DNA from: Ricordea florida
Lineage: Eukaryota > Cnidaria > Anthozoa > Corallimorpharia > Ricordeidae
Assembly (NCBI GenBank): GCA_949710005.1
Contig: OX453273.1
Location: 36,898,038 to 36,962,037, forward strand
Direction: 5' to 3'
Length of the DNA: 64,000 nucleotides
Position numbers and translations under genes: made by a program
The notes under the pieces: model-generated
Seen by the model: the letters and a program-made list of their open reading frames with translations, nothing else
The model's database searches: none
Told to the model about the DNA's origin: nothing
Shown here: piece after piece, positions 1 through 64,000 of the stretch
Position numbering within the stretch: position 1 is the first letter of the stretch
Layout of the letters: each line of letters opens with the position of its first letter

Positions 1-1670
1 AATAACGAATTCATTATCTCAAAAAGTTGAATAGCCTTTTGTGTTAACGTAGTTTAGAAAAATCGGTCACGCGAGTTTATGTTGTGTGTTATTAATAAAC
101 AGGAAGACGCCTGAAGGCGTTAACGCGGGATGTGTTGGTTTAAAATTGCTGACGCAGGGTGTTCTTTTGCTGATTGTGCGATCATGGATGTCCATGGTGC
201 AATCCAACCTGACTTGCACGTGATTCGGAGTTACAGCCAATAAAAATCACACAATTTTTGCGGGACGGGCTCGGGATACCGGAAAGTTTAACAGACAAGG
301 CAATTTTTGACTCCCAAGACGACGAAAGGAATGCGCTACCGAATTTTATACGCTGGCTGACTACGTCATCCCGCGTAATAACAGCTATTAACAGCATTGT
401 CAATAGCTAACATTAATGTTGAACTGAAAAGTACATAAAGCCGGACAAGGAATCCCTGTTTCATAAAATGAATCAAGGCACTTAAGAAAAATAATAATTC
501 AGATACTCTCAATTTATATTTTTTCATTTTTTTTTAAGAATTTCGCGTTTACAACTTCAGTTCTTCTAGGCTGCTTGTTATAGAAACATCCATCTCACCA
601 AAAGCCGTAGAAACCACAATTAAGGTAAAAATGTATATTTTTCGTTTCTTCACAGGGGGTCTGTGAGTGTCATTTTCTTATCACGTTAACAATCCTTGAA
701 AAACAGAAACCCAAACTTTTAACACATGGGCTATCAATGGCAAAGTACTAGGGACACGGCAGTATAGTTTTTATCCCTAGAAGTGGGTTGGACCCTGCCT
801 AAGCACTCAAACAGTTGAGCGACTTTTTCTGTTTTCAGCAAAGTGAAACTTACTAGGAACTATTTGAACTAATGTAAATGGACATTGACAACTTGTTCCT
901 TGGTTTTGTAGCTATATTTCTAAAGTTAAAGCATGTTACTTATAGTGAATAAAGTTATTTGCATCGGAAAGTAATATTGGTCTGTCATTGATACAACAAA
1001 TCTGCTCATAAATTGGACGCAATTTATCGTAATTTTCGACAGTATTAGCTCGCTATCTTTTAATTCCTTTTCTGAGGCAATTTTGCAAAAATACTAAGAA
1101 TAAATGACATCAATCTAAAGCGCCTGGGACCCTTTCAACATAACGTAAGTTTCAGGTCATTTGAAGAAATTCGATTTTTTGACATCCGCCGCAGTTAATG
1201 CGAATCTTGTAGTCAAGCTCTCTTAACGTGGCGCGCACGCGTAAAACGCAATCCGCTGGTCACTGTCAAGATTAGGGTTGCGTGCCTCTCTTGGGCCCGC
1301 AATAATAAACATCGTTTTGAAAATTAGCAATGAACATTATCAAATAGTTTTAATATAGTAAAAGGTTTGAACCCAGGAGTATCAGTAGTTCGTATAGTTT
1401 GATCGTCCGGGTGAGGGTAGTTCTGAAGAGAACTGTTGTTGGTGACTGACGTGTCGACAACCTGAGCGGAAGTCATCTTCAGAGTCAAGTGAATAGTGTT
1501 TGTCAGACGATGATGTTATAAGTCTGGTCTGTTAAACGTGATTGCCAGTTTAGCCATGATGGTATTGGCTGAAAGACTCGTGTAAAGTTTGTTACCAGTC
1601 ATTGGTCGGTTTCGATCCGTCTATTGTTTGTCAAATAGGTCGGTTTTTGGTCCGTCTATAATTAGTCAAA
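1..1670. other. AT-rich stretch, no gene recognised
   Basis: No splice-bounded exon, RNA gene or recognisable transposon end was found. Short open frames here show no family motif. The last few hundred bases run into the 3' flank of the Penelope-like relic on the minus strand. Confidence 0.4.
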
Positions 1671-2165
1671 TTATGTCGGTTTGTTAGAAGTCCGTTTGTC
1701 GGTTTTGTTTTCGTCAAGGATAAGTCGTTTGTAAGGCGCCGGTAGTTGTTGACATCTGTTAAGAGGTGTACGTTCCAAGTTGGTGTACCAGCTTTCCAGA
1801 GTCAGTCGTTGAAAATAGTTTGTACTGTAGGTTAAGCAATGAGCAGAGTCCCAGTCAATGTTGTGGTTTGTCAGTTGACGATGTACAGCAACATGATTGT
1901 TGGTATCACCATTTCTCGTGGCTCGTTTGTGTTCAGTCAGTCTCGTGTTAAGGTTTCTGCCAGTCTCACCAATGTAGGAAGCCTGGCAGTCGGAGCATTT
2001 GATCTTGTAAACTGCTCCCTGTCTGTTGTTAGGTTCGACCTTGTCTTTAACCTTGGTCAGTAAATGTCGTAAGGTGATTGTAATGAGGCAGCAGTGGTGG
2101 AAGAGATTAACGCAATCGCGATTTTCGGATATGCTCGTGACAACTACCCCGAGGCCTGTTCAAGG
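1671..2165 (-). pseudogene. Penelope-like element relic, C-terminal RT edge plus GIY-YIG endonuclease
   Basis: Read on the minus strand, a continuous frame without a useful ATG encodes a segment with VYKIKCSDCQASYIGETGRN followed by RLTEH. This is the GIY-YIG nuclease signature found at the C-terminus of Penelope-like retroelements. The frame closes after PLNRCQQLPAPYKRL with a stop at 1671. Upstream residues (VVVTSISEN, then RHLLTKVKDKV) match the RT-to-endonuclease linker of these elements. The RT core is missing, so this is a 5'-truncated dead copy. The flanking 1371-1670 resembles a Penelope 3' tail, and similar tail sequence recurs at 61921-62090. Confidence 0.72.
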
Positions 2166-2507
2166 TCGAATAGTGTTGCTTGAAAATGCATCAACTTTAT
2201 TAACAGGTTGCCGCTGGTTAAACTGCGTCAAAACATCGTAAAATCTTACAATATTTGTCGATCTTTATTACTCAACAAATTGAGTAATAAAGCCCTGCAT
2301 CAGGGAAACAGAAAGCCGTAAAAAGCTAGAACAAAGGTTTATCTTCCAACTCGGCTCTCTTTTAATCCCCACGGTATCAACGAACGTTTCTCACTGATTC
2401 ATTTTGATTATTCACTTTCGTTCGTGAACACGTTGCTATGGCTCCACCAATAGCGTAGCTTCAAACTTCTCTATATAAATTGTACATAACCCATAATCCT
2501 CTCATTC

Positions 2508-2667
2508 GCTCAGACGAACGGCTAACGCTCGAAACGTCAGCATCTCCCTTTTACCTTACGGTAGTATAACTTACTTTATCAACTGACTTGTTTGATTATC
2601 CCACTTTTGTGTGTTTCAATTCCCCACCGACGCAGCACCACGTTCTTTAGAAACTACCCCCACAATA
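2508..2667 (+). repeat. Penelope-type terminal repeat
   Basis: Contains the GCTAACGCTCGAAACGTCAGC core and a TTACCTTACGGTAGTAT block. It ends in a CACACAAAA-like and GGGGGTAGTTTCTAAAG-like junction (here in reverse). Related copies occur at 25412-25675 and 36879-37028. Confidence 0.55.
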
Positions 2668-3055
2668 TTCAATAAATAGAGGTTCGTCAAATTGAGGCTT
2701 CACTTTTTGTACAAAGTCATCTTGTACCTTGAATGTTTGTTGATCTTTAGTACTCTTACAGTACTAAATGAATACATTGTTTCTCCACCCAAATAAATTT
2801 TCATACAAATTTTTAATGCTTTTTTGACGATAAACAGCAGATTTTCGGCGAGGTTCTACTGACTATGATGATTCTTTTTAAGTATTGATATGTTTCGTAC
2901 AGTTATTGAGCAAGTTGTGGGCATTTTAAGCGAAATATAAAACATTTGTAGGGATTCTGTTGTTTAGATACTCGATCGTGATTGGATAATTTGTATGAAA
3001 ATTTGTTTAGGTGGCATTGGTTCCGGCTAGAGTGACTCTTCAGATTGCGAAATTT

Positions 3056-3550
3056 GATTAATATCACACCTGCTCTTATCGACTTACATTGGCTTCCGGT
3101 AACATTCATAGTTCAGTTGCTCCTTCTTCACTATACAACCAAAGTCTATCCTACCAAAAAGATCTCTTATTCCTGAAACCAGCTGCTGAGTATGCTCTTC
3201 GCTAGTCTGCTGTTCGTTTCTAAAGTCAAGTGCTCTACACTTGGGGATCGGGCCTTTGCTTATACCGCGCCTGTTTTGTGGAATTTGCTGCCTTTATTCA
3301 TATATATAAGAAAAAGTAGCAGCCTCGTCATTTTGAAAAACAAAGTTAAAACATTTCTTTTTAAGAAATCTTTTGATTCGTTGGAAAGTTCTGATGTTTA
3401 ATTTTAAATTCGTTTGGAACTTAAATTTAATTATTGTTATTATTAGCTTTTAGCGATTTGTAACTTAATGTAAAGCGCTTCTGAATATCCTTCTATAGTT
3501 TAAACTCTATGCAAATTCATTATCATTCATCATTCATTATCATTCAAATA
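3056..3550 (+). pseudogene. 3' scrap of a CR1/L2-type LINE reverse transcriptase
   Basis: The sequence reads like the extreme C-terminus of a CR1/L2-group reverse transcriptase. One frame has the ITPALIDLHWLPV motif. After a frame disruption another has TLGDRAFAYTAPVLWNLLP followed by LKNKVKTFLFKKSF, ending at 3401. A short 3' tail finishes in an ATTCATTATC-type microsatellite at 3514-3550, as these LINEs often do. Everything upstream is lost, so it is a decayed 5'-truncated copy. Confidence 0.68.
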
Positions 3551-4440
3551 TCATGAAAACCCCTTCAAAACTCTTTTTCGAACTTGAATTACACACATTT
3601 TCAACAAACAGGCTTCGGGCTCACGTCGGTTTCAGTACACAAAATCTAAATGCAGTTTTCAGTCGCGTAATAAATCTCTTATTGACCCAGCTTGCTCGGG
3701 GCCATACCGGCATACCGGGAGAATATCGGCCCTCTGTTTCGGTCTCCCAGCACGGACCTCGCGCTTGGTCAATAAGATAAATGTACACTGCGCCACACGA
3801 CTTTACTCATTATTAGTCTCGAGTCCAGAGTGTTTACGGTTCTTTGTCCGAGGTTGGACGGCGAAAGATAAAGCGCGGTATAAATAGCATCGATACGTTT
3901 CGCTGGCAGCGATATTTTTCGATCTAACCACGGTATCCCCGATATCAAATTGAGGTATATCGGGATCGGCTCAGCCTCACTCGGGACTAACATGATAGCA
4001 AACAGTGAATTCAGTTGTTCCTTTATAAATTTTGAGTGGGTAGCCAAAACCAAACTGTACTATCGAATAGGCCGACGTGCTCAGTTTCATCATTAAGTCA
4101 GTAACTTTCTTGCGACACAATCAGATAATGAATAGCTTGAAGAAGGTCTTCATCGTGGTTAGAACGAGCTATTTCCAAAATGCGGGCTGCGGAGTGAGGA
4201 GGGCGAGGCGTTTCTCGCGCCTCGCTCGCTGCTTCGTCGGTTGTTGCTCGAGCCATACTTTCCCACATCGCACTTAGCGTCCAAACAAGACTTTTCTTGT
4301 AACCTATCATCAAAACTGTACGTACTCTGGCGTAGCTACCATATGATAGAGCCTAACGGTTATCAGTGACTTTAGTTTGATCCATCAAATTGAAAATTTC
4401 TGGCGAAACATCCGGCCGAATAACACTTCAACCCCGCCAG
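3551..4440. other. No gene recognised
   Basis: Open frames on both strands are short and without family motifs. The region has GC-richer patches, such as the GCGAGGCG block near 4200, but no splice-bounded exon or RNA gene was found. Confidence 0.35.
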
Positions 4441-4448
4441 AGATTTAA

Positions 4449-4655
4449 GGCTGGTTTTCATATGATCGCAGACCATCACTGATCGCAGATCGCAAAATGT
4501 TCTGCGAGCGCCAGTGCGATCACGTATGGAAACACACTTCTGCGATCGTCTGCGATCCTCCGACCGTGATCGCGAACTAGCGTTTCATCTTCTACGATCG
4601 TCTGCGACCAGTTGCGATCGTGCGATCATATACATGGAAACCAAAATTCTCGGCG
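4449..4655. repeat. GATCGC-rich inverted-repeat element (MITE-like)
   Basis: The left end GGTTTTCATATGATCGCAGA is roughly mirrored by the right end GCGATCATATACATGGAAACC. The interior is packed with TGCGATC motifs on both strands. This is consistent with a small non-autonomous DNA element. The LINE inserted 16 bases past its right end. Confidence 0.5.
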
Positions 4656-4670
4656 ATCTGCGATTGAAAC

Positions 4671-4683
4671 GTATCCAATAATA
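4671..4683 (+). repeat. LINE target-site duplication, left copy
   Basis: GTATCCAATAATA, identical to 9950-9962. It sits immediately before the LINE 5' end. Confidence 0.9.
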
Positions 4684-4821
4684 AGGAAGAGCATGCGCGA
4701 GGCCGCCCGAGGTGGACGTGTTGTGTGAAGAGGGATAATAATCCTTCTCCAAATTCTTCCAACCGTGATATAAAGTTACCTTATCTAATATGAAATGATA
4801 AGTTGAATGTTCTAGAAGTAT

Positions 4822-5706
4822 ATGTCGACGAAAGGGCGTAAAAACAAACGTGGTGACAGAGGTTCGCTTGAAGAGGGAGACCTCAACGACGCCAAAAGAC
4901 CCAACATGGCCGCTAGCGGGGACAAGGAAACACTCGAAGGAACCGAAAATCCACCTCCCGAGCCTAGTTTGGCCGAAATTAAGGAGATGCTAGTGGAAAT
5001 ACAAACGTCAGTAGTGAGTATTTTAAAGGAAAACCAAATATTCAAAGAAGAACTTGTGCAGCTGAAGTCAGCGTTTCAAGCTCAACAACGTGATTTAAAC
5101 AAGATGAAAGCTTCATTGGAAGCCACAACGAAGGAAAACCGTGCGCTTAGAGAAGAACTTGCGTCTACGAAGAAGAAATTGAACAACGAAAGTGAAGAGA
5201 CGGAGCGCTTAAGCGAAGAGCTGGATAATTTGGAACAGTATACCCGAAAAAACTCGCTAGAAATTCACGGCATCCCAGAAGATGCCTACACATCTACGGA
5301 ATATGTGGTTATAAAACTTGGAGAAACCTTAAACGTATCAATTGAGCCGGAGGACATCGAAATTTCCCACAAACTCAATACTCGGAATAAGCCTATCATT
5401 GTAAAATTTGTGAGCCATAAAGTTAAGTCCAAACTTTATAAAAGCCGAATAATGTTAAAACGTGTCAATGCTTCGGATGTTTTCCCTTCCAGAAGCTACG
5501 CCGCCGCTGTCGATCGTAAGCCCCGTATATTTATAAACGAGAATCTCACTGCTTACCGACGGAGTATCATCAAGAAAGCGAACAGCATGAGAAAGGATGA
5601 ATTGATTCAAAGCGTTTGGACACTAGATGGAAAAGTTTATGTTAAAACATCGCCGGACGGATCACCGGTAAGGATTTATTGTTTGGAGGATTTAGATAAC
5701 TTATAA
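4822..5706 (+). CDS. LINE ORF1 protein (Transposase_22-like RNA chaperone)
   Basis: A 294-residue protein. Residues 1-50 are basic then acidic and Pro-rich. Residues about 55-150 form a long heptad-patterned coiled coil (QLKSAFQAQQRDLNKMKASL and onward), expected to trimerise. Residues about 150-215 match the RRM-like domain of L1 ORF1 proteins (NSLEIHGIPED, then EDIEISHKL and KPIIVKFVSHKVKSKLY). A basic C-terminal domain follows, with RIFINENLTAYRRSIIKKA. In the family this protein coats element RNA and acts as a nucleic-acid chaperone. The frame is intact. The ATG is the first in frame and starts 138 bases into the element. Confidence 0.9.
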   Translation: MSTKGRKNKRGDRGSLEEGDLNDAKRPNMAASGDKETLEGTENPPPEPSLAEIKEMLVEIQTSVVSILKENQIFKEELVQLKSAFQAQQRDLNKMKASLEATTKENRALREELASTKKKLNNESEETERLSEELDNLEQYTRKNSLEIHGIPEDAYTSTEYVVIKLGETLNVSIEPEDIEISHKLNTRNKPIIVKFVSHKVKSKLYKSRIMLKRVNASDVFPSRSYAAAVDRKPRIFINENLTAYRRSIIKKANSMRKDELIQSVWTLDGKVYVKTSPDGSPVRIYCLEDLDNL

Positions 5707-5932
5707 AGTTTTTAAGATCTGTGCAAACATGCTAGTTTAGGAGAGGGATTTGTTATTGAAAAGGGACAGAGAGACACTCTTACCTTAACTTAAATTTAGG
5801 TTTTTTGCTTTTTTTTTTCTATACCATTATTATTTTCGATCTTGTTTTTCTGAGCTTTATTATTTTTATTCAAAAACGTAGGTGTTAAGTGTAGTTGTTT
5901 TTCAAGCTTTGTTTTCTGTACAGGTAGTTACC

Positions 5933-8900
5933 ATGAATAATTCAAGAAATCAAAAATGTATAATAGTATCACTAAATGTGCGTGGCATTAGGGATCAGGT
6001 AAAGAGGAAGAGCATATTCTCGTATCTAAAAGATCAAAAGGCTTCTTTTTACTTTCTCCAAGAAACTTTTTCAGAAGCAAGTGATGAAACCATATGGAAA
6101 AAAGAGTGGGGAGGGAACATTATTTTTTCGCATGGTAGTCGGCAAAGCAGAGGTGTCTGTATTTTAATTGATCCATCACTGAATCAGAAATTGGAGCATT
6201 CCTTTACTGATAATTCTGGTCGAGTAGTGCTAATAACATTGAATTTCAATTGTTTAAAATTGTCACTCTGTAATGTATATGCCCCTAATAACCAAAGTGA
6301 ACAATTGCTATTTATCCAAGAACTTAATAATTGTCTGATTGATCAATCAGAGGTGACGATGCTAATTATAGGCGGTGATTGGAACTGTACCCTAACAAAG
6401 AAAGACAAAAAAGGTGGATTAGCATGGAAACCTACGAATTTTAGAAACTGTATTTTAATTACCATGGACATGCTTGACCTTGTTGACATACAAAGAGAAC
6501 GACACCCTAACGTGAATAAATTCTCCTATTTTTCGAAGGCCTTAAAGTTGAAATCAAGAATCGACTTCTTTCTTTTGGCCAAGGAGTTGAAAAAATATGT
6601 CTCAAAAGTAGACATCCAGACATCAATAGCTCCAGACCACAACTTAATTTACCTGTCGCTTAATTTGCCTCAAGAAACCTCCAGAGGCCCTGGCTTTTGG
6701 AAATTTAATAATACCTTACTAGAGGATAATAAATATGTCGAAAAAATTAAAAGAATATATCCGCAGTTACGCGAGAGATATAAAACCGCTGTTGATAAAC
6801 AAATGTTATGGGAACTTCTAAAGATGGAAATCAGATCTATAACTATCTCCTATACTAAAGGTAAACGCAAATTGCTTAACAAACGTGAACTGGAAATCAA
6901 GGAAATGCTACACAATCTTGATGACATAATTTGCAATAGTGATGATCTTCAAAATATTGACCAAGACTTAAAACTGTATGATAACCTTAAAAAGGAGCTT
7001 CAATCACTGTATGAACGTAAAGGGAAAGAAGTGTTGTTTAGGTCGAAATGTCGTTGGATTGAAAAAGGTGAAAGGCCAACCAAATATTTTTTCAATCTTG
7101 AGAAGAGAAACTACAACAAGAAGACCATTTTGGAACTTGAATTGGACAATGGAGAACTCTTAACCGAGGAAAAGTTGATCTTGCAAGAAATTGAATCCTA
7201 TTATAAAGATCTGTATACATCCAAAGTTTCGGCAACCCTGTCTGACTTTGACCAATTTAGTCAAAACCTTGAAATTCCTCATCTTTCTAATGATGAACGA
7301 GACAGATTGGAGGGTCCTCTAAGTTTTGACGAATGCAAACAAATACTAAACTCCTTTAGCAATGGAAAATCACCGGGAGAAGATGGCTTTACAGTTGAAT
7401 TTTACCAAAAGTTTTTTGACATTTTAGGGGAAGATCTTGTCGATTGCCTCAACCCTTCTCATGAAACAGGACAGCTTTCTATTTCTCAACGCAGGGGTGT
7501 GATAACCTTAATACCAAAAGAAGAAGAATCACTAGTAACTTTAAAAAACTGGAGACCGATTACACTTCTCAATGTCGACTACAAAATAGCGTCGAAAGCA
7601 ATAGCGAAGAGAATTGAACCTGTCTTACCAAGTTTGATACATTCTGATCAAACGGGATTCATTAAAGAGAGGTATATTGGAGAGAATATTAGGCTTATAA
7701 GTGATCTTCTGGAACAAACCGAAAAAGATCAGAGCACAGGAATTCTGTTGTCTCTAGACTTTCGTAAGGCTTTTGATACTTTGGAATGGCCATTGATACA
7801 ATACATGCTAAGTAGGTATAATTTCGGAACGAATCTCAGAAAGTGGATTGAGATCTTTTACACCAATGTAGAAACTGCAGTACTTAACAATGGTTTTGCC
7901 ACTAATTGGTTCAAGCCCTCTTCTGGAGTGAGACAGGGCTGTCCTTTATCGCCTTTTCTTTTTATTTTAACTGCAGAACTAATGTCGAATAAAATACGTC
8001 AAACTGACAGTGTAAAAGACATTTGTCTTTTTAATAATGAAATCAAATTAAGTCAATTTGCAGATGACACAAACCTATTTTGTGCAAATGTAGCATCGGT
8101 AGAAGCGGCAATGGCTGTCGTTAATCAGTTTGGTGAGATCTCTGGACTTAAACTCAACAGCGAAAAGACGAAAGCAATGTGGCTTGGCAAATGGGCTAAT
8201 AAGCGTGACAAGCCGTTAAATCTTAAGTGGGTCCACTCTCCGACAAGGTTCTTAGGAATATTTTTATCATATGACAAAAAGGGTAATGACAACTTTAATT
8301 TTAATCTTAAGATACAGAAACTGCAAACGAATCTCGATATGTGGAGATCGAGGGACTTAACGTTATTCGGAAAGGTGTTAATAATAAAAGCACTAGGAAT
8401 TTCTTCACTTGTCTATTCCGCTTCGAATGTACAGGTTCCCGGTGAGATTATAGACAATGTTAAGGGAAGATTATTCCGTTTTCTGTGGAAAAATAAGAAA
8501 GACAGAATCAAAAGAGTAGGTTTGTATCAAGACTATGACAAAGGAGGACTTCGCATGGTCGATTTTGAAACATTTGTGAAATCGTTGCGCTTAGCCTGGA
8601 TCCCTAGGCTCCTCCGTTCTGGTCACCAAAACTGGAAGGTGGTTCCTGACCACTGTTTCAAAAAACGAGGAGGCTTAGAACTCTTACTCAGTTGCAACTA
8701 TAATATTGATTTCCTAGATGATCTTCCGAAATTCTATAAGGACGCGTTAAAATTTTTCAGCGAACTTACATCTCTTTATTCCAACAATTCTTGGCGTGAT
8801 CAACTGTTGTATAACAACAAAGACATTTTAATCGGAGGAAAATCTTTCTTTAATAGGGAGTGGTACTCGAAAGGAATACTTGAAATCAGAGATCTTCTAA

Positions 8901-9668
8901 GACGAGATGGTAGCTTTCTCTCTTTTAGTAACTTTCGTAACAAGTATAGCCTAAAAAAAACAAACTTTCTTCAGTTTTATCAGGTAATCTCTGCTATTCC
9001 AAATCATTTCCTGTTAAAAGCGAGAACACAAGATTCCCCTACAGCCTTAAATTACAACGACCTGACTTCTTTTCAATTAGGAAATGAGATTGAGATAAAC
9101 CTTTTGAATGCTAAAGCGAAAGAACTTTTATTGGCTCCTGGTTAAAAAAACTCATACTTGTAAACAAACTGGCTTTAAACGATGGGAAACCGTTGTTAAA
9201 TTAAACGATGAACAATGGAAAAACATCTACAACTCAGTTAGGAAAATATGTAAAGAGAATAGACTAAAGGAGTATCATTTCAAATTTATTCATAGAATAA
9301 TAATTACTAAAAAGGAACTTCACAGGTTTGGAGTTAAATCTGATGATAATTGTCTTTACTGTGGCGAACAAGACTCGATTGATCATACGTTCATTGAATG
9401 TCCATTTACCAAGCGCTTTGTTAAAACCTGCATAGGCTGGTTCAATGATACAAATGGCTCACAATTTAATCTAACAACTGTCGAGCTTTTATTTGGTATT
9501 CCTAACCCCTCTTCAGTTCTACTTAAGAAACTTAACTACACTCTTTTATTCATGCGTCGCTATGTAAACATCAGGAAATTAAATGAGGAAGCACTGATCC
9601 TTTCAGATTTTATCAGTGAAATTAAGCCCAGATATCGATTGGAAAATTTCATAGTTAACGCCTCCTAG
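5933..9668 (+). pseudogene. LINE ORF2 (endonuclease-reverse transcriptase) with one frameshift
   Basis: The start is the ATG at 5933 (MNNSRNQKCIIVSLNVRGI). An AP-type endonuclease spans residues about 8-245: SLNVRGI, FLQET, NVYAPN, GGDWNC, SRIDFFLL and SIAPDHN carry the usual catalytic positions. The reverse transcriptase spans about 480-770, with GKSPGEDGF, LKNWRPITLLNVDYKIASKA, SLDFRKAFDTLEW, GVRQGCPLSPFLF and the active-site FADD in LSQFADDTNLF. The first frame stops at 9145. The rest continues from within 9108-9145 in the next frame to 9668 and contains the C-terminal zinc knuckle CLYCGEQDSIDHTFIEC. A one-base indel near 9128 explains the break, so this copy is probably unable to move by itself. 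Confidence 0.9.
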
Positions 9669-9949
9669 GCATCATAGTATACCATCAAGGAAAAATGTAA
9701 CCTCCTTGGAACTTTACCCTATGCCACACACTTTTATTTTTCCCTTCTTGTAAATATTTTTCAATTGTCATAGGTTAATGTCACCACTTCTGTATATTTC
9801 GTTGTGATAGCTACATGTACTATTGTAATACCTACTTTTAGTTTTTGTAGTGTTTGTAAATAGTGTTGTAACTTAAACATTACATGTAATTTTTTTTTTA
9901 AACTAATAAAAATTATTAAAAAAAAAAAAAAAAAAAGGAAAAAAAAAAA

Positions 9950-9962
9950 GTATCCAATAATA
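9950..9962 (+). repeat. LINE target-site duplication, right copy
   Basis: GTATCCAATAATA directly after the A-rich tail, matching 4671-4683. Confidence 0.9.
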
Positions 9963-11190
9963 TTTTTAATTCGTTTGTAGCAAAACTCATTTGTTGCAAA
10001 AATGGCTGGCATTAAACAAATTAGCATAGTAATGAGGAATATATGGAGGAAGTTGCGCGGTATGAGGGCGTTTATCACCGCAACTGTGAGGACTTCAACG
10101 ACAAAAACAAAACGGCTAAGAGCTGAAAAAAATGGCGCAAAACTTTGTCGGTTTTGAAGCTGACGACGACGTTGCTTCAGGACTAAAGAAAAAATAAATT
10201 TGCTGGCTCCTTCTCTAGGTAAAGGCACAGATGACGTAGCGCATTGTTTCACCATTGTTTGTAAATTATTCAGTAATATCTTTTTTGTCTGGCCTTGTTT
10301 TACATCATGTGTGTCGGAGAAGGACCCAATTTTCGACCATGTAAAGGAATCCAAGAGGGTCTTGGATTCCGGATTCTGCACCGTGAATACCGGATTCCAA
10401 TGACTGGATTCCCAATTCCATGGGTATGGATTCCGGATTCCGTAGTGCAGCTAAAATCTGGATTCTAAAGGTTTTAACTTGGGTTCTATTCGTACTTCGA
10501 TAGCAAATCCTGCCATTAAAGTACGAATTTGTGTACCATAGTGTACTCTTTGATATCTAAAGCTTGTGATTAAATTAATTCAATTGGCGTACCTGTTGTG
10601 AAGATGTATCATAGACGGTCCAGTTATCCACAGTGTCGACGCTATTTGACCAACTGTTCTTATTATGACATTAACAATAACAGAAGCAAAAGTCTAGGAA
10701 TTGAAATCACCTCATGGCTACGATTATCTATTTCTCTCGTTATCAAGACAGTCGGTTACAGTATACTTTGATGAAGCCATTTGTTGTAAAATAACAATAA
10801 CTTGAACGCAATAAACAAGAACATTCATTAAGCGCCATGCAGCCTCAAGCCTCTTTGACATGCCGCTATCTCAAACTCGCTTATTTCTTACTCTTCTTCC
10901 ATATGCTATCCATGGAGAAACCTGTGTGTGATGGATATTCACAGGAATATTAATACGCGCGTTTTTGAGACGTGGACAGCAACCGGAAGTGAGCTTTTTC
11001 CCCATTTTAACTTGTCTTCACACAACCACATTAAGATTTACATTGATTAGTATCTTTTCTCTATTAGAGATGATTACTATAAAAATTTGGGAGACACCAC
11101 TGTCCTGGCACGTGAAATGTTCTCTTCCCGTTTCCGTCCGCGCCTCAAAAACGCACGTGCTTAAGCTCATACGGTAGACTACGTCACCTA
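9963..11190. other. Repeat-bearing gene-free stretch
   Basis: No exon was recognised. At 10345-10465 there is a degenerate array of GGATTCCGGATTC-type motifs (ATTCCGGATTC, GGATTCCCAATTCC), a simple internally repeated block. The rest shows no motif. Confidence 0.4.
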
Positions 11191-12000
11191 AAATGTAATA
11201 AGGGACTGGTGATTATTTATCGGGAGAGGAAGGTGGGGCTGGTGCAATGTAAAATATGCCATGCTTGATTTCTGCTGACCCCCCCCCCTTTTACTTTAAC
11301 ATGATTTTTGCTGACCCCCCCCCCCCCCCCCATCCCTTTTGTCCTCCGGCATGCATTAAAAGTTTTTCTAATAAGTTATTTTAATCAATATGTTGTATTT
11401 GTTGATGGCATCCAGATGCAGCTTTAAGCATTTTTGCTGGCAAAACGATTACATATTTTTTAATGTACCCCCTCCCTTTAAGCCATGCACAGGAAATGGT
11501 GGCCCACCCCCTATTTACTTACAACAGTTCGACAAATACCGGGGCACCATTGTTAACTGGCGAAGGGGCAGTTAAATGATGAAACCAGTGTTAAATTACT
11601 AACACCTCAAACAGGTGCAGAAATGAAGACATTAGGTACGTGCAAGAGTGTGGGTTACCAGGCAGATTGTTTTATTTGTTTAAGTACAAATGTTTTCATG
11701 CTATTGTGACAGAATACTCTCAGCTCTATTCCGTCTTATTTGGTTTGCGACATCTCCAAAATTGCTCCAAGATTGCTCTTCAGTTTGTCTTCAGGCCATG
11801 AGCATTATATGGGAGTATATACCTACCAACTCTGATGCGTCATGCCTGACTCTGACGGTTGATCTCACGCATCACAATTTCGTTTTCAGAGCCCGAGTCT
11901 CCTTGACCAGCGAGTCGAGAGACTGATCCGGGTAACCACTTGGTGCAAGTAGTTACCGTGACTACACCATGTAGTTACCCTGGTCCGTCCTAATTTTCGC
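11191..12000. other. Homopolymer-rich, no gene recognised
   Basis: Two C runs occur near 11280-11290 and 11317-11331. The surrounding GGACTGGTGATTATTTATCG and following G-rich text resembles the GGACCGTTMATTT repeat family seen at 14547 and 50846, but both ends are not clear here. No coding exon was found. Confidence 0.35.
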
Positions 12001-12200
12001 TCACTGCTTGTGCAGGAATTTTTTTTCAGGTGAACCCCTCTGCAAGAATTTTTTTACTACGTGTGAAAAAGTCACAATTGGACCTTCCTTCTGCATGAAT
12101 CTTTTTTTCTTACCTTCTTCTTTGCATGAATTTTTTTTCTTGGCATTTTCCCTTGCATGCATTTTTTTGGTTTTTTCCCCACCTTCCCCCACCATCACTT
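12001..12200. repeat. Degenerate TGCATGAATTTTTTTTCTT array
   Basis: Five to six imperfect units of a TGCA(T/G)GAATTTTTTTTC-like motif separated by pyrimidine-rich text. It is non-coding low-complexity repeat. Confidence 0.5.
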
Positions 12201-12798
12201 TTCTAATGGTCCGTCCCTAAATCATGGCGCATTTCATTTGGTCATTTCTCTTCAATTTTGGCTTTGTCTTTATTCGAGAATGGCACAGAAGGTGTTGGAA
12301 CGCGAGGAGTGTTGGAACGCGAGGAAACTTGGAGCAGGTTTGTCATTCTGAAAGTACCGTTGCATTTCATCAGCAAGAATTCCGAAATCTAGCAAACATC
12401 TTTGTTAAATGGAAAGCGCCCTGTTGTCGACTGCCTTTGTCAGCTGTTCTAATTATCATCACCCAGTTCCCCACGAACGGTTGCACGTGCCTACTTTGAG
12501 CAGTTGAGTTGTGAACTGTAATCGCCTAGTTTCTGTTCTTCGACCGAAGTTATTGTGATGTAAATCTGAAACTATTCCTTCAACATTTCAGTAAGTCAAG
12601 GTTAATTCTAGATACCCACTATTTCAAAGGTTGGAAATTACAAAAAATGCATTGACTGTTATGGTATATTTCATTATTCATCACGGATGATGTGGTATGA
12701 AAAAACACGCGCCAAGTCAGTCAGGACCTCTGAGGAAAACGACAGAGGACAAGAACAATAGTAGGGTCTCAAAGCACCAATCAGAATAGGTAATCAAG

Positions 12799-12836
<38 letters not shown>

Positions 12837-13855
12837 GGTGCACAGTAACCAGTAGAAAACTACCAGTCGAACCTATCGCCTCGTCGAAACGTCGCGATCC
12901 ACATCAAAGTAATTCGTCGTGTCTATGTATTGATTTATTGAGATTTTGCTACCTTTTGAAACCATTATTTCCCTTGGCATTGGATGCAAAATGACTAAAA
13001 TTTCACATATCACTGAGCTTTCTAATTTCTTTCAACTACTAGTTACATGTTTTCATGAATACGAAGTATAAGCATAGAGACGTTGTTGGTAACGAGGCAA
13101 AAATGTAAACATGCTACGGCAATAAAGGTCAGCTAGTCCTGGCCGTCTAGTTTCACGAGCCTAATTAATAATTATAGTAACCATAATATTGATGGTGCAA
13201 ATGAAAATGTGAAAGACCATGACGGCTATGAAAGACCATGACGACCATGATGGCTATATTGGTAACATCTCTACTAAGTAGCTGTTACGTTCATTTACCA
13301 ATTACAACAATATATAGAAATAAAATGCTTAATTCTTTACTGGATGCTACAAAAATGAAAAAAATTGGCCAGCAAATTGAGAAAGTTTAGATGATCTAGT
13401 GGTCTTAGCTTCATTAAGTAGACAAGGAGAGAAGTCTTTTTTCCTGATTCTTTGAGTGCGGAGCGCGAAGCGTTAACTCATGGTACTAGTGGAGTGGAGC
13501 AACGAGAATAGCGTGAGGAACGCGCATGTGCGTGTCCTTTTTCCTCTTGCACCCCATTCCTTCCTCGTTCTTTAATCATTTGCATAATTATTTCTCTATC
13601 ATTCGAGCGAGCGGATCTGATGTATAAAGAAAGGCTCAAACTCAACCGACCATTGAGCTCATGTTTATGCTAATTTTCACCTTTGGAGTCCGTGAGCGTT
13701 GTTCACGTTTGTTAAACTACCAATAAATCCAGATTCATCCCATTGAGCCATGCACTTGCGGTAGCTTTGGGAGTACTTGTTACCTTAAAACTGGTAACTA
13801 TAGCATGCATTCCACGTGTGATTCACGCACTGGTGCAAACATCCCCATAGGACCG
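12201..13855. other. Upstream region of the first perilipin-like gene
   Basis: No exon was recognised. A (TA)n microsatellite occupies 12801-12834. Short imperfect repeats of GAAAGACCATGACGGC-type occur near 13210-13260. Confidence 0.4.
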
Positions 13856-13862
13856 TATAAAA
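13856..13862 (+). promoter_or_regulatory. Candidate TATA box of the first perilipin-like gene
   Basis: TATAAAA lies 50 bases before the start codon at 13912. That would place transcription start near 13890 and give a short 5' UTR of about 20 nt. Position and motif only; no transcript evidence. Confidence 0.5.
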
Positions 13863-13911
13863 CTTAAAACAATTGTGCGACCTCACTGTTTTGGAGAAGA
13901 GTTGGTTGACT

Positions 13912-16900
13912 ATGGCTGCCGAAGTTGCGCTGCGCGACAAGAGTGAAAAAAGCTCCCCCGTTCAAGGAACATTTAACCGTTTTGTTAATATACCCCTTGT
14001 GAAGTCGTTTTTCGGACAGGTTTCTGGCGTGTATGACCGAACAAAGAATAAGAATTTCGTTACAAAGCTGGGCTTTGGGATGGCAGAATATTCCGTGAAG
14101 GCAGCTGTGGTCACCACAAAGTTAACCTATACAGCAATACCAACATCCCTCAAAGATGGCCTAGAGCAAGGAGGTACGTTTGAGAAATGTGCAAGGTTTG
14201 CATTGAGTTTAAACTACGGAAAAAGTTTCCAGTTTCAAGTAAAATCTTCGGTGACCCGGAGACTTGGCTAGATTTCCATATCACCATGGCCATATTTTAT
14301 GCATTGTAAAACTGTACTGTTTCGTTATTCCAGACAAACATCACTTGCACGTGCATTGTCCAACACAATTCAGCTGCAGCATGCACATTAAGTATGCGAT
14401 GGACTAAATTCGCGCCAGTATTCTTGTTTTAGCCGGTTTTCAAAGTCCTTTATCTTCATTTTCTTGTTTTCCATTGTATTATATATTAACAGTGGCGTAA
14501 CTATCTGTACGCACGAGCGGTACGCACGTACTACCGTACGTACCTAAGGGACCGTTAATTTATTATAAAGAAGGGGGGCTGGTGGGATTTGGGGGAACCG
14601 TGTGTAAAAAACGACTTTAGAGGGGGTCCATCCCCCCTAAAAAAAGGAAAAAAGGAGGGTGACCTGAAATATTTATGCCATACTTTGAAATGGCATAATG
14701 TGTTAACTGCACCCCATCAATAAAATCGCTTCTTAAGGGTAGGGGGGGGGGGGACATGAAAAAATTGGCAAGCTGAGGAGGATGGGGTCACGCAATTTTT
14801 AAATGATTCTTCCGGAATCACACCAGCCCCGCGTCCCTCGTAAAAAATGAACAGTCCCTAAAAAAAGTTGCAAGTAACACTAAATACGCTATGCTTACAA
14901 CGTAACCTCGCCTTTAATCAATACTCACCTGAAAAAGACTTCGGGGTAACCACGTTTTCTTTCTTTACGACAGCCTCAAAGATGGACTCTCTGGCTTGCG
15001 GAGGACTAAAGTACCTACAGACAAAGTTGCCTGTTATCAACACAGAAACTGATAAGGTATGAACTGATGAAGGTTTCTTGTTTAAAACCAATCTTTGATC
15101 AATGACTTATTGCAGGTCGTAAAATAGCGTATTCACTCGAACAGCTCGCCCTTTAAGGGCCTCCTCCTCCGTTCACGCAGCCCTCTGAATTGAAATATCA
15201 AACGCAGCAATAGAATAAACGTCGCGCCCGTTCTCGGTACGTAGGTCTGAAAAGATGGGGCGTTTTCCATTGAAAAGGATGCACAATTGTGCGTCCGAAT
15301 TCTTCGGTGGGGAAGTTCGAGTTCGATTCGGAAGATCAGTGGAAAATTGCTAAAGGGTGGAACTACTGTGGCTGTGAAAATTAAAGAGCTTAGAACTGGC
15401 GCAAAACGTATGAAACTGTAAATTCAACACGGATTTCCCTTTGCAATTTCCCAACGGGAAATCATGACCAGAAACACAGATTTTCTGATCGTTCAGGAAA
15501 TTCTGCAGTAGAAGGAACCAAAAGGTCGTGCACGTGTTCCATTTACATCGATCCCAACCGGGGTTTCCGGGAATTTGCTGTAAGTGGAAAACTTTCCAGG
15601 GGCGTGTCTAGGGGAGCGTTCCAAGGGTTCCGGAGCCCCTACTTCTTCTTTGCAAACAAACCTCTTGACACATGAGTCAGCATTAACGCTTTTTGTGCAA
15701 GTTTGTACAGATTCATTCCCCCCCTTATATGGAATCCCTGGGCTCACCCCTGCGCTCTTGGAGGGGGACGTAAAAGGGGGGTAGGGAATGTCGCAATATG
15801 GCAAGGACAAAAGTGAAAACGCCGCTAAATCATTCCCTGAAACTGTACTGAAAATTCTGCTTTGTCTTGCAACACTGCAATACCGTATTTTCAAATAAAA
15901 ATTACCGTCGAACCGCACCAAAGCAAACCCGTATTATCGTAAATCCTTACCTCCACTCCCCTCCACTCTTAGTTTGACTGAGTTATTTTTAGATTGTAGC
16001 AGCTGGGACTGAAAGAGTTGAACAATCAGAGGTGGTAGAAGTCCTATTAACTATAACTGAAGCTGCTGTGGATTTTGTCAAACCAGCCAAAGAAAATCCT
16101 CCAGAGAAAGAAATGGATGACAGCCTTGCTGTTGTACAAACTAAGATGGACAGGATCCGATGCATCACCAATACCATCGTAGGTGGAGGAATAAAGGTGA
16201 GAATAGCATGATGTAGTCAAAAGCCAAAAACAATTTAGGGTAGGCATTCAGTTAGGAAAACTTCGTGCTTGTATAGCATTCCTCGCGTAATCCTTCGCAT
16301 GATTGGAAAACGCGCAGGAGTGGAGTAAAGAAAAAATATTTAGAAACCATTCAATAGCTTAAGTAGATAATCTGGAAAATGGAAGAATACAAATGTATGT
16401 TGTAGTTCAATTTTTTCCTTGGTTCAAATTTTATTTTCCTTTGGTTTCTGGTATGGCCGGGTAATGTATGATAATGGTTTGAAACGAAGGAAAATAAAAT
16501 TTAAACCAAGGATAAAATTGAACTACAACATACACAACCTCGCCAAAGTTTCAGGTCTGTGGGATTCTTCATATGCAATATACTCAGAGGTGTTTCACCC
16601 AAATTTATAATCTTTGTATGGATACGCCATATTGGTGGCCCTCTGAGGGCACCAACATGGCGGACGGAAACCAGCAGAAACATCTTTCATTCAGTTTTCA
16701 TGCAAAAGCATGAATTTATCGTTGAAGAATTCATAAACATTTCAGTGTTACTTATAATAAGACGAGCACTGTTCAGATAGCAAAATCTAAGATACGTTAC
16801 TTTTTTTAACCTACAATACAGCTATTAAAATGTCGCGTCAGGCAAGAGTTTAAATATTTAAGAGTATTCTAACACAAAACGGAGGACTCTTTCGAGCTGG

Positions 16901-19900
16901 AAATTTGTAAATATATAAGTGATTAGCTGCTCTAGTTGCTCATAAATGTAAAATCTCAGAAGAATCGACAACGTTTTAGTTTCTGAATTTCGATGACGTC
17001 CCGTGCAAACCAGCAATTCCTCAAAAATGCATCACATATTCCACAAAAAAGTATAGTTGTCTCCAAATATAATTCTATAACTGTTTTGGCATAAAAATAT
17101 AAAACCATCAAAATTAAAGCTTAAGACAGCCTACTTCAGGCGAGGGAAAGTGCTAAAATTCCCGTATAGCACACAATGAAACTTCACGGCAAGACAGTTT
17201 GGTAGGTTTTTCGCTGTCCTCCGGAAATTATACTGTATGGAATAATTATACTGTATGGAATAATTATACTGTATGGAATAATTATACTGTATGGAATAAT
17301 TGAACTGACTAAAGTGGAACAAAGCTGAGGCTTATGTACAGGGAGAAAGCAAATTAAACGTTTCACTGTTGCCGTCCTCCGTGTCGTGATGATGGTAAAG
17401 CCCTTTAGCGTGTTAGGCATTTCACGAGAACAGTGCAGTTTAGAATTCAACGCTCGAATCGACTGAGGAGTCAGAATGTAGAGGGTCTATGGTATTTGAA
17501 AGTAACAGCAGTTACGAAATTTAGAGAATTCTCATCACAGCGAACCCGTTAGCTCAGTTGGTAGAACACCGAACTACCGTGCGGGAAGTCGCGGGATCAA
17601 AACTATAACACTCCAGGGTGTTTAAATAACTGAGGAGAAATTGCTGCCTTTGTCAAAGGGACCTACGGTTGTCCAAAGGACCTACGGTTTACTGTTCTTA
17701 TCCGAGGAAACTAGATAGTCTAACCATTTGCAGATGTCATTACGGTAATGACGTCTGCAAATGGGTAGACTATCTAGTCTCCTCCGATAAGAACAGTAAA
17801 CCGTAGGTCCCTTCTCACAACACTTGTTCATGATAACTTAGTGGGACAGTAAAGAACCCACACACTGATTGCAAAGAGTAGGGGACATAGCTCCCGGTCT
17901 TGTGGTCTGGCCTTTGGGTTGGCGCTTCACATAGGGATAACCTCATTGCGCCTTTCCCCCTAGGACAGAATTGTCCAAGAAAAATATGTATGTATTGATA
18001 CAAGAAAAATCGTGTTAATTAGAAACAGAATATGCTTTTATTGCTATTGAATGCAATTGAATTGTATTGACTTGCTTCAGGGGAATGACAAATTTTGATA
18101 ACCGAGACATGTAACTTATACACATGATCTGTGCCCTAAAGTCAATTCTCGAATAAACGTTTTGCATGTTGTTGTTTAATTCATCACTTTTCAATGAAAC
18201 GATATTGGTAATACCGGAAAATCAAGATTTGAGTTCCTCTCGGAGTTTATCCAAAAGGGAATATGAGTTACACCGGTAGCAGAGTTGATTTGTTTTTACC
18301 AGGACAGGGCACACTTCAAAACTATTTTCTAGCATAAAACAAATTCATTCTCAAAAGGAAACAATTCAGAACTTACAAGGGAAGAGTGACTCTATGTTCT
18401 TCTTTGGGCCACAAGTCTCAATCAAGACCCCTTTACTATCAAGGAAAACATCAATAAGTCAGTGAAGCGTATAGTTTGCGACCAGAATTCAATATCACGG
18501 CCATTACTGTAAAATCAATTTGTTGCATTCCTTTCTTGTAATATCAGTACCGGATGTTACATTTCGTGCTCGAACGAGTTAAGAATACTACTTTAAAAAG
18601 TTCCACTTGGCGTTATATTCCCGCGATTTTAGCTGATCGATTAGCATAACCTGCAATGGTTATCAAATACACGCTGTACAAGCATACCGAGAACACACCC
18701 AGTCTTCGTGTCTGGACTCCTGGTGTCCTTTAATCAAAGAACGTCTGCCGGCCCTCTTTGTGTTAAGCAGCCTGGGGTTTTATTCACCGATAGCCCTTGA
18801 TTTCTGTCGTAATTGATTTTGGGGTACAAAGCTCTTTAATTATAAAATAACTCACGCCCTCTTGCGTTCAGCAACACACATGGTTGTGAATGAGTGAGTT
18901 TCACGTGACGATAAAGGCGGGCTTTGATGCTTTGTATCAATTTCGGTTTTGATTAAGCGCCAAGCGTCCTTTATACACTTCTTAACTGGTTCGTTTTTGA
19001 CTTCATTGTATGGTCAGCCAACGGGAAATGAAAATACAGTAGCTAGTTTGCGAAGTAAACTGACCAAGGGGAGAAGGGCGTGAGAGGGAAACGCAAACTG
19101 TCAAAACCACAGAAGAAAAACATCTCAGTCTAAAAAAAGGAAGCGATGTAAACTACCCTGATACCGTGTCGAAATATAGTTTGCTTTGTGAAACAACAGA
19201 GCAAATAGAGCATATAGAAGATTAATTATGGTCTTCCTTCAACCGTAACAAGATGTGTTCGGCGTGGGATGAGCTCCCAATGAGTATCAAACAGTCACAT
19301 AGAGTCCTAAAGTGTGACGTCACGTTGCCATGGCGCTAAAAAACTCAGTTCTAAACAATGCAGTATGTTCCAAAATAATTTAAAAGGACTCCTTCTATCT
19401 CAAGAAAACTTTTAAGATGTTTGGCTAACTAATTACATTATCATAATTACCATAGTATCTGGAAATATGAATATTTTATTTTGATCTGACACAACGACCT
19501 TATTTTTTTATATCAGCTGCCTTTGTTAAATTCACCAATGTCGACCACTAGAAAAGCCCTTATGGGTTGCTAGTCGTCCCTCCATACATGACGTGTAACT
19601 TTAATTATTAGAAAAACTGTATAAAAACTGAAAAGTAAACTGTCTATCTATATTTTGTTCATAGGATTGAACTTAACTGAACTCTTATTGATATCGCAGC
19701 CGGATAACATACCCAAAAAACCGTATTTGGATCCATCTCATTACGTCGCATTTCTCGTGCACACGAACCAAATTGTATTTCAGTCCACTAATATTGAAAC
19801 AGTGGTCCCATTCAACAGTACAAAGAATGAAAACCGTGCAGGAGTTGAAGGAATGTTGCTCTGCTGGATCATGAGCTCCTGAATGAGGTGGATGTTAACT

Positions 19901-22047
19901 TAACCTTTTTCGCACAAAGCTTACTGTGAATAGAACAACACTAGCTGCCAGCATGCAAGAGATAATCATGGAAACCGACTGCGACACAGCCAGCACTAAT
20001 TCACTGTTTGGACCACACCTGGTGAATCTTTTATGCAATTCATAAGTATCTTCTTTTCAGCGATGCTTCTAAAATTATCCTTCGATATTAGTCAATGAGA
20101 AAATATTTTATTGTCATCAACTCCGCTCAAGGGATTCCGAGATCCCATGACCAGCGGGTAAACAACCGTGGAACTCTTAGTCTGATGGGGCTGGTGTGAA
20201 CCAGAAATTGTGATAAGTTCCGCATGTCAAGTATTAAGGTGCGTTCTTAGGTGTGATCCTAGTCTGGATTTGTGATGAGAGAATACTCGGATCGTGCCGT
20301 ATCTAAGAAATCGATCAAACCGTGTGTAGTGTAAATTCATCGGTTCCTTTGACGCTTCAAGATCCCCGCGTGTGATATCGGATCATGAATCCAGATGAGG
20401 GAAACGCGCCCTTTAGTCCAAATAAATGCTGCTGTGAATCGTTTTCTCTTCTTCAGGTGCTGTGGTATGCTGCGTCCGTTCCAGGAAAAGTAACAAAAGC
20501 AGGGATAAACAACGCAAAAAAAGCAGCTCACTGGTCTTGGGGTGCGACGCAAAATATCTTGGACAAACTGCCGGTAACACAACTTAAAGATCAACCCTTA
20601 TTATAACGAAGTAGCCTGCGTAGCTAGACCTCACGCTTTTCGTCCCTTCCCGCACTTCGCGCTCGAGCTCCTTGCGACGGCACCTCCTTTCAGATCTTCC
20701 ATCCTTCCACTCAATCTGCATCCGGGCTAGGCAGGCTACATAATAACAAGGTTAGGAGACTGAGAGCGTTCCTTCGTGTTGGGTGGAGTCTCCAACATCG
20801 TAGCTAATAAGGATATTGTTAGAACTCGTCTTGCCTACGAAACTCTGCCTGGCAAAGAAACCTCCAAGAAAAGTTAAAAAATCATGCTTTGACGAAGATG
20901 TTGTCTGTCGTTGTTTGATGGGTTGTGGTAGTCATTATCTTTGTCGCGAAAAAGGGGTTTAAAATAGAATCATATGTTACTGTGCTGGGGTAAGAGCGAA
21001 ACAGGGAAAGGGAACGCGAACTAAATTAGCTTAATAAATTTGAAAAGAATTCTAGGACCAGAATAAAAATTAATTATCAAACAATAGGGCGAGAACGCTT
21101 CCTGGCATTGAATATTTTCATTTACTTTCAATTATCAAGACTAGAATTAATAGAGATGGGCAATCTACATTTCTTGAGTATGGTTTCATTGTTAAAACCT
21201 TGTCCATAAACGTTCTAGGTCGTGAGGTTCTTTGTGGTTTCGCATAAAGGCAAGTTCTTGTTCTCGCCGCCAATTCAGAGTAAAGAAGAATCTTTAAACA
21301 GGGTATGTGATAAATTCTTTTCAGTATACGGGAGTCGAAATTTTACTGCTCTCATTAAAAAAAAAAAAAAAACAAACAATGTATACAAATAAGGATATTT
21401 TTCTAAAAATTACCCAGGCACTGGCTGTATGTAAAATACTCTCAAGACGGTTAAATATTTATTTATTTCACCAGGGAAACAGCAGGCATAAACAGGAGTT
21501 GCGGAGGTCAAAGAGGTTTAAAGCGAAGGGTGATTACCATCGAATTATCGACGCTTCCGAACCTTTCCCGGTTTCTCCCGAGCGCAAGCGTAAATACAAT
21601 AAAGAGGACGGAGATGGTACGATCGAGGAATTAATCTACGTCAACAATGATTACGTTTCTGAGGAGGATCCCGACTACGTTCCGGAGGAAGGCGAAGAAG
21701 AGGAGAGCGAATCTTCAGATGAATACGACAAAGGAGAAAAAGGAGAGGTAGAGTCTGCAAAAGATAAGACGAAAGCGAAAGTCGAAGAAGGTTGCCCGAT
21801 AACGGGAGATGAAGCCAATGCGAAACATGGAGCTGTAAAAAGTGGGGACGGCAGAAAAGATGTGGGAACTCGCGGAATGAATGGAACCGCAGAGAGTCCG
21901 GAAAGTTCAGTGAAGGGTCTGTCTGCGAAGGATAGAGTGGACGAAGCTATGAAAAAGGAGTTCCAGGTCGAAAATGTCGGACCCAAAGGTGTTCCAACAA
22001 TCAAGGAAAGCACTTCTAATAGAACAGAAGTGAGAATTATGTTGTAG
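13912..22047 (+). CDS. Perilipin-like lipid-droplet protein, upstream paralog
   Basis: Five coding exons were modelled: 13912-14173, 14974-15056, 15993-16196, 20457-20573 and 21475-22047 (phases 1,0,0,0; 412 residues). Residues about 18-65 match the PAT domain of perilipins: NRFVNIPLVKSFFGQVSGVY, then TKNKNFV and MAEYSVKAAV. Exon 2 gives the conserved CGGLKYLQTKLPVI block. Perilipins coat cytosolic lipid droplets and gate lipase access. Exon 4 has an amphipathic segment ending WSWGATQNILDKLP. Exon 5 encodes a basic then strongly acidic tail (EEGEEEESES near residues 293-302) unlike vertebrate perilipins. Reading through the exon-4 donor gives a short in-frame alternative end at 20606. Exon structure is shared with the gene at 27366. 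Confidence 0.8.
14266..14400. mobile_element. Decayed MITE in intron 1
   Basis: Begins GGCTAGATTTCCATATCACC and retains GCACGTGCATTGTCC and CAGCATGCA blocks. It is related to the outer element at 42874-43211. The right end is degraded. Confidence 0.5.
14547..14860. mobile_element. G-rich MITE family, copy 1
   Basis: Ends AGGGACCGTTAATTT and roughly AATGAACAGTCCCTA are inverted. The interior shares AAAAATTGGCAAGCTGAGG and poly-G runs with the copy at 50846-51083. Confidence 0.6.
15057..15992 (+). other. Intron 2 of the upstream perilipin-like gene
   Basis: Bounded by GTATGA and a TTATTTTTAG acceptor. No transposon or internal exon was recognised. Confidence 0.55.
16396..16532. mobile_element. 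MITE with TATGTTGTAGTTCAA ends, copy 1
   Basis: A 137-bp inverted-repeat element. The left end TATGTTGTAGTTCAA is mirrored by TTGAACTACAACATA, and inner blocks ATTTTATTTTCCTT and AGGAAAATAAAAT also pair. Its sister copy is at 40199-40332. It lies in intron 3. Confidence 0.75.
17226..17302 (+). repeat. 18-bp tandem repeat, four copies
   Basis: The unit ATTATACTGTATGGAATA is repeated nearly perfectly with no spacers. It is a minisatellite in intron 3. Confidence 0.85.
17545..17915 (+). mobile_element. tRNA-headed SINE carrying an internal inverted duplication
   Basis: The head has an A-box-like TAGCTCAGTTGGTAGAACAC followed by a degenerate B box. The body shares AACTGAG..GAAA and GTAAAGAACCCACACACTG blocks with the SINE at 61441-61719. 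At 17676-17812 about 65 bp of the body (CTACGGTTTACTGTTCTTAT onward) is present again in reverse, centred on a GTCATTACGGTAATGAC palindrome. Confidence 0.7.
17916..20456 (+). other. Rest of intron 3, upstream perilipin-like gene
   Basis: No further exon or transposon was recognised. An open frame at 19655-19882 lacks a family motif and good splice logic. The acceptor CTTCTTCAG precedes exon 4 at 20457. Confidence 0.45.
20609..20741. repeat. Short GTAGCCTGC inverted-repeat element
   Basis: Left GTAGCCTGCGTAGC is opposed to right GCAGGCTAC. The interior is C/T-rich. It lies just 3' of exon 4 and its alternative stop. Target duplication is unclear. Confidence 0.5.
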
Positions 22048-22446
22048 CTTAGCTTCAAATTGACCTGAGCAAACTGGAAATTTTCAAGATTATGAATCAG
22101 TTGTAAGAGCTTCGCTGTATACTGATGTAATCAATTGTTTGGGACTTTATTGAGGTAAACTGTTTGCAGAATAGAGATTAATGTAACACGGAACTTTGTG
22201 TAGTGTGTTATCATAACTTCGCTTGATGTCACCACTTCACTGTAAGCAGTGATCAAAATTCAAGTTCTTCTTACAATAACAACGCTTGGCTATTCGAACA
22301 GATGATGAAAATAGAGAGAATGATAAATTCTAAGGCTCCTGAGTTGATCTAACCGCAACATTTCCAAAACTAACAAGTAAGGGAACATGGCCGATTGAAT
22401 AAGGAGAATTGCTATTCAAATCTCGGAAATGCCCTTAGCATCTTAA

Positions 22447-22540
22447 CCCTTTAAGCCCCAACAATGTCTTTGCAGAATTTACTCTGGCTAGCGCCAGACG
22501 ATTTTACTCGTCACAGGGAGACCCCTCGTGGCTTAAAGGG
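22447..22540. mobile_element. 94-bp piggyBac-type MITE at TTAA, diverged copy
   Basis: Flanked by TTAA at 22443-22446 and 22541-22544. Ends are CCCTTTAAGCCCC and GGCTTAAAGGG. The interior shares the CGTCTGGCG/CGCCAGACG and ACGAGTAAAAT blocks (in reverse) with the 35344 and 35458 copies, and the length is the same 94 bp. Confidence 0.8.
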
Positions 22541-23044
22541 TTAACACGTTGGAATTTGGGAGGAACTGTTGATGGAGTATGAATTGGCATGAAATCAGTC
22601 AATTTGAAATTCCGCAAGTCACCTACCAATGTAATAAAATTTGAGTCAGTGTCGAGATTAACGCCGGGGGTTGGTAGAGCACTGATAAGCAGTTTTCCGA
22701 TGTAATAAAACCTTAATACTGAGGCGGGAGAAAGAAGCTAAATTTTGACGGTCGGGGATGTTACCCAAGTTGCCGTCGTTTTGCCGGATTTCCAGCCATT
22801 TATGCAAGAAAGAAATCTATGGACATTTTACCGTTATCGACTGAACTTGTTCGTTAAACATGGTTGGATATTTGCTTCTTTGTTGTATCAGTTGAGTCAG
22901 TTGATCCGCACCAAAGTTACCCAGTGGAGTCCTCCACCGAGGAATTTGTCCCCACCTCAGCCCTCCCCAACCCCTAAACACACACGCACACCTGAGTCGA
23001 CTTGTAACATCTCCATGTAAGCCCAAGCGGAAAAGAGGCGCTAC

Positions 23045-24627
23045 AGTCAGGATGCTTTGCGGCCAACCTGTTTCCCAGATTCTAAAATCCAGAAAACTAC
23101 AAAATGGAAGTAATCCAGCTCTGATTTCCGATTAATAAATATAGAATATCTGATTTTCAGACTATAGTTAACCCGATATTTGAAATCAGAAATTTGAAAT
23201 CAGAAATCAGAATTCCGAAACCAGAATTCAGAATTCACAAGTTACAAACCAGAAATCGTAAATCAGAAATCAGAAGTCGAAATTTCTGAAAATGCGAAAT
23301 TTAAAATTGAGAAATCAGAAATCTAAAACTGGATTTCCGAAATTCCACCTGTAATATCCAATTCCGTAAGGGTTATTCTCGGTTTATCTCAGTTCGCGAT
23401 GTCAATATTGCAAAAGTGAATCGGAAAACTCTTCAAAATTCCCCTACCGGGGGTTGGGTATAAATACGCGTATGCTTCCGGTACCCCTCTTTTTAGCGGG
23501 GGAGGGGTGAATATTTTGCACTTTCGATGGAAATAAACTTAGTGGGGGAGGGAGCGAAGGAACGGCAGAAACAATATTCCCGCCACTTTTCGAAAACATT
23601 ATTAAATCGAATATTCTTTATAGCTTTATTGTTAGCTGCTCTACAACCACAAGATGAGTACCATTGCTCTTTGGCCCTTGCCTTTTGAAACTTTTCTTCA
23701 ACCTTTCTTTGCACTCTCTTTGTTCGTGGCTAGTCTGCAAGCTGTCTGCATGAACTCTGAGTCAGAGCTTTCTTCGTCGGAGGATTCGTAATTTCGCTTC
23801 AGTCGTTAGTCGAGTTACCGAGATCAGAAACGCGGCGCGTTTCTGATCTCGGTAACTCGACTAACGCGACTAACGTCCAATTCATATACGCCGAAACTTT
23901 CCAGTTGAGGAAACGATCCATTTTCATCTGCAAAAACATACGAGCAGAAAAAACCACGTAGCCAGCATGTTTGGGCGTTGTGGATGTTGAAAAGTGCCAC
24001 AAGTGCTAGTCAACTCGCCGAACTTTATCTCGCAGTTGTCCATTTTGATGGAAGTTTCGACTGCACACCAAAAATTACGTAAAAACTCTCCTTTGGCCCG
24101 AAATACCCTCGAATGCCGATTTTGGCGCAAAATTGGTATGATTATGTCCCCTCCTCCCCTAGAGGGGAGATAATTTCACTTGTTGGGGTGGGATGAGGCT
24201 AAAAGTTACCACCGGAAGTAAACGCCTATTTATACCCATTTTGAAGAGTTTTCCGATTCATTTTTGCAATATTGACATCGCGAACTGAGATAAACCGAGA
24301 ATAACGGAATTGGATATTACAGGTGGCATTTCGGAAATCCAGTTTTTAGATTTCTGATTTCTCAATTTTAAATTTCGCATTTTCAGAAATTTCGACTTCT
24401 GATTTCTGATTTACGATTTCTGGTTTCTAACTTGTGAATTCTGAATTCTCGTTTCGGAATTCTGATTTCTGATTTCAGATTTCTGATTTCAAATATCGGG
24501 TTAACTATAGTCTCAAAATCAGATATTCTTTATTTATTGATTGGAAATCAGAGCTGGATTACTTCCATTTTGTAGTTTTCTGGATTTTAGAATCTGGGAA
24601 ACAGGTTGGCCGCGAAGCATCCTGACT
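23045..24627 (+). mobile_element. Long-TIR DNA transposon, copy A (non-autonomous)
   Basis: A 1583-bp element flanked by the 6-bp direct repeat CGCTAC (23039-23044 and 24628-24633). The termini are AGTCAGGATGC and GCATCCTGACT. Terminal inverted repeats are about 395 bp or more, filled with GAAATCAGAAATC-type subrepeats. An inner 63-nt perfect palindrome (31-nt arms, one-base loop) lies at 23804-23866. No transposase was recognised; short frames in the interior have no known motif. Copy B at 29067-32200 is nearly the same sequence in reverse orientation. Confidence 0.88.
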
Positions 24628-25411
24628 CGCTACGCTCACAACCTCTCCTCTCCCTGCTTGCCATTCTCTTCCTATCAACTACATCTTATTTTGGCCAAAT
24701 TAGTATCTGTGCTTTTTACTTCTTCGGAGGCCATTTAACAAGTTCATTTGAATCACTGAAGTTTTAGATTCTAGGGAACTAAATGTAACATATTAGCCGC
24801 CTAAATTTACAAGATTACTATCGGGCTGACCGGCAAGGATGGAAAATTGGACGGCTAAATTCGTGACGGCACAGAAGTTCAATGCCTTGTGTCGTGCCCC
24901 GAAAGGAAAGCTGAAAAACAAAAGATATATCTGACTGGAGTGCTACAAAGTATATATCTCTAAACGGTCGACATCGAACCGTCTAAATGAAAAAAATTCC
25001 GTACCTTCTGCCTGTTTGAAAGGTGTCTTGGAAACTAAAAGTTTGTATCATTAATTTCATTCTTCTGTAAACTGGTTTTTCTTGTTCTGTCAAGATATTG
25101 TGAAGAATGTTTTGTTTTTTTCTCCACAAGTCACAGGTAGTTGGAAAAACCAGTTTATTCACAATTCACTATCACTTAGTTTCACAGCAATCACGAACTC
25201 TCTATTTACTAAAAGTATCTTCCTGTCTTTCTCTCCTGGCGTAACAGCGAAATCTTTGCAATAATTTCCGGTATTTGATGATACTGTAACACTTGATCAG
25301 TTAGCCACACCTACTTATTATGCAATTTGTTCACATTGATGATACAGTTGAACCTCTCCACCTTGGGGACAGAAGGAAGTGGCTGTTATAGGGAGGTACA
25401 GGTTTAATATT

Positions 25412-25675
25412 GTGGGGTAGTTTCTAAAGAAAGTGGTGCTGCGTCGTGGGGAATTAAAACACAAGAAATTGGGATAATCAAACAAGTTGATAAAGTAAAT
25501 TTTACCACCGTAAGGTAAAAGAGGGGGGTTATAACGCTTCGAGCATTAGCCCTTTCGTCGGAGTGAATGACGAAGGACTAACGCTCGAAACGTAAGCAAC
25601 CACTTTTTTACCTTACGGTGGTATAAATTGCTTTATCAACTTGTTTGATTATTCCAATTTCTTTTTTTAGAGGTG
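25412..25675. repeat. Inverted pair of Penelope-type terminal repeats
   Basis: Left half (TAGTTTCTAAAGAAAGTGGT ... ACCGTAAGGTAAAAG) is opposed to right half (CTAACGCTCGAAACGTAAGC ... TTACCTTACGGTGG), meeting near 25550. Related single copies lie at 2508-2667 and 36879-37028. Confidence 0.6.
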
Positions 25676-25943
25676 TAATATGACGCCTTTTCTTTTGGCA
25701 AGTACAAGTTCATGCTTACTGTAGTCTGTAATGTTAGCAAGACGAAACGAGCAAGGTTCGCAAAATTCTCTTTCAGTATTAATATTGGTCACGTGCCCCT
25801 GATCGAAATGAAATGTATCCTGACCAGGATACGCAGTTGTTGCCCGCGCGCTGAATACAACATGTACAACAGCAAGTGATCAGTGCATGACTAAAATAAA
25901 AGGGGCGTGATCTTCTAAATATATAACAAACAACCTCATGCAT

Positions 25944-26062
25944 GATCCCTCGGGAAGCTAGTCAGTTTTGTTTTCCCTCGAGTCCTGATGTTTCCCTCGA
26001 CTTCGTCCCGGGAAAATCATGACTCAAGGGAAAACAAAAGTAACTGTTTCCCTCGGGACCAT
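25944..26062. repeat. Imperfect hairpin repeat, CCCTCGGGA ends
   Basis: CCCTCGGGAAGCTAGTCAGT opposes AACTGTTTCCCTCGGGA, and GTTTTCCCTCGAGTC opposes GACTCAAGGGAAAAC. It looks like a small inverted-repeat element. Beyond it, 26090-26420 has degenerate ACCCTATTTATGACC-type repeats. Confidence 0.5.
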
Positions 26063-26420
26063 ACGTTAAGTGTATGGACTGTCCGCCGGGTCAAAAATAA
26101 AACCCTTAACCTATTTATGACCAAAATCTACGATTTTCTCTACCCTATTTGTGACCTGACCAAAGATTTGATACCCTTTTATGACCTGATTGTAATTTAT
26201 AACTGTTGTGCATGTATTTCCTCATATTATTTGCTGGCTACTCCATTTTATGTAAGGAGGGGTGCACGATGAAGAAGTAGCTTCTAAACAAAAAAAAAAC
26301 GAATTCAAGACTACAGTGCAAAGATCGATACCCTATTTAAAGTCTATTACCAAAATGGTGGCCAAATGGCTAAAATTACCAATTTATGACCAAAACGGCT
26401 GAAAAACCATATCCTTTGGG

Positions 26421-27365
26421 GCCGTACTACCCCGGGGTAGCTACCGCCCCTCACCCCCTCCCGGGTGGTAGGCTTCATAGAAAAGAAAAGTGTGCGAATT
26501 CAAATGTCTCCGGATACGTGTGGACGGGGCCTCAGTTGATAATGCTTTGTCTTATACACTTATTCACGCAAAGACACGAGGAGACGGGGATCAAGACACT
26601 TTAATTTCCCAGTTTCTGTGTTGTTCACCTTGAATGACCCACATTGATAGTCGAAATTCTATTTTAGTCTTTTGACAGAAAAATCCATTCAGTTAGCAAG
26701 TAAAGTAAACATCTGTCCTCTGATTTATTACTTCGGTTTATAATTTATAGTAATCTAAAAAGCAGAATATATCGATAGAACAAGTAACACAATATCTTCA
26801 AGCAAAGTCGACCAATTACACGATTTCAATAATTGATTATTAACAACAATGCATCCGCTCTAACTTTGTTCAAACGATTTCGGGCAAAAAATGTCTTTGC
26901 ATATGCCGCTCGAATGCTTTTCTCGTTAGCCCTTTAATTACCATGCGAGATGGAAGATAAAACCAATTTCAAATTCGATTCACAAAATTCGAGACGCTTG
27001 TAGTACGCCTTCACCGGTCTTTCGACGCTTTCAACCATGCTTAAACGATCCAACATTGGCTGTCAAATGAAACGCTGAAATCCTCTGAGCCCCGAAAGGA
27101 TCTTTTTGCCGCACAGGAATCATTGAACTTTGGTCCAGTTGCGGACAGTTGAATGGCATTACATCAGCGGTAAGATCATTGATTGGCATTTCATTAAATT
27201 TGGGTAATTCTGATTGGTCAGTCCCATTCAGAGCAAAGTCCGAAGTTTACGTGCGCAATAAATAGAAAACCTCAGAAGTAATACTTTCAATCGACGGTTT
27301 TGCTTTCTAGAGCACAGGAGATATCAGAATTTCAGGAGTAATCCTACGCGTACACCAACAAAGAT
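26421..27365 (+). other. Upstream region of the second perilipin-like gene
   Basis: No exon was recognised. Inverted CCAAT motifs (ATTGG) at 27182-27186 and 27213-27217 and an AATAAATA stretch near 27257-27264 are possible promoter elements for the gene starting at 27366. Confidence 0.35.
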
Positions 27366-30300
27366 ATGGCCACTGAAGCCCAGATGAAACCCGAAGTAGA
27401 GAACAAGTCGTTTTCGACTCGTCTATGGGAGCTTCCAGTAGCAATGGCGGCAGTTGCACAGCTTTCCAATATTTACAGCGTTGTGAAAGAAAGAAATACC
27501 TTGACCAAAATGGCTTGCAATGCTGGAGAGAGTACGATCCAGATGGCAAATGCTGCCACGAAGCCTTTTATTGAAGCAGCCACTTCTTTCCCGCTCTCCA
27601 AGCCTATCGTTGGAAAAGTGGAATGCGCAGGTAAGTTAAAAAATTTCGCTTCGTTTAGCTAACCTTTGAAGTGGTTACTAAGTGCATTTAATAAATCCCT
27701 TTGATGATTTTGTCAGGTAGATAAATTGGCCGTTATTTCAATTATAAATCGCTTGTAGAGCTATAATCTCTCAGTCAGTTCCTACGTTTTGGACTTAAAA
27801 CAAATTCGAAAGTGACAAGCTACATGAATTTGCCTGATCCCACCAAGGACCAAAGTCCGATCAACGACTTTTTCCGGGAAATTGGAACCTCTTTCATAAG
27901 TTACACATGTGCCAGATTAAGGGGAGAACATGACGATTTTAGCAGGATTTTTAGGACATTCATGTTGAAAACGGACATGTGGAAGTGACATGTATCATGG
28001 GGTGTGAATGGGTCATTCCGTGCTGTGTTAATTAAAATTATTTAATTATCCAGGGGAACAATACAGCCTTTGTCTTCTCATCAGCCGCAAACTTATTGGT
28101 TGCGCCCTTTTGGGCATGGCTGGTAGAAAGTTTATGTAGAATGTAGAGTCTGTTTCAAGTCAAACCACATCCTTTGCCTTAGGGGTTTATGCACCTATCA
28201 ATGTAAACCCAGTGGGGGGGGGGGGAGTGCGGGCAAGGGGTGGAGATTTGACCAAGGAGCAAAAATTTTGGTCAATTTCTCAAGGGTGGGGCAGCATATG
28301 TTCGTCAAATGTAGTCAAAATCCCCAAACAGGGGCAAAATAACAAATATTAAAAGACAAGCTTTGAACACACCTTTAACAACTTGTGACTTAAACTTGAA
28401 GTATGAAGATAAATATCGGTAAAAAACTCACTTTCTCCGAAACCCACGCCATTCCAAAGACAAGAAAGACGATGCCAGGTAGCCACGCTTTGTCTCGGCC
28501 CCAGTCTCTCTGCCGAACAAATCAAATGTCCCGACCCCCGAGCAAAGGTACTCGATCAAACCTCCCACTGAGGAGATGGATTCCTTGGTCAAATCCTCAC
28601 CCCTTGCCTGCACTCTCCCCCCCCCCGTTTACATTGATAGGTGCATTACTTTGAACTTGAATTAGCGGTAAGATTTCCTCACAGGTCCCTACTTCATAAT
28701 GCATGCTGAAGCTGTCTTGTCTGGTGTAATGCACGTGCAAATATTTCTTGTGTTCAAAGAACGAAATAGTATAAATACAGAATGCATAATGAAGTAGGGA
28801 CCTGTACGGAAATCTTACCATTAGCTCCTAAGGCCTCAAATTAAAACCTTAATAAATATGATAACAATTCACAAACCAGTGTGTGCACATTCATATTCAT
28901 ATCTCCTTTTACCAGCTGCTACCATAGATCATGTGGCATCGGAAACTCTGGCCAAGATGGAAGAGAAGTGCCCCATCATTACTAAAACACCTGAACAAGT
29001 GAGTTGCTTTTATTAGTTCATTAATCATTTGGTATTTATGATTCATACAGTAATTTATTCATTGTCAGTCAGGATGCTTTGCGGCCAACCTGTTTCCCAG
29101 ATTCTAAAATCCAGAAAACTACAAAATGGAAGTAATCCAGCTCTGATTTCCAATCAATAAATAAAGAATATCTGATGTTGAGACTATAGTTAACCCGATA
29201 TTTGAAATCAGAAATCTGAAATCAGAAATCAGAATTCCGAAACCAGAATTCAGAATTCACAAGTTAGAAACCAGAAATCGTAAATCAGAAATCAGAAGTC
29301 GAAATTTCTGAAAATGCGAAATTTAAAATTGAGAAATCAGAAATCTAAAAACTGGATTTCCGAAATGCCACCTGTAATATCCAATTCCGTTATTCTCGGT
29401 TTATCTCAGTTCGCGATGTCAGTATTGCAAAAATGAATCGGAAAACTCTTCAAAATGGGTATAAATAGGCGTTTACTTCCGGTGGTAACTTTTAGCCTCG
29501 TCCCACCCCAACAAGTGAAATTATCTCCCCTCTAGGGGAGGAGGGGACATAATCATACCAATTTTGCGCCAAAATCGGCATTCGAGGGTATTTCGGGCCA
29601 AAGGAGAGTTTTTACGTAATTTTTGGTGTGCAGTCGAAACTTCCATCAAAATGGACAACTGCGAGATAAAGTTCGGCGAGTTGACTAGCACCGTGGCTAC
29701 GAAGAATGTCACTATCAGTGCTCTTGTGGCACTTTTCAACATCCACAACGCCCAAACATGCTGGCTACGTGGTTTTTTCTGCTCGTATGTTTTTGCAGAT
29801 GAAAATGGATCGTTTCCTCAACTGGAAAGTTTTGGCGTATATGAATTGGACGTTAGTCGAGTTAGTTGAGTTACCGAGATCAGAAACGCGCCGCGTTTCT
29901 GATCTCGGTAACTCGACTAACGACTGAAGCGAAATTACGAATCCTCCGACGAAGAAAGCTCTGACTCAGAGTTAATGCAGACAGCTTGCAGACTAGCCAC
30001 GAACAAAGAGAGTGCAAAGAAAGGTTGAAGAAAAGTTTCAAAAGGCAAGGACCAAAGAGCAATGGTACTCATCTTGTGGTTGTAGAGCAGCTAACAATAA
30101 AGCTATAAAGAATATTCGATTTAATAATGTTTTCGAAAAGTGGCGGGAATATTGTTTCTGCCGTTCCTTCGCTCCCTCCCCCACTAAGTTTATTTCCATC
30201 GAAAGTGCAAAATATTCACCCCTCCCCCGCTAAAAAGAGGGGTACCGGAAGCATACGCGTATTTATACCCAACCCCCAGTAAGGGAAATTTGAAGAGTTT

Positions 30301-33300
30301 TCCGATTCACTTTTGCAATATTGACATCGCAAACTGAGATAAACCGAGAATAACGGAATTGGATATTACAGGTGGAATTTCGGAAATCCAGTTTTAGATT
30401 TCTGATTTCTCAATTTTAAATTTCGCATTTTCAGAAATTTCGACTTCTGATTTCTGATTTACGATTTCTGGTTTGTAACTTGTGAATTCTGAATTCTGGT
30501 TTCGGAATTCTGATTTCTGATTTCAAATTTCTGATTTCAAATATCGGGTTAACCCTTTCACTACTATAGGCTAATGACCCCCAACCCCCCATCTTCCTGA
30601 ACAATTATCAAGGATCAAAGATGGCTGTGATACTCAATCAAAACATGCATGCTCAGTAGGTTTCAGAGCCTTCTTTCACACAATAAACTACACAATCATG
30701 AAGCCAAGGAGTCAATTTATTTGTCTGAAGAATTAATAAAGACAACTCTCCCGAGATTCACAAGATATCTAAGATAAAATTGGAAGTAATTAAAAAAATT
30801 CAAATTTGCCGCCATTTCCAGCGCCTATTGTCAAACGTTGAATGAGAATTTATTTGTGAAACCACCACAATATAGCTTACTTTTTTACAGAAAAACAAGA
30901 GAAATTGTCAGAATATATGAAAAACATAATAGAATGGCTCATCCCGCCAGATTTGTGTTCATAAATAAGAAAGTTTTGTGACCTTGAGTGGAGTCACTGT
31001 GACAGCCGGTCCGGTCCGTATCTCGTTTCCACTTTGTAGCCCTTGGGTGTTCTTCGCCCACTCTCTATGCATTGAACACATTTTCTTTTTCTGCCCTCTA
31101 TACGAACTGAAACATGCTGATCTTGAGGGACAGCATGGTTTGGTGGAACCTCGTTCAACCTACGCTTTCGTTTTCGTTGCGAAAAACCATCGATCAGTTG
31201 TTGTGCGAGGTCAAGCTTGAAATATACCGGTTCGCGCTTCGATCCAACGTGTTCTGATTCAAGAACAATTAAGCATTACAAACAGATACATCAAAAAGAA
31301 ACCAAAATACGTATTTTTTCAGCTTTTGCTTCGATAGGTACTGGAATCTTTAAACCATGAGAGACAGAAAAAGGCTCGATGTCGAAAGCGTGCAGGTCTC
31401 TTGACCATTCGGGTTCACACTTGCGGTCGACTTGTCATTTTCGCTTTCACTGTCTTCAGACTCACTTTCACCGCTTTCCTCCTCGGAAAATTTTTCCACT
31501 TCGATGTCAGATAAGTCAGCATCAACATTCACATCGCTAAAACTTAAATTACTATCACTATCATCATCAGAACCAAAAAGCACATTGTATTCTTCTTGTG
31601 TTACTTCAATTTGAGCGTAGCGCCGGGCAGCCATACTGATAAACAAATGCAAAATACAAGTCTAGAGCACGTTCAAAATGACTGAATATCTACATATTAT
31701 AACTAGATAACTAAACCTCTTTTATAAGCAAATAGACAAAAGAAGGAAATGCTCACCCTTCTGGATTTAGGTGTGTTTTATTGCGTTAGAAAAATTCTGT
31801 ATACAAATCCGTTGGTGCGTAGGTTCACGCACGTACGTCTTCATAGCGAAGACAAAATTCGGACCTTCACTACTCGACCCAGGCAATAGTTTTGTATGCG
31901 CAGTTGGTGTGATTTGATTGGTTTATACCTGCCCTTAACAATCGAACAATAAGTAATGACAAAGAACGCCTTACCAGGGGAATACAGTGCATTTTTTTGT
32001 ACGCTTTTGGCCGCTCTAGGAAAAATTGGCCATTTCCGGTTGGCCGCTTTTGGCCGCTTTAGTAGTGAAAGGGTTAACTATAGTCTGAAAATCAGATATT
32101 CTATATTTATTAATCGGAAATCAGAGCTGGATTACTTCCATTTTGTAGTTTTCTGGATTTTAGAATCTGGGAAACAGGTTGGCCGCAAAGCATCCTGACT
32201 ATTGTCTTGCAGTGCGACCAGTTGAACCAAGGCCACGCTAATAAAGTTACCTACAAATTTTGAATGTCTGTATTTGATGTTGAACAACAGATTTGTGGCA
32301 AGTTTCTACCAATCAAGATGATTCTTTTTAAATCTTGATATGTTTTTTTTTATAGGCAGGGAGCAAATTATGTGAATTTGAGTGATATAATATATGAATT
32401 TACTTGGGGCTTTTCGTAAGATTTGAAGTAGGCATCTGCCCATCTCACAGTAGGCGGCTGTGGCTATTTACGTGGCTGAAGGTCACCCTTTCTAGAAGGG
32501 TCTGAAGGCATGCTCCCCCAGAAAATGTTTGCGTCTAGGAGCTCAGAAATGCAATTTCCAGCTTTCTTGGCATGAAAAAGTGAAGTTATATATATATATA
32601 TTTCATATTTTTTTTAAGTATTTGTTGACAAATTGACCAAGTAGCCAGTGACTCGATGACTCACAGCCACCGGAGCTCTGGCGGTAGACAGCTTCTGCAA
32701 AACATTTGTAGAGATTCTATTGTTTAGATTGTTTCAAACAATTGTAATTGGACAATTTGTTTGAAAATTTGTTTGGATAGCCTTGCTTCAAGCAGTCCAC
32801 TGTAGCGCATATTTATTATTTGTAATATATTTACAAATTGCTCTCTTCATTTTGGTTAACACCTCCATATAAACTCTCTTTAAAGTGACCACCCTTTAAT
32901 TAGAACTTGGTTCAAGAATAAATGGCCTCTTGATGGAGGCAATCAGCTGGTGGAAAAGTCCAGAAAATGAGCCAAACCCTGCATGGATCACTGATTATTA
33001 GTATTCCTTACCTTCTCAACTAAAATGAGGCAAACATTTAAGCATTATTCTTTTCTATGGCTTACTTGTAAATAAAAGATTGGAAGCACTGATTTATTTC
33101 AAGTGGAATAGGAATTCCTATCATATATTACAGCTGTTGAATTTGTTATGCTGTTGACCATGATCTAGCAGTATTCTTTCAGTTGTGTAAAATACTGCCA
33201 TTGCCATCTTCACAGCTGAACTCTGCAGTGGTATCTGAGTAAGGCAATGATTTTAGGTGTTTGATTATTTAGTTGTGACATACTCTCCTGTTTGTTTGAT

Positions 33301-35369
33301 TTTTTTTTTTTTGTTTAAGGTGATTGTATTGATTCTTTTGTGACAGTAAGGCATATCTCTACATGGCTTTTTTGCTGTTTTGTTTTTTTTTATTCCAGCT
33401 CTGTTAAGCTCCCTGATACTATTCTTTACGAAAATCTAAGAAATGACTTAAGCTATCTCAAAACTATCTGATTGTACTGAGCTCCCGTAGCTGGGCATTA
33501 CCGTCAGTTTGGATAATTAATAGTTTGTAGGCAGCTTGAGTAAAATTCCTATCAAGTGGAATTTATTTTGCCCTGATTCAACTCTTGTTTTTGTTGTTGA
33601 TTGTATTTGTTTCCACTGTTTTTTAGATCAAAAATGCTGTGACTAGCAAAGCTACTCATTGTTATGAGGCTGTCCAGGGCAACTCAGTGGTGAAGATGGT
33701 TATGAGCAAGACTGAAGATATGCTGTCGTTTGGAGAGCTCATTGTTGAGCTGGTTCTCCCAACAGATGGGGACTGTAAAGATGACATGAAAGAACTGGAA
33801 ACTGCAGAGCAAGAAATGGAAAAAGGTGCCTTGGCAAGGACCAAGAATTTGACCCACAGGTTGAAACGTAGAAGCAAGAAAGCAATCATGTCTTATAAGC
33901 CTGTGAAATTTACTGTTGGAATGGTATGTCATGTAATCTAGTGTTAATAGTGTACGTTAAAAATCTTTGCTTTCACACTGAATAAGAAATAAGTATAAAT
34001 TGAATGGCTGGTGGCATAACTGACCCTAATGATTCAAAGTCAAATATCTGCGGATGCATTCGAAGTATACGGTGCTTTCCTTACGTCGTTCGGACGCAAA
34101 ATCGACTTCCTTTGCATTCACTTATTTAGTGTTACACTATGCATTATAATTAGGCTTCTTTGTTTCCTTGGTCACATGTTCTGAAGTTAATGAGGTAGAT
34201 ATTTGGACCCATGAGTAAGGTTTTATGCAAGTTTCATTGTACGCCCGTGTAGATTTGACACGCACTCGCGCTCGACACGAGTGTGTAGGGGCATCAAGCA
34301 CGAGTGACATGATCGATTTTCTTGCGCTTTACGCACATGAAATGCTTCAATACTTCTGGGCAGTACTGTAGCACTGTTTTTTTGTATTGTCATATTTTAT
34401 TCTTCTCTGTACACCTCTATAGAATGTATTTCCGAGTGGTGGAAGTTCCTGTAAAAACACTGTAGTTAAATTAAGAAAATTTGTTACAGTACCAGTGGGG
34501 AAGCAAATTTGTTACAATATGGAAACTGCTTATTGTTGATCGTCATGTCATCTCGTTGACTGTATTACTTTGCAATGATATAACAAGAGGAATTTGGGTG
34601 CTAAGGCTCATTTCTTTAAAGGCCTGGTAACTTAACAGGCCTTGTCAACTGTTTAACAATTATTCACCGAAGGTGAAATGATTATTGGTGAATATTCACC
34701 AAGACAAAGTTGAGGTGAATATTCACCGATAATCATTGAGCCTAAGGCAAATAATTGTTTTAATATAAATGCACAGGTGATTATTTCAAAAAAGAAAAGA
34801 AAATGCATTCTACAACACGAAAACACACACACATTGTACGACTGGCAGCCATTTTGTGGGTCGAGGTGATTATCGTCTGATAATCCGAAATAGCAAACCA
34901 ATCAGAGCACGTGATTTTGTATAATCACCTGAGAATTTATACTAATTTATGATAACATTATTTATAATGGGGATCACAACAATGTTAGTATTTAAGTCAA
35001 CACAAGAGAATCCTATGCTGGTTTGTATATCAAGAATTACGCGAATGTAATAACCTTTAAGTGAGACAGGGACCCCTGAACACTATTTGAACTTTTTAAT
35101 TTTAACATGTTAGCATTTCACTCACAGGCAAGCACTGTGCATGATCGTCTAACGGACTTACTTGGAAAACCTTCAGAAACTGGAAGAAAGGTGTTTGATG
35201 CCTACATGTACATTCCAAACATGGCCCTTAAACTGTCCGGGGAAGTGATTGTCTCTGCAAAGAATTTTGTTTTTGCTTTGAACAAGGTGAGCAGATTGTT
35301 CTTTTCAATATAGTGTAGCTGCTGATCATTTAAAGAGCCTTAACCCTTTCACTCCCAAGGGGTCTCCAT

Positions 35370-35414
<45 letters not shown>

Positions 35415-35483
35415 AGGCACTCTTGGGAGTGAAAGGGTTAAGGGAGATAGTTTTTAACCCTTTCACTCCCAAGGGGTCTCCAT

Positions 35484-35528
<45 letters not shown>

Positions 35529-36294
35529 AGGCACTCTTGGGAGTGAAAGGGTTAAAGGCTGGATTTTATTTGTCAGGAAATGTGTCATGCTGACAATGGG
35601 AGATGTCACTGTTTCCTACTGTCCCAGATTTTTCTGATGAATAAAAACTTGAGATCATAGACATCGTTAATTTATAGTCTGGGTGCTTTCTAACAAATTG
35701 GTGAAAATTGGGAGCATTACCTTATTTGAAGACTATTCAATTTAATCAATTTAGCGCAAAATTGTTCTGCTATTAAATTGGATTGGCAGTCCATTTGAAT
35801 ATTTACGCACCCAATCAGCTCACAATCGGTTTACTATCGGGACATTTATGGCTGTTCATTGGATGCCCATTAGTGTTTGTTTTCAAGCACAGGGTTGTAT
35901 ATCAGTGCCTGCATGTAAATTACTGGGCAACACTTGGTACTAAACACTACCCCAGAGATTTAAGCATGTTACAGTCAAATTCATTCAATTTCCCTTATTT
36001 GGTGTTTTGCAGTCCTATCCTGTTGGAGACATGCCTGCCTCTGTAATGAATATGACGTTGAAAGTCATCCAGCCCCTTTCTGCAGCTAAAGACAAACTCG
36101 TTGGCCACATCTTTGTTCCTCCACAAGTGATGACAGATTACATCCTCTCCTCTCGCCCCATTCAGTGGATAGTCCCCAAGATTGTCGCTGTCGAAGACTT
36201 AAGTAACATGGAGGTTACAATGGAAGAAATCGAATACTCCACAGATTCGGAAGACTCGGAAGAAATCGAGGATGGGGAGGGAGATACAAACTAA
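27366..36294 (+). CDS. Perilipin-like lipid-droplet protein, downstream paralog
   Basis: Five coding exons were modelled: 27366-27630, 28916-28998, 33627-33923, 35128-35286 and 36013-36294 (phases 1,0,0,0; 361 residues). The N-terminal PAT-type region has LWELPVAMAAVAQLSNIYSV, and exon 2 gives the perilipin-like ASETLAKMEEKCPIITKTPE. Exon 2 is 83 nt in both paralogs with the same phases, strong support for tandem duplication. Middle exons are longer than in the paralog and carry a basic patch (HRLKRRSKKA). Predicted amphipathic helices follow (MALKLSGEVIVSAKNFVFAL). The tail ends in an acidic run (EEIEYSTDSEDSEEIEDGEG) but is much shorter than in the paralog. Role by family: lipid-droplet coat. 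AATAAA at 36622-36627 is a likely poly(A) signal. Confidence 0.8.
28191..28644. mobile_element. Inverted-repeat element with GCACCTATCAATGTAAAC ends
   Basis: A 454-bp element in intron 1. Termini GCACCTATCAATGTAAAC and GTTTACATTGATAGGTGC are perfectly inverted. Inner arms with G/C runs and GATTTGACCAAGGA also pair imperfectly. No coding capacity is seen. Confidence 0.75.
28667..28819 (-). mobile_element. 153-bp MITE with 6-bp target duplication
   Basis: Ends GGTAAGATTTCC and GGAAATCTTACC. Flanked by ATTAGC on both sides (28661-28666 and 28820-28825). It is the same family and length as 41525-41677, reversed. It lies in intron 1 of the downstream perilipin-like gene. Confidence 0.88.
30553..32073 (-). 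mobile_element. piggyBac-type element, nested, internally deleted
   Basis: Flanked by TTAA at 30549-30552 and 32074-32077. Ends are CCCTTTCACTACTA and TAGTAGTGAAAGGG. Removing it restores the GGGTTAACTATAGTC seen uninterrupted (in reverse) in copy A, which proves insertion at TTAA. At 1521 bp it is shorter than autonomous piggyBac elements and has only a short acidic N-terminal-like frame. TGGCCGCTTT subterminal repeats occur near 32041-32060. Confidence 0.9.
31350..31634 (-). pseudogene. N-terminal piece of a piggyBac-like transposase
   Basis: Starting from the internal methionine at 31634, the frame reads MAARRYAQIEVTQEEYNVLF and then a strongly acidic Asp/Ser/Glu stretch. Transposases of this superfamily often start with such an acidic N-terminus. 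The DDE catalytic core is absent within the element. Identity is inferred mainly from the host element. Confidence 0.45.
32308..32790 (+). repeat. Dispersed repeat shared with 2855-3020
   Basis: The blocks GATGATTCTTTTTAA..TTGATATG and AAAACATTTGTAGAGATTCT with AATTTGTTTGAAAATTTG recur in the same order near 2865-3010. The nature of the element is unknown. A short (TA)n lies near 32588-32600. Confidence 0.45.
34654..34931. mobile_element. MITE family with TATTCACCGATAATCA motif, copy 1
   Basis: In intron 3 of the downstream perilipin-like gene. Shares AACAATTATTC, GGTGAATATTCACC, GGCAGCCATTTTGT and CAATCAGAGC..GTGATTTTGTATAATCAC in order with the copies at 48316-48570 and 53201-53433. Confidence 0.75.
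35344..35437. mobile_element. 94-bp piggyBac-type MITE at TTAA, tandem copy 1
   Basis: TTAA at 35340-35343 and 35438-35441. Ends are CCCTTTCACTCCCAAG and CTTGGGAGTGAAAGGG. It is identical to the copy at 35458-35551. Confidence 0.92.
35458..35551. mobile_element. 94-bp piggyBac-type MITE at TTAA, tandem copy 2
   Basis: TTAA at 35454-35457 and 35552-35555. The sequence is identical by eye to the copy 20 bp upstream. Both lie in intron 4 of the downstream perilipin-like gene. Confidence 0.92.
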
Positions 36295-36621
36295 ATTGTA
36301 ATTCTAACTTCTCAATGCTGTTAAGTGCACAAGATTATTCATTACCCATTGGTGTAACTTTTATCTACTATTATTTTGTGGTAATAACCCAAAAATTAAA
36401 AAGAAAAAAACAACGTAAACAGCTGTAGCACTTTCCAGAAGAAAGTGTTGATAATTAGTCAGTACACATTATTTTGATTTACAGTATATAGTGCAAACGA
36501 AGCTCCAGTAACAGTACTATTTGCCCATACAGTATTTACAGTGGTTGATTTTGATTAATTAGAAGTGAGCTGATGCAAACACAGACCGGAGCAAGTGTGA
36601 AAGACTCTCAGTGGTAATGCA

Positions 36622-36627
36622 AATAAA
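36622..36627 (+). terminator. Candidate poly(A) signal, downstream perilipin-like gene
   Basis: AATAAA, 328 bases past the stop codon. It is followed by a GTGTGTATTTTACC-type GU-rich stretch. Confidence 0.5.
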
Positions 36628-36878
36628 ATCGAAGTGTGTATTTTACCATCTTTACTGTATAGTGCTCCATAAGATCTTTCCAGAGTGTTTCTGCGTTAAG
36701 AGCTTTTTGTAGTTCTTTATGAATGATAGCATTTTAATTGCTAGCCAAGGATGTTTGTGATTTGTCATTTCTGGTCTAATAATAAATGAGGCTTTGCATA
36801 AAAGGCTCCTGTTATTGAATGTTAACATGTTAAAGCTAAACACCAGCAAGATTTTAATGGGTCTAGCTACAAACATTT

Positions 36879-37028
36879 GTGGGGATAGTTTCTAAAGGAA
36901 CTGGTGCTGCATTGGTGGGGAATTGCAACACAAGAAATTGGGATAATCAAACAAATTGAAAACATAAGTTAAACCACCGTAAGGTAAAAGGGAGGTGCTG
37001 ACATTTTGAGTGTTAAGCCCTTCATCGA
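36879..37028 (-). repeat. Penelope-type terminal repeat
   Basis: GGGGATAGTTTCTAAAGGAA, AATTGGGATAATCAAACAAA and ACCACCGTAAGGTAAAAG are in the same order as in 25412-25530. Confidence 0.6.
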
Positions 37029-38851
37029 TTTGCTACGACAGCTGAAGAACAAAAATGACATCAAACTGAATTTTTTATTTGGAGATTCAGTGTCTTCATC
37101 TTTTTGGTATAAATAGTTTCTCTTACCTATCAAAGTCATTGATGCCATGATGGTTGTAGCCAAAAGTACAGAAGAAACTAAAGGTAAACAAAGTGCACTG
37201 AAAATGCGCTCGCATGAGCCCCTCGCTCATATTTCCCTTCCACCATGGAACACAATGGAATCTAATGGGAACGTTTGGCTGGAAGTAAGAAATATGTTTG
37301 ACAACTCCATCCAACAGCCCCCTTGCATTTTGTTTTTCCATGTTTCTACTTTGCATTGAGTGGAGGTGACAAGTACTCTATAAAGGAACAGTAAAGCATG
37401 CATTCAGGCTTGCAGTAATTGGCATAAGCTGTTGTGGAGTCCCTGTCTGTATCGTATTATTTACACTTTTTTAACATTTTGTGTGGACTTTATATTAAGT
37501 CTGCAAAGCTAAATATAAATCATTAGTGAGCAATCCCAGCAGAGCAGAGGGTTTTTTTTTGAAGATCCAATCATTCAACTGGTAGTCATCTGCAGTGGCA
37601 ATACCTGACTTCTTTTCGGTTTCAAAATTCTAGGAAAACCCTCAGTGTGGGTTATTTATAAACAAGAATTAGCTTAACAAAATAATCTGTTGTCTAAATT
37701 GAATCTAAGTTTCTTCAACTTAACCTATCAATCTTGTTTACACCACACCAGAAAACATAGTGAACTATACCTGCTCACTAAAAATGAATTAACTGGTAGT
37801 TTCATCAAGTGATCACTTATTGGAAGTTTCAAACCCTTCAAATTTTACTTAACCCATACCTTTACTGTAGTTGGATGCTGGTTAAATAACCAACCGTATA
37901 TTATTTTGCTTGGAGAGATAAATGCTTTGATTTTATCAGTGGATGACATGTAAATTAAGTTTCATCAAATACCAACCAAACAGATTATGTGAATTGAGAT
38001 TATCAGTCCAAGGACATGGGAATTATTCATTCACCACTGAATTCCCCATATCTGCATTTATGAAAGTTTGTTTATTAATATTACTTAATAATATATAATA
38101 TAATAATATTATATATAATATTAACAGCAAAATATATCATTTTTAAGTGGCCCAAAAAAGTAACTTTCCAAAGAAAAGTAGACACTGCAGGAACTGGATG
38201 CCTTGTTTTTCACTGCACAGAGAAAAACTTGGCAAAATTTTGGTTGACACATTGAACTCTACGCTAATTACCTAGGTTAAAATCATTTTCAAATCAAAGT
38301 GTCGGTGCTTATGTCATTTACTCTATTTGTTCATACATAATTTGCTTTATTATAAGATGATAAATCTATACTGAGTCAACTAAAAAGCTACACTATTGAT
38401 CTTAACCAACAGTTTGGTGAGATTGACAAAATTATTGTTCACTGTTGCTCGAGATTTGTAAGACTACATCAAAACCTATGGTACTTGACCTTCAGGGTAC
38501 TTCCTTGCCATATTTGAGTTTGACCATAATCAAATCAAGATGTCTTTGCCCCATATTCTCTATCTGTTCATACATCAATTTATAACCTGGTAAATCTTTC
38601 CTGAGTTGACAGAACAGCTACTGTGTTAACTATAAACAATACGCACTGTCACTATCAGTGCGCACTGTATTGTAAACAGCCCTACAATTGACTGTGTAGT
38701 AAAACTTTGTGTCTAATAATAATAATAATAATATAATAATAATAATAATAATAAAAGTTAATCATAAACAACAGTTTTATCATTGAGAATGGAATAATTA
38801 TTCACTGTTGCTTAGGATTTGTTAGGCTAAAGTCAAAACCTAGGATAATGT
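37029..38851. other. Gene-free region between perilipin-like and Mpo1-like genes
   Basis: AT-rich. It holds an AT palindromic stretch at 38076-38125 and (AAT)n microsatellites at 38715-38753. No exon was recognised. Confidence 0.5.
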
Positions 38852-41800
38852 TCAAGGTGCTTTCTTGCCATATTTGACTTCCTGAACTCTGTCTATGAGT
38901 TTGTGAAGCGCAGCATCTGACCGCCACTTTAATATTGGTAGAAGGTCAAGCCTCACTAATAACAGCAATGAAAAGTGGAACTGAGCTAGGAAGAACTCAT
39001 TTGCCAAGTCAGCAATTTTAAACACCAGACTGTCACCTCTAGGAGTTCTGGAAGGTATTGTGTTGTCTTTAAATGTCACATGACCCAGTAACTGCAAACC
39101 AAAGCATGCAGCAATGACAAGAAAAGCTTGAAAAGTTGTTATACCAGCACTTATCCACAGGGTGCAATATGCAACTGCACTGTACATGACAGAATAGGCA
39201 AACTACAAGGCAAAGATGAAAACAGGCATTAGATGGATTTAGAAAGTGGACAAATAATACAATACAAAAATAGGACAATCACATGACTTTTGGAGGGCAT
39301 ATAGTTTATTTGTGGCCCGAGTAGCATCATTTGCGCCCGAGCGCGAAGCGCAAGGGCGCAAATGATGCTACGAGGGACACAAATAAACTATATGACCGAC
39401 AGAAGTCATGTGATTATCATTATTATCAATACACAAGGCCAAATCGTACAAATTCATTTAATAAGAAAAAAATGTTTAACAGAGATGTAGCATGAAACTA
39501 TGGTATGGAAAGTTGTTGCTACAATACGATCAGCTAAACAAGAGCCAAATAAAATTCCTTTTTGTTTACAATAAAATGTCAAATATAATCTAGTTTAAAA
39601 AGATTGGTAACAATGATTAGCAAAAAGACAGTTTATATTTAAAAAAATAATAGTCTTCCCGTTCACAGGCAATGGACTCAGCTGCAGGGCCGTTAATGCA
39701 TTAACGGCCCGCTAGGAGTCATTTGCGGCCCGCAAAGCGCGTGTTTTCAAGAGGGCGGTTTTCAATTTGGCCGCGTGTCTTGATAATAATATTGGTTATT
39801 GTAGATATTCCCTGATAGCTTAAGTGAGAAGCAAAAATCCTTGCACCTGGAGCAAGACAATATATTTATTATTATGTAATTAATGTACGACTTGTTTAAT
39901 TTACGTATGTTTGTAACCAAAGTTCTATTTAGAATAAGTGTATGTTTTAAACATGTTTTTAACTAAAGTTTTATTTAGAATAAGGGTTTCAATTTTTACA
40001 AAATTCTAATGTTTTTTAGTGTCGCCAATTAGTGTGTAAAATGCTAGAATGATTGACACTTAAATAAAGTTTACTACAACTACTACTGCTGCTGCTACTG
40101 CTGCTGCTACTACATAGTGGACTGAAGATCACTTTTAAACACATCAGTATGGTGAACTCACCAAGTACACTGTAATTTGCACAAAACATTGTTACTGGAT
40201 ATGTTGTGGTTCAGTTTTATCCTTGGCTCAAATTTTATTTTCCTTTATTTCAAACTCATTATCAGACATTACTATACCAAAAAGCAAAGGAAAATAAATT
40301 TAAACCAAGAAAAAAATTGAACCACAACATATACAAAACATACACAGTTTCAAAACAAATGCAACAATGGGTTTTAGCCCTGATTAATTATATTTCACTG
40401 AAAAGCCCCTTGGGGACTTGGAATAAACGTATGTATGTATGTATGTATGTATGTATGTATGTATAGGAAAAACCTTTACAACTTCTTCCAAAACTCTAGC
40501 CTTGTGAGATTTTTCTTGGAAACTGCAATTCTTATGATAAATAGGACACAAAACAGACCCAACTTGCTAAAGTTGCTTTCAAGTGACCTGAGAATCAATG
40601 GCAGGCTACCATATAGTTACCAAATATAGTGTTTACAGGGGTATACAAGGGTTTCCAAAGGTATATCCTTGAAAACCCTTGTATACCCCTGTAAACTGAC
40701 TATATGGTGGCCTACCATGAAGTACATGCTGAATCAACTGAACTAGGTCTAGTATAGGCTGAGGGTTCCAGGGTCCCAGCAGCACAACCCCCCACCCTCC
40801 CTGGGAAATAAATATGTATGACCATAGATACCATAGAGGATTATTCATAGTCCAGAACTTACCCCTATAGGTGGCTCTTGCAAGATACAAATAAGGCACT
40901 TTAGAAGTATTAGCCCTGCTTGGAACCAAAATGAAATAAGGTTACGACCAATACACAGTGATGCCCATGCAATCACCCAGGAGCACACAAAGTGGATCAC
41001 AACATTCCTAATGGGAAAGAAATAAGTCTGTTATCATTTAAGTTGGTTTGATAAATTATCAATCTAGCTTAATGGTGATTAAGTGATTGAAGTGCAAATT
41101 GGTATGAGATCATCAAAAGTTCAATGAATATATTAACAGAATCCAATGACCATAACATCAGGAATCTAGTTATTTAAAATTACTTTTTAATTTTGGCATG
41201 AAATTTCAGTGCTTATACTGCTACATGAGAAATTTCTGTAATTTGATTGGCTAAGAGCAGTGGTATTTCTGCTTAATTTGAAATACCTACATGTGAAAAT
41301 TACAAAACTTTTGCAAGTAGTAGTATAAACAAATAATAGCATGATTTGTACATGATATTTGGCATAAATACCACTCAAGATATTTCAAAATTGTCTCAAA
41401 TTTCATTCGCCTAACGGCTCTTGAAATTACGTGCAACAATTTTGAAATATCCCTTGTGGTACTTATACCAAATTATATCACTACAAACCACGCTATTACC
41501 TATACTAAATTCAAATTCATAATTGGTAAGATTTCCGTACAGGTCCCTACTTCATTATGCATTCTGTAACTATACTATTTCGTTCTTCGCACACAAGAAA
41601 TTTTTGCACGTGCATTACACCAGACAAGACAGCTTCAGCATGCATACTGAAGTAGGGACCTTTGCGGAAATCTTACCAAGAAATTTGTTGCCCATGGTAT
41701 TAGGTAGTTAAATAATATCCTCTTAAAATTAGGGAATAATTTCACTTGCGAGCCTAAAGGCTCAGGAAATTATTAGTATTTGGGCAACGCGCACGGTAAA

Positions 41801-42254
41801 TTTTTCCTAATATTTCCCTCGTCACCATTTGATTTCACATACATGTACTAAAAAAAGTTACACAACACGAATTTTAATTTTTAAGTTGGCTAAATTTCAG
41901 AATACACTGATACTTCATTAATATTCTAATGAATAACTATAGAGTCCATTGTAATATGTCTCGTTCTTCAAAACAAACCGACACATGTAAATGAAGTGGC
42001 GGGGTATTCTAAAGTTGCTCGGCTCCATTTCTTAAATCAAGGGACAGTAGAAATAAAACCAATCACAAATGTTTGTCGCTCATCCTCGGTGTAAAAACCT
42101 GTTACGTTCACAAACCCCGTTTGTCTACCATCGTGAATTGCAACATAGGTTACAGTACTGATTACACTTACCAGAGTTTTTTGTGCGTAAGACGCTTTGT
42201 TGCAGTCTGCAGTGCGCTATCAATAAAGTACTCAAATCCCAGATTTAGAGACAT
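38852..42254 (-). CDS. Mpo1/DUF962-like multi-pass membrane protein
   Basis: Three exons on the minus strand: 42172-42254 (ATG at 42254), 40863-41007 and 38852-39202. Phases are 2 then 0, and the protein has 192 residues. Donors GTAAGT occur after exons 1 and 2. Hydrophobic segments lie at about 29-48, 51-70, 77-97, 100-120 and 145-166. H24, N29 and H33 (THKKLWNVVIH) and G116-H117 (LLGHVTF) match the spaced His/Asn and GH motifs of the DUF962/Mpo1 family. Yeast Mpo1 in that family is an ER dioxygenase acting on 2-hydroxy fatty acids. Assignment rests on these few motifs; an unrelated membrane protein is possible. The start lies 1.4 kb from a divergent gene on the plus strand. Confidence 0.62.
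39274..39417. mobile_element. Hairpin MITE in intron 2 of the Mpo1-like gene
   Basis: Arms of roughly 60 bp: ATCACATGACTT, ATAGTTTATTTGTG and AGCATCATTTGCGCCC pair with their complements around a GCGCGAAGCGC centre. Confidence 0.7.
39686..39709. repeat. 24-bp perfect palindrome
   Basis: GGGCCGTTAATG followed by CATTAACGGCCC. It lies in intron 2 of the Mpo1-like gene. Confidence 0.85.
40071..40111. repeat. Trinucleotide repeat (CTA/CTG)n
   Basis: Interrupted ACTACTGCTGCTGCTACTG run, a microsatellite. Confidence 0.8.
40199..40332. mobile_element. MITE with ATATGTTGTGGTTCA ends, copy 2
   Basis: Inverted ends ATATGTTGTGGTTCA and TGAACCACAACATAT. It shares the TCAAATTTTATTTTCCTTT core with 16396-16532. 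Confidence 0.75.
40429..40463. repeat. (ATGT)n microsatellite
   Basis: About nine perfect ATGT units. Confidence 0.9.
40602..40713. mobile_element. Small inverted-repeat element
   Basis: CAGGGGTATACAAGGGTTT opposes AAACCCTTGTATACCCCTG, and outer GGCTACCATATAGT opposes ACTATATGGTGGCC. Confidence 0.75.
41525..41677 (+). mobile_element. 153-bp MITE, intron 1 of the Mpo1-like gene
   Basis: Ends GGTAAGATTTCCG and CGGAAATCTTACC. Sequence is close to the reverse complement of 28667-28819 and has equal length. Target duplication is not clear. Confidence 0.85.
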
Positions 42255-42873
42255 AATTTTTCGTCCGAGTTAGAGCGATCTTTTCGCAACTCAGTACTGG
42301 AAATCTTAGTCACGCAAGTCTTTAAGAACGATCACGTGATTACCATTTTTCAGTCACACTTGATATTTCCAGTTTGTCTCTGATGATTATGACCGATAGC
42401 AAATAAAAGAAAGATGCAAAGCAAAGTTATGATAAGAACATTTACCGGTGAAACTGAAACCAAGACAGTGAAATCGTGAACCAGCGTGTCAACTGTGAGC
42501 TAAGTAACCTCGGGTTGCTTTCTTTTGAGGCGCGGTCGCCAAGCAGTGTTCAGTCTATTGATTTTTTTGTCTTCTTCGACAAAATTATGGAAGAAAGATG
42601 ACTAGTGTTCATACAGGTTTGTTTGCCGGTGTCCAGAATTTTAAATAAGTTCTTTATTATGTTGGGAATTCATAATGTCCCGAAAACGCGCCTCATTTTG
42701 CTCTGCAAGTTAAAAATTCATGTCCAAAATCTGGCGCAACCTCGGACGATATGTGTAACCTGCACATGCCTCTAATAATCTGACCATATATGTAAGGAAC
42801 CACTGTTTTAACTAATCTGCCTTTAGTCTGTGTGTGTTCGTTTAAAAACTCCAGAAAGAAAAAAATATTTTTG

Positions 42874-43211
42874 GGCTAGATTTCCATGTCGCTCCCCGGG
42901 ATCGCCTAGCAATGATTTCCGCACAGGTCCCTACTCATTATATATGCATGCTGTAGTTGTACTGTTTTATTCTGCAAAAACAAACATGTTTTCACGTGCT
43001 TTATCCTTAACAAGTGAGCTACAGCATGCATAATGAAGTAGGGACCTGTGCAGAAATCTTGCCATCGCCTATACTACGTACATTATGCATACTGCAGCTT
43101 TACGTTTTCGTTCTTCTAAAACAACAAGTGTTTTCACGTGTATTGCAATTGCCCTCAACAATTCAGTTACAACATGCATAATGAAGTCTGGGGTAATACG
43201 GAAATCTAGCC
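42874..43211. mobile_element. Outer MITE split by a nested MITE
   Basis: Ends GGCTAGATTTCC and GGAAATCTAGCC. The element is interrupted after ATCGCCT (42901-42907), resumes at a second ATCGCCT (43064-43070), and the 156-bp insert lies between. Confidence 0.82.
42908..43063. mobile_element. Nested inner MITE with ATCGCCT duplication
   Basis: Ends AGCAATGATTTCCGCACAGG and CCTGTGCAGAAATCTTGCC. It is related to the 153-bp family (CAGGTCCCTACT block). Direct repeat ATCGCCT is on both sides, so the duplication is 6 or 7 bp depending on where the element end is drawn. Confidence 0.82.
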
Positions 43212-43648
43212 AAATGTTGTTTTGTTAATGAAAAAAATTTCAGTGCATCACTACAAGGAGTGATTCAATTGGTGTCACCTTTTTTTCCTGTTTAGTTAGA
43301 TTAATATACATATGTGGTGGTGCTCAGAAAATTATAAACTCTTGATGAAAAAGTTATCATAAATCTTTAATCATTAAAATTCATCTTATATTCTGAGCCA
43401 AGCAAGTGATTTTAACCATATGCTGATACAAATGGGTTTGATTTTTTTCCTAGGGAATAACTATATATATATATATATATATATGCCATACTCATTGGGC
43501 TACGTCTTCTGCAATATCATACCAAGCTGTAGATGCTTCATAGAAATGAGTCAGAAAGGCTATAAAAATATGCAGCATTGTAACTGTTAGAGATGTAGTG
43601 ATTCTTCATGGAACAAGTGCCAGAAAATTTCATAGCAGATTTTATCTG

Positions 43649-46600
43649 ATGTTTGTGAATTCAAATATGGAGCAAACATCAATTCATCATCATGGATATA
43701 GAAACAAAGAAGATAACAGCACTGGGAAAACCAAGAGTTTATCAGAAGCCCCATTTAATGGCATGAACCCAGGAAATTTTGTCAGTGTATCAACTTATTG
43801 TATCAGTGGAAAAATTGTTACTCTACTTCCTGATGCCCATCAGGTAATTGTGAAAACATGGGGTTCAAGTTCCTCCTTCCAGTGCCTTCTCAGAAAGCAA
43901 GGAGTTAAAACAGAAAAATTCACTCTATCAGAGCTGCGAAGATTAAAAATGATTGGGGCAGTTGATCAGGATGTGAAAGTTTGCTCTTTCATCGATATAG
44001 ATTACTTTGTCCAGGTCCTTCAGAAATATGATCAACTAAACAACACTGAAAATGCTGCCAAAATTCAATTATTGCCACCCATTGACATTAGTGAAGCAGC
44101 AAATAATGGAGATCAGGAAACATCAGCATCATCTAAAGAAACGAATGGTCAATCGCAGCCAGCATTCTCTCTTTCATTTACAGTTTTTGAGTTTCATGAA
44201 GGAATGCAAGATCTTGTCTGTTTGTCTGAGGTTAAGAATGTCTTTGACAGTCATTATCGGAGGCCGGAACTTTTTTACCCTTTTTTAGAAAGTTTAAAAA
44301 TATCAAAGGAAGTCATTGCAGTAGAAAACAGGCAGGCTCCTTTTGGTTGTGAATCAGATAAGGAAATGCAAAGATTGTTTATCACAAGAAAAGATGTTGA
44401 GAGAATCGTGTGGTTTACGTCAGCTTTTCTTGATGTGGTTCTGCCTGAGATCACATGGAGTAGCACAGAGAAAGAGCCAAGTAATTTGGACACCCATGAA
44501 GAGGCCAATAAGCATACTAGGAAAATAAGCAAATCCTTGTCACCTTCCACTTCTTCTGATGAAGGTGATTTTGCTAATACTTATACACAGGCAGGATTTT
44601 TGGACCATTGTAATGACAGAGCAAAATCAGAGAAAGAAACTTCTGCATGCAATAGTTGTTTGTTTCAGGGGGAATCACAATCTTCTACCTCTAACTCATC
44701 CCAATTGTGTAATAGGAACACTTCATCATCATCATCTTTGTTATCATCATCATCATCGTTGTCGTCATTATCACTATCACCACTGATGTCAGTGCCAGTG
44801 ATTCGAACTTGCCAGGTGGATGGTAAGGTTGTTGTTTGCATCCCTGATCTTCATAAAATTGTCATTGAGCTGTATGGACAAAGCGTGCAAGTTGGGTATT
44901 ACATGCAAAGACTTGGCATTAACAGACACCGGTTTGAGAGTGTTCACCTAAAATGCCTAAAAGCCCACAATATCCTGAGCTCAAAAGCTACTGTCTGCAC
45001 CTACATTACAAAGAAGGATGCTGAAAGGCTGTTGAAAATGTATGATGAATGCAATGCTCAAAGCAAGTTGCACACTGTAAAGTGGAGTAAACCTATTTTT
45101 CTGGAAGAAGCTGTCCAGGCGACATCCACTGACCAAATTTCAGCCACAGAGGAAGAGAATCCCTTCCAGGAAACTGATCAAGATGAAATAAAGATTCTTA
45201 CATTCATAAATAACAAAAAAGTCTTTGTGTCCATGCCAGATGTTCACAGAGTTGTTCAGTTTTTAAATGGACAAAGTGTGCAGTTGCAGTACAATCTTGA
45301 CAAGCTTGGCATTGTCAAACACAAATTCTCTTACTCCCAGGTTTATAGATTGAAGGCCCTCGGCGGTCTCAAAAGAACCAGCATTTGTACGTTCATATCC
45401 AAAACCGATGTTGACAAACTGTTACAGTATTATGCTACATCAGAGACCAGGTCAAAGTTGGGACTCATTCAATGGGTGCCACCAATAGCATTGAATGATT
45501 CAAAACAAACTTTGATGCCAGTGAATACTGAGAACACCTGTGGCATCCTCACACCAGATGCCCTTCATTGTGAGTCTGGCAGAAGTGGTGATAATGCTGT
45601 CACCACCCCAGAGGATTACTCTTTATCCGACCTTTATAAAGCTTTTTTGGGTGATGATGTTGACACCATCAGTGGGTCCACCAACAACAAAGATCACCTG
45701 TCATTATCGTCATTGTGTAGCGCTGGAGACTCAAGTGAAGAGGCATCTAGTAACGATTGGGACAATGTGCTGCAATGTCCTGTAACAACGAATGATGTAA
45801 CTAGTGGCATTGTAACATGTGCCAGCATTGTCACCACAGTTGCACAGCCCAGCATTGATATTAAGGAGCGAGAATTGGTAATACCCCCAAGTCAGTACCT
45901 GCCAGTAAATTCACTGCAATCTGAAGTCTGTACAACTGAACTGGAAGTGGCCAATTGTACTGCTCAGGTATTTGGCATTGACCGCATCAGCTGTGGCATG
46001 CAATTGTACAGTTCCAATCCAAACAAGGAGGCTACATGCACTAGTCTGATGTGGTCACACCCACATTATCAACCTGTGTCAAGGCACAGTACCACAAGCA
46101 GCACTGCACAACTCTGTTGTAAACCACACATGAACACACATGGTACCATCACAAGTGTTCCATGGCAGACAACAAGTACTATACATGGCTGTCATTACCA
46201 TTCGCATGGCAGTGGTCAGCAACATATTGGAAGGAGTTATTTTTTGAATCCAGTTGCAACAAGGCGTGGTAAGATAATATTGTATTTTATGACTTGAGCA
46301 AAATACAGAGTGTATTTTATTCAAACATTCATTAACATTATTAATTATGGATTAGACACCTGTACACACATAAGCATCATTATTACAAATTCTCAAAAAG
46401 AAAGAAAGGAGCCAGCAAGATGATTAAAGCATCATGCTTCATGCTGCATGAATCTTCCAGGGCTTCAATTTCACGTACAAATCTGCAAATCGAGAGGTAC
46501 CCTTTAAAAATTTTGAGGAATTTCTTTGATACATTACTTATAAGTATTTTCAGGTTGTCACTGACAGTATGAAAAACAGTAGCACCTCTAGTACACTGAC

Positions 46601-49600
46601 TCTGAAAGTGAACTAACCATGTAGGATGTCAACATACTAGGCACTGGATCTGGGTATGTGTGTTTCAAGTCCTTGTTTATGCCCTGGCCTACGAGGCATA
46701 TCTTTATAATTTATGATGTTGGTTGTGGAAACATAGGATAGGTACATGTTTTATAATTATCTGCAATGCGAGTTTATATGCACTGCAACTATTAACATCT
46801 GTCTTACCATGTGCTGGCTAAAACAGATGAATGTTGCTTGGGCTGCAAAAGACCTTACAATAACTCAGATAGCGATGTTACCTCCTCCCAATCACAGACG
46901 AAACAGTATAAAGGTGAGATACTTATTATTAGCTAAAATTAATAAAAATGGTGTTCTATGAGAAATTCAAATTAAATAGAACCAAATGGTTGGACTGAAT
47001 GATAGTACTAGCAGTTTTGCTGTTCTTTAGATACCATACAGTAAATCCTCTTTGGAAAACAGTCCTAAGAAAATATGTGCACTAATTGGTTAGAATTCAT
47101 GTTTCTATAACTCATTATAGGTCACCACTAAATTTTCTCCGATTCTTATTGGTTTAAATTGATTATGTGACGCAATAGTGTTCATCCGTGAAGACACACT
47201 ATCAGCGCATAGTGCCCTTCTGAGGAAAATACCTGGATGGATAGTACCTGTCCATGAAAATGTGAATTTTTTGACAGTTATACCATAATTTTTAGGCAAT
47301 GTACGTTGCGAATTATTGAAATTTCAGGCTGTTTTTATGGATAAATATTTGATTGATCTGCATTTAGTGGGTTTTGACTGTTTTTCAACTGGCACACGGA
47401 AGAAAATTTAGTGGCGAACAATAAAGACAATTTAGAGTGTTTATGTCTCTGAACTATCGGTCCGATAGTTGCTCCTGGGAAATCTGATGTTCTTAAAACT
47501 AGCATATTTTCCCTCGAAGCTTCGCTTCTTGGGCAAATATTTGTTTTAAGAACATAAAATTTCCGTGGGGCAGCTATCAGCCGATAGTTCCTCAACAGAA
47601 ACACTCTGTTGTTTGAATAGAAACACAGAACTAGCACGAGCTGTTGACATAATGGTGACCCGACCAGAGAGATTTGTTATTTGTTGTTCTCCCAAACTTC
47701 CACTGGTGTTTCTTTAACTCCGTAGATTATTGTACATGTTTTCTATGTCTTAAATGTAGCTGGGTGGCTTATTCAAGGTACCAAGTCCATAATAACATTT
47801 GGGTGGCAAGTTCAATAGTGGGCTGGCTCATTGATTTAGCTGATTGCAGGATGTACAGTGTTTGGGTATTTTTTGTTTTGAAATTTTCTCACCCTCCTTT
47901 TACTGCTACACGAATCCTGAGCTCTAAGAATTAATACAATTTTTGAAATAAACCCACAGAAGAACTGGCTAATAGTCCATCGACAGTCTTGTAACATATG
48001 ATTTTATGTAAATTGTTCCAAATCAATGGTAGGATAACATCACGCACTGAACTGCTTAGATGTGAGTAAATCATAGTACTTAATTTCACCATAGAATATT
48101 GCATGATATTGTTAGCTTAATACATTTCTTCTTCTAGAGAGAAGTCGCTTATTAGAGGGGTCAGCTAATTTGAGGGGGTTTGCTCAATAGAGGATTTGTG
48201 GTAAATGCAAGGCTGCCATCAACTTTCTTATCCTTAGAGAGTTGTTATTTCCCCCTCCCCACCCCTCTTGATGATAGACTCATGGTTACCCTCAAGTATT
48301 CTCATATCAGAATAATTAACAATTATTCGCCTCAGGCTCGGTGATTATCGGTGAATATTCACCGATAATCACTGAGCCTGAGGCAAATAATTGTTTTAGT
48401 ATAAATACAAAGGTGATCATTTCAAAAAAGAAAAGAATTTTACAACACGAAAAAGTTTTATTTCATCAAAAGCGCGCCAAAGGCTGGCAGCCATTTTGTT
48501 CGTCGAGGTGATTATCGGCTAATAATCCGAGATAGCGAACCAATCAGAGCGCGCGATTTTGTATAATCACTAACATAATAATACTAACAGCAATTTGGCA
48601 GTGGTTACAGAGGACTTTGATCATGATTAGAAATGATGAGATCCATTTTGAGCTATAGACAGGAAGATTTTCCAGATTATGAAGTTAATTTATGGATTGC
48701 TGTTTGTCAGTAACAGCAATTATTATTAATATTATTGGAAGTAATGAGTTTTTCCCATGTACAGCTGATAGTGAAGATATGTTGAAGACACTTGAGCGCA
48801 AAGACATTGAAATGAAGTTTCTTTATGGTAAGTGTCTACATATCCTTGTGGCGATAGAAGTTAAAGTTTTGAGCTAAACATTGAGAGATCGTTTCACCAG
48901 GTAATCTGTGCGTACAGTGAGAAAAACGTAGAGAAAGTTATGTGCCATGTCAACAATCTTTGCTATCCTCAAAAGTTTCTCAAAACTCTTCAACAGTTTT
49001 GTCCTTCTAAAGATGTATTTTTGACATAATTATACTGTACACGAACGCTTTTTATTATATTTTGGTAGCCCACGCATAGTCCCGCCCAATGCGTAACCCC
49101 CCCCCCCCCCCCCCACTCCATGCCTTATCTATTAATTTTGTTGTTGAAAAATTTTTGCCTATGATTATTATTTAAAAGTTTTAATTTTAAAACACAAATA
49201 GCCCATAACAGCCAATCATCTTGATTCTCACCAGATGCTTATCAAGAAAACGTAAAACGCGAGAGAGAGCTAAGACAAGAAATTCAAAGGGAGTTGGACC
49301 AAGTCAAGGGTGAGTGAAGACTGCCATAGGGCAGACTGGGGACTGACATACGTATCTGAGGTAGAATCATACTTGAAGGTTTGAGGGATGCGGCTCACTT
49401 TGCCGTGAAGTTAAGCGAGGCTTCCATACCCTTTCGCTCTCAAGTTAACTGAAATAAGCAAAGTTAACGAGTCGTTTGGCGACAGCACTTTCATTGCCTA
49501 AATCCAGATTTCGAATTCGAAACCGACACATTAGCTATTTATAGTCGATGTTCTTTTGTTCTGTGTGCAAAAATAGCGACGTTCAGCTAATTTGGCTCTA

Positions 49601-52600
49601 GACTAAGGGAGAAAATCGGAGCGGGATGGAGAGTTGTACAGTATTCGCTGTTTTTCATTAGCCATATTTGAGTGCCAAACATTTGGCGGCAGAGAAGAAT
49701 AGTGGAATAAGAATAACGGAAATATTTTTTGTTGGAATAATTAAATAATGCCATTTTGTGGGGCGGAGTAACGGAATGACGACTTTCTTTGGAATAGATT
49801 ACATTGTCCCGAAGAAGTAGATTTTTTTTAAGTTCCCTTTTACTGGAATAATGGAACAACGAAAATTTCCTAGCACGAATAATGAAGTGATATGCACCCG
49901 ATTATTCCTCTTCACGCCCCTAGAAAATGTACAGAAATCCTATCTTTGCTTAATATGATTTGGGCAATGAAAACCCTATAAAGTACTTATCGGGAAGCTC
50001 GACGTTACCTCAGTAACTGACTTAGGGCGCGACTCGACAGAAATAATAATAATAATAATAAATGTATTTAGCACTGACGTACGAATTGGGGACACTGTAA
50101 AGCACAAATGAAATCAAAGCAAATCATATTAAATCAAATCAAATCAAATGTTCGTTTTTGTGGAGAGGGGAAAACTGGAGTATGACGCCGAGGTCGGGAA
50201 TCGAACCCGGGCCACATTGGTGGAAAGCGAGAGCTCTCACCACTGCGCCAAATCCTCTCCCCCAAATGAAAGCTGATCAAATTCCTGATACTCCGTGCCT
50301 CGGTGTACAGCGTTTTGCTAACGGGCGGTAAGTGGCATCTCTTTGGTGAAGATGCTGAAGTCGTTATTATGGACACCATGTTGGACTCGGGTCTACGTCA
50401 CTTATTCCCTGGCCCTTTCATTTGCCTGTTTACTGTTATTCTGCATTTAGCTGAACATTCTCATTTGTTCTTTGCAGCTTCCAATGCAGAACTTTTACAG
50501 AATGTACAGAGGAAAGAGTCTGAAATGAAAATTTTGCACGGTATGCGTAAAATATTTTCATGGGTTTTCCGAAATTTCCAAAGCCACAGCATCAGAGAAG
50601 CGTTTCCCTTACAACGTGATGGTGTGTTGCAAGTGAATTAGTTAATTCTGCGTCTAATTAAAGCTGATCTCCTCGCCTGCAAAGAGAAGACGTTTGGAGT
50701 TGCTCTATGAATTTTACTATTAGGGATCATACAGAGGACGCAAAAATAACCATGAATTTTTTCCCTCCCAGCACTCGACCTTGTTAAGATTTTGTCCCAC
50801 TTTCAGAATTTTAATCATCAAGCGACCAAGAACCTTTTTCTTTTGGGGACCGTTCATTTCTTACGAGGGAAGGTGGGGATTGGGGGGGTCATGTGAAATA
50901 TTTTAGCAATACTTTCCAAATCCGAAATTGACTTCTCTTTCTTTTAATGTGGGGGGGGGGAGGGGGAGTCATGCGAAAAAATTGGCAAGCTGAGGGGGAT
51001 CATACCATTATTAAATGGTACTTTCCGAATCACACCAAACCCCCCCGGTCTTCCCCCCCCCCCACCCTCATGAACGGTTCCTTGGGTGTCTTCGTTTCAC
51101 TTTTAATCTTTTTCCAATACTATAACTAAGGAAACCTGATATACAATAATCTAGAACATATTCTGTTTGTTGTCAGTACCGAGTCTGTCGTTTGAAAGGT
51201 CATTTCTAACGGTCAATCGCAGCACGTGCAATATTTAGTACACTGTGATAGATGTCTTTCAGTTCGGCACTGCCACTGCAGGCAAACTCGCAAAAAGCAG
51301 AATTCGAGTTCTCCCAATAGGAGTCGAACCTACTAACTTCTGGTTACAAGTTCAGACGCTCTAACACTGAGCTATAGGAGACTCGCGGGGGAAGTCAATT
51401 TAGTACATTGTTCCAATAAAAATACCAGGTCTGACATCATCTTTGTCATTACTATCATTATCATATGGTGGCAGCGTGGCCGAGTGGTTAGGGCGCTGGA
51501 CTTGTAATCTGGTCACGATTCCGGGTTCAATTCCCGTCCTGACCACTGCCTGGATATGTAGTACGGTGATCGCGAGTCTCAGATCCTTGACCACGCTTGT
51601 AAATAGCCTACTGGTCCGTCTCCCACCAGTTTGAGAATCTTAGAATCAAAGTTTATGTTCTGTTGTAATTAGTATTAGTAGGCGTGGAGCTAACGCGTGG
51701 AAGTACTGTCAATTTATTACATCCACTTTGAAATCACAGGTGATCCCTGCAATTTGATTGGCCCATAGCAGTGTGATTTTTTCACGAATCGCTCTAAGTC
51801 TCGTCTTGTTTTGTATTACTAATTAGGCCTATTAAATTGTGCAATTTCAAAACTGGATGTAATAAAGTGGTTATTGAACTTCGTGTTGTGCAATTTTGGT
51901 CTAAAATCATACTTGTGATTTAAAATTGAACTCGCGCTGCGCGCTCGTGTGATATTTGAATCACGCGTATGATTTCAGATCAAATTGCACTCCACTCAGT
52001 TCAATTAACATTATAAATCGTAATTTTTTTATTGTATTTTTTTTTTGTCTTTTCTAATAACCACTGCGCAAAACATTAAGTCACGTTATGTCATGATGTT
52101 TTCCAGAATAATTTTAATTTAATGTCTTTCTCATTATTCCTAGATTCATATAAACTCCAGATTGACTTGGAAAGAAATCAAAGAGTGGATTTAGAGCACG
52201 AGATTGCTGAATTAAAAGGTATGACACTTTGTTTATCTCTCGAAGGAAAGTGTTCATAATTATTGAGTGGACAAGCCTTTTACTGACGATGAACTGAGGA
52301 GGAGAATCGTGGAATTTCTTAGTTTTCCCCATGACAATTGCTTTTCAGTCAACGTTACCCGAGTAAAATGGTATGAAGCAGGAGCCCATTACCAGTAGTG
52401 TTCCTATGTGTTGGATAGCGTCCCCGGCACTGTATCAAATAAGGCTAATTTTAGAGCTTGTATTTCCCGCAAAACTCTCTTCAAGACAAGAAGACTAAGA
52501 AACATCAGGGGAATCTTGAGCACTTTTGCTAAAACTAGCCGAACGTAAATTTTCATGTATTCGCATTTATTTCTTCTTCCTCTACGGATATATTACAAAC

Positions 52601-54280
52601 TCGACAATGACCGTCTCCCAGTTGGTTTGATAGCTCAGTTGGTTAGAGCTTTGCACCGGTTTTGCATAGTCATGGGTTCGAATCTCCTTGAAGCCTGAAT
52701 TTTCTCAGGGGCTGGTTGGTCGAAGGCCGATTAGCGCTAAGCCAGGGTTAAATTTTAACCCGGGTTTCTTTTCGTCTTATTAAAAAGTATTTTCTCCGAT
52801 AACTTTGTCTTTTTTTGGAGCATACAATCATCAAATTTTATTCAAAAAGAATTATACTGAACGTGCTTTTTTAGCTCTCCTATCTGCATTTTTTTTTCTC
52901 TTTATTACTAAAGACACACAGAAGTAACTTACAATAATACACACGAAAATATACTTCCAACAATTCGTTACAATTCAAATTTCGCACTAACCCTGGGTTA
53001 CCTTAACCCTGCTTCGAACAACCTGGCCCAGAAAGCTCAAGTTGCTGGGGGCTCACATGAAAAATGCTCCACAAGAAAAAAATGAATATTAAATGAACAT
53101 CATGTTTACATTCGATTTAACAGAGTTTGTCTTCTTCACCTGAGAGTAGTCAAGCCTCTAGTGCCATTCCCCTGGCCAAGCCCCAGAGAATTTTGTTTAA
53201 TTAACAATTATTCGCCGAATCACTGAGCCTGAGGCAAATAATTGTTTTAGTATAAATACACAGGTGATTATTTCAAAAACAGAAAAGAAAAACATTTTAC
53301 AACACGAAACCATTTCATTTCATCAAAAGCGCGCGAACGACTGGCAGCCATTTTTGTTCGTCGAGATGATTATCGGCTGATAATCCGCGATAGCGAACCA
53401 ATCAGAGCGCGCGATTTTGTATAATCACCTGAGTATTTATACTAAAAAGAATTATACTGAATGTGCTTTTTAAGCTCTCGTATCTGCATTTAAATTTCGT
53501 TCTAACCCTGGGTTACCTTAACCCTGCTTCGAACAACCCGGCCCAGGTCTCATCTTCGCAACTGCTGAAGTTGCTCACGTAAGTGCGACGATCTTTCACT
53601 TATTAAACCTTCCTTGCGCAATTCACATATCTAGCCAACTCTGAACTGTGCACCTAACCCTCCCCTCCCCCAACCCAACAAGTTATTGCCCCCGCAGGGT
53701 TCCGGCCCAGAGGCCGGAACCCGAGGAGGCACCCTAATGTTCCCCGCGTAAATAAGAAGTATCGTATGGTCGTAGTGTTAGTATGCGAAAATTTTCTCGA
53801 TTTGACGAAAATAGGCGCGCACGGTGGTCCCGGTTAATTTTCAGCATGTGCGCCTGGCAACGAGTCGTCACGATTTCATTCCAAGCTTTCTTATTTCATT
53901 CCAAGCTATAATGTAAACCCATCCTAAACACGATATGTATGAGGATTTCCATTAACCCAAGAAACAAAGTGTGATAATTGACAAAACACAAACACAACAA
54001 GGAATTTGCACTCTCAAACGAAAACTACATTTCAAAGGTTCATAACAAATACATGGACAACCACATGCAGTCTTCATTCAGTTTTTACAAAGTCGGGGGC
54101 AGATTTAGTGACAACTATGACTAGTAGTAAGTTACACCTTCATTTCACATTCATTTCAAACGTTGATGTGTTAATTCATTTCCGCTTTAGTAAGATGTGT
54201 TTATCTTTCTTGAACCTTCTTTTCCAGGCAGATTTGGGATCATTGTCAAGACTCCTCCGATAAAGCAGGAACGGGTATAA
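43649..54280 (+). CDS. Protein with repeated SKI/SNO/DAC (Dachshund-homology) domains and C-terminal coiled coil
   Basis: Seven coding exons: large exon to 46268, then 46827-46913, 48765-48827, 49235-49309, 50478-50540, 52144-52218 and 54228-54280. All junctions are phase 1. The start is ATG 43649 or the better-context 43667 (1005 residues from the latter). DHD-like domains lie at residues about 36-144, 378-483 and 507-614, plus a degenerate one at 167-267. Each reads like the SKI/DACH fold: VSMPDVHRVVQFLNGQSV, YRLKALGGL, CTFISKTDV. Poly-Ser (about 353-375) comes from a TCA microsatellite. A Ser/Thr-rich linker leads to CCLGC, then coiled-coil exons (RERELRQEIQREL) like the DACH C-terminal box. 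The last exon ends PPIKQERV, containing a possible sumoylation site. SKI/DACH proteins are transcriptional corepressors. The 5' UTR exon is unknown, and the last exon is the least certain. Confidence 0.72.
44722..44790 (+). repeat. Coding TCA/TCG microsatellite (poly-Ser)
   Basis: An in-frame TCATCATCATCA run, interrupted by TTG, encodes Ser/Leu stretches between the second and third DHD-like domains. Confidence 0.85.
47433..47609. mobile_element. Inverted-repeat element in an intron
   Basis: GAACTATCGG opposes CCGATAGTTC, and ATGTTCTTAAAAC opposes GTTTTAAGAACAT. Outer ends AGAGTGTTTATG and roughly CAGAAACACTCT also pair. Confidence 0.65.
48316..48570. mobile_element. MITE family with TATTCACCGATAATCA motif, copy 2
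   Basis: Same ordered blocks as 34654-34931. A perfect GGTGAATATTCACC palindrome lies inside. It is in the intron before the exon at 48765. Confidence 0.78.
49099..49115. repeat. Poly-C run
   Basis: Seventeen or so C in a row within an intron. The exact length may be affected by sequencing. Confidence 0.75.
50040..50264 (-). mobile_element. tRNA-headed SINE
   Basis: On the minus strand the head is GGATTTGGCGCAGTGGTGAG (A-box region), then GGTTCGATTCC (B box). The body ends in a TTATTATTATT tail at 50044-50062. No mature tRNA fold with matching acceptor arms was found, so it is not called as a tRNA gene. Confidence 0.65.
50846..51083. mobile_element. G-rich MITE family, copy 2
   Basis: GGGGACCGTTCATTTCTTAC opposes ATGAACGGTTCC. 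It shares AAAAATTGGCAAGCTGAGG with 14547-14860. Confidence 0.65.
51190..51384 (-). mobile_element. tRNA-headed SINE (Thr-like loop)
   Basis: Minus strand: CTCCTATAGCTCAGTGTTAG, loop CTTGTAA, B box GGTTCGACTCC. Acceptor-like ends CTCCTAT and TTGGGAG pair only partly. The body runs on downstream, as in SINEs. Confidence 0.65.
51468..51650 (+). mobile_element. tRNA-headed SINE (plus strand)
   Basis: GGCCGAGTGGTTAGGGCGCT, loop CTTGTAA, then GGGTTCAATTCCC. Outer GGCAGCG and CACTGCC nearly pair. The spacing does not fit a clean tRNA, and extra sequence follows the head. Confidence 0.55.
52622..52900 (+). mobile_element. tRNA-headed SINE with CCTGAATTTTCTCAGG body
   Basis: GATAGCTCAGTTGGTTAGAG (A box) and GGGTTCGAATCTCC (B box), then AAGCCTGAATTTTCTCAGG. 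Tail text AAAGAATTATACTGAACGTG recurs at 53446-53470 after the next MITE. Confidence 0.65.
53201..53433. mobile_element. MITE family with TATTCACCGATAATCA motif, copy 3
   Basis: A shortened left end (TTATTCGCCGAATCACTGAG) and an otherwise shared order of blocks with 48316-48570. Inserted near SINE-like sequence. Confidence 0.75.
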
Positions 54281-54844
54281 CCTACAAACGACTACATAAT
54301 AATAATAATAATAATAATAATTTAACATTTATATTGCGCAAAATACATGTGAATATTATCAAATGCGCATTACAAGTAAATTATCGTCATTACTAAGTTA
54401 TCGAAAATAACTAAAAATATTATACTAAACACTAATGTAATATAATAAAAAGCTAATCTAATAAAAATCTAATAAAAAGCTAATCTAAATAATATAATAT
54501 TAAATAGATTTAGGCCAGCCTAAAAGCGGAGCTCCTCACACAGACCCTCACACATTGAAAATGTTGTCACTAAAGTTATTAAATACGCCTGATGTACGCA
54601 ACTACTTAAAGAAGATTCGATAGCTCAAATAAATCGTCAAAAAAAAAACATCTAGCTCGCGACTCAACGGAAGAACCATTACCTGGTCAGCAAAATTATA
54701 ATAGTTTTAAAGCAACACCAAAAGCAGCTAGGCAGCTCTTTAACAAAGGAAAAATCTGAGACACTCAGCTTTATGCTTATGTCCCTCCAAAAACGCTTGA
54801 AAACTTGTAGGAAGAAAATTTTTCCTCCAAAACCGCTATGAATA

Positions 54845-55008
54845 TAGAGATTACTTCATGGTTTATAGTGAGGGCGGACGATTTTTCTTCACGAGTTGTG
54901 AAGAATAGAAAACGAACGAGTGAGCGCAGCGAACGAGTGAGTTTACTTTTCTTCACAACGAGTGAAGAAAAATGGTACGGGCGAACTAACCATGAAGTAA
55001 TTTGCTTA
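54845..55008. repeat. Inverted repeat within the nested transposon
   Basis: ATTACTTCATGGTTTATAGT opposes AACCATGAAGTAAT, and ATTTTTCTTCACGAG opposes CGAGTGAAGAAAAAT. Confidence 0.65.
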
Positions 55009-55014
55009 TTTTTT

Positions 55015-55903
55015 AGGTACTGAGATTTACTCCTTACAAAATACTACTAACTGATCATGAATCACGCTGGCCTAGAAAAATCAAGATACCACAACAAGGT
55101 GCAAAACGCACTTAGCAGGCTTTATTTTGGAGCATACCGAATAAACATGACAGTCAAGTTAAAAATGCGTTCAAAATTTACTTCTCGAAAATGATACAAA
55201 CATTGCACGAACTGGAAAATTCTACTTTAAACACTGTTGGAAATGTCGCTAGAAGTATAAGAACCAAAGACAGTTAAAAACGTTTTAAAACGACTCATGA
55301 ATGACTCAGGAATGTCTTGTGTACGGGAAATACAATGTAAAATTACCTTTTTGTTTTGATCAGTTTAATGCGGCTCTTGCTTTTTCAAACACCACTTCTT
55401 TTGAGATGCTGAATCCGTAGCTTTTTTATTCAAATAACCGTTGCGAAAGAGAGAACGCAGCGAACTTGGCTCATAATCTTTGTTTTCCTTCTTTCCCACT
55501 GCTACCGGACAAATTCACTCATGAACTGAATTGAGCTCGTTTGAAGGAATTTCTTCTACGGACCTTGATTCGCCTTTCAACGTCAAGAATTCTTTCAGTG
55601 AAGCGACGGGCTGTTCGGATTTGTTATTCGTATTTTTATTTTCTTGATCTTGTATGAAGTCCTCGACTGAAGCTGTATCTACAAACCTAGAATTTCTCAA
55701 AGACGAAGCTGAGGAAGAAGCCGTTATTGCTCACTTTTTGCCGAGTTGATGGCGCCAAAACTGATCCCACCTCTATGAACAGTGAATTGGTCGGACCACT
55801 TTTTTTCACTAGTGAAGAAAATGGTCCAACCAATCAAATTGCTTCTAGTTTTTTACAGACTATTTTTCTCACACAGATTTATAAGGAGTAAATCTCAGTA
55901 CCT
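55015..55903 (-). mobile_element. Element with AGGTACTGAGATTTACTCC ends
   Basis: Termini AGGTACTGAGATTTACTCCT and AGGAGTAAATCTCAGTACCT are perfect inverses. It carries the minus-strand recombinase-like fragment at 55515-55735. Confidence 0.72.
55515..55735 (-). pseudogene. Fragment resembling the N-terminus of a Crypton/DUF3504-type tyrosine recombinase
   Basis: The frame reads SLRNSRFVDTASVEDFIQDQ, then ENKNTNNKSE, FLTLKGESRSVEEIPSNELN and a stop. The KNT...K, L..KGE.R..EEIP..EL pattern is what precedes the recombinase core in Crypton-derived and ZMYM/QRICH-type proteins. There is no start ATG upstream and the catalytic region is absent. Confidence 0.5.
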
Positions 55904-56480
55904 ATGGAATAAAATCCGTTTCTTCAGCAAAACATTGTAGACTGCTGTAGACTGCTGGCTGTAGGTTGTGTAGCCGCGGCAAGCCGCGAAAAGCGCGCGA
56001 AAAACAAAGCCTCCTTTCGGTTTAAGACCTTCTAAATATCCCAGATGACTATGGCCGCCATGTTGGGGCAACGTCGTTCGTCGTCGTCGTCGTCGTCGCT
56101 AGGCGCACGCGCCCGCGAGCCATGCCGCTAGTCACAATGACCATGAAAACTCAAACGCATGGTTTTCTCAATTTCTATCCTCGCACGGTAGTTATGGGGC
56201 TCCGCTCTGCGGCTCTTCGAGCCGCTGTGGAGCTCCGCTAAAAAGCTAATCTAAAAAAATGGGTCTTAAGTAAACCTTTAAACCTATGAAAATTGGGCTC
56301 ATTTCGTATTTGTGATGGTAGCCCATTCCACAGTTTAGGTGCCGCAGCTAAAAAAGCACGGTCACCCAATGTCTTTTTAGTTAAAATTCTTGGCGTTTGA
56401 ATGGATATATTAACACATGTTTTGAAAGACCTACATAATATAATGCAAATTAGTGAACTCCAGCGCTGATCCCGGGTTAA

Positions 56481-58850
56481 AGAATGACCTCAGATCAATT
56501 GTACCTGGGTTAGCGCTAACCCGAATAAAGAGTAACTAAAGCGCTAACGCCGGGTTTAACCAAAACGATACGCATATCTACGTCAAGTCAGGCGTCATAT
56601 ATATCAGATTACATCCTGAGTTTTCGTTGTAAACATCGTCCCTCTACATTTTGTCTCAATGAACCTCTGACCTAACGCATGCGCATTAGGATCTCATTGT
56701 CGATAACGAAGCCCAAATTTCAACTCTGGCGTTCTCTCATACATGTATTATTTAAGGGGGTCATGTCAAGTTCGCTTTCTTTTCTTTCTTTTTCCAAATT
56801 GCAAAAATAAATCTGTTTGATGAACATGATTCAAACAAATAAATAAAAATGGCCATGACATTTCATCAAAAATGAAATAGTAAACATTCATGTGGCATTT
56901 TTGGAACTTTTGAAACTATTTCGCTGATTGCATGGTTCTGCTCCGTTACGAGTGGATATTTGTTGAAATATCTCGTGTCCTTCTTATTGCCATATGACTC
57001 ACCCTAAGACTCGTGAATAAAAGTGATATGCTCCTACATGTAATAATTCATATTTATTAACCTTACTACATGTATAATCCGTTTTGAAGAACACAACATT
57101 GAGTCGCTAAAATCCGCGTTATGTAAACTCGATTGCCTGCGAGCGAACTCTCCTTGAAATGAAACTTTCCCCAAACCCCCATTAACCGAAACAAGAGGCT
57201 TCAAAAGCCTTCACTGGGTTGCCTTTGTGAACCCTTAGTACGCAAACGGCTCAATTTTTTGAAACTGTTTTGTCAATCCATTTTAGTTTGCAGTGTCAGT
57301 TGTGTTCAATAAAAGAAGTGTACAAGGAGTTAATCAAAGGCTCCTATGAACAAACTCATGAATGCATTCGGTGACACATGAGAATTTTAGATTTCAGAAC
57401 TCATTCAAATAATTTAATCAAGAAAGGCCTGTAGGGCTCTGCCATTTCGTGTTCCATTTACCAATTTAAAAAATAGGCAGCCAAGGCCTGCATACAGCTT
57501 CACATTCTATATATAGACAAGGGTATCTTTGAAAAAAAGAAAAGAAAATCGATTCAGTTTAAAAAAAAGAACATAAAAAGAAAGTCAAGAATACCCTCAC
57601 TGGGCCTTGAACTCGGACCACATACCCCACAGTCCGGAGTGCTATCGTCCTGGTTACTGAGGGTATTAAATATGTTATAGATCTTTCGCTCGTACACTCC
57701 CATGAGTGAAGCTGTAAAAATTATATCTCATTTTTCAACGTTCATGAAAGGTAGTCCATCATTCCCGAGGCTTTATCTGGAAACCCATATTTAAAATGGA
57801 GATGCCGTTGTAGAATTGACAAATTTGTGGCAAACATTGACGAACGTGTTTTATTTTAGCGGGAAAGTGAAACGTGACACGACAGCACAAACCCAGCCGT
57901 GAATACTTGGCATCTTCCCTTCCTCTGACCCGTTTTGGAGGTTCAACATTTTATTTGAAAGCGTGAAGTTCACCAGAAATAAATAAGTTCCTTAAATTGG
58001 TGGGTATGTGCCGGTTTCGGTGTTGTCGCAAATAATGATTTTGAAATTCAACGAAGCTGCATACCACCGGACTGTTTTTGCTCCAGTTGATTATATATCG
58101 GGTTTTGTGGTTTTTGTACAGTATAGAGGAACCAACCCTCTACTATGATCCAACGCTATAAATATAAATGAACACTTTATGAGAATGCTTCCCCCGATGT
58201 TTTCGATTTGATCGCTTTTAGAAGTCAAGTTAAGACGAAGTATCGTATTTTGACGTGCGTAACCAGCTTGTTATCTCCGATTCAAAATAATACATGTCAC
58301 AGTGAGCCACACTCTTGCTTTCCAAACTTCACGCGTGGATCGACTAATGAACTCGATGGACGTGGTCTGCTAAGCGTGAACCAATTTTTAAGAATAAGCT
58401 CTACATTTCCAACAGAAAAGATGTGAATCCTTTCACCGAGGGAATCGCTAACACCACAGACCTCAACGTTTAAAGAAGAAAACACTCTCCAGCACGTAAA
58501 CACATCCACGAATAGCAAACAGAGACACTAATAAAGTCATTTAGTGAATAAATCGAGTTAACAGCTCGAAAAGAGAGCAGCTCTGCACAAGAAGAACACT
58601 TAGGCGAATGGAGTCCACATGAAACTTTTCACGCTCTCTTCACCGTCGTGCTTACTTCAATCAGGTTGTTATGGCGATGTTCATGCCGAGCCAATCACAC
58701 AGCGGCGGCGTCTTTGCTAACCCTTGTATAGGCAATATTGCGCAAGAATTGCAATTTCTCACGGAGAAAAAAAATAGCAACCCCATTTTAATACTGGATT
58801 GCCATAGCAACCCAGTAATTAGGGAGTTTGGGTAAGTGCGGCGACAACAC
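56481..58850. other. Gene-free stretch
   Basis: Apart from the tRNA-like head at 57597-57663, no exon or transposon end was recognised. Short frames near 58208-58518 on both strands have no motifs. Confidence 0.4.
57597..57663 (-). other. tRNA-like head, His-like anticodon, probable SINE fragment
   Basis: Minus strand: CCCTCAGTAACCAGGACGAT, loop CTGTGGG (GTG), GAGTTCAAGGC, end GTGAGGG. The arms pair (CCCTCA and TGAGGG), but the A box is poor. Confidence 0.4.
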
Positions 58851-58857
58851 CAAAGTC

Positions 58858-58921
58858 GGCGTTTAAGTCGGGGATTCAGTCGGTAGTTAAGTCGGGGATT
58901 CAGTCGGTGGTTAAGTCGGCG
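58858..58921 (+). repeat. Short tandem repeat, TCGGGGATTCAGTCGGTGGT unit
   Basis: Two to three copies of a unit of about 27 bp ending GTTAAG. Confidence 0.75.
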
Positions 58922-59217
58922 GAAGGCGGCACTAGAGAAAAACACAATTGCTCAGTTGTAAAAATGGAGACGGCTGTTCGTATTTTTTTATTTGATACAG
59001 TTTTGCCGTTACACATCAAGAAGTTGTCTTGTAAAATATGGCCATTGTTAGTTGTTTTGCAGAGGGTGGCGAATATGTCACCGGCAAACTTGAACGCGAA
59101 AATAGGAAATCCAAGTTCTCAAGTCAAGAATCAGTGAAAGATTCCAGCAATTCTACTTTTTCATAAAACGACGAATTCTGATAGCAGAAAAGAACACAGA
59201 AACCAGGGTCACGCCTT

Positions 59218-59891
59218 GTTTTTTCCGTGAAACAAAGTAAAAAGATGGCACCGTTTTACTACTTTCTTAGCTATCAAGTGAATGTGAAAAAAATCTATCA
59301 AACTTTTTTCAAAGTAGGTGAGTATTTTTCACTTTGTTCTAAAAATCTCACGTTCAAATTGCCGACTATTTTCGTATTTTGCACTTCGTATCTTTGAATA
59401 CGTAAGCGGAAAATGTCTATCTTTCTTTTTTACTTTAAAAATTAAAAGAAGATTGCGTTAACGAGGTAAGCTTAAGTGTTAAACGCTTTATTAAGCCGAC
59501 ATTGCTTTACAGATATTCAGCCATATTGGTAATGGAAAGTGTCTTGGGGGCGTGTCAAACGATCACAGTGTCTATTGGCGCCAAAGTGTGACATCTGTCA
59601 ATCATGTCAAACGTCTTTTTTTTAATTTCAAAGTGCAAAAAAGGTAGCAATTTTGCGCTTTTAATAACATCGCTTCTGCGCAAAAAAGAGAGACAATTTC
59701 CGCTCACGTTTTCTTTTAGAAAAGTGCAAAGTACGAGAATAGTCTGCAATATGAACGTGAGATGATTTTTAGCACAAAGTGAAAAATACTCACCTACTTT
59801 GACACAAATAGGTGTGTTTTTTCACTTTCACTTGATAACTAAGAAAGTAGTAAAAAGATGCCATCCTTTTTACTTTGTTTCATGGAAAAAC
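59218..59891. mobile_element. Foldback-type element with about 170-bp inverted repeats
   Basis: TTTTTTCCGTGAAACAAAGT opposes ACTTTGTTTCATGGAAAAA. TACTACTTTCTTAG and GTGAGTATTTTTCACTTTGT are also mirrored at 59770-59870. No coding frame. Confidence 0.75.
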
Positions 59892-59975
59892 CAGAACTAC
59901 CTACCAGTGACTGAGCTGTAGGAGACTGGTGGGTAACAGGCCATTAAACTAGGTCTACGCGAGAACCTTTCTCGG

Positions 59976-61500
59976 CTATGTCAGACAGTCTCGCTGGTGT
60001 CTAGCCAAATGGCTTGCCTGTGAAAACGTCATTCCACAGTTATCGCAGTTAAAAGGTCTCTCTCCAGTATGAGTGCGTATGTGATTATTTAAAGTTGTTG
60101 GTCCTGAGAATGAGCGCGAACAGAAGCCACACTTAAATGGCTTATCGCTCGTATGTGTCTCCACGTGGTTTCGAAGGTCTGAAGGAGTAGCGAATGAGAG
60201 CGTGCAATGTCCGCACTGGTATGGCTTGTGCGGGGTTTTGGGACAAATATGCAATTGAAGCAGCACCCTCTGAGTGAACGTTTTATAACATTGTTTACAG
60301 CGCCACATACTGAACTCATCTGGTACTATCCCGGATGTTGGAGTCTCGAACGGGTGTGAGTACTGTAGGCTCAAGTCTTTTGTAACATGTGACGGGGAGT
60401 ATGAAACATGGGGCGAAGCCATCATTTCCAACCCGCGTCCTGTTTGATGGTATTTAACAGCACTTTCTATTGTAGTAACTTGACGTGGTTCGTGATGCGC
60501 TGAAGAAATCAAAGAAGAATTGGTGAAATCCCATTACTTTTACTGCTGTTAATGTTGTTATGACTAATGCTACTACTCCATCGTTCCGGATCCTCAGCTG
60601 CTACTGCTATTGTTAATAAGCTAAGGAAAATATTACTGCCACGAATACCGCTATTGCCACTGCTGTTACTGGTCATTGTTACTGCAGCTACTACTGACGG
60701 GCAGCTGTTGCTGCGGTTTCTATACTGTCCTGTTACTTCTGCTGCTTAGTGCTCAGGACTGAGGTTGTTGTTCCTTCTATTGTACCTCTAACGCAGTTAC
60801 CGTTTCGACTGCTACTTTTACTACTACGGTCCGCTGTTGCTGCCGCTGAACTATACTGTCCTTTTAAAGGTGCTATGCTACTGCTTCTGCTCAGCTCATG
60901 ATTTCACTTCGGCGGACTGAGACTGTTGCCTCTTTCAATGCACTTCCATTTCTGTTGGTACTGTTGCGACTTGTGTTAATACCACGGCTGCTGTTGTTGC
61001 TACTACTATACTGTTCTTTAAGAGTGGCAACCTACTGCTTCCGCTTAGCTCATAATGCTACCAGAGACTGAGCCTGTTGCTCCCTCTACTGCCCCTGTAG
61101 CGCTGTTGGTCTGTTTCGAATACTACTTCTATTATTACGGCTGCTGTTGCTTCTACTAGTACTACTATATTGTCCTGTTAGCTAGTCAGAGGGCTGTTAC
61201 CTCTTCCAGAGCACTGACTTCTACTGCTGTGGATACTGTTGCGACTAGTGGCATGACTACGGCTGCTGTTGCTGCTACTACTATGCTATCCTGTTAAGAA
61301 TGCTACTCTCCTGCTACACTCATAATATTATGAGTGACTGAGGCTGTTGCTCCTTTTATAGTACTTCTAGACCGCTGAATTGCTGTTGCGACTGTCACTT
61401 CGATTTCACTTCATTTGTTGATGCTGCTGGTGTAAACTCTACCGGCTAGCTCAGTTGGTAGAGCACAGGACAATCGTGTGGGAGGTTGTGGGCTCGGCCC

Positions 61501-61531
<31 letters not shown>

Positions 61532-62977
61532 AAGAAAGTGCTGCCTTTTCAGTGACGTCTATAAATGGTTAGACTTTCTAGTCTTCTCGGATGAGGACGA
61601 TAAACCTTAGGTCCCGTCTCACAACCCCTGTTCGTATAACTTCGTGGGACGTTAAAGAACCCACACACTGTTCGCGAAGAGTGGGGGATGTAGATCCCGG
61701 GATTGTGGTCTGGCCTTTGTGAATTCAAATTCATCTGATGCGCGGGTTGGGTGGGTGGATGAAATCACACATGGACTGATAGCAGCTGCCAGAAGCACCT
61801 TTGCAACCTGACGTCCGATCTCACCCCAGAGTAAGAATTGTAAACCGCCATGAACAAGTAGCGGATATGTGCGGTATAGACCCCATTACCATTATAGTCT
61901 AACTATCACTAACTGACATCAGTCGAGTCAAGTCAAGTCCAGTCACTTGACGTCAGCAGAAGTCATCATCAGAGTGATGTGACTTGACTCTGATGATGAC
62001 TTCTGCTCAGTGTGTCAAAACGTCCGTTAACGTCCTTAACGACAGTTCTTTTCAGGAATACCAACACCCAGACGATTGAACTCAACAAACAACTACCTGC
62101 CTAATAATGTCACTGCTGCTGCACCTGCTAATACTGCTTCAGCTTCTACGACTACTCCCCTGTACATTCATTGTGGTAGTCATTATCCTACTAGCACAGG
62201 TGGCCCAAGTTCCGGATTGCAAAGCGAGTCTTGTATGAAAATGCAACGGTTTTGTTTTCAAGTCGAATGAAGTTAAATCTTTTTTCAATAAAACCGACGT
62301 ACTTTTGTCTCGTTAGCAAAGTACGTTGGAAAAATTATACTTCCTTCAACTTCGTTGTATTTTCATGCAAACCTATTTGGTGCTCGGGTCTCCTCTGGTA
62401 CTACACGGAATTTCAAGACACAGCAACTTACCATGGATAGGGGTTTCAGTTTGAGCTGCGAGGCTTCTGTTTGGTAAAAACTGTTCTCTATTTACAACTG
62501 AAGTTGATCTCGTCTCTGCTGTACTTTCTACATTCTTCCATTCTCTTCGCATCTCGTAATGTCGCGCTGTTTGCCTTGAGTGTAGTGTAGGTTCTTGATT
62601 CGGTAATGTTTGCTTTCCTTTAGTCATGTCCGGTGATACCTTTGGCATGTAGTGTCTGGAGGCGCGCTCAGAGGGACTGCTTGAAGTTTCCCTTGCGTCT
62701 AACGAAATTGAGCGCATTTTAAAACGTCTACTCCCGAGTTTAGTATTATCCGAGTTTAAAGCGGCGTGCAAATGCGGACTAAGGTGTTCGTATTTCGAGC
62801 TGGATGTAAACACAGGTCCAGTTTGCACAGAAGGCGTGAACGGTTGTTTGAAATTCCCTATCCCGTCATTTTCCCATGGTCCTTGAAAACCGTAGTTTTG
62901 GTGCACGTTTCTATTCGAGTGACTGGTACCAAGAGGCTGACTTTGGGAGACCAAACCAGGAAAATTCCAGGAGTGAG
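59976..62977 (-). CDS. C2H2/C2HC zinc-finger protein, 3' part of the gene
   Basis: Two exons on the minus strand: 62432-62977 (acceptor TTGTAG, donor GTAAGT) and 59976-60499, joined in phase 1 (at PIHAHHEPRQ). The first exon is Ser/Asn/Gln-rich and unstructured. The last carries four fingers: [20 protein letters not shown] (C2HC), [31 protein letters not shown] with RTHTGERPF linker, and [20 protein letters not shown] ending in RDC (C2HC). It is a likely DNA-binding regulator. The incoming phase is 1, so at least one 5' exon lies further upstream, in or beyond 62978-64000. A PRDM or KLF-type identity cannot be decided. Confidence 0.75.
60700..61300. repeat. Degenerate minisatellite, about five units of 120-160 bp
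   Basis: The block GGCTGCTGTTGCTGCTACTA followed by TATACTGTCCTGTTA recurs near 60726, 60856, 61012, 61171 and 61289. GACTGAGRCTGTTGCTCC and CTGTTGCGACT lie between. It is rich in CTG/CTA triplets and sits in the zinc-finger gene intron. Confidence 0.72.
61441..61719 (+). mobile_element. tRNA-headed SINE, second family copy
   Basis: GGCTAGCTCAGTTGGTAGAG head; body GTTAAAGAACCCACACACTG and TTGTGGTCTGGCCTTTG shared with 17545-17915. It lacks the inverted duplication seen there. Confidence 0.72.
61921..62090 (+). repeat. Penelope 3'-tail fragment
   Basis: GACTTGACTCTGATGATGAC, TTCTGCTCAG and CGACAGTTCTTTTCAGGAAT match the tail next to the relic at 1371-1670 (in reverse). An inverted GTCAAGTC..GACTTGAC block precedes it. 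Confidence 0.6.
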
Positions 62978-63128
62978 CTACAACGCCGCAGACAACAGAA
63001 AAGGTTACTCGAATAACTGTACACAACTAAAAGCTACCAGGCTTTGAAATTCGGCTTTTTATGGGATATGAGGAAAACCTACGCTGGTCTCGTATGTTGT
63101 AATTCTCATTTCTTTAATTCTTTTGTAG

Positions 63129-63310
63129 TTCAACCCACGAGGTCAAAATATTCATCTGCATTTCGAAATCTTTCAGCGTCCAATGAATTTACACTGAACA
63201 GTTTAGCGACTGCGATGGAGGAAGTATTTGCACCAGAACTGAAGGCTACACACGAACAAGCGACCGAACTCAGTACAAAGATTACAAAATTTTTGAGACT
63301 CTCTGAATAA
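63129..63310 (+). CDS. Possible orphan terminal exon
   Basis: After a CTTTTGTAG acceptor a plus-strand frame encodes a helical stretch (NSLATAMEEVFAPELKATHE and onward) ending LRLSE, with AATAAA overlapping the stop. No upstream exon was found and the family is unknown. It may be chance. Confidence 0.25.
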
Positions 63311-64000
63311 AGATACACCCCTTTTTCCCTTAAATCTTTATATGCACCATCACAAAGCCTTGGTGATTTTTCAGCTCCCCTCCCTCCCCTCCCTCCCCCT
63401 TCTAACTTTTCAGCATAGTTTTGCATTGGAGGCAACATTAATTGGGGGGGGGGGGGGAACTTCATTGTGCCAGACCATTGATTACTGAGACCTCAAAAAG
63501 CACTTATGGCTAGAAATGCACACCACCCAAAAGGTGTAGTGTCTCAAGTAATTCTGCACCTTGTTGTAGCATATGCATACTTCATGTCCTCATAAAATAA
63601 AATACTTCTAACATTTAGACGATATGCTTAAATTCTGCGTTTCAGAATCATTATATGCATGTATGTATTGAGCATCGTGTCTTAACTCGAAGAATTTTTC
63701 CCAGTAACGAACTTTTTCTAGTCAGTGAGTAGATTTAATGCAACGGAATTTGAACGAAGTCTTATTTGTTTGATTTGAGCTATGAGATGAACAAACAGCT
63801 CCTTTTCCTTCTTAAGTTCCTAACAAATAGGCTACTTAGACATTCTTTGATGCTAAGCTAGTGTAAGATAATGAATATATCTTAAAAACTTATAATTCAC
63901 CGATCCAACGTTTCGATACTTCTAACTAGTGTCTTCTTCAGAGGTGATTAGACAAGGCTATGAAGCTCCTTTTATAGCTACAATGAATGACTTTGCTTGA
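63311..64000. other. Window end: homopolymer and Penelope-like tail
   Basis: A G run lies at 63444-63457. At 63900-63960 the CCAACGTTTCGATACTTCTA and TCTTCTTCAGAGGTG text resembles Penelope-type 3' tails, cut by the window edge. No exon is recognised. Confidence 0.4.

Follow-up and report, generated by a model that had tools for sequence, protein, structure and literature searches.

Four tandem Dachshund-homology domains on one exon of an anthozoan gene

Described DHD proteins and the Ricordea florida locus

TGF-beta corepressors and the retinal-determination gene Dachshund are characterized by the Dachshund-homology domain (DHD). DACH proteins contain one such domain, and the SKOR/Fussel/CORL proteins are DHD-containing relatives of SKI that possess a SAND-type SMAD4-binding region. 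In the DHD of DACH1, helix 2, strand 4 and the loop between helix 3 and strand 5 make up a face of positive charge that has been proposed as a DNA site; the same face is more neutral in SKI and SnoN, and a conserved groove has been proposed to bind proteins (PMC2944819). Where that paper deals with SKI and SnoN, it describes them as modules for protein interaction that have no DNA binding of their own and contact N-CoR by the DHD. A DHD-related domain of DNTTIP1 shows sequence-independent binding to DNA and nucleosomes and, in the paper's own comparison, bears no obvious sequence homology to DHDs; the motif CLPQ is reported there as a suggested characteristic of DHDs (PMC4344507).

No multi-DHD protein was among the matches listed from the open-access literature, searched by titles and abstract openings; subscription journals and preprints were outside this scope, and such a protein may be in print elsewhere. 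Here, we describe a gene of Ricordea florida with four tandem DHDs (D1 to D4) on one exon, the assignment of D4 being based on profile and model confidence. The DHD is already known, and the four-DHD array is a new use of it.

A predicted protein-coding gene with four DHDs

The array lies in a 64-kb window, the whole stretch of DNA analysed, within an open frame of 915 codons from stop to stop (43550-46297, plus strand). It is the second-longest frame in the window; of the other long ones, two belong to a retrotransposon and measure 1,087 codons (the longest) and 296 codons, and a further one has 249. The first ATG at 43649 is followed by 882 codons up to the stop, an ATG at 43667 could be an alternative start, and a GT donor directly follows base 46268 (Table 1).

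Table 1. Features of the array gene in the window
Feature	Position	Strand	Remarks
Exon 1: N-terminus, D1-D4, disordered tail	43649..46268	+	donor GT at 46269, phase 1
D1, Dachshund-homology domain, basic face	43775..44098	+	residues 43-150
D2, degenerate DHD, acidic face	44177..44479	+	residues 177-277; helix 3 not predicted in Ricordea florida
D2-D3 linker, Ser-rich near its end	44480..44788	+	residues 278-380; from sequence
D3, best-preserved DHD, basic face, CIPD and WSKPI motifs	44789..45112	+	residues 381-488
D4, DHD, basic face, SMPD and WVPPI motifs	45182..45499	+	residues 512-617; Pfam alone, hhalign to D3, pLDDT
Exon 2: Ser/Lys-containing linker	46827..46913	+	found by reading the sequence; AG acceptor, GT donor, phase 1
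Exon 3: coiled-coil unit a (ADSEDMLKTLERKDIEMKFLY)	48765..48827	+	tblastn with relatives, splice sites
Exon 4: coiled-coil unit b	49235..49309	+	tblastn with relatives, splice sites
Exon 5: unit a, second copy	50478..50540	+	tblastn with relatives, splice sites; 63 bases like exon 3
Exon 6: unit b, second copy	52144..52218	+	tblastn with relatives, splice sites; 75 bases like exon 4
Candidate exon 7: last residues, stop codon	54228..54280	+	TTTTCCAG acceptor; frame and tail resemble relatives

The initial annotation had seen one long exon encoding the array. This exon stands, but the protein continues downstream: a coiled-coil-like C-terminal region is present in some relatives, and tblastn with these located its counterpart further along the window. 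Exons 2-6 are each bounded by AG and GT and are in phase 1 throughout. Exons 3 and 4 versus 5 and 6 look like a tandem exon duplication, because both pairs comprise 63 plus 75 bases encoding similar units. Together these four exons read as a charged helix devoid of Pro and Gly, with a coiled-coil periodicity weakly above chance (at a period of 3.5, 176 of 5,000 shuffles do as well); the coiled-coil Pfam matches of the protein are below threshold. Candidate exon 7, chosen from five rows of a scan that demanded a [VIL]KxE motif, ends in IKQERV, a SUMO-acceptor-like motif, and relatives end in VKQEPL or IKQEKP. Joining exons 1-7 gives a product of 1,011 aa. Many relatives terminate in ..GK[LIP].., which we read as translation through the G/GTAAG donor of exon 1 in genomic contigs. 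For P0019, a relative of 803 aa that includes the coiled coil, the contig measures at most 2,677 bases; we read it as a spliced transcript of its source, because about 268 bases remain for introns and nearly all of it is coding.

We read the gene as protein-coding, with in-phase downstream exons that match the coiled-coil region of relatives. A pseudogene or mis-joined sequence has a vanishingly small likelihood in view of the intact codons, the splice signals of the downstream exons and the 20 relatives that a first search returned at 38-59% identity; a chance frame was ruled out by these relatives.

Several other features were seen in the window. A non-LTR retrotransposon (4816-9668, plus strand) comprises a coiled-coil ORF1-like frame (4816-5706), an endonuclease and reverse transcriptase frame (5882-9145) and, in another frame, a zf-RVT piece (9108-9668). 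On the minus strand lie an open frame that matches a GIY-YIG endonuclease (1671-2159, E 2.3e-5), possibly from a mobile element, and a C2H2 zinc-finger frame with several fingers (59976-60533; PF00096 E 1.2e-21, 3 stretches).

How well is each domain supported as a DHD? In hmmscan the whole protein matches PF02437 with E 1.6e-16 and 60.4 bits, at a cut-off of 24.5. When the domains were cut out singly, D3 alone exceeded the cut-off (E 9.3e-11, 41.8 bits); D4 (E 0.0026, 17.9 bits) and D1 (E 0.055, 13.6 bits) fell below it, and D2 gave no PF02437 match. A plain Pfam scan would thus show one clear DHD. Accordingly, the match to the SKI/SNO/DAC profile expected of the repeats is borne out by the whole protein and by D3 singly, but not by D1, D4 or D2 on their own. 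The identification of D1 is aided by Nematostella, whose D1 passes the Pfam cut-off by itself with 27.8 bits. The singly excised D2 of Nematostella, P0016 and P0023 found no Pfam match, and that of P0001 found one below threshold (E 0.1).

When the family alignments of the four domains were compared profile to profile, the probabilities were 99.9% for D3-D4, 99.2% for D1-D3, 99.1% for D1-D4, 97.1% for D2-D4, 97.0% for D2-D3 and 95.6% for D1-D2. In column-shuffle controls, none of 100 shuffles reached the real score in any of the pairs D1-D3, D1-D4, D2-D3 and D2-D4. As foreseen, fold prediction for D1, D2 and D3 gave structures that match known DHDs, in which the wing of a winged helix contains an additional helix. 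This comparison with PDB folds covered D1, D2 and D3; D4 is called a DHD from its profile and from the whole-chain model, in which its elements follow the same order as in D3 at block pLDDT values of mostly 83-94 and, in part, 62-74. The same model has a weak stretch in D2 (residues 221-240, block pLDDT 39-40) and falls below pLDDT 50 across residues 274-380. In Foldseek, D2's own model found no match at E <= 0.001, the best value being 0.017, and an eIF1-type row at E 0.094 appeared among the DHD rows. D2 as an unrelated spacer was ruled out by the profile comparisons, the shuffles and the predicted fold. It is highly improbable that the repeats belong to a different winged-helix type, for example that of the SMARCB1/INI1 N-terminal domain, of the BCOR PUFD or of DNTTIP1.

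The DHD-type repeats that the initial annotation placed on this exon are therefore real, and the boundaries used here are close to those first drawn. Its count of three clear copies and a decayed one is right about the degeneracy of D2, but is better given as four, because D2 keeps the fold. A W-x-x-P-I or PPI motif, said to follow each clear copy, indeed follows D3 and D4 (WxxP[ILVT] in 25 of 27 rows each) but not D1 (0/23), which bears just P[IV] (16/23); in D2 the motif occurs in 4 of 26 rows.

Conservation and probable origin of the array

Protein searches yielded 26 distinct relatives (20 in the first, 24 with the alignment, 17 with the D3 region), a count limited to the 7,984, 7,988 and 130 candidates scored. 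Those of the first search aligned over 19-95% of the query. Six are named: Oculina patagonica and Actinostola sp., Hexacorallia according to a taxonomy look-up, and Stylophora pistillata, Nematostella vectensis (LOC116608993), Montipora foliosa and Actinia tenebrosa, which we take to be Anthozoa. Database names of the relatives are 'uncharacterized', 'hypothetical' or 'ski oncogene-like'. The search for orthologs in other cnidarians has thus been answered by anthozoan relatives of the same architecture. As judged by alignment of at least 70 residues, D3 and D4 are present in 26/26 relatives, D2 in 25/26 and D1 in 22/26; D1 is missing from P0018, P0019, P0020 (Montipora) and P0024 (Actinostola), the last also being without D2. 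These absences may be an annotation effect. Mean identity between the Ricordea florida protein and its relatives is 63% for D3, 58% for D4, 37% for D1 and 30% for D2, and 10-20% for the linkers, N-terminus and tail. The array is conserved among the relatives found. After D4, the segment EDYSLSDLYKAFLGDDVD (45611-45664, plus strand, residues 655-672) is kept in coral-type relatives (YSISDLYKVFVGDD) and not in Nematostella; it is perhaps a partner-binding peptide.

Alternatively, D3-D4 alone may constitute the working module, with D1 and D2 as decaying remnants that have no present role. Between three anemone-type and four coral-type relatives (12 pairs; four of the seven are named, the others were assigned by similarity), identity is 53-56% for D3/D4, 28% for D1 and 22% for D2, and the domains missing from some models as well as the long terminal branches of Ricordea florida D2 and D1 fit the same picture. 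However, D2 is retained in all relatives but one, is less divergent than the linkers, has columns L216, D249 and A259 invariant in 21 sequences, and still has the predicted fold, and the D1 face carries a charge of +3 or more in 19/23 rows. We therefore consider loss of function in D1 and D2 improbable.

Is the array gene a known family member under another guise? One PF02437 search of the assembly (538 Mb, 48 contigs) found four places: the array gene and three further loci, L005, L006 and L007, the scanned frames of which hold one DHD stretch each. L007 is a DACH exon, and reads CFPQ where D3 has CIPD. L005 is a SKI-type gene with a SMAD4-binding domain (E 6.3e-30), and could be of SKI or SKOR type; the same search found no second SKOR/Fussel/CORL-type gene. 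In L005 (C1:3559500-3565500), the DHD, the SMAD4-binding domain and a coiled-coil-like stretch share one long frame (2557-4785, plus strand). L006 (C8:2003000-2009500), which we take to be SKIDA1-like, is a 754-codon frame (1443-3707, minus strand) with one DHD and Lys-rich stretches. Like SKIDA1 (DLN-1), the array protein combines basic DHD faces with the lack of a SMAD4-binding domain, but it has four DHDs instead of one. The SMAD4-binding domain (PF08782) is not listed at E <= 10 in the Ricordea florida protein or in six relatives (7/7), which sets these proteins apart from SKI/SnoN and from SKOR/Fussel/CORL; L006 shares this lack.

A tree of 103 array domains and six reference DHDs (three PDB chains and three Ricordea florida genes, covering SKI, SnoN, DACH and SKIDA1-like DHDs) placed D1, D2, D3 and D4 in one clade each. 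All of them lie on one side of a branch from the references (support 99/96), which makes them a clade only if the root is outside. The genome's own DACH pairs with DACH1, apart from D1-D4; its SKIDA1-like DHD groups with the references on a long branch; and SKI and SnoN stand apart from the array DHDs. The same groups came out of an earlier tree that used three references, in which support was incomplete for D3 (87/93) and D4 (91/84). They also persisted when the tree was rebuilt after removal of four long rows, or of D2 (SH-aLRT 80-100 and 93-99). The array gene is separate from the SKI-type, DACH and SKIDA1-like genes of the same genome; its identity with any of them was ruled out by the three separate loci and the tree. 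The trees rest on 80-83 columns with long branches, and because of this and the root position they do not fix the order of duplication or the nearest single-DHD gene. On the simplest reading, the array would have arisen when a DHD was duplicated within a single gene, before anemones and corals diverged, and its copies would then have had separate fates. The layout seems older than that divergence, and we read the array gene as an old additional DHD gene.

Surface properties and a possible mechanism

Net charges from helix 2 to strand 5, counted from sequence and not from a binding assay, average +6.1 in D3 (4 to 8, n=27), +4.4 in D4 (2 to 6, n=27), +4.3 in D1 (0 to 7, n=23) and -2.0 in D2 (-5 to 1, n=26); the remaining core of all four is near 0 (means -0.8 to +0.6). 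Corresponding values are +4 for DACH1, +6 for the own DACH, +4 for L006, +1 for the own SKI, -1 for SnoN and -2 for SKI. By these charges, D1, D3 and D4 resemble DACH, unlike D2, and the acidic face of D2 suggests protein contacts. That L006 has a basic face as well counts against taking such charge as a sign of DNA binding. In place of CLPQ, D3 has CIPD (25/27) or CVPD (2/27) and D4 xMPD or xVPD (24/27). We do not treat CLPQ as defining, because the own SKI-type (CYAE) and SKIDA1-like (PLAE) DHDs do without it too. With these replacements, SKI-like partner binding by the array becomes doubtful, and the SKI/SnoN groove need not work in the same way here.

It is conceivable that the array is a multivalent SKI/SnoN-like scaffold whose DHDs bind proteins only, be it corepressors or SMAD-type partners, and make no DNA contact. 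SKI and SnoN DHDs are described as protein-binding and not DNA-binding where PMC2944819 treats them, the D2 face is acidic, within the family profile it is the D3 region that matches chains of SKI and SnoN, and the C-terminus is coiled-coil-like, as in SKI. The faces of D1, D3 and D4, however, are basic like that of DACH1 and unlike those of human SKI and SnoN, a SMAD4-binding domain is not listed in the seven proteins scanned, and the CLPQ groove residues are lost. A pure scaffold is thus rather unlikely in our view.

How might the array act instead? We envision, with a probability of about 0.6, that intragenic duplication of the DHD gave rise to a multivalent chromatin-binding regulator, in which D1, D3 and D4 would use a basic winged-helix face like that of DACH1 to bind DNA or nucleosomes, D2 would have become a unit for protein contacts or structure, and the coiled coil at the C-terminus may dimerize the protein, such that a dimer would display six basic DHDs along chromatin. 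The DNTTIP1 C-terminal domain (MiDAC) provides a functional model, being DHD-like, DNA- and nucleosome-binding and part of a dimeric protein; it differs in that, as the paper describes it, each chain has one such domain and dimerizes by another (PMC4344507). Conceivably, a repressor complex might be recruited via the DHD groove, by analogy with SKI/SnoN and N-CoR; this is the least supported step, and a corepressor role of the array protein is a guess. A bolder proposal, which we hold tentatively and at less than even odds, is a hitherto undescribed class of multivalent anthozoan chromatin readers with three DNA- or nucleosome-binding DHDs and an acidic protein-binding one per chain, the coiled-coil dimers of which would span neighbouring nucleosomes or spaced DNA sites, so that in cnidarians Dachshund/SKI-type gene repression would be exerted by the array and not by partner proteins.

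The array, common to anemones and corals, indicates that the DHD can serve as a repeat, and with D1-D4 as natural variants one can ask which surface directs a DHD to DNA or to protein. The gene also extends the DHD toolkit of early animals by one member, which annotation has left under the database names given above.
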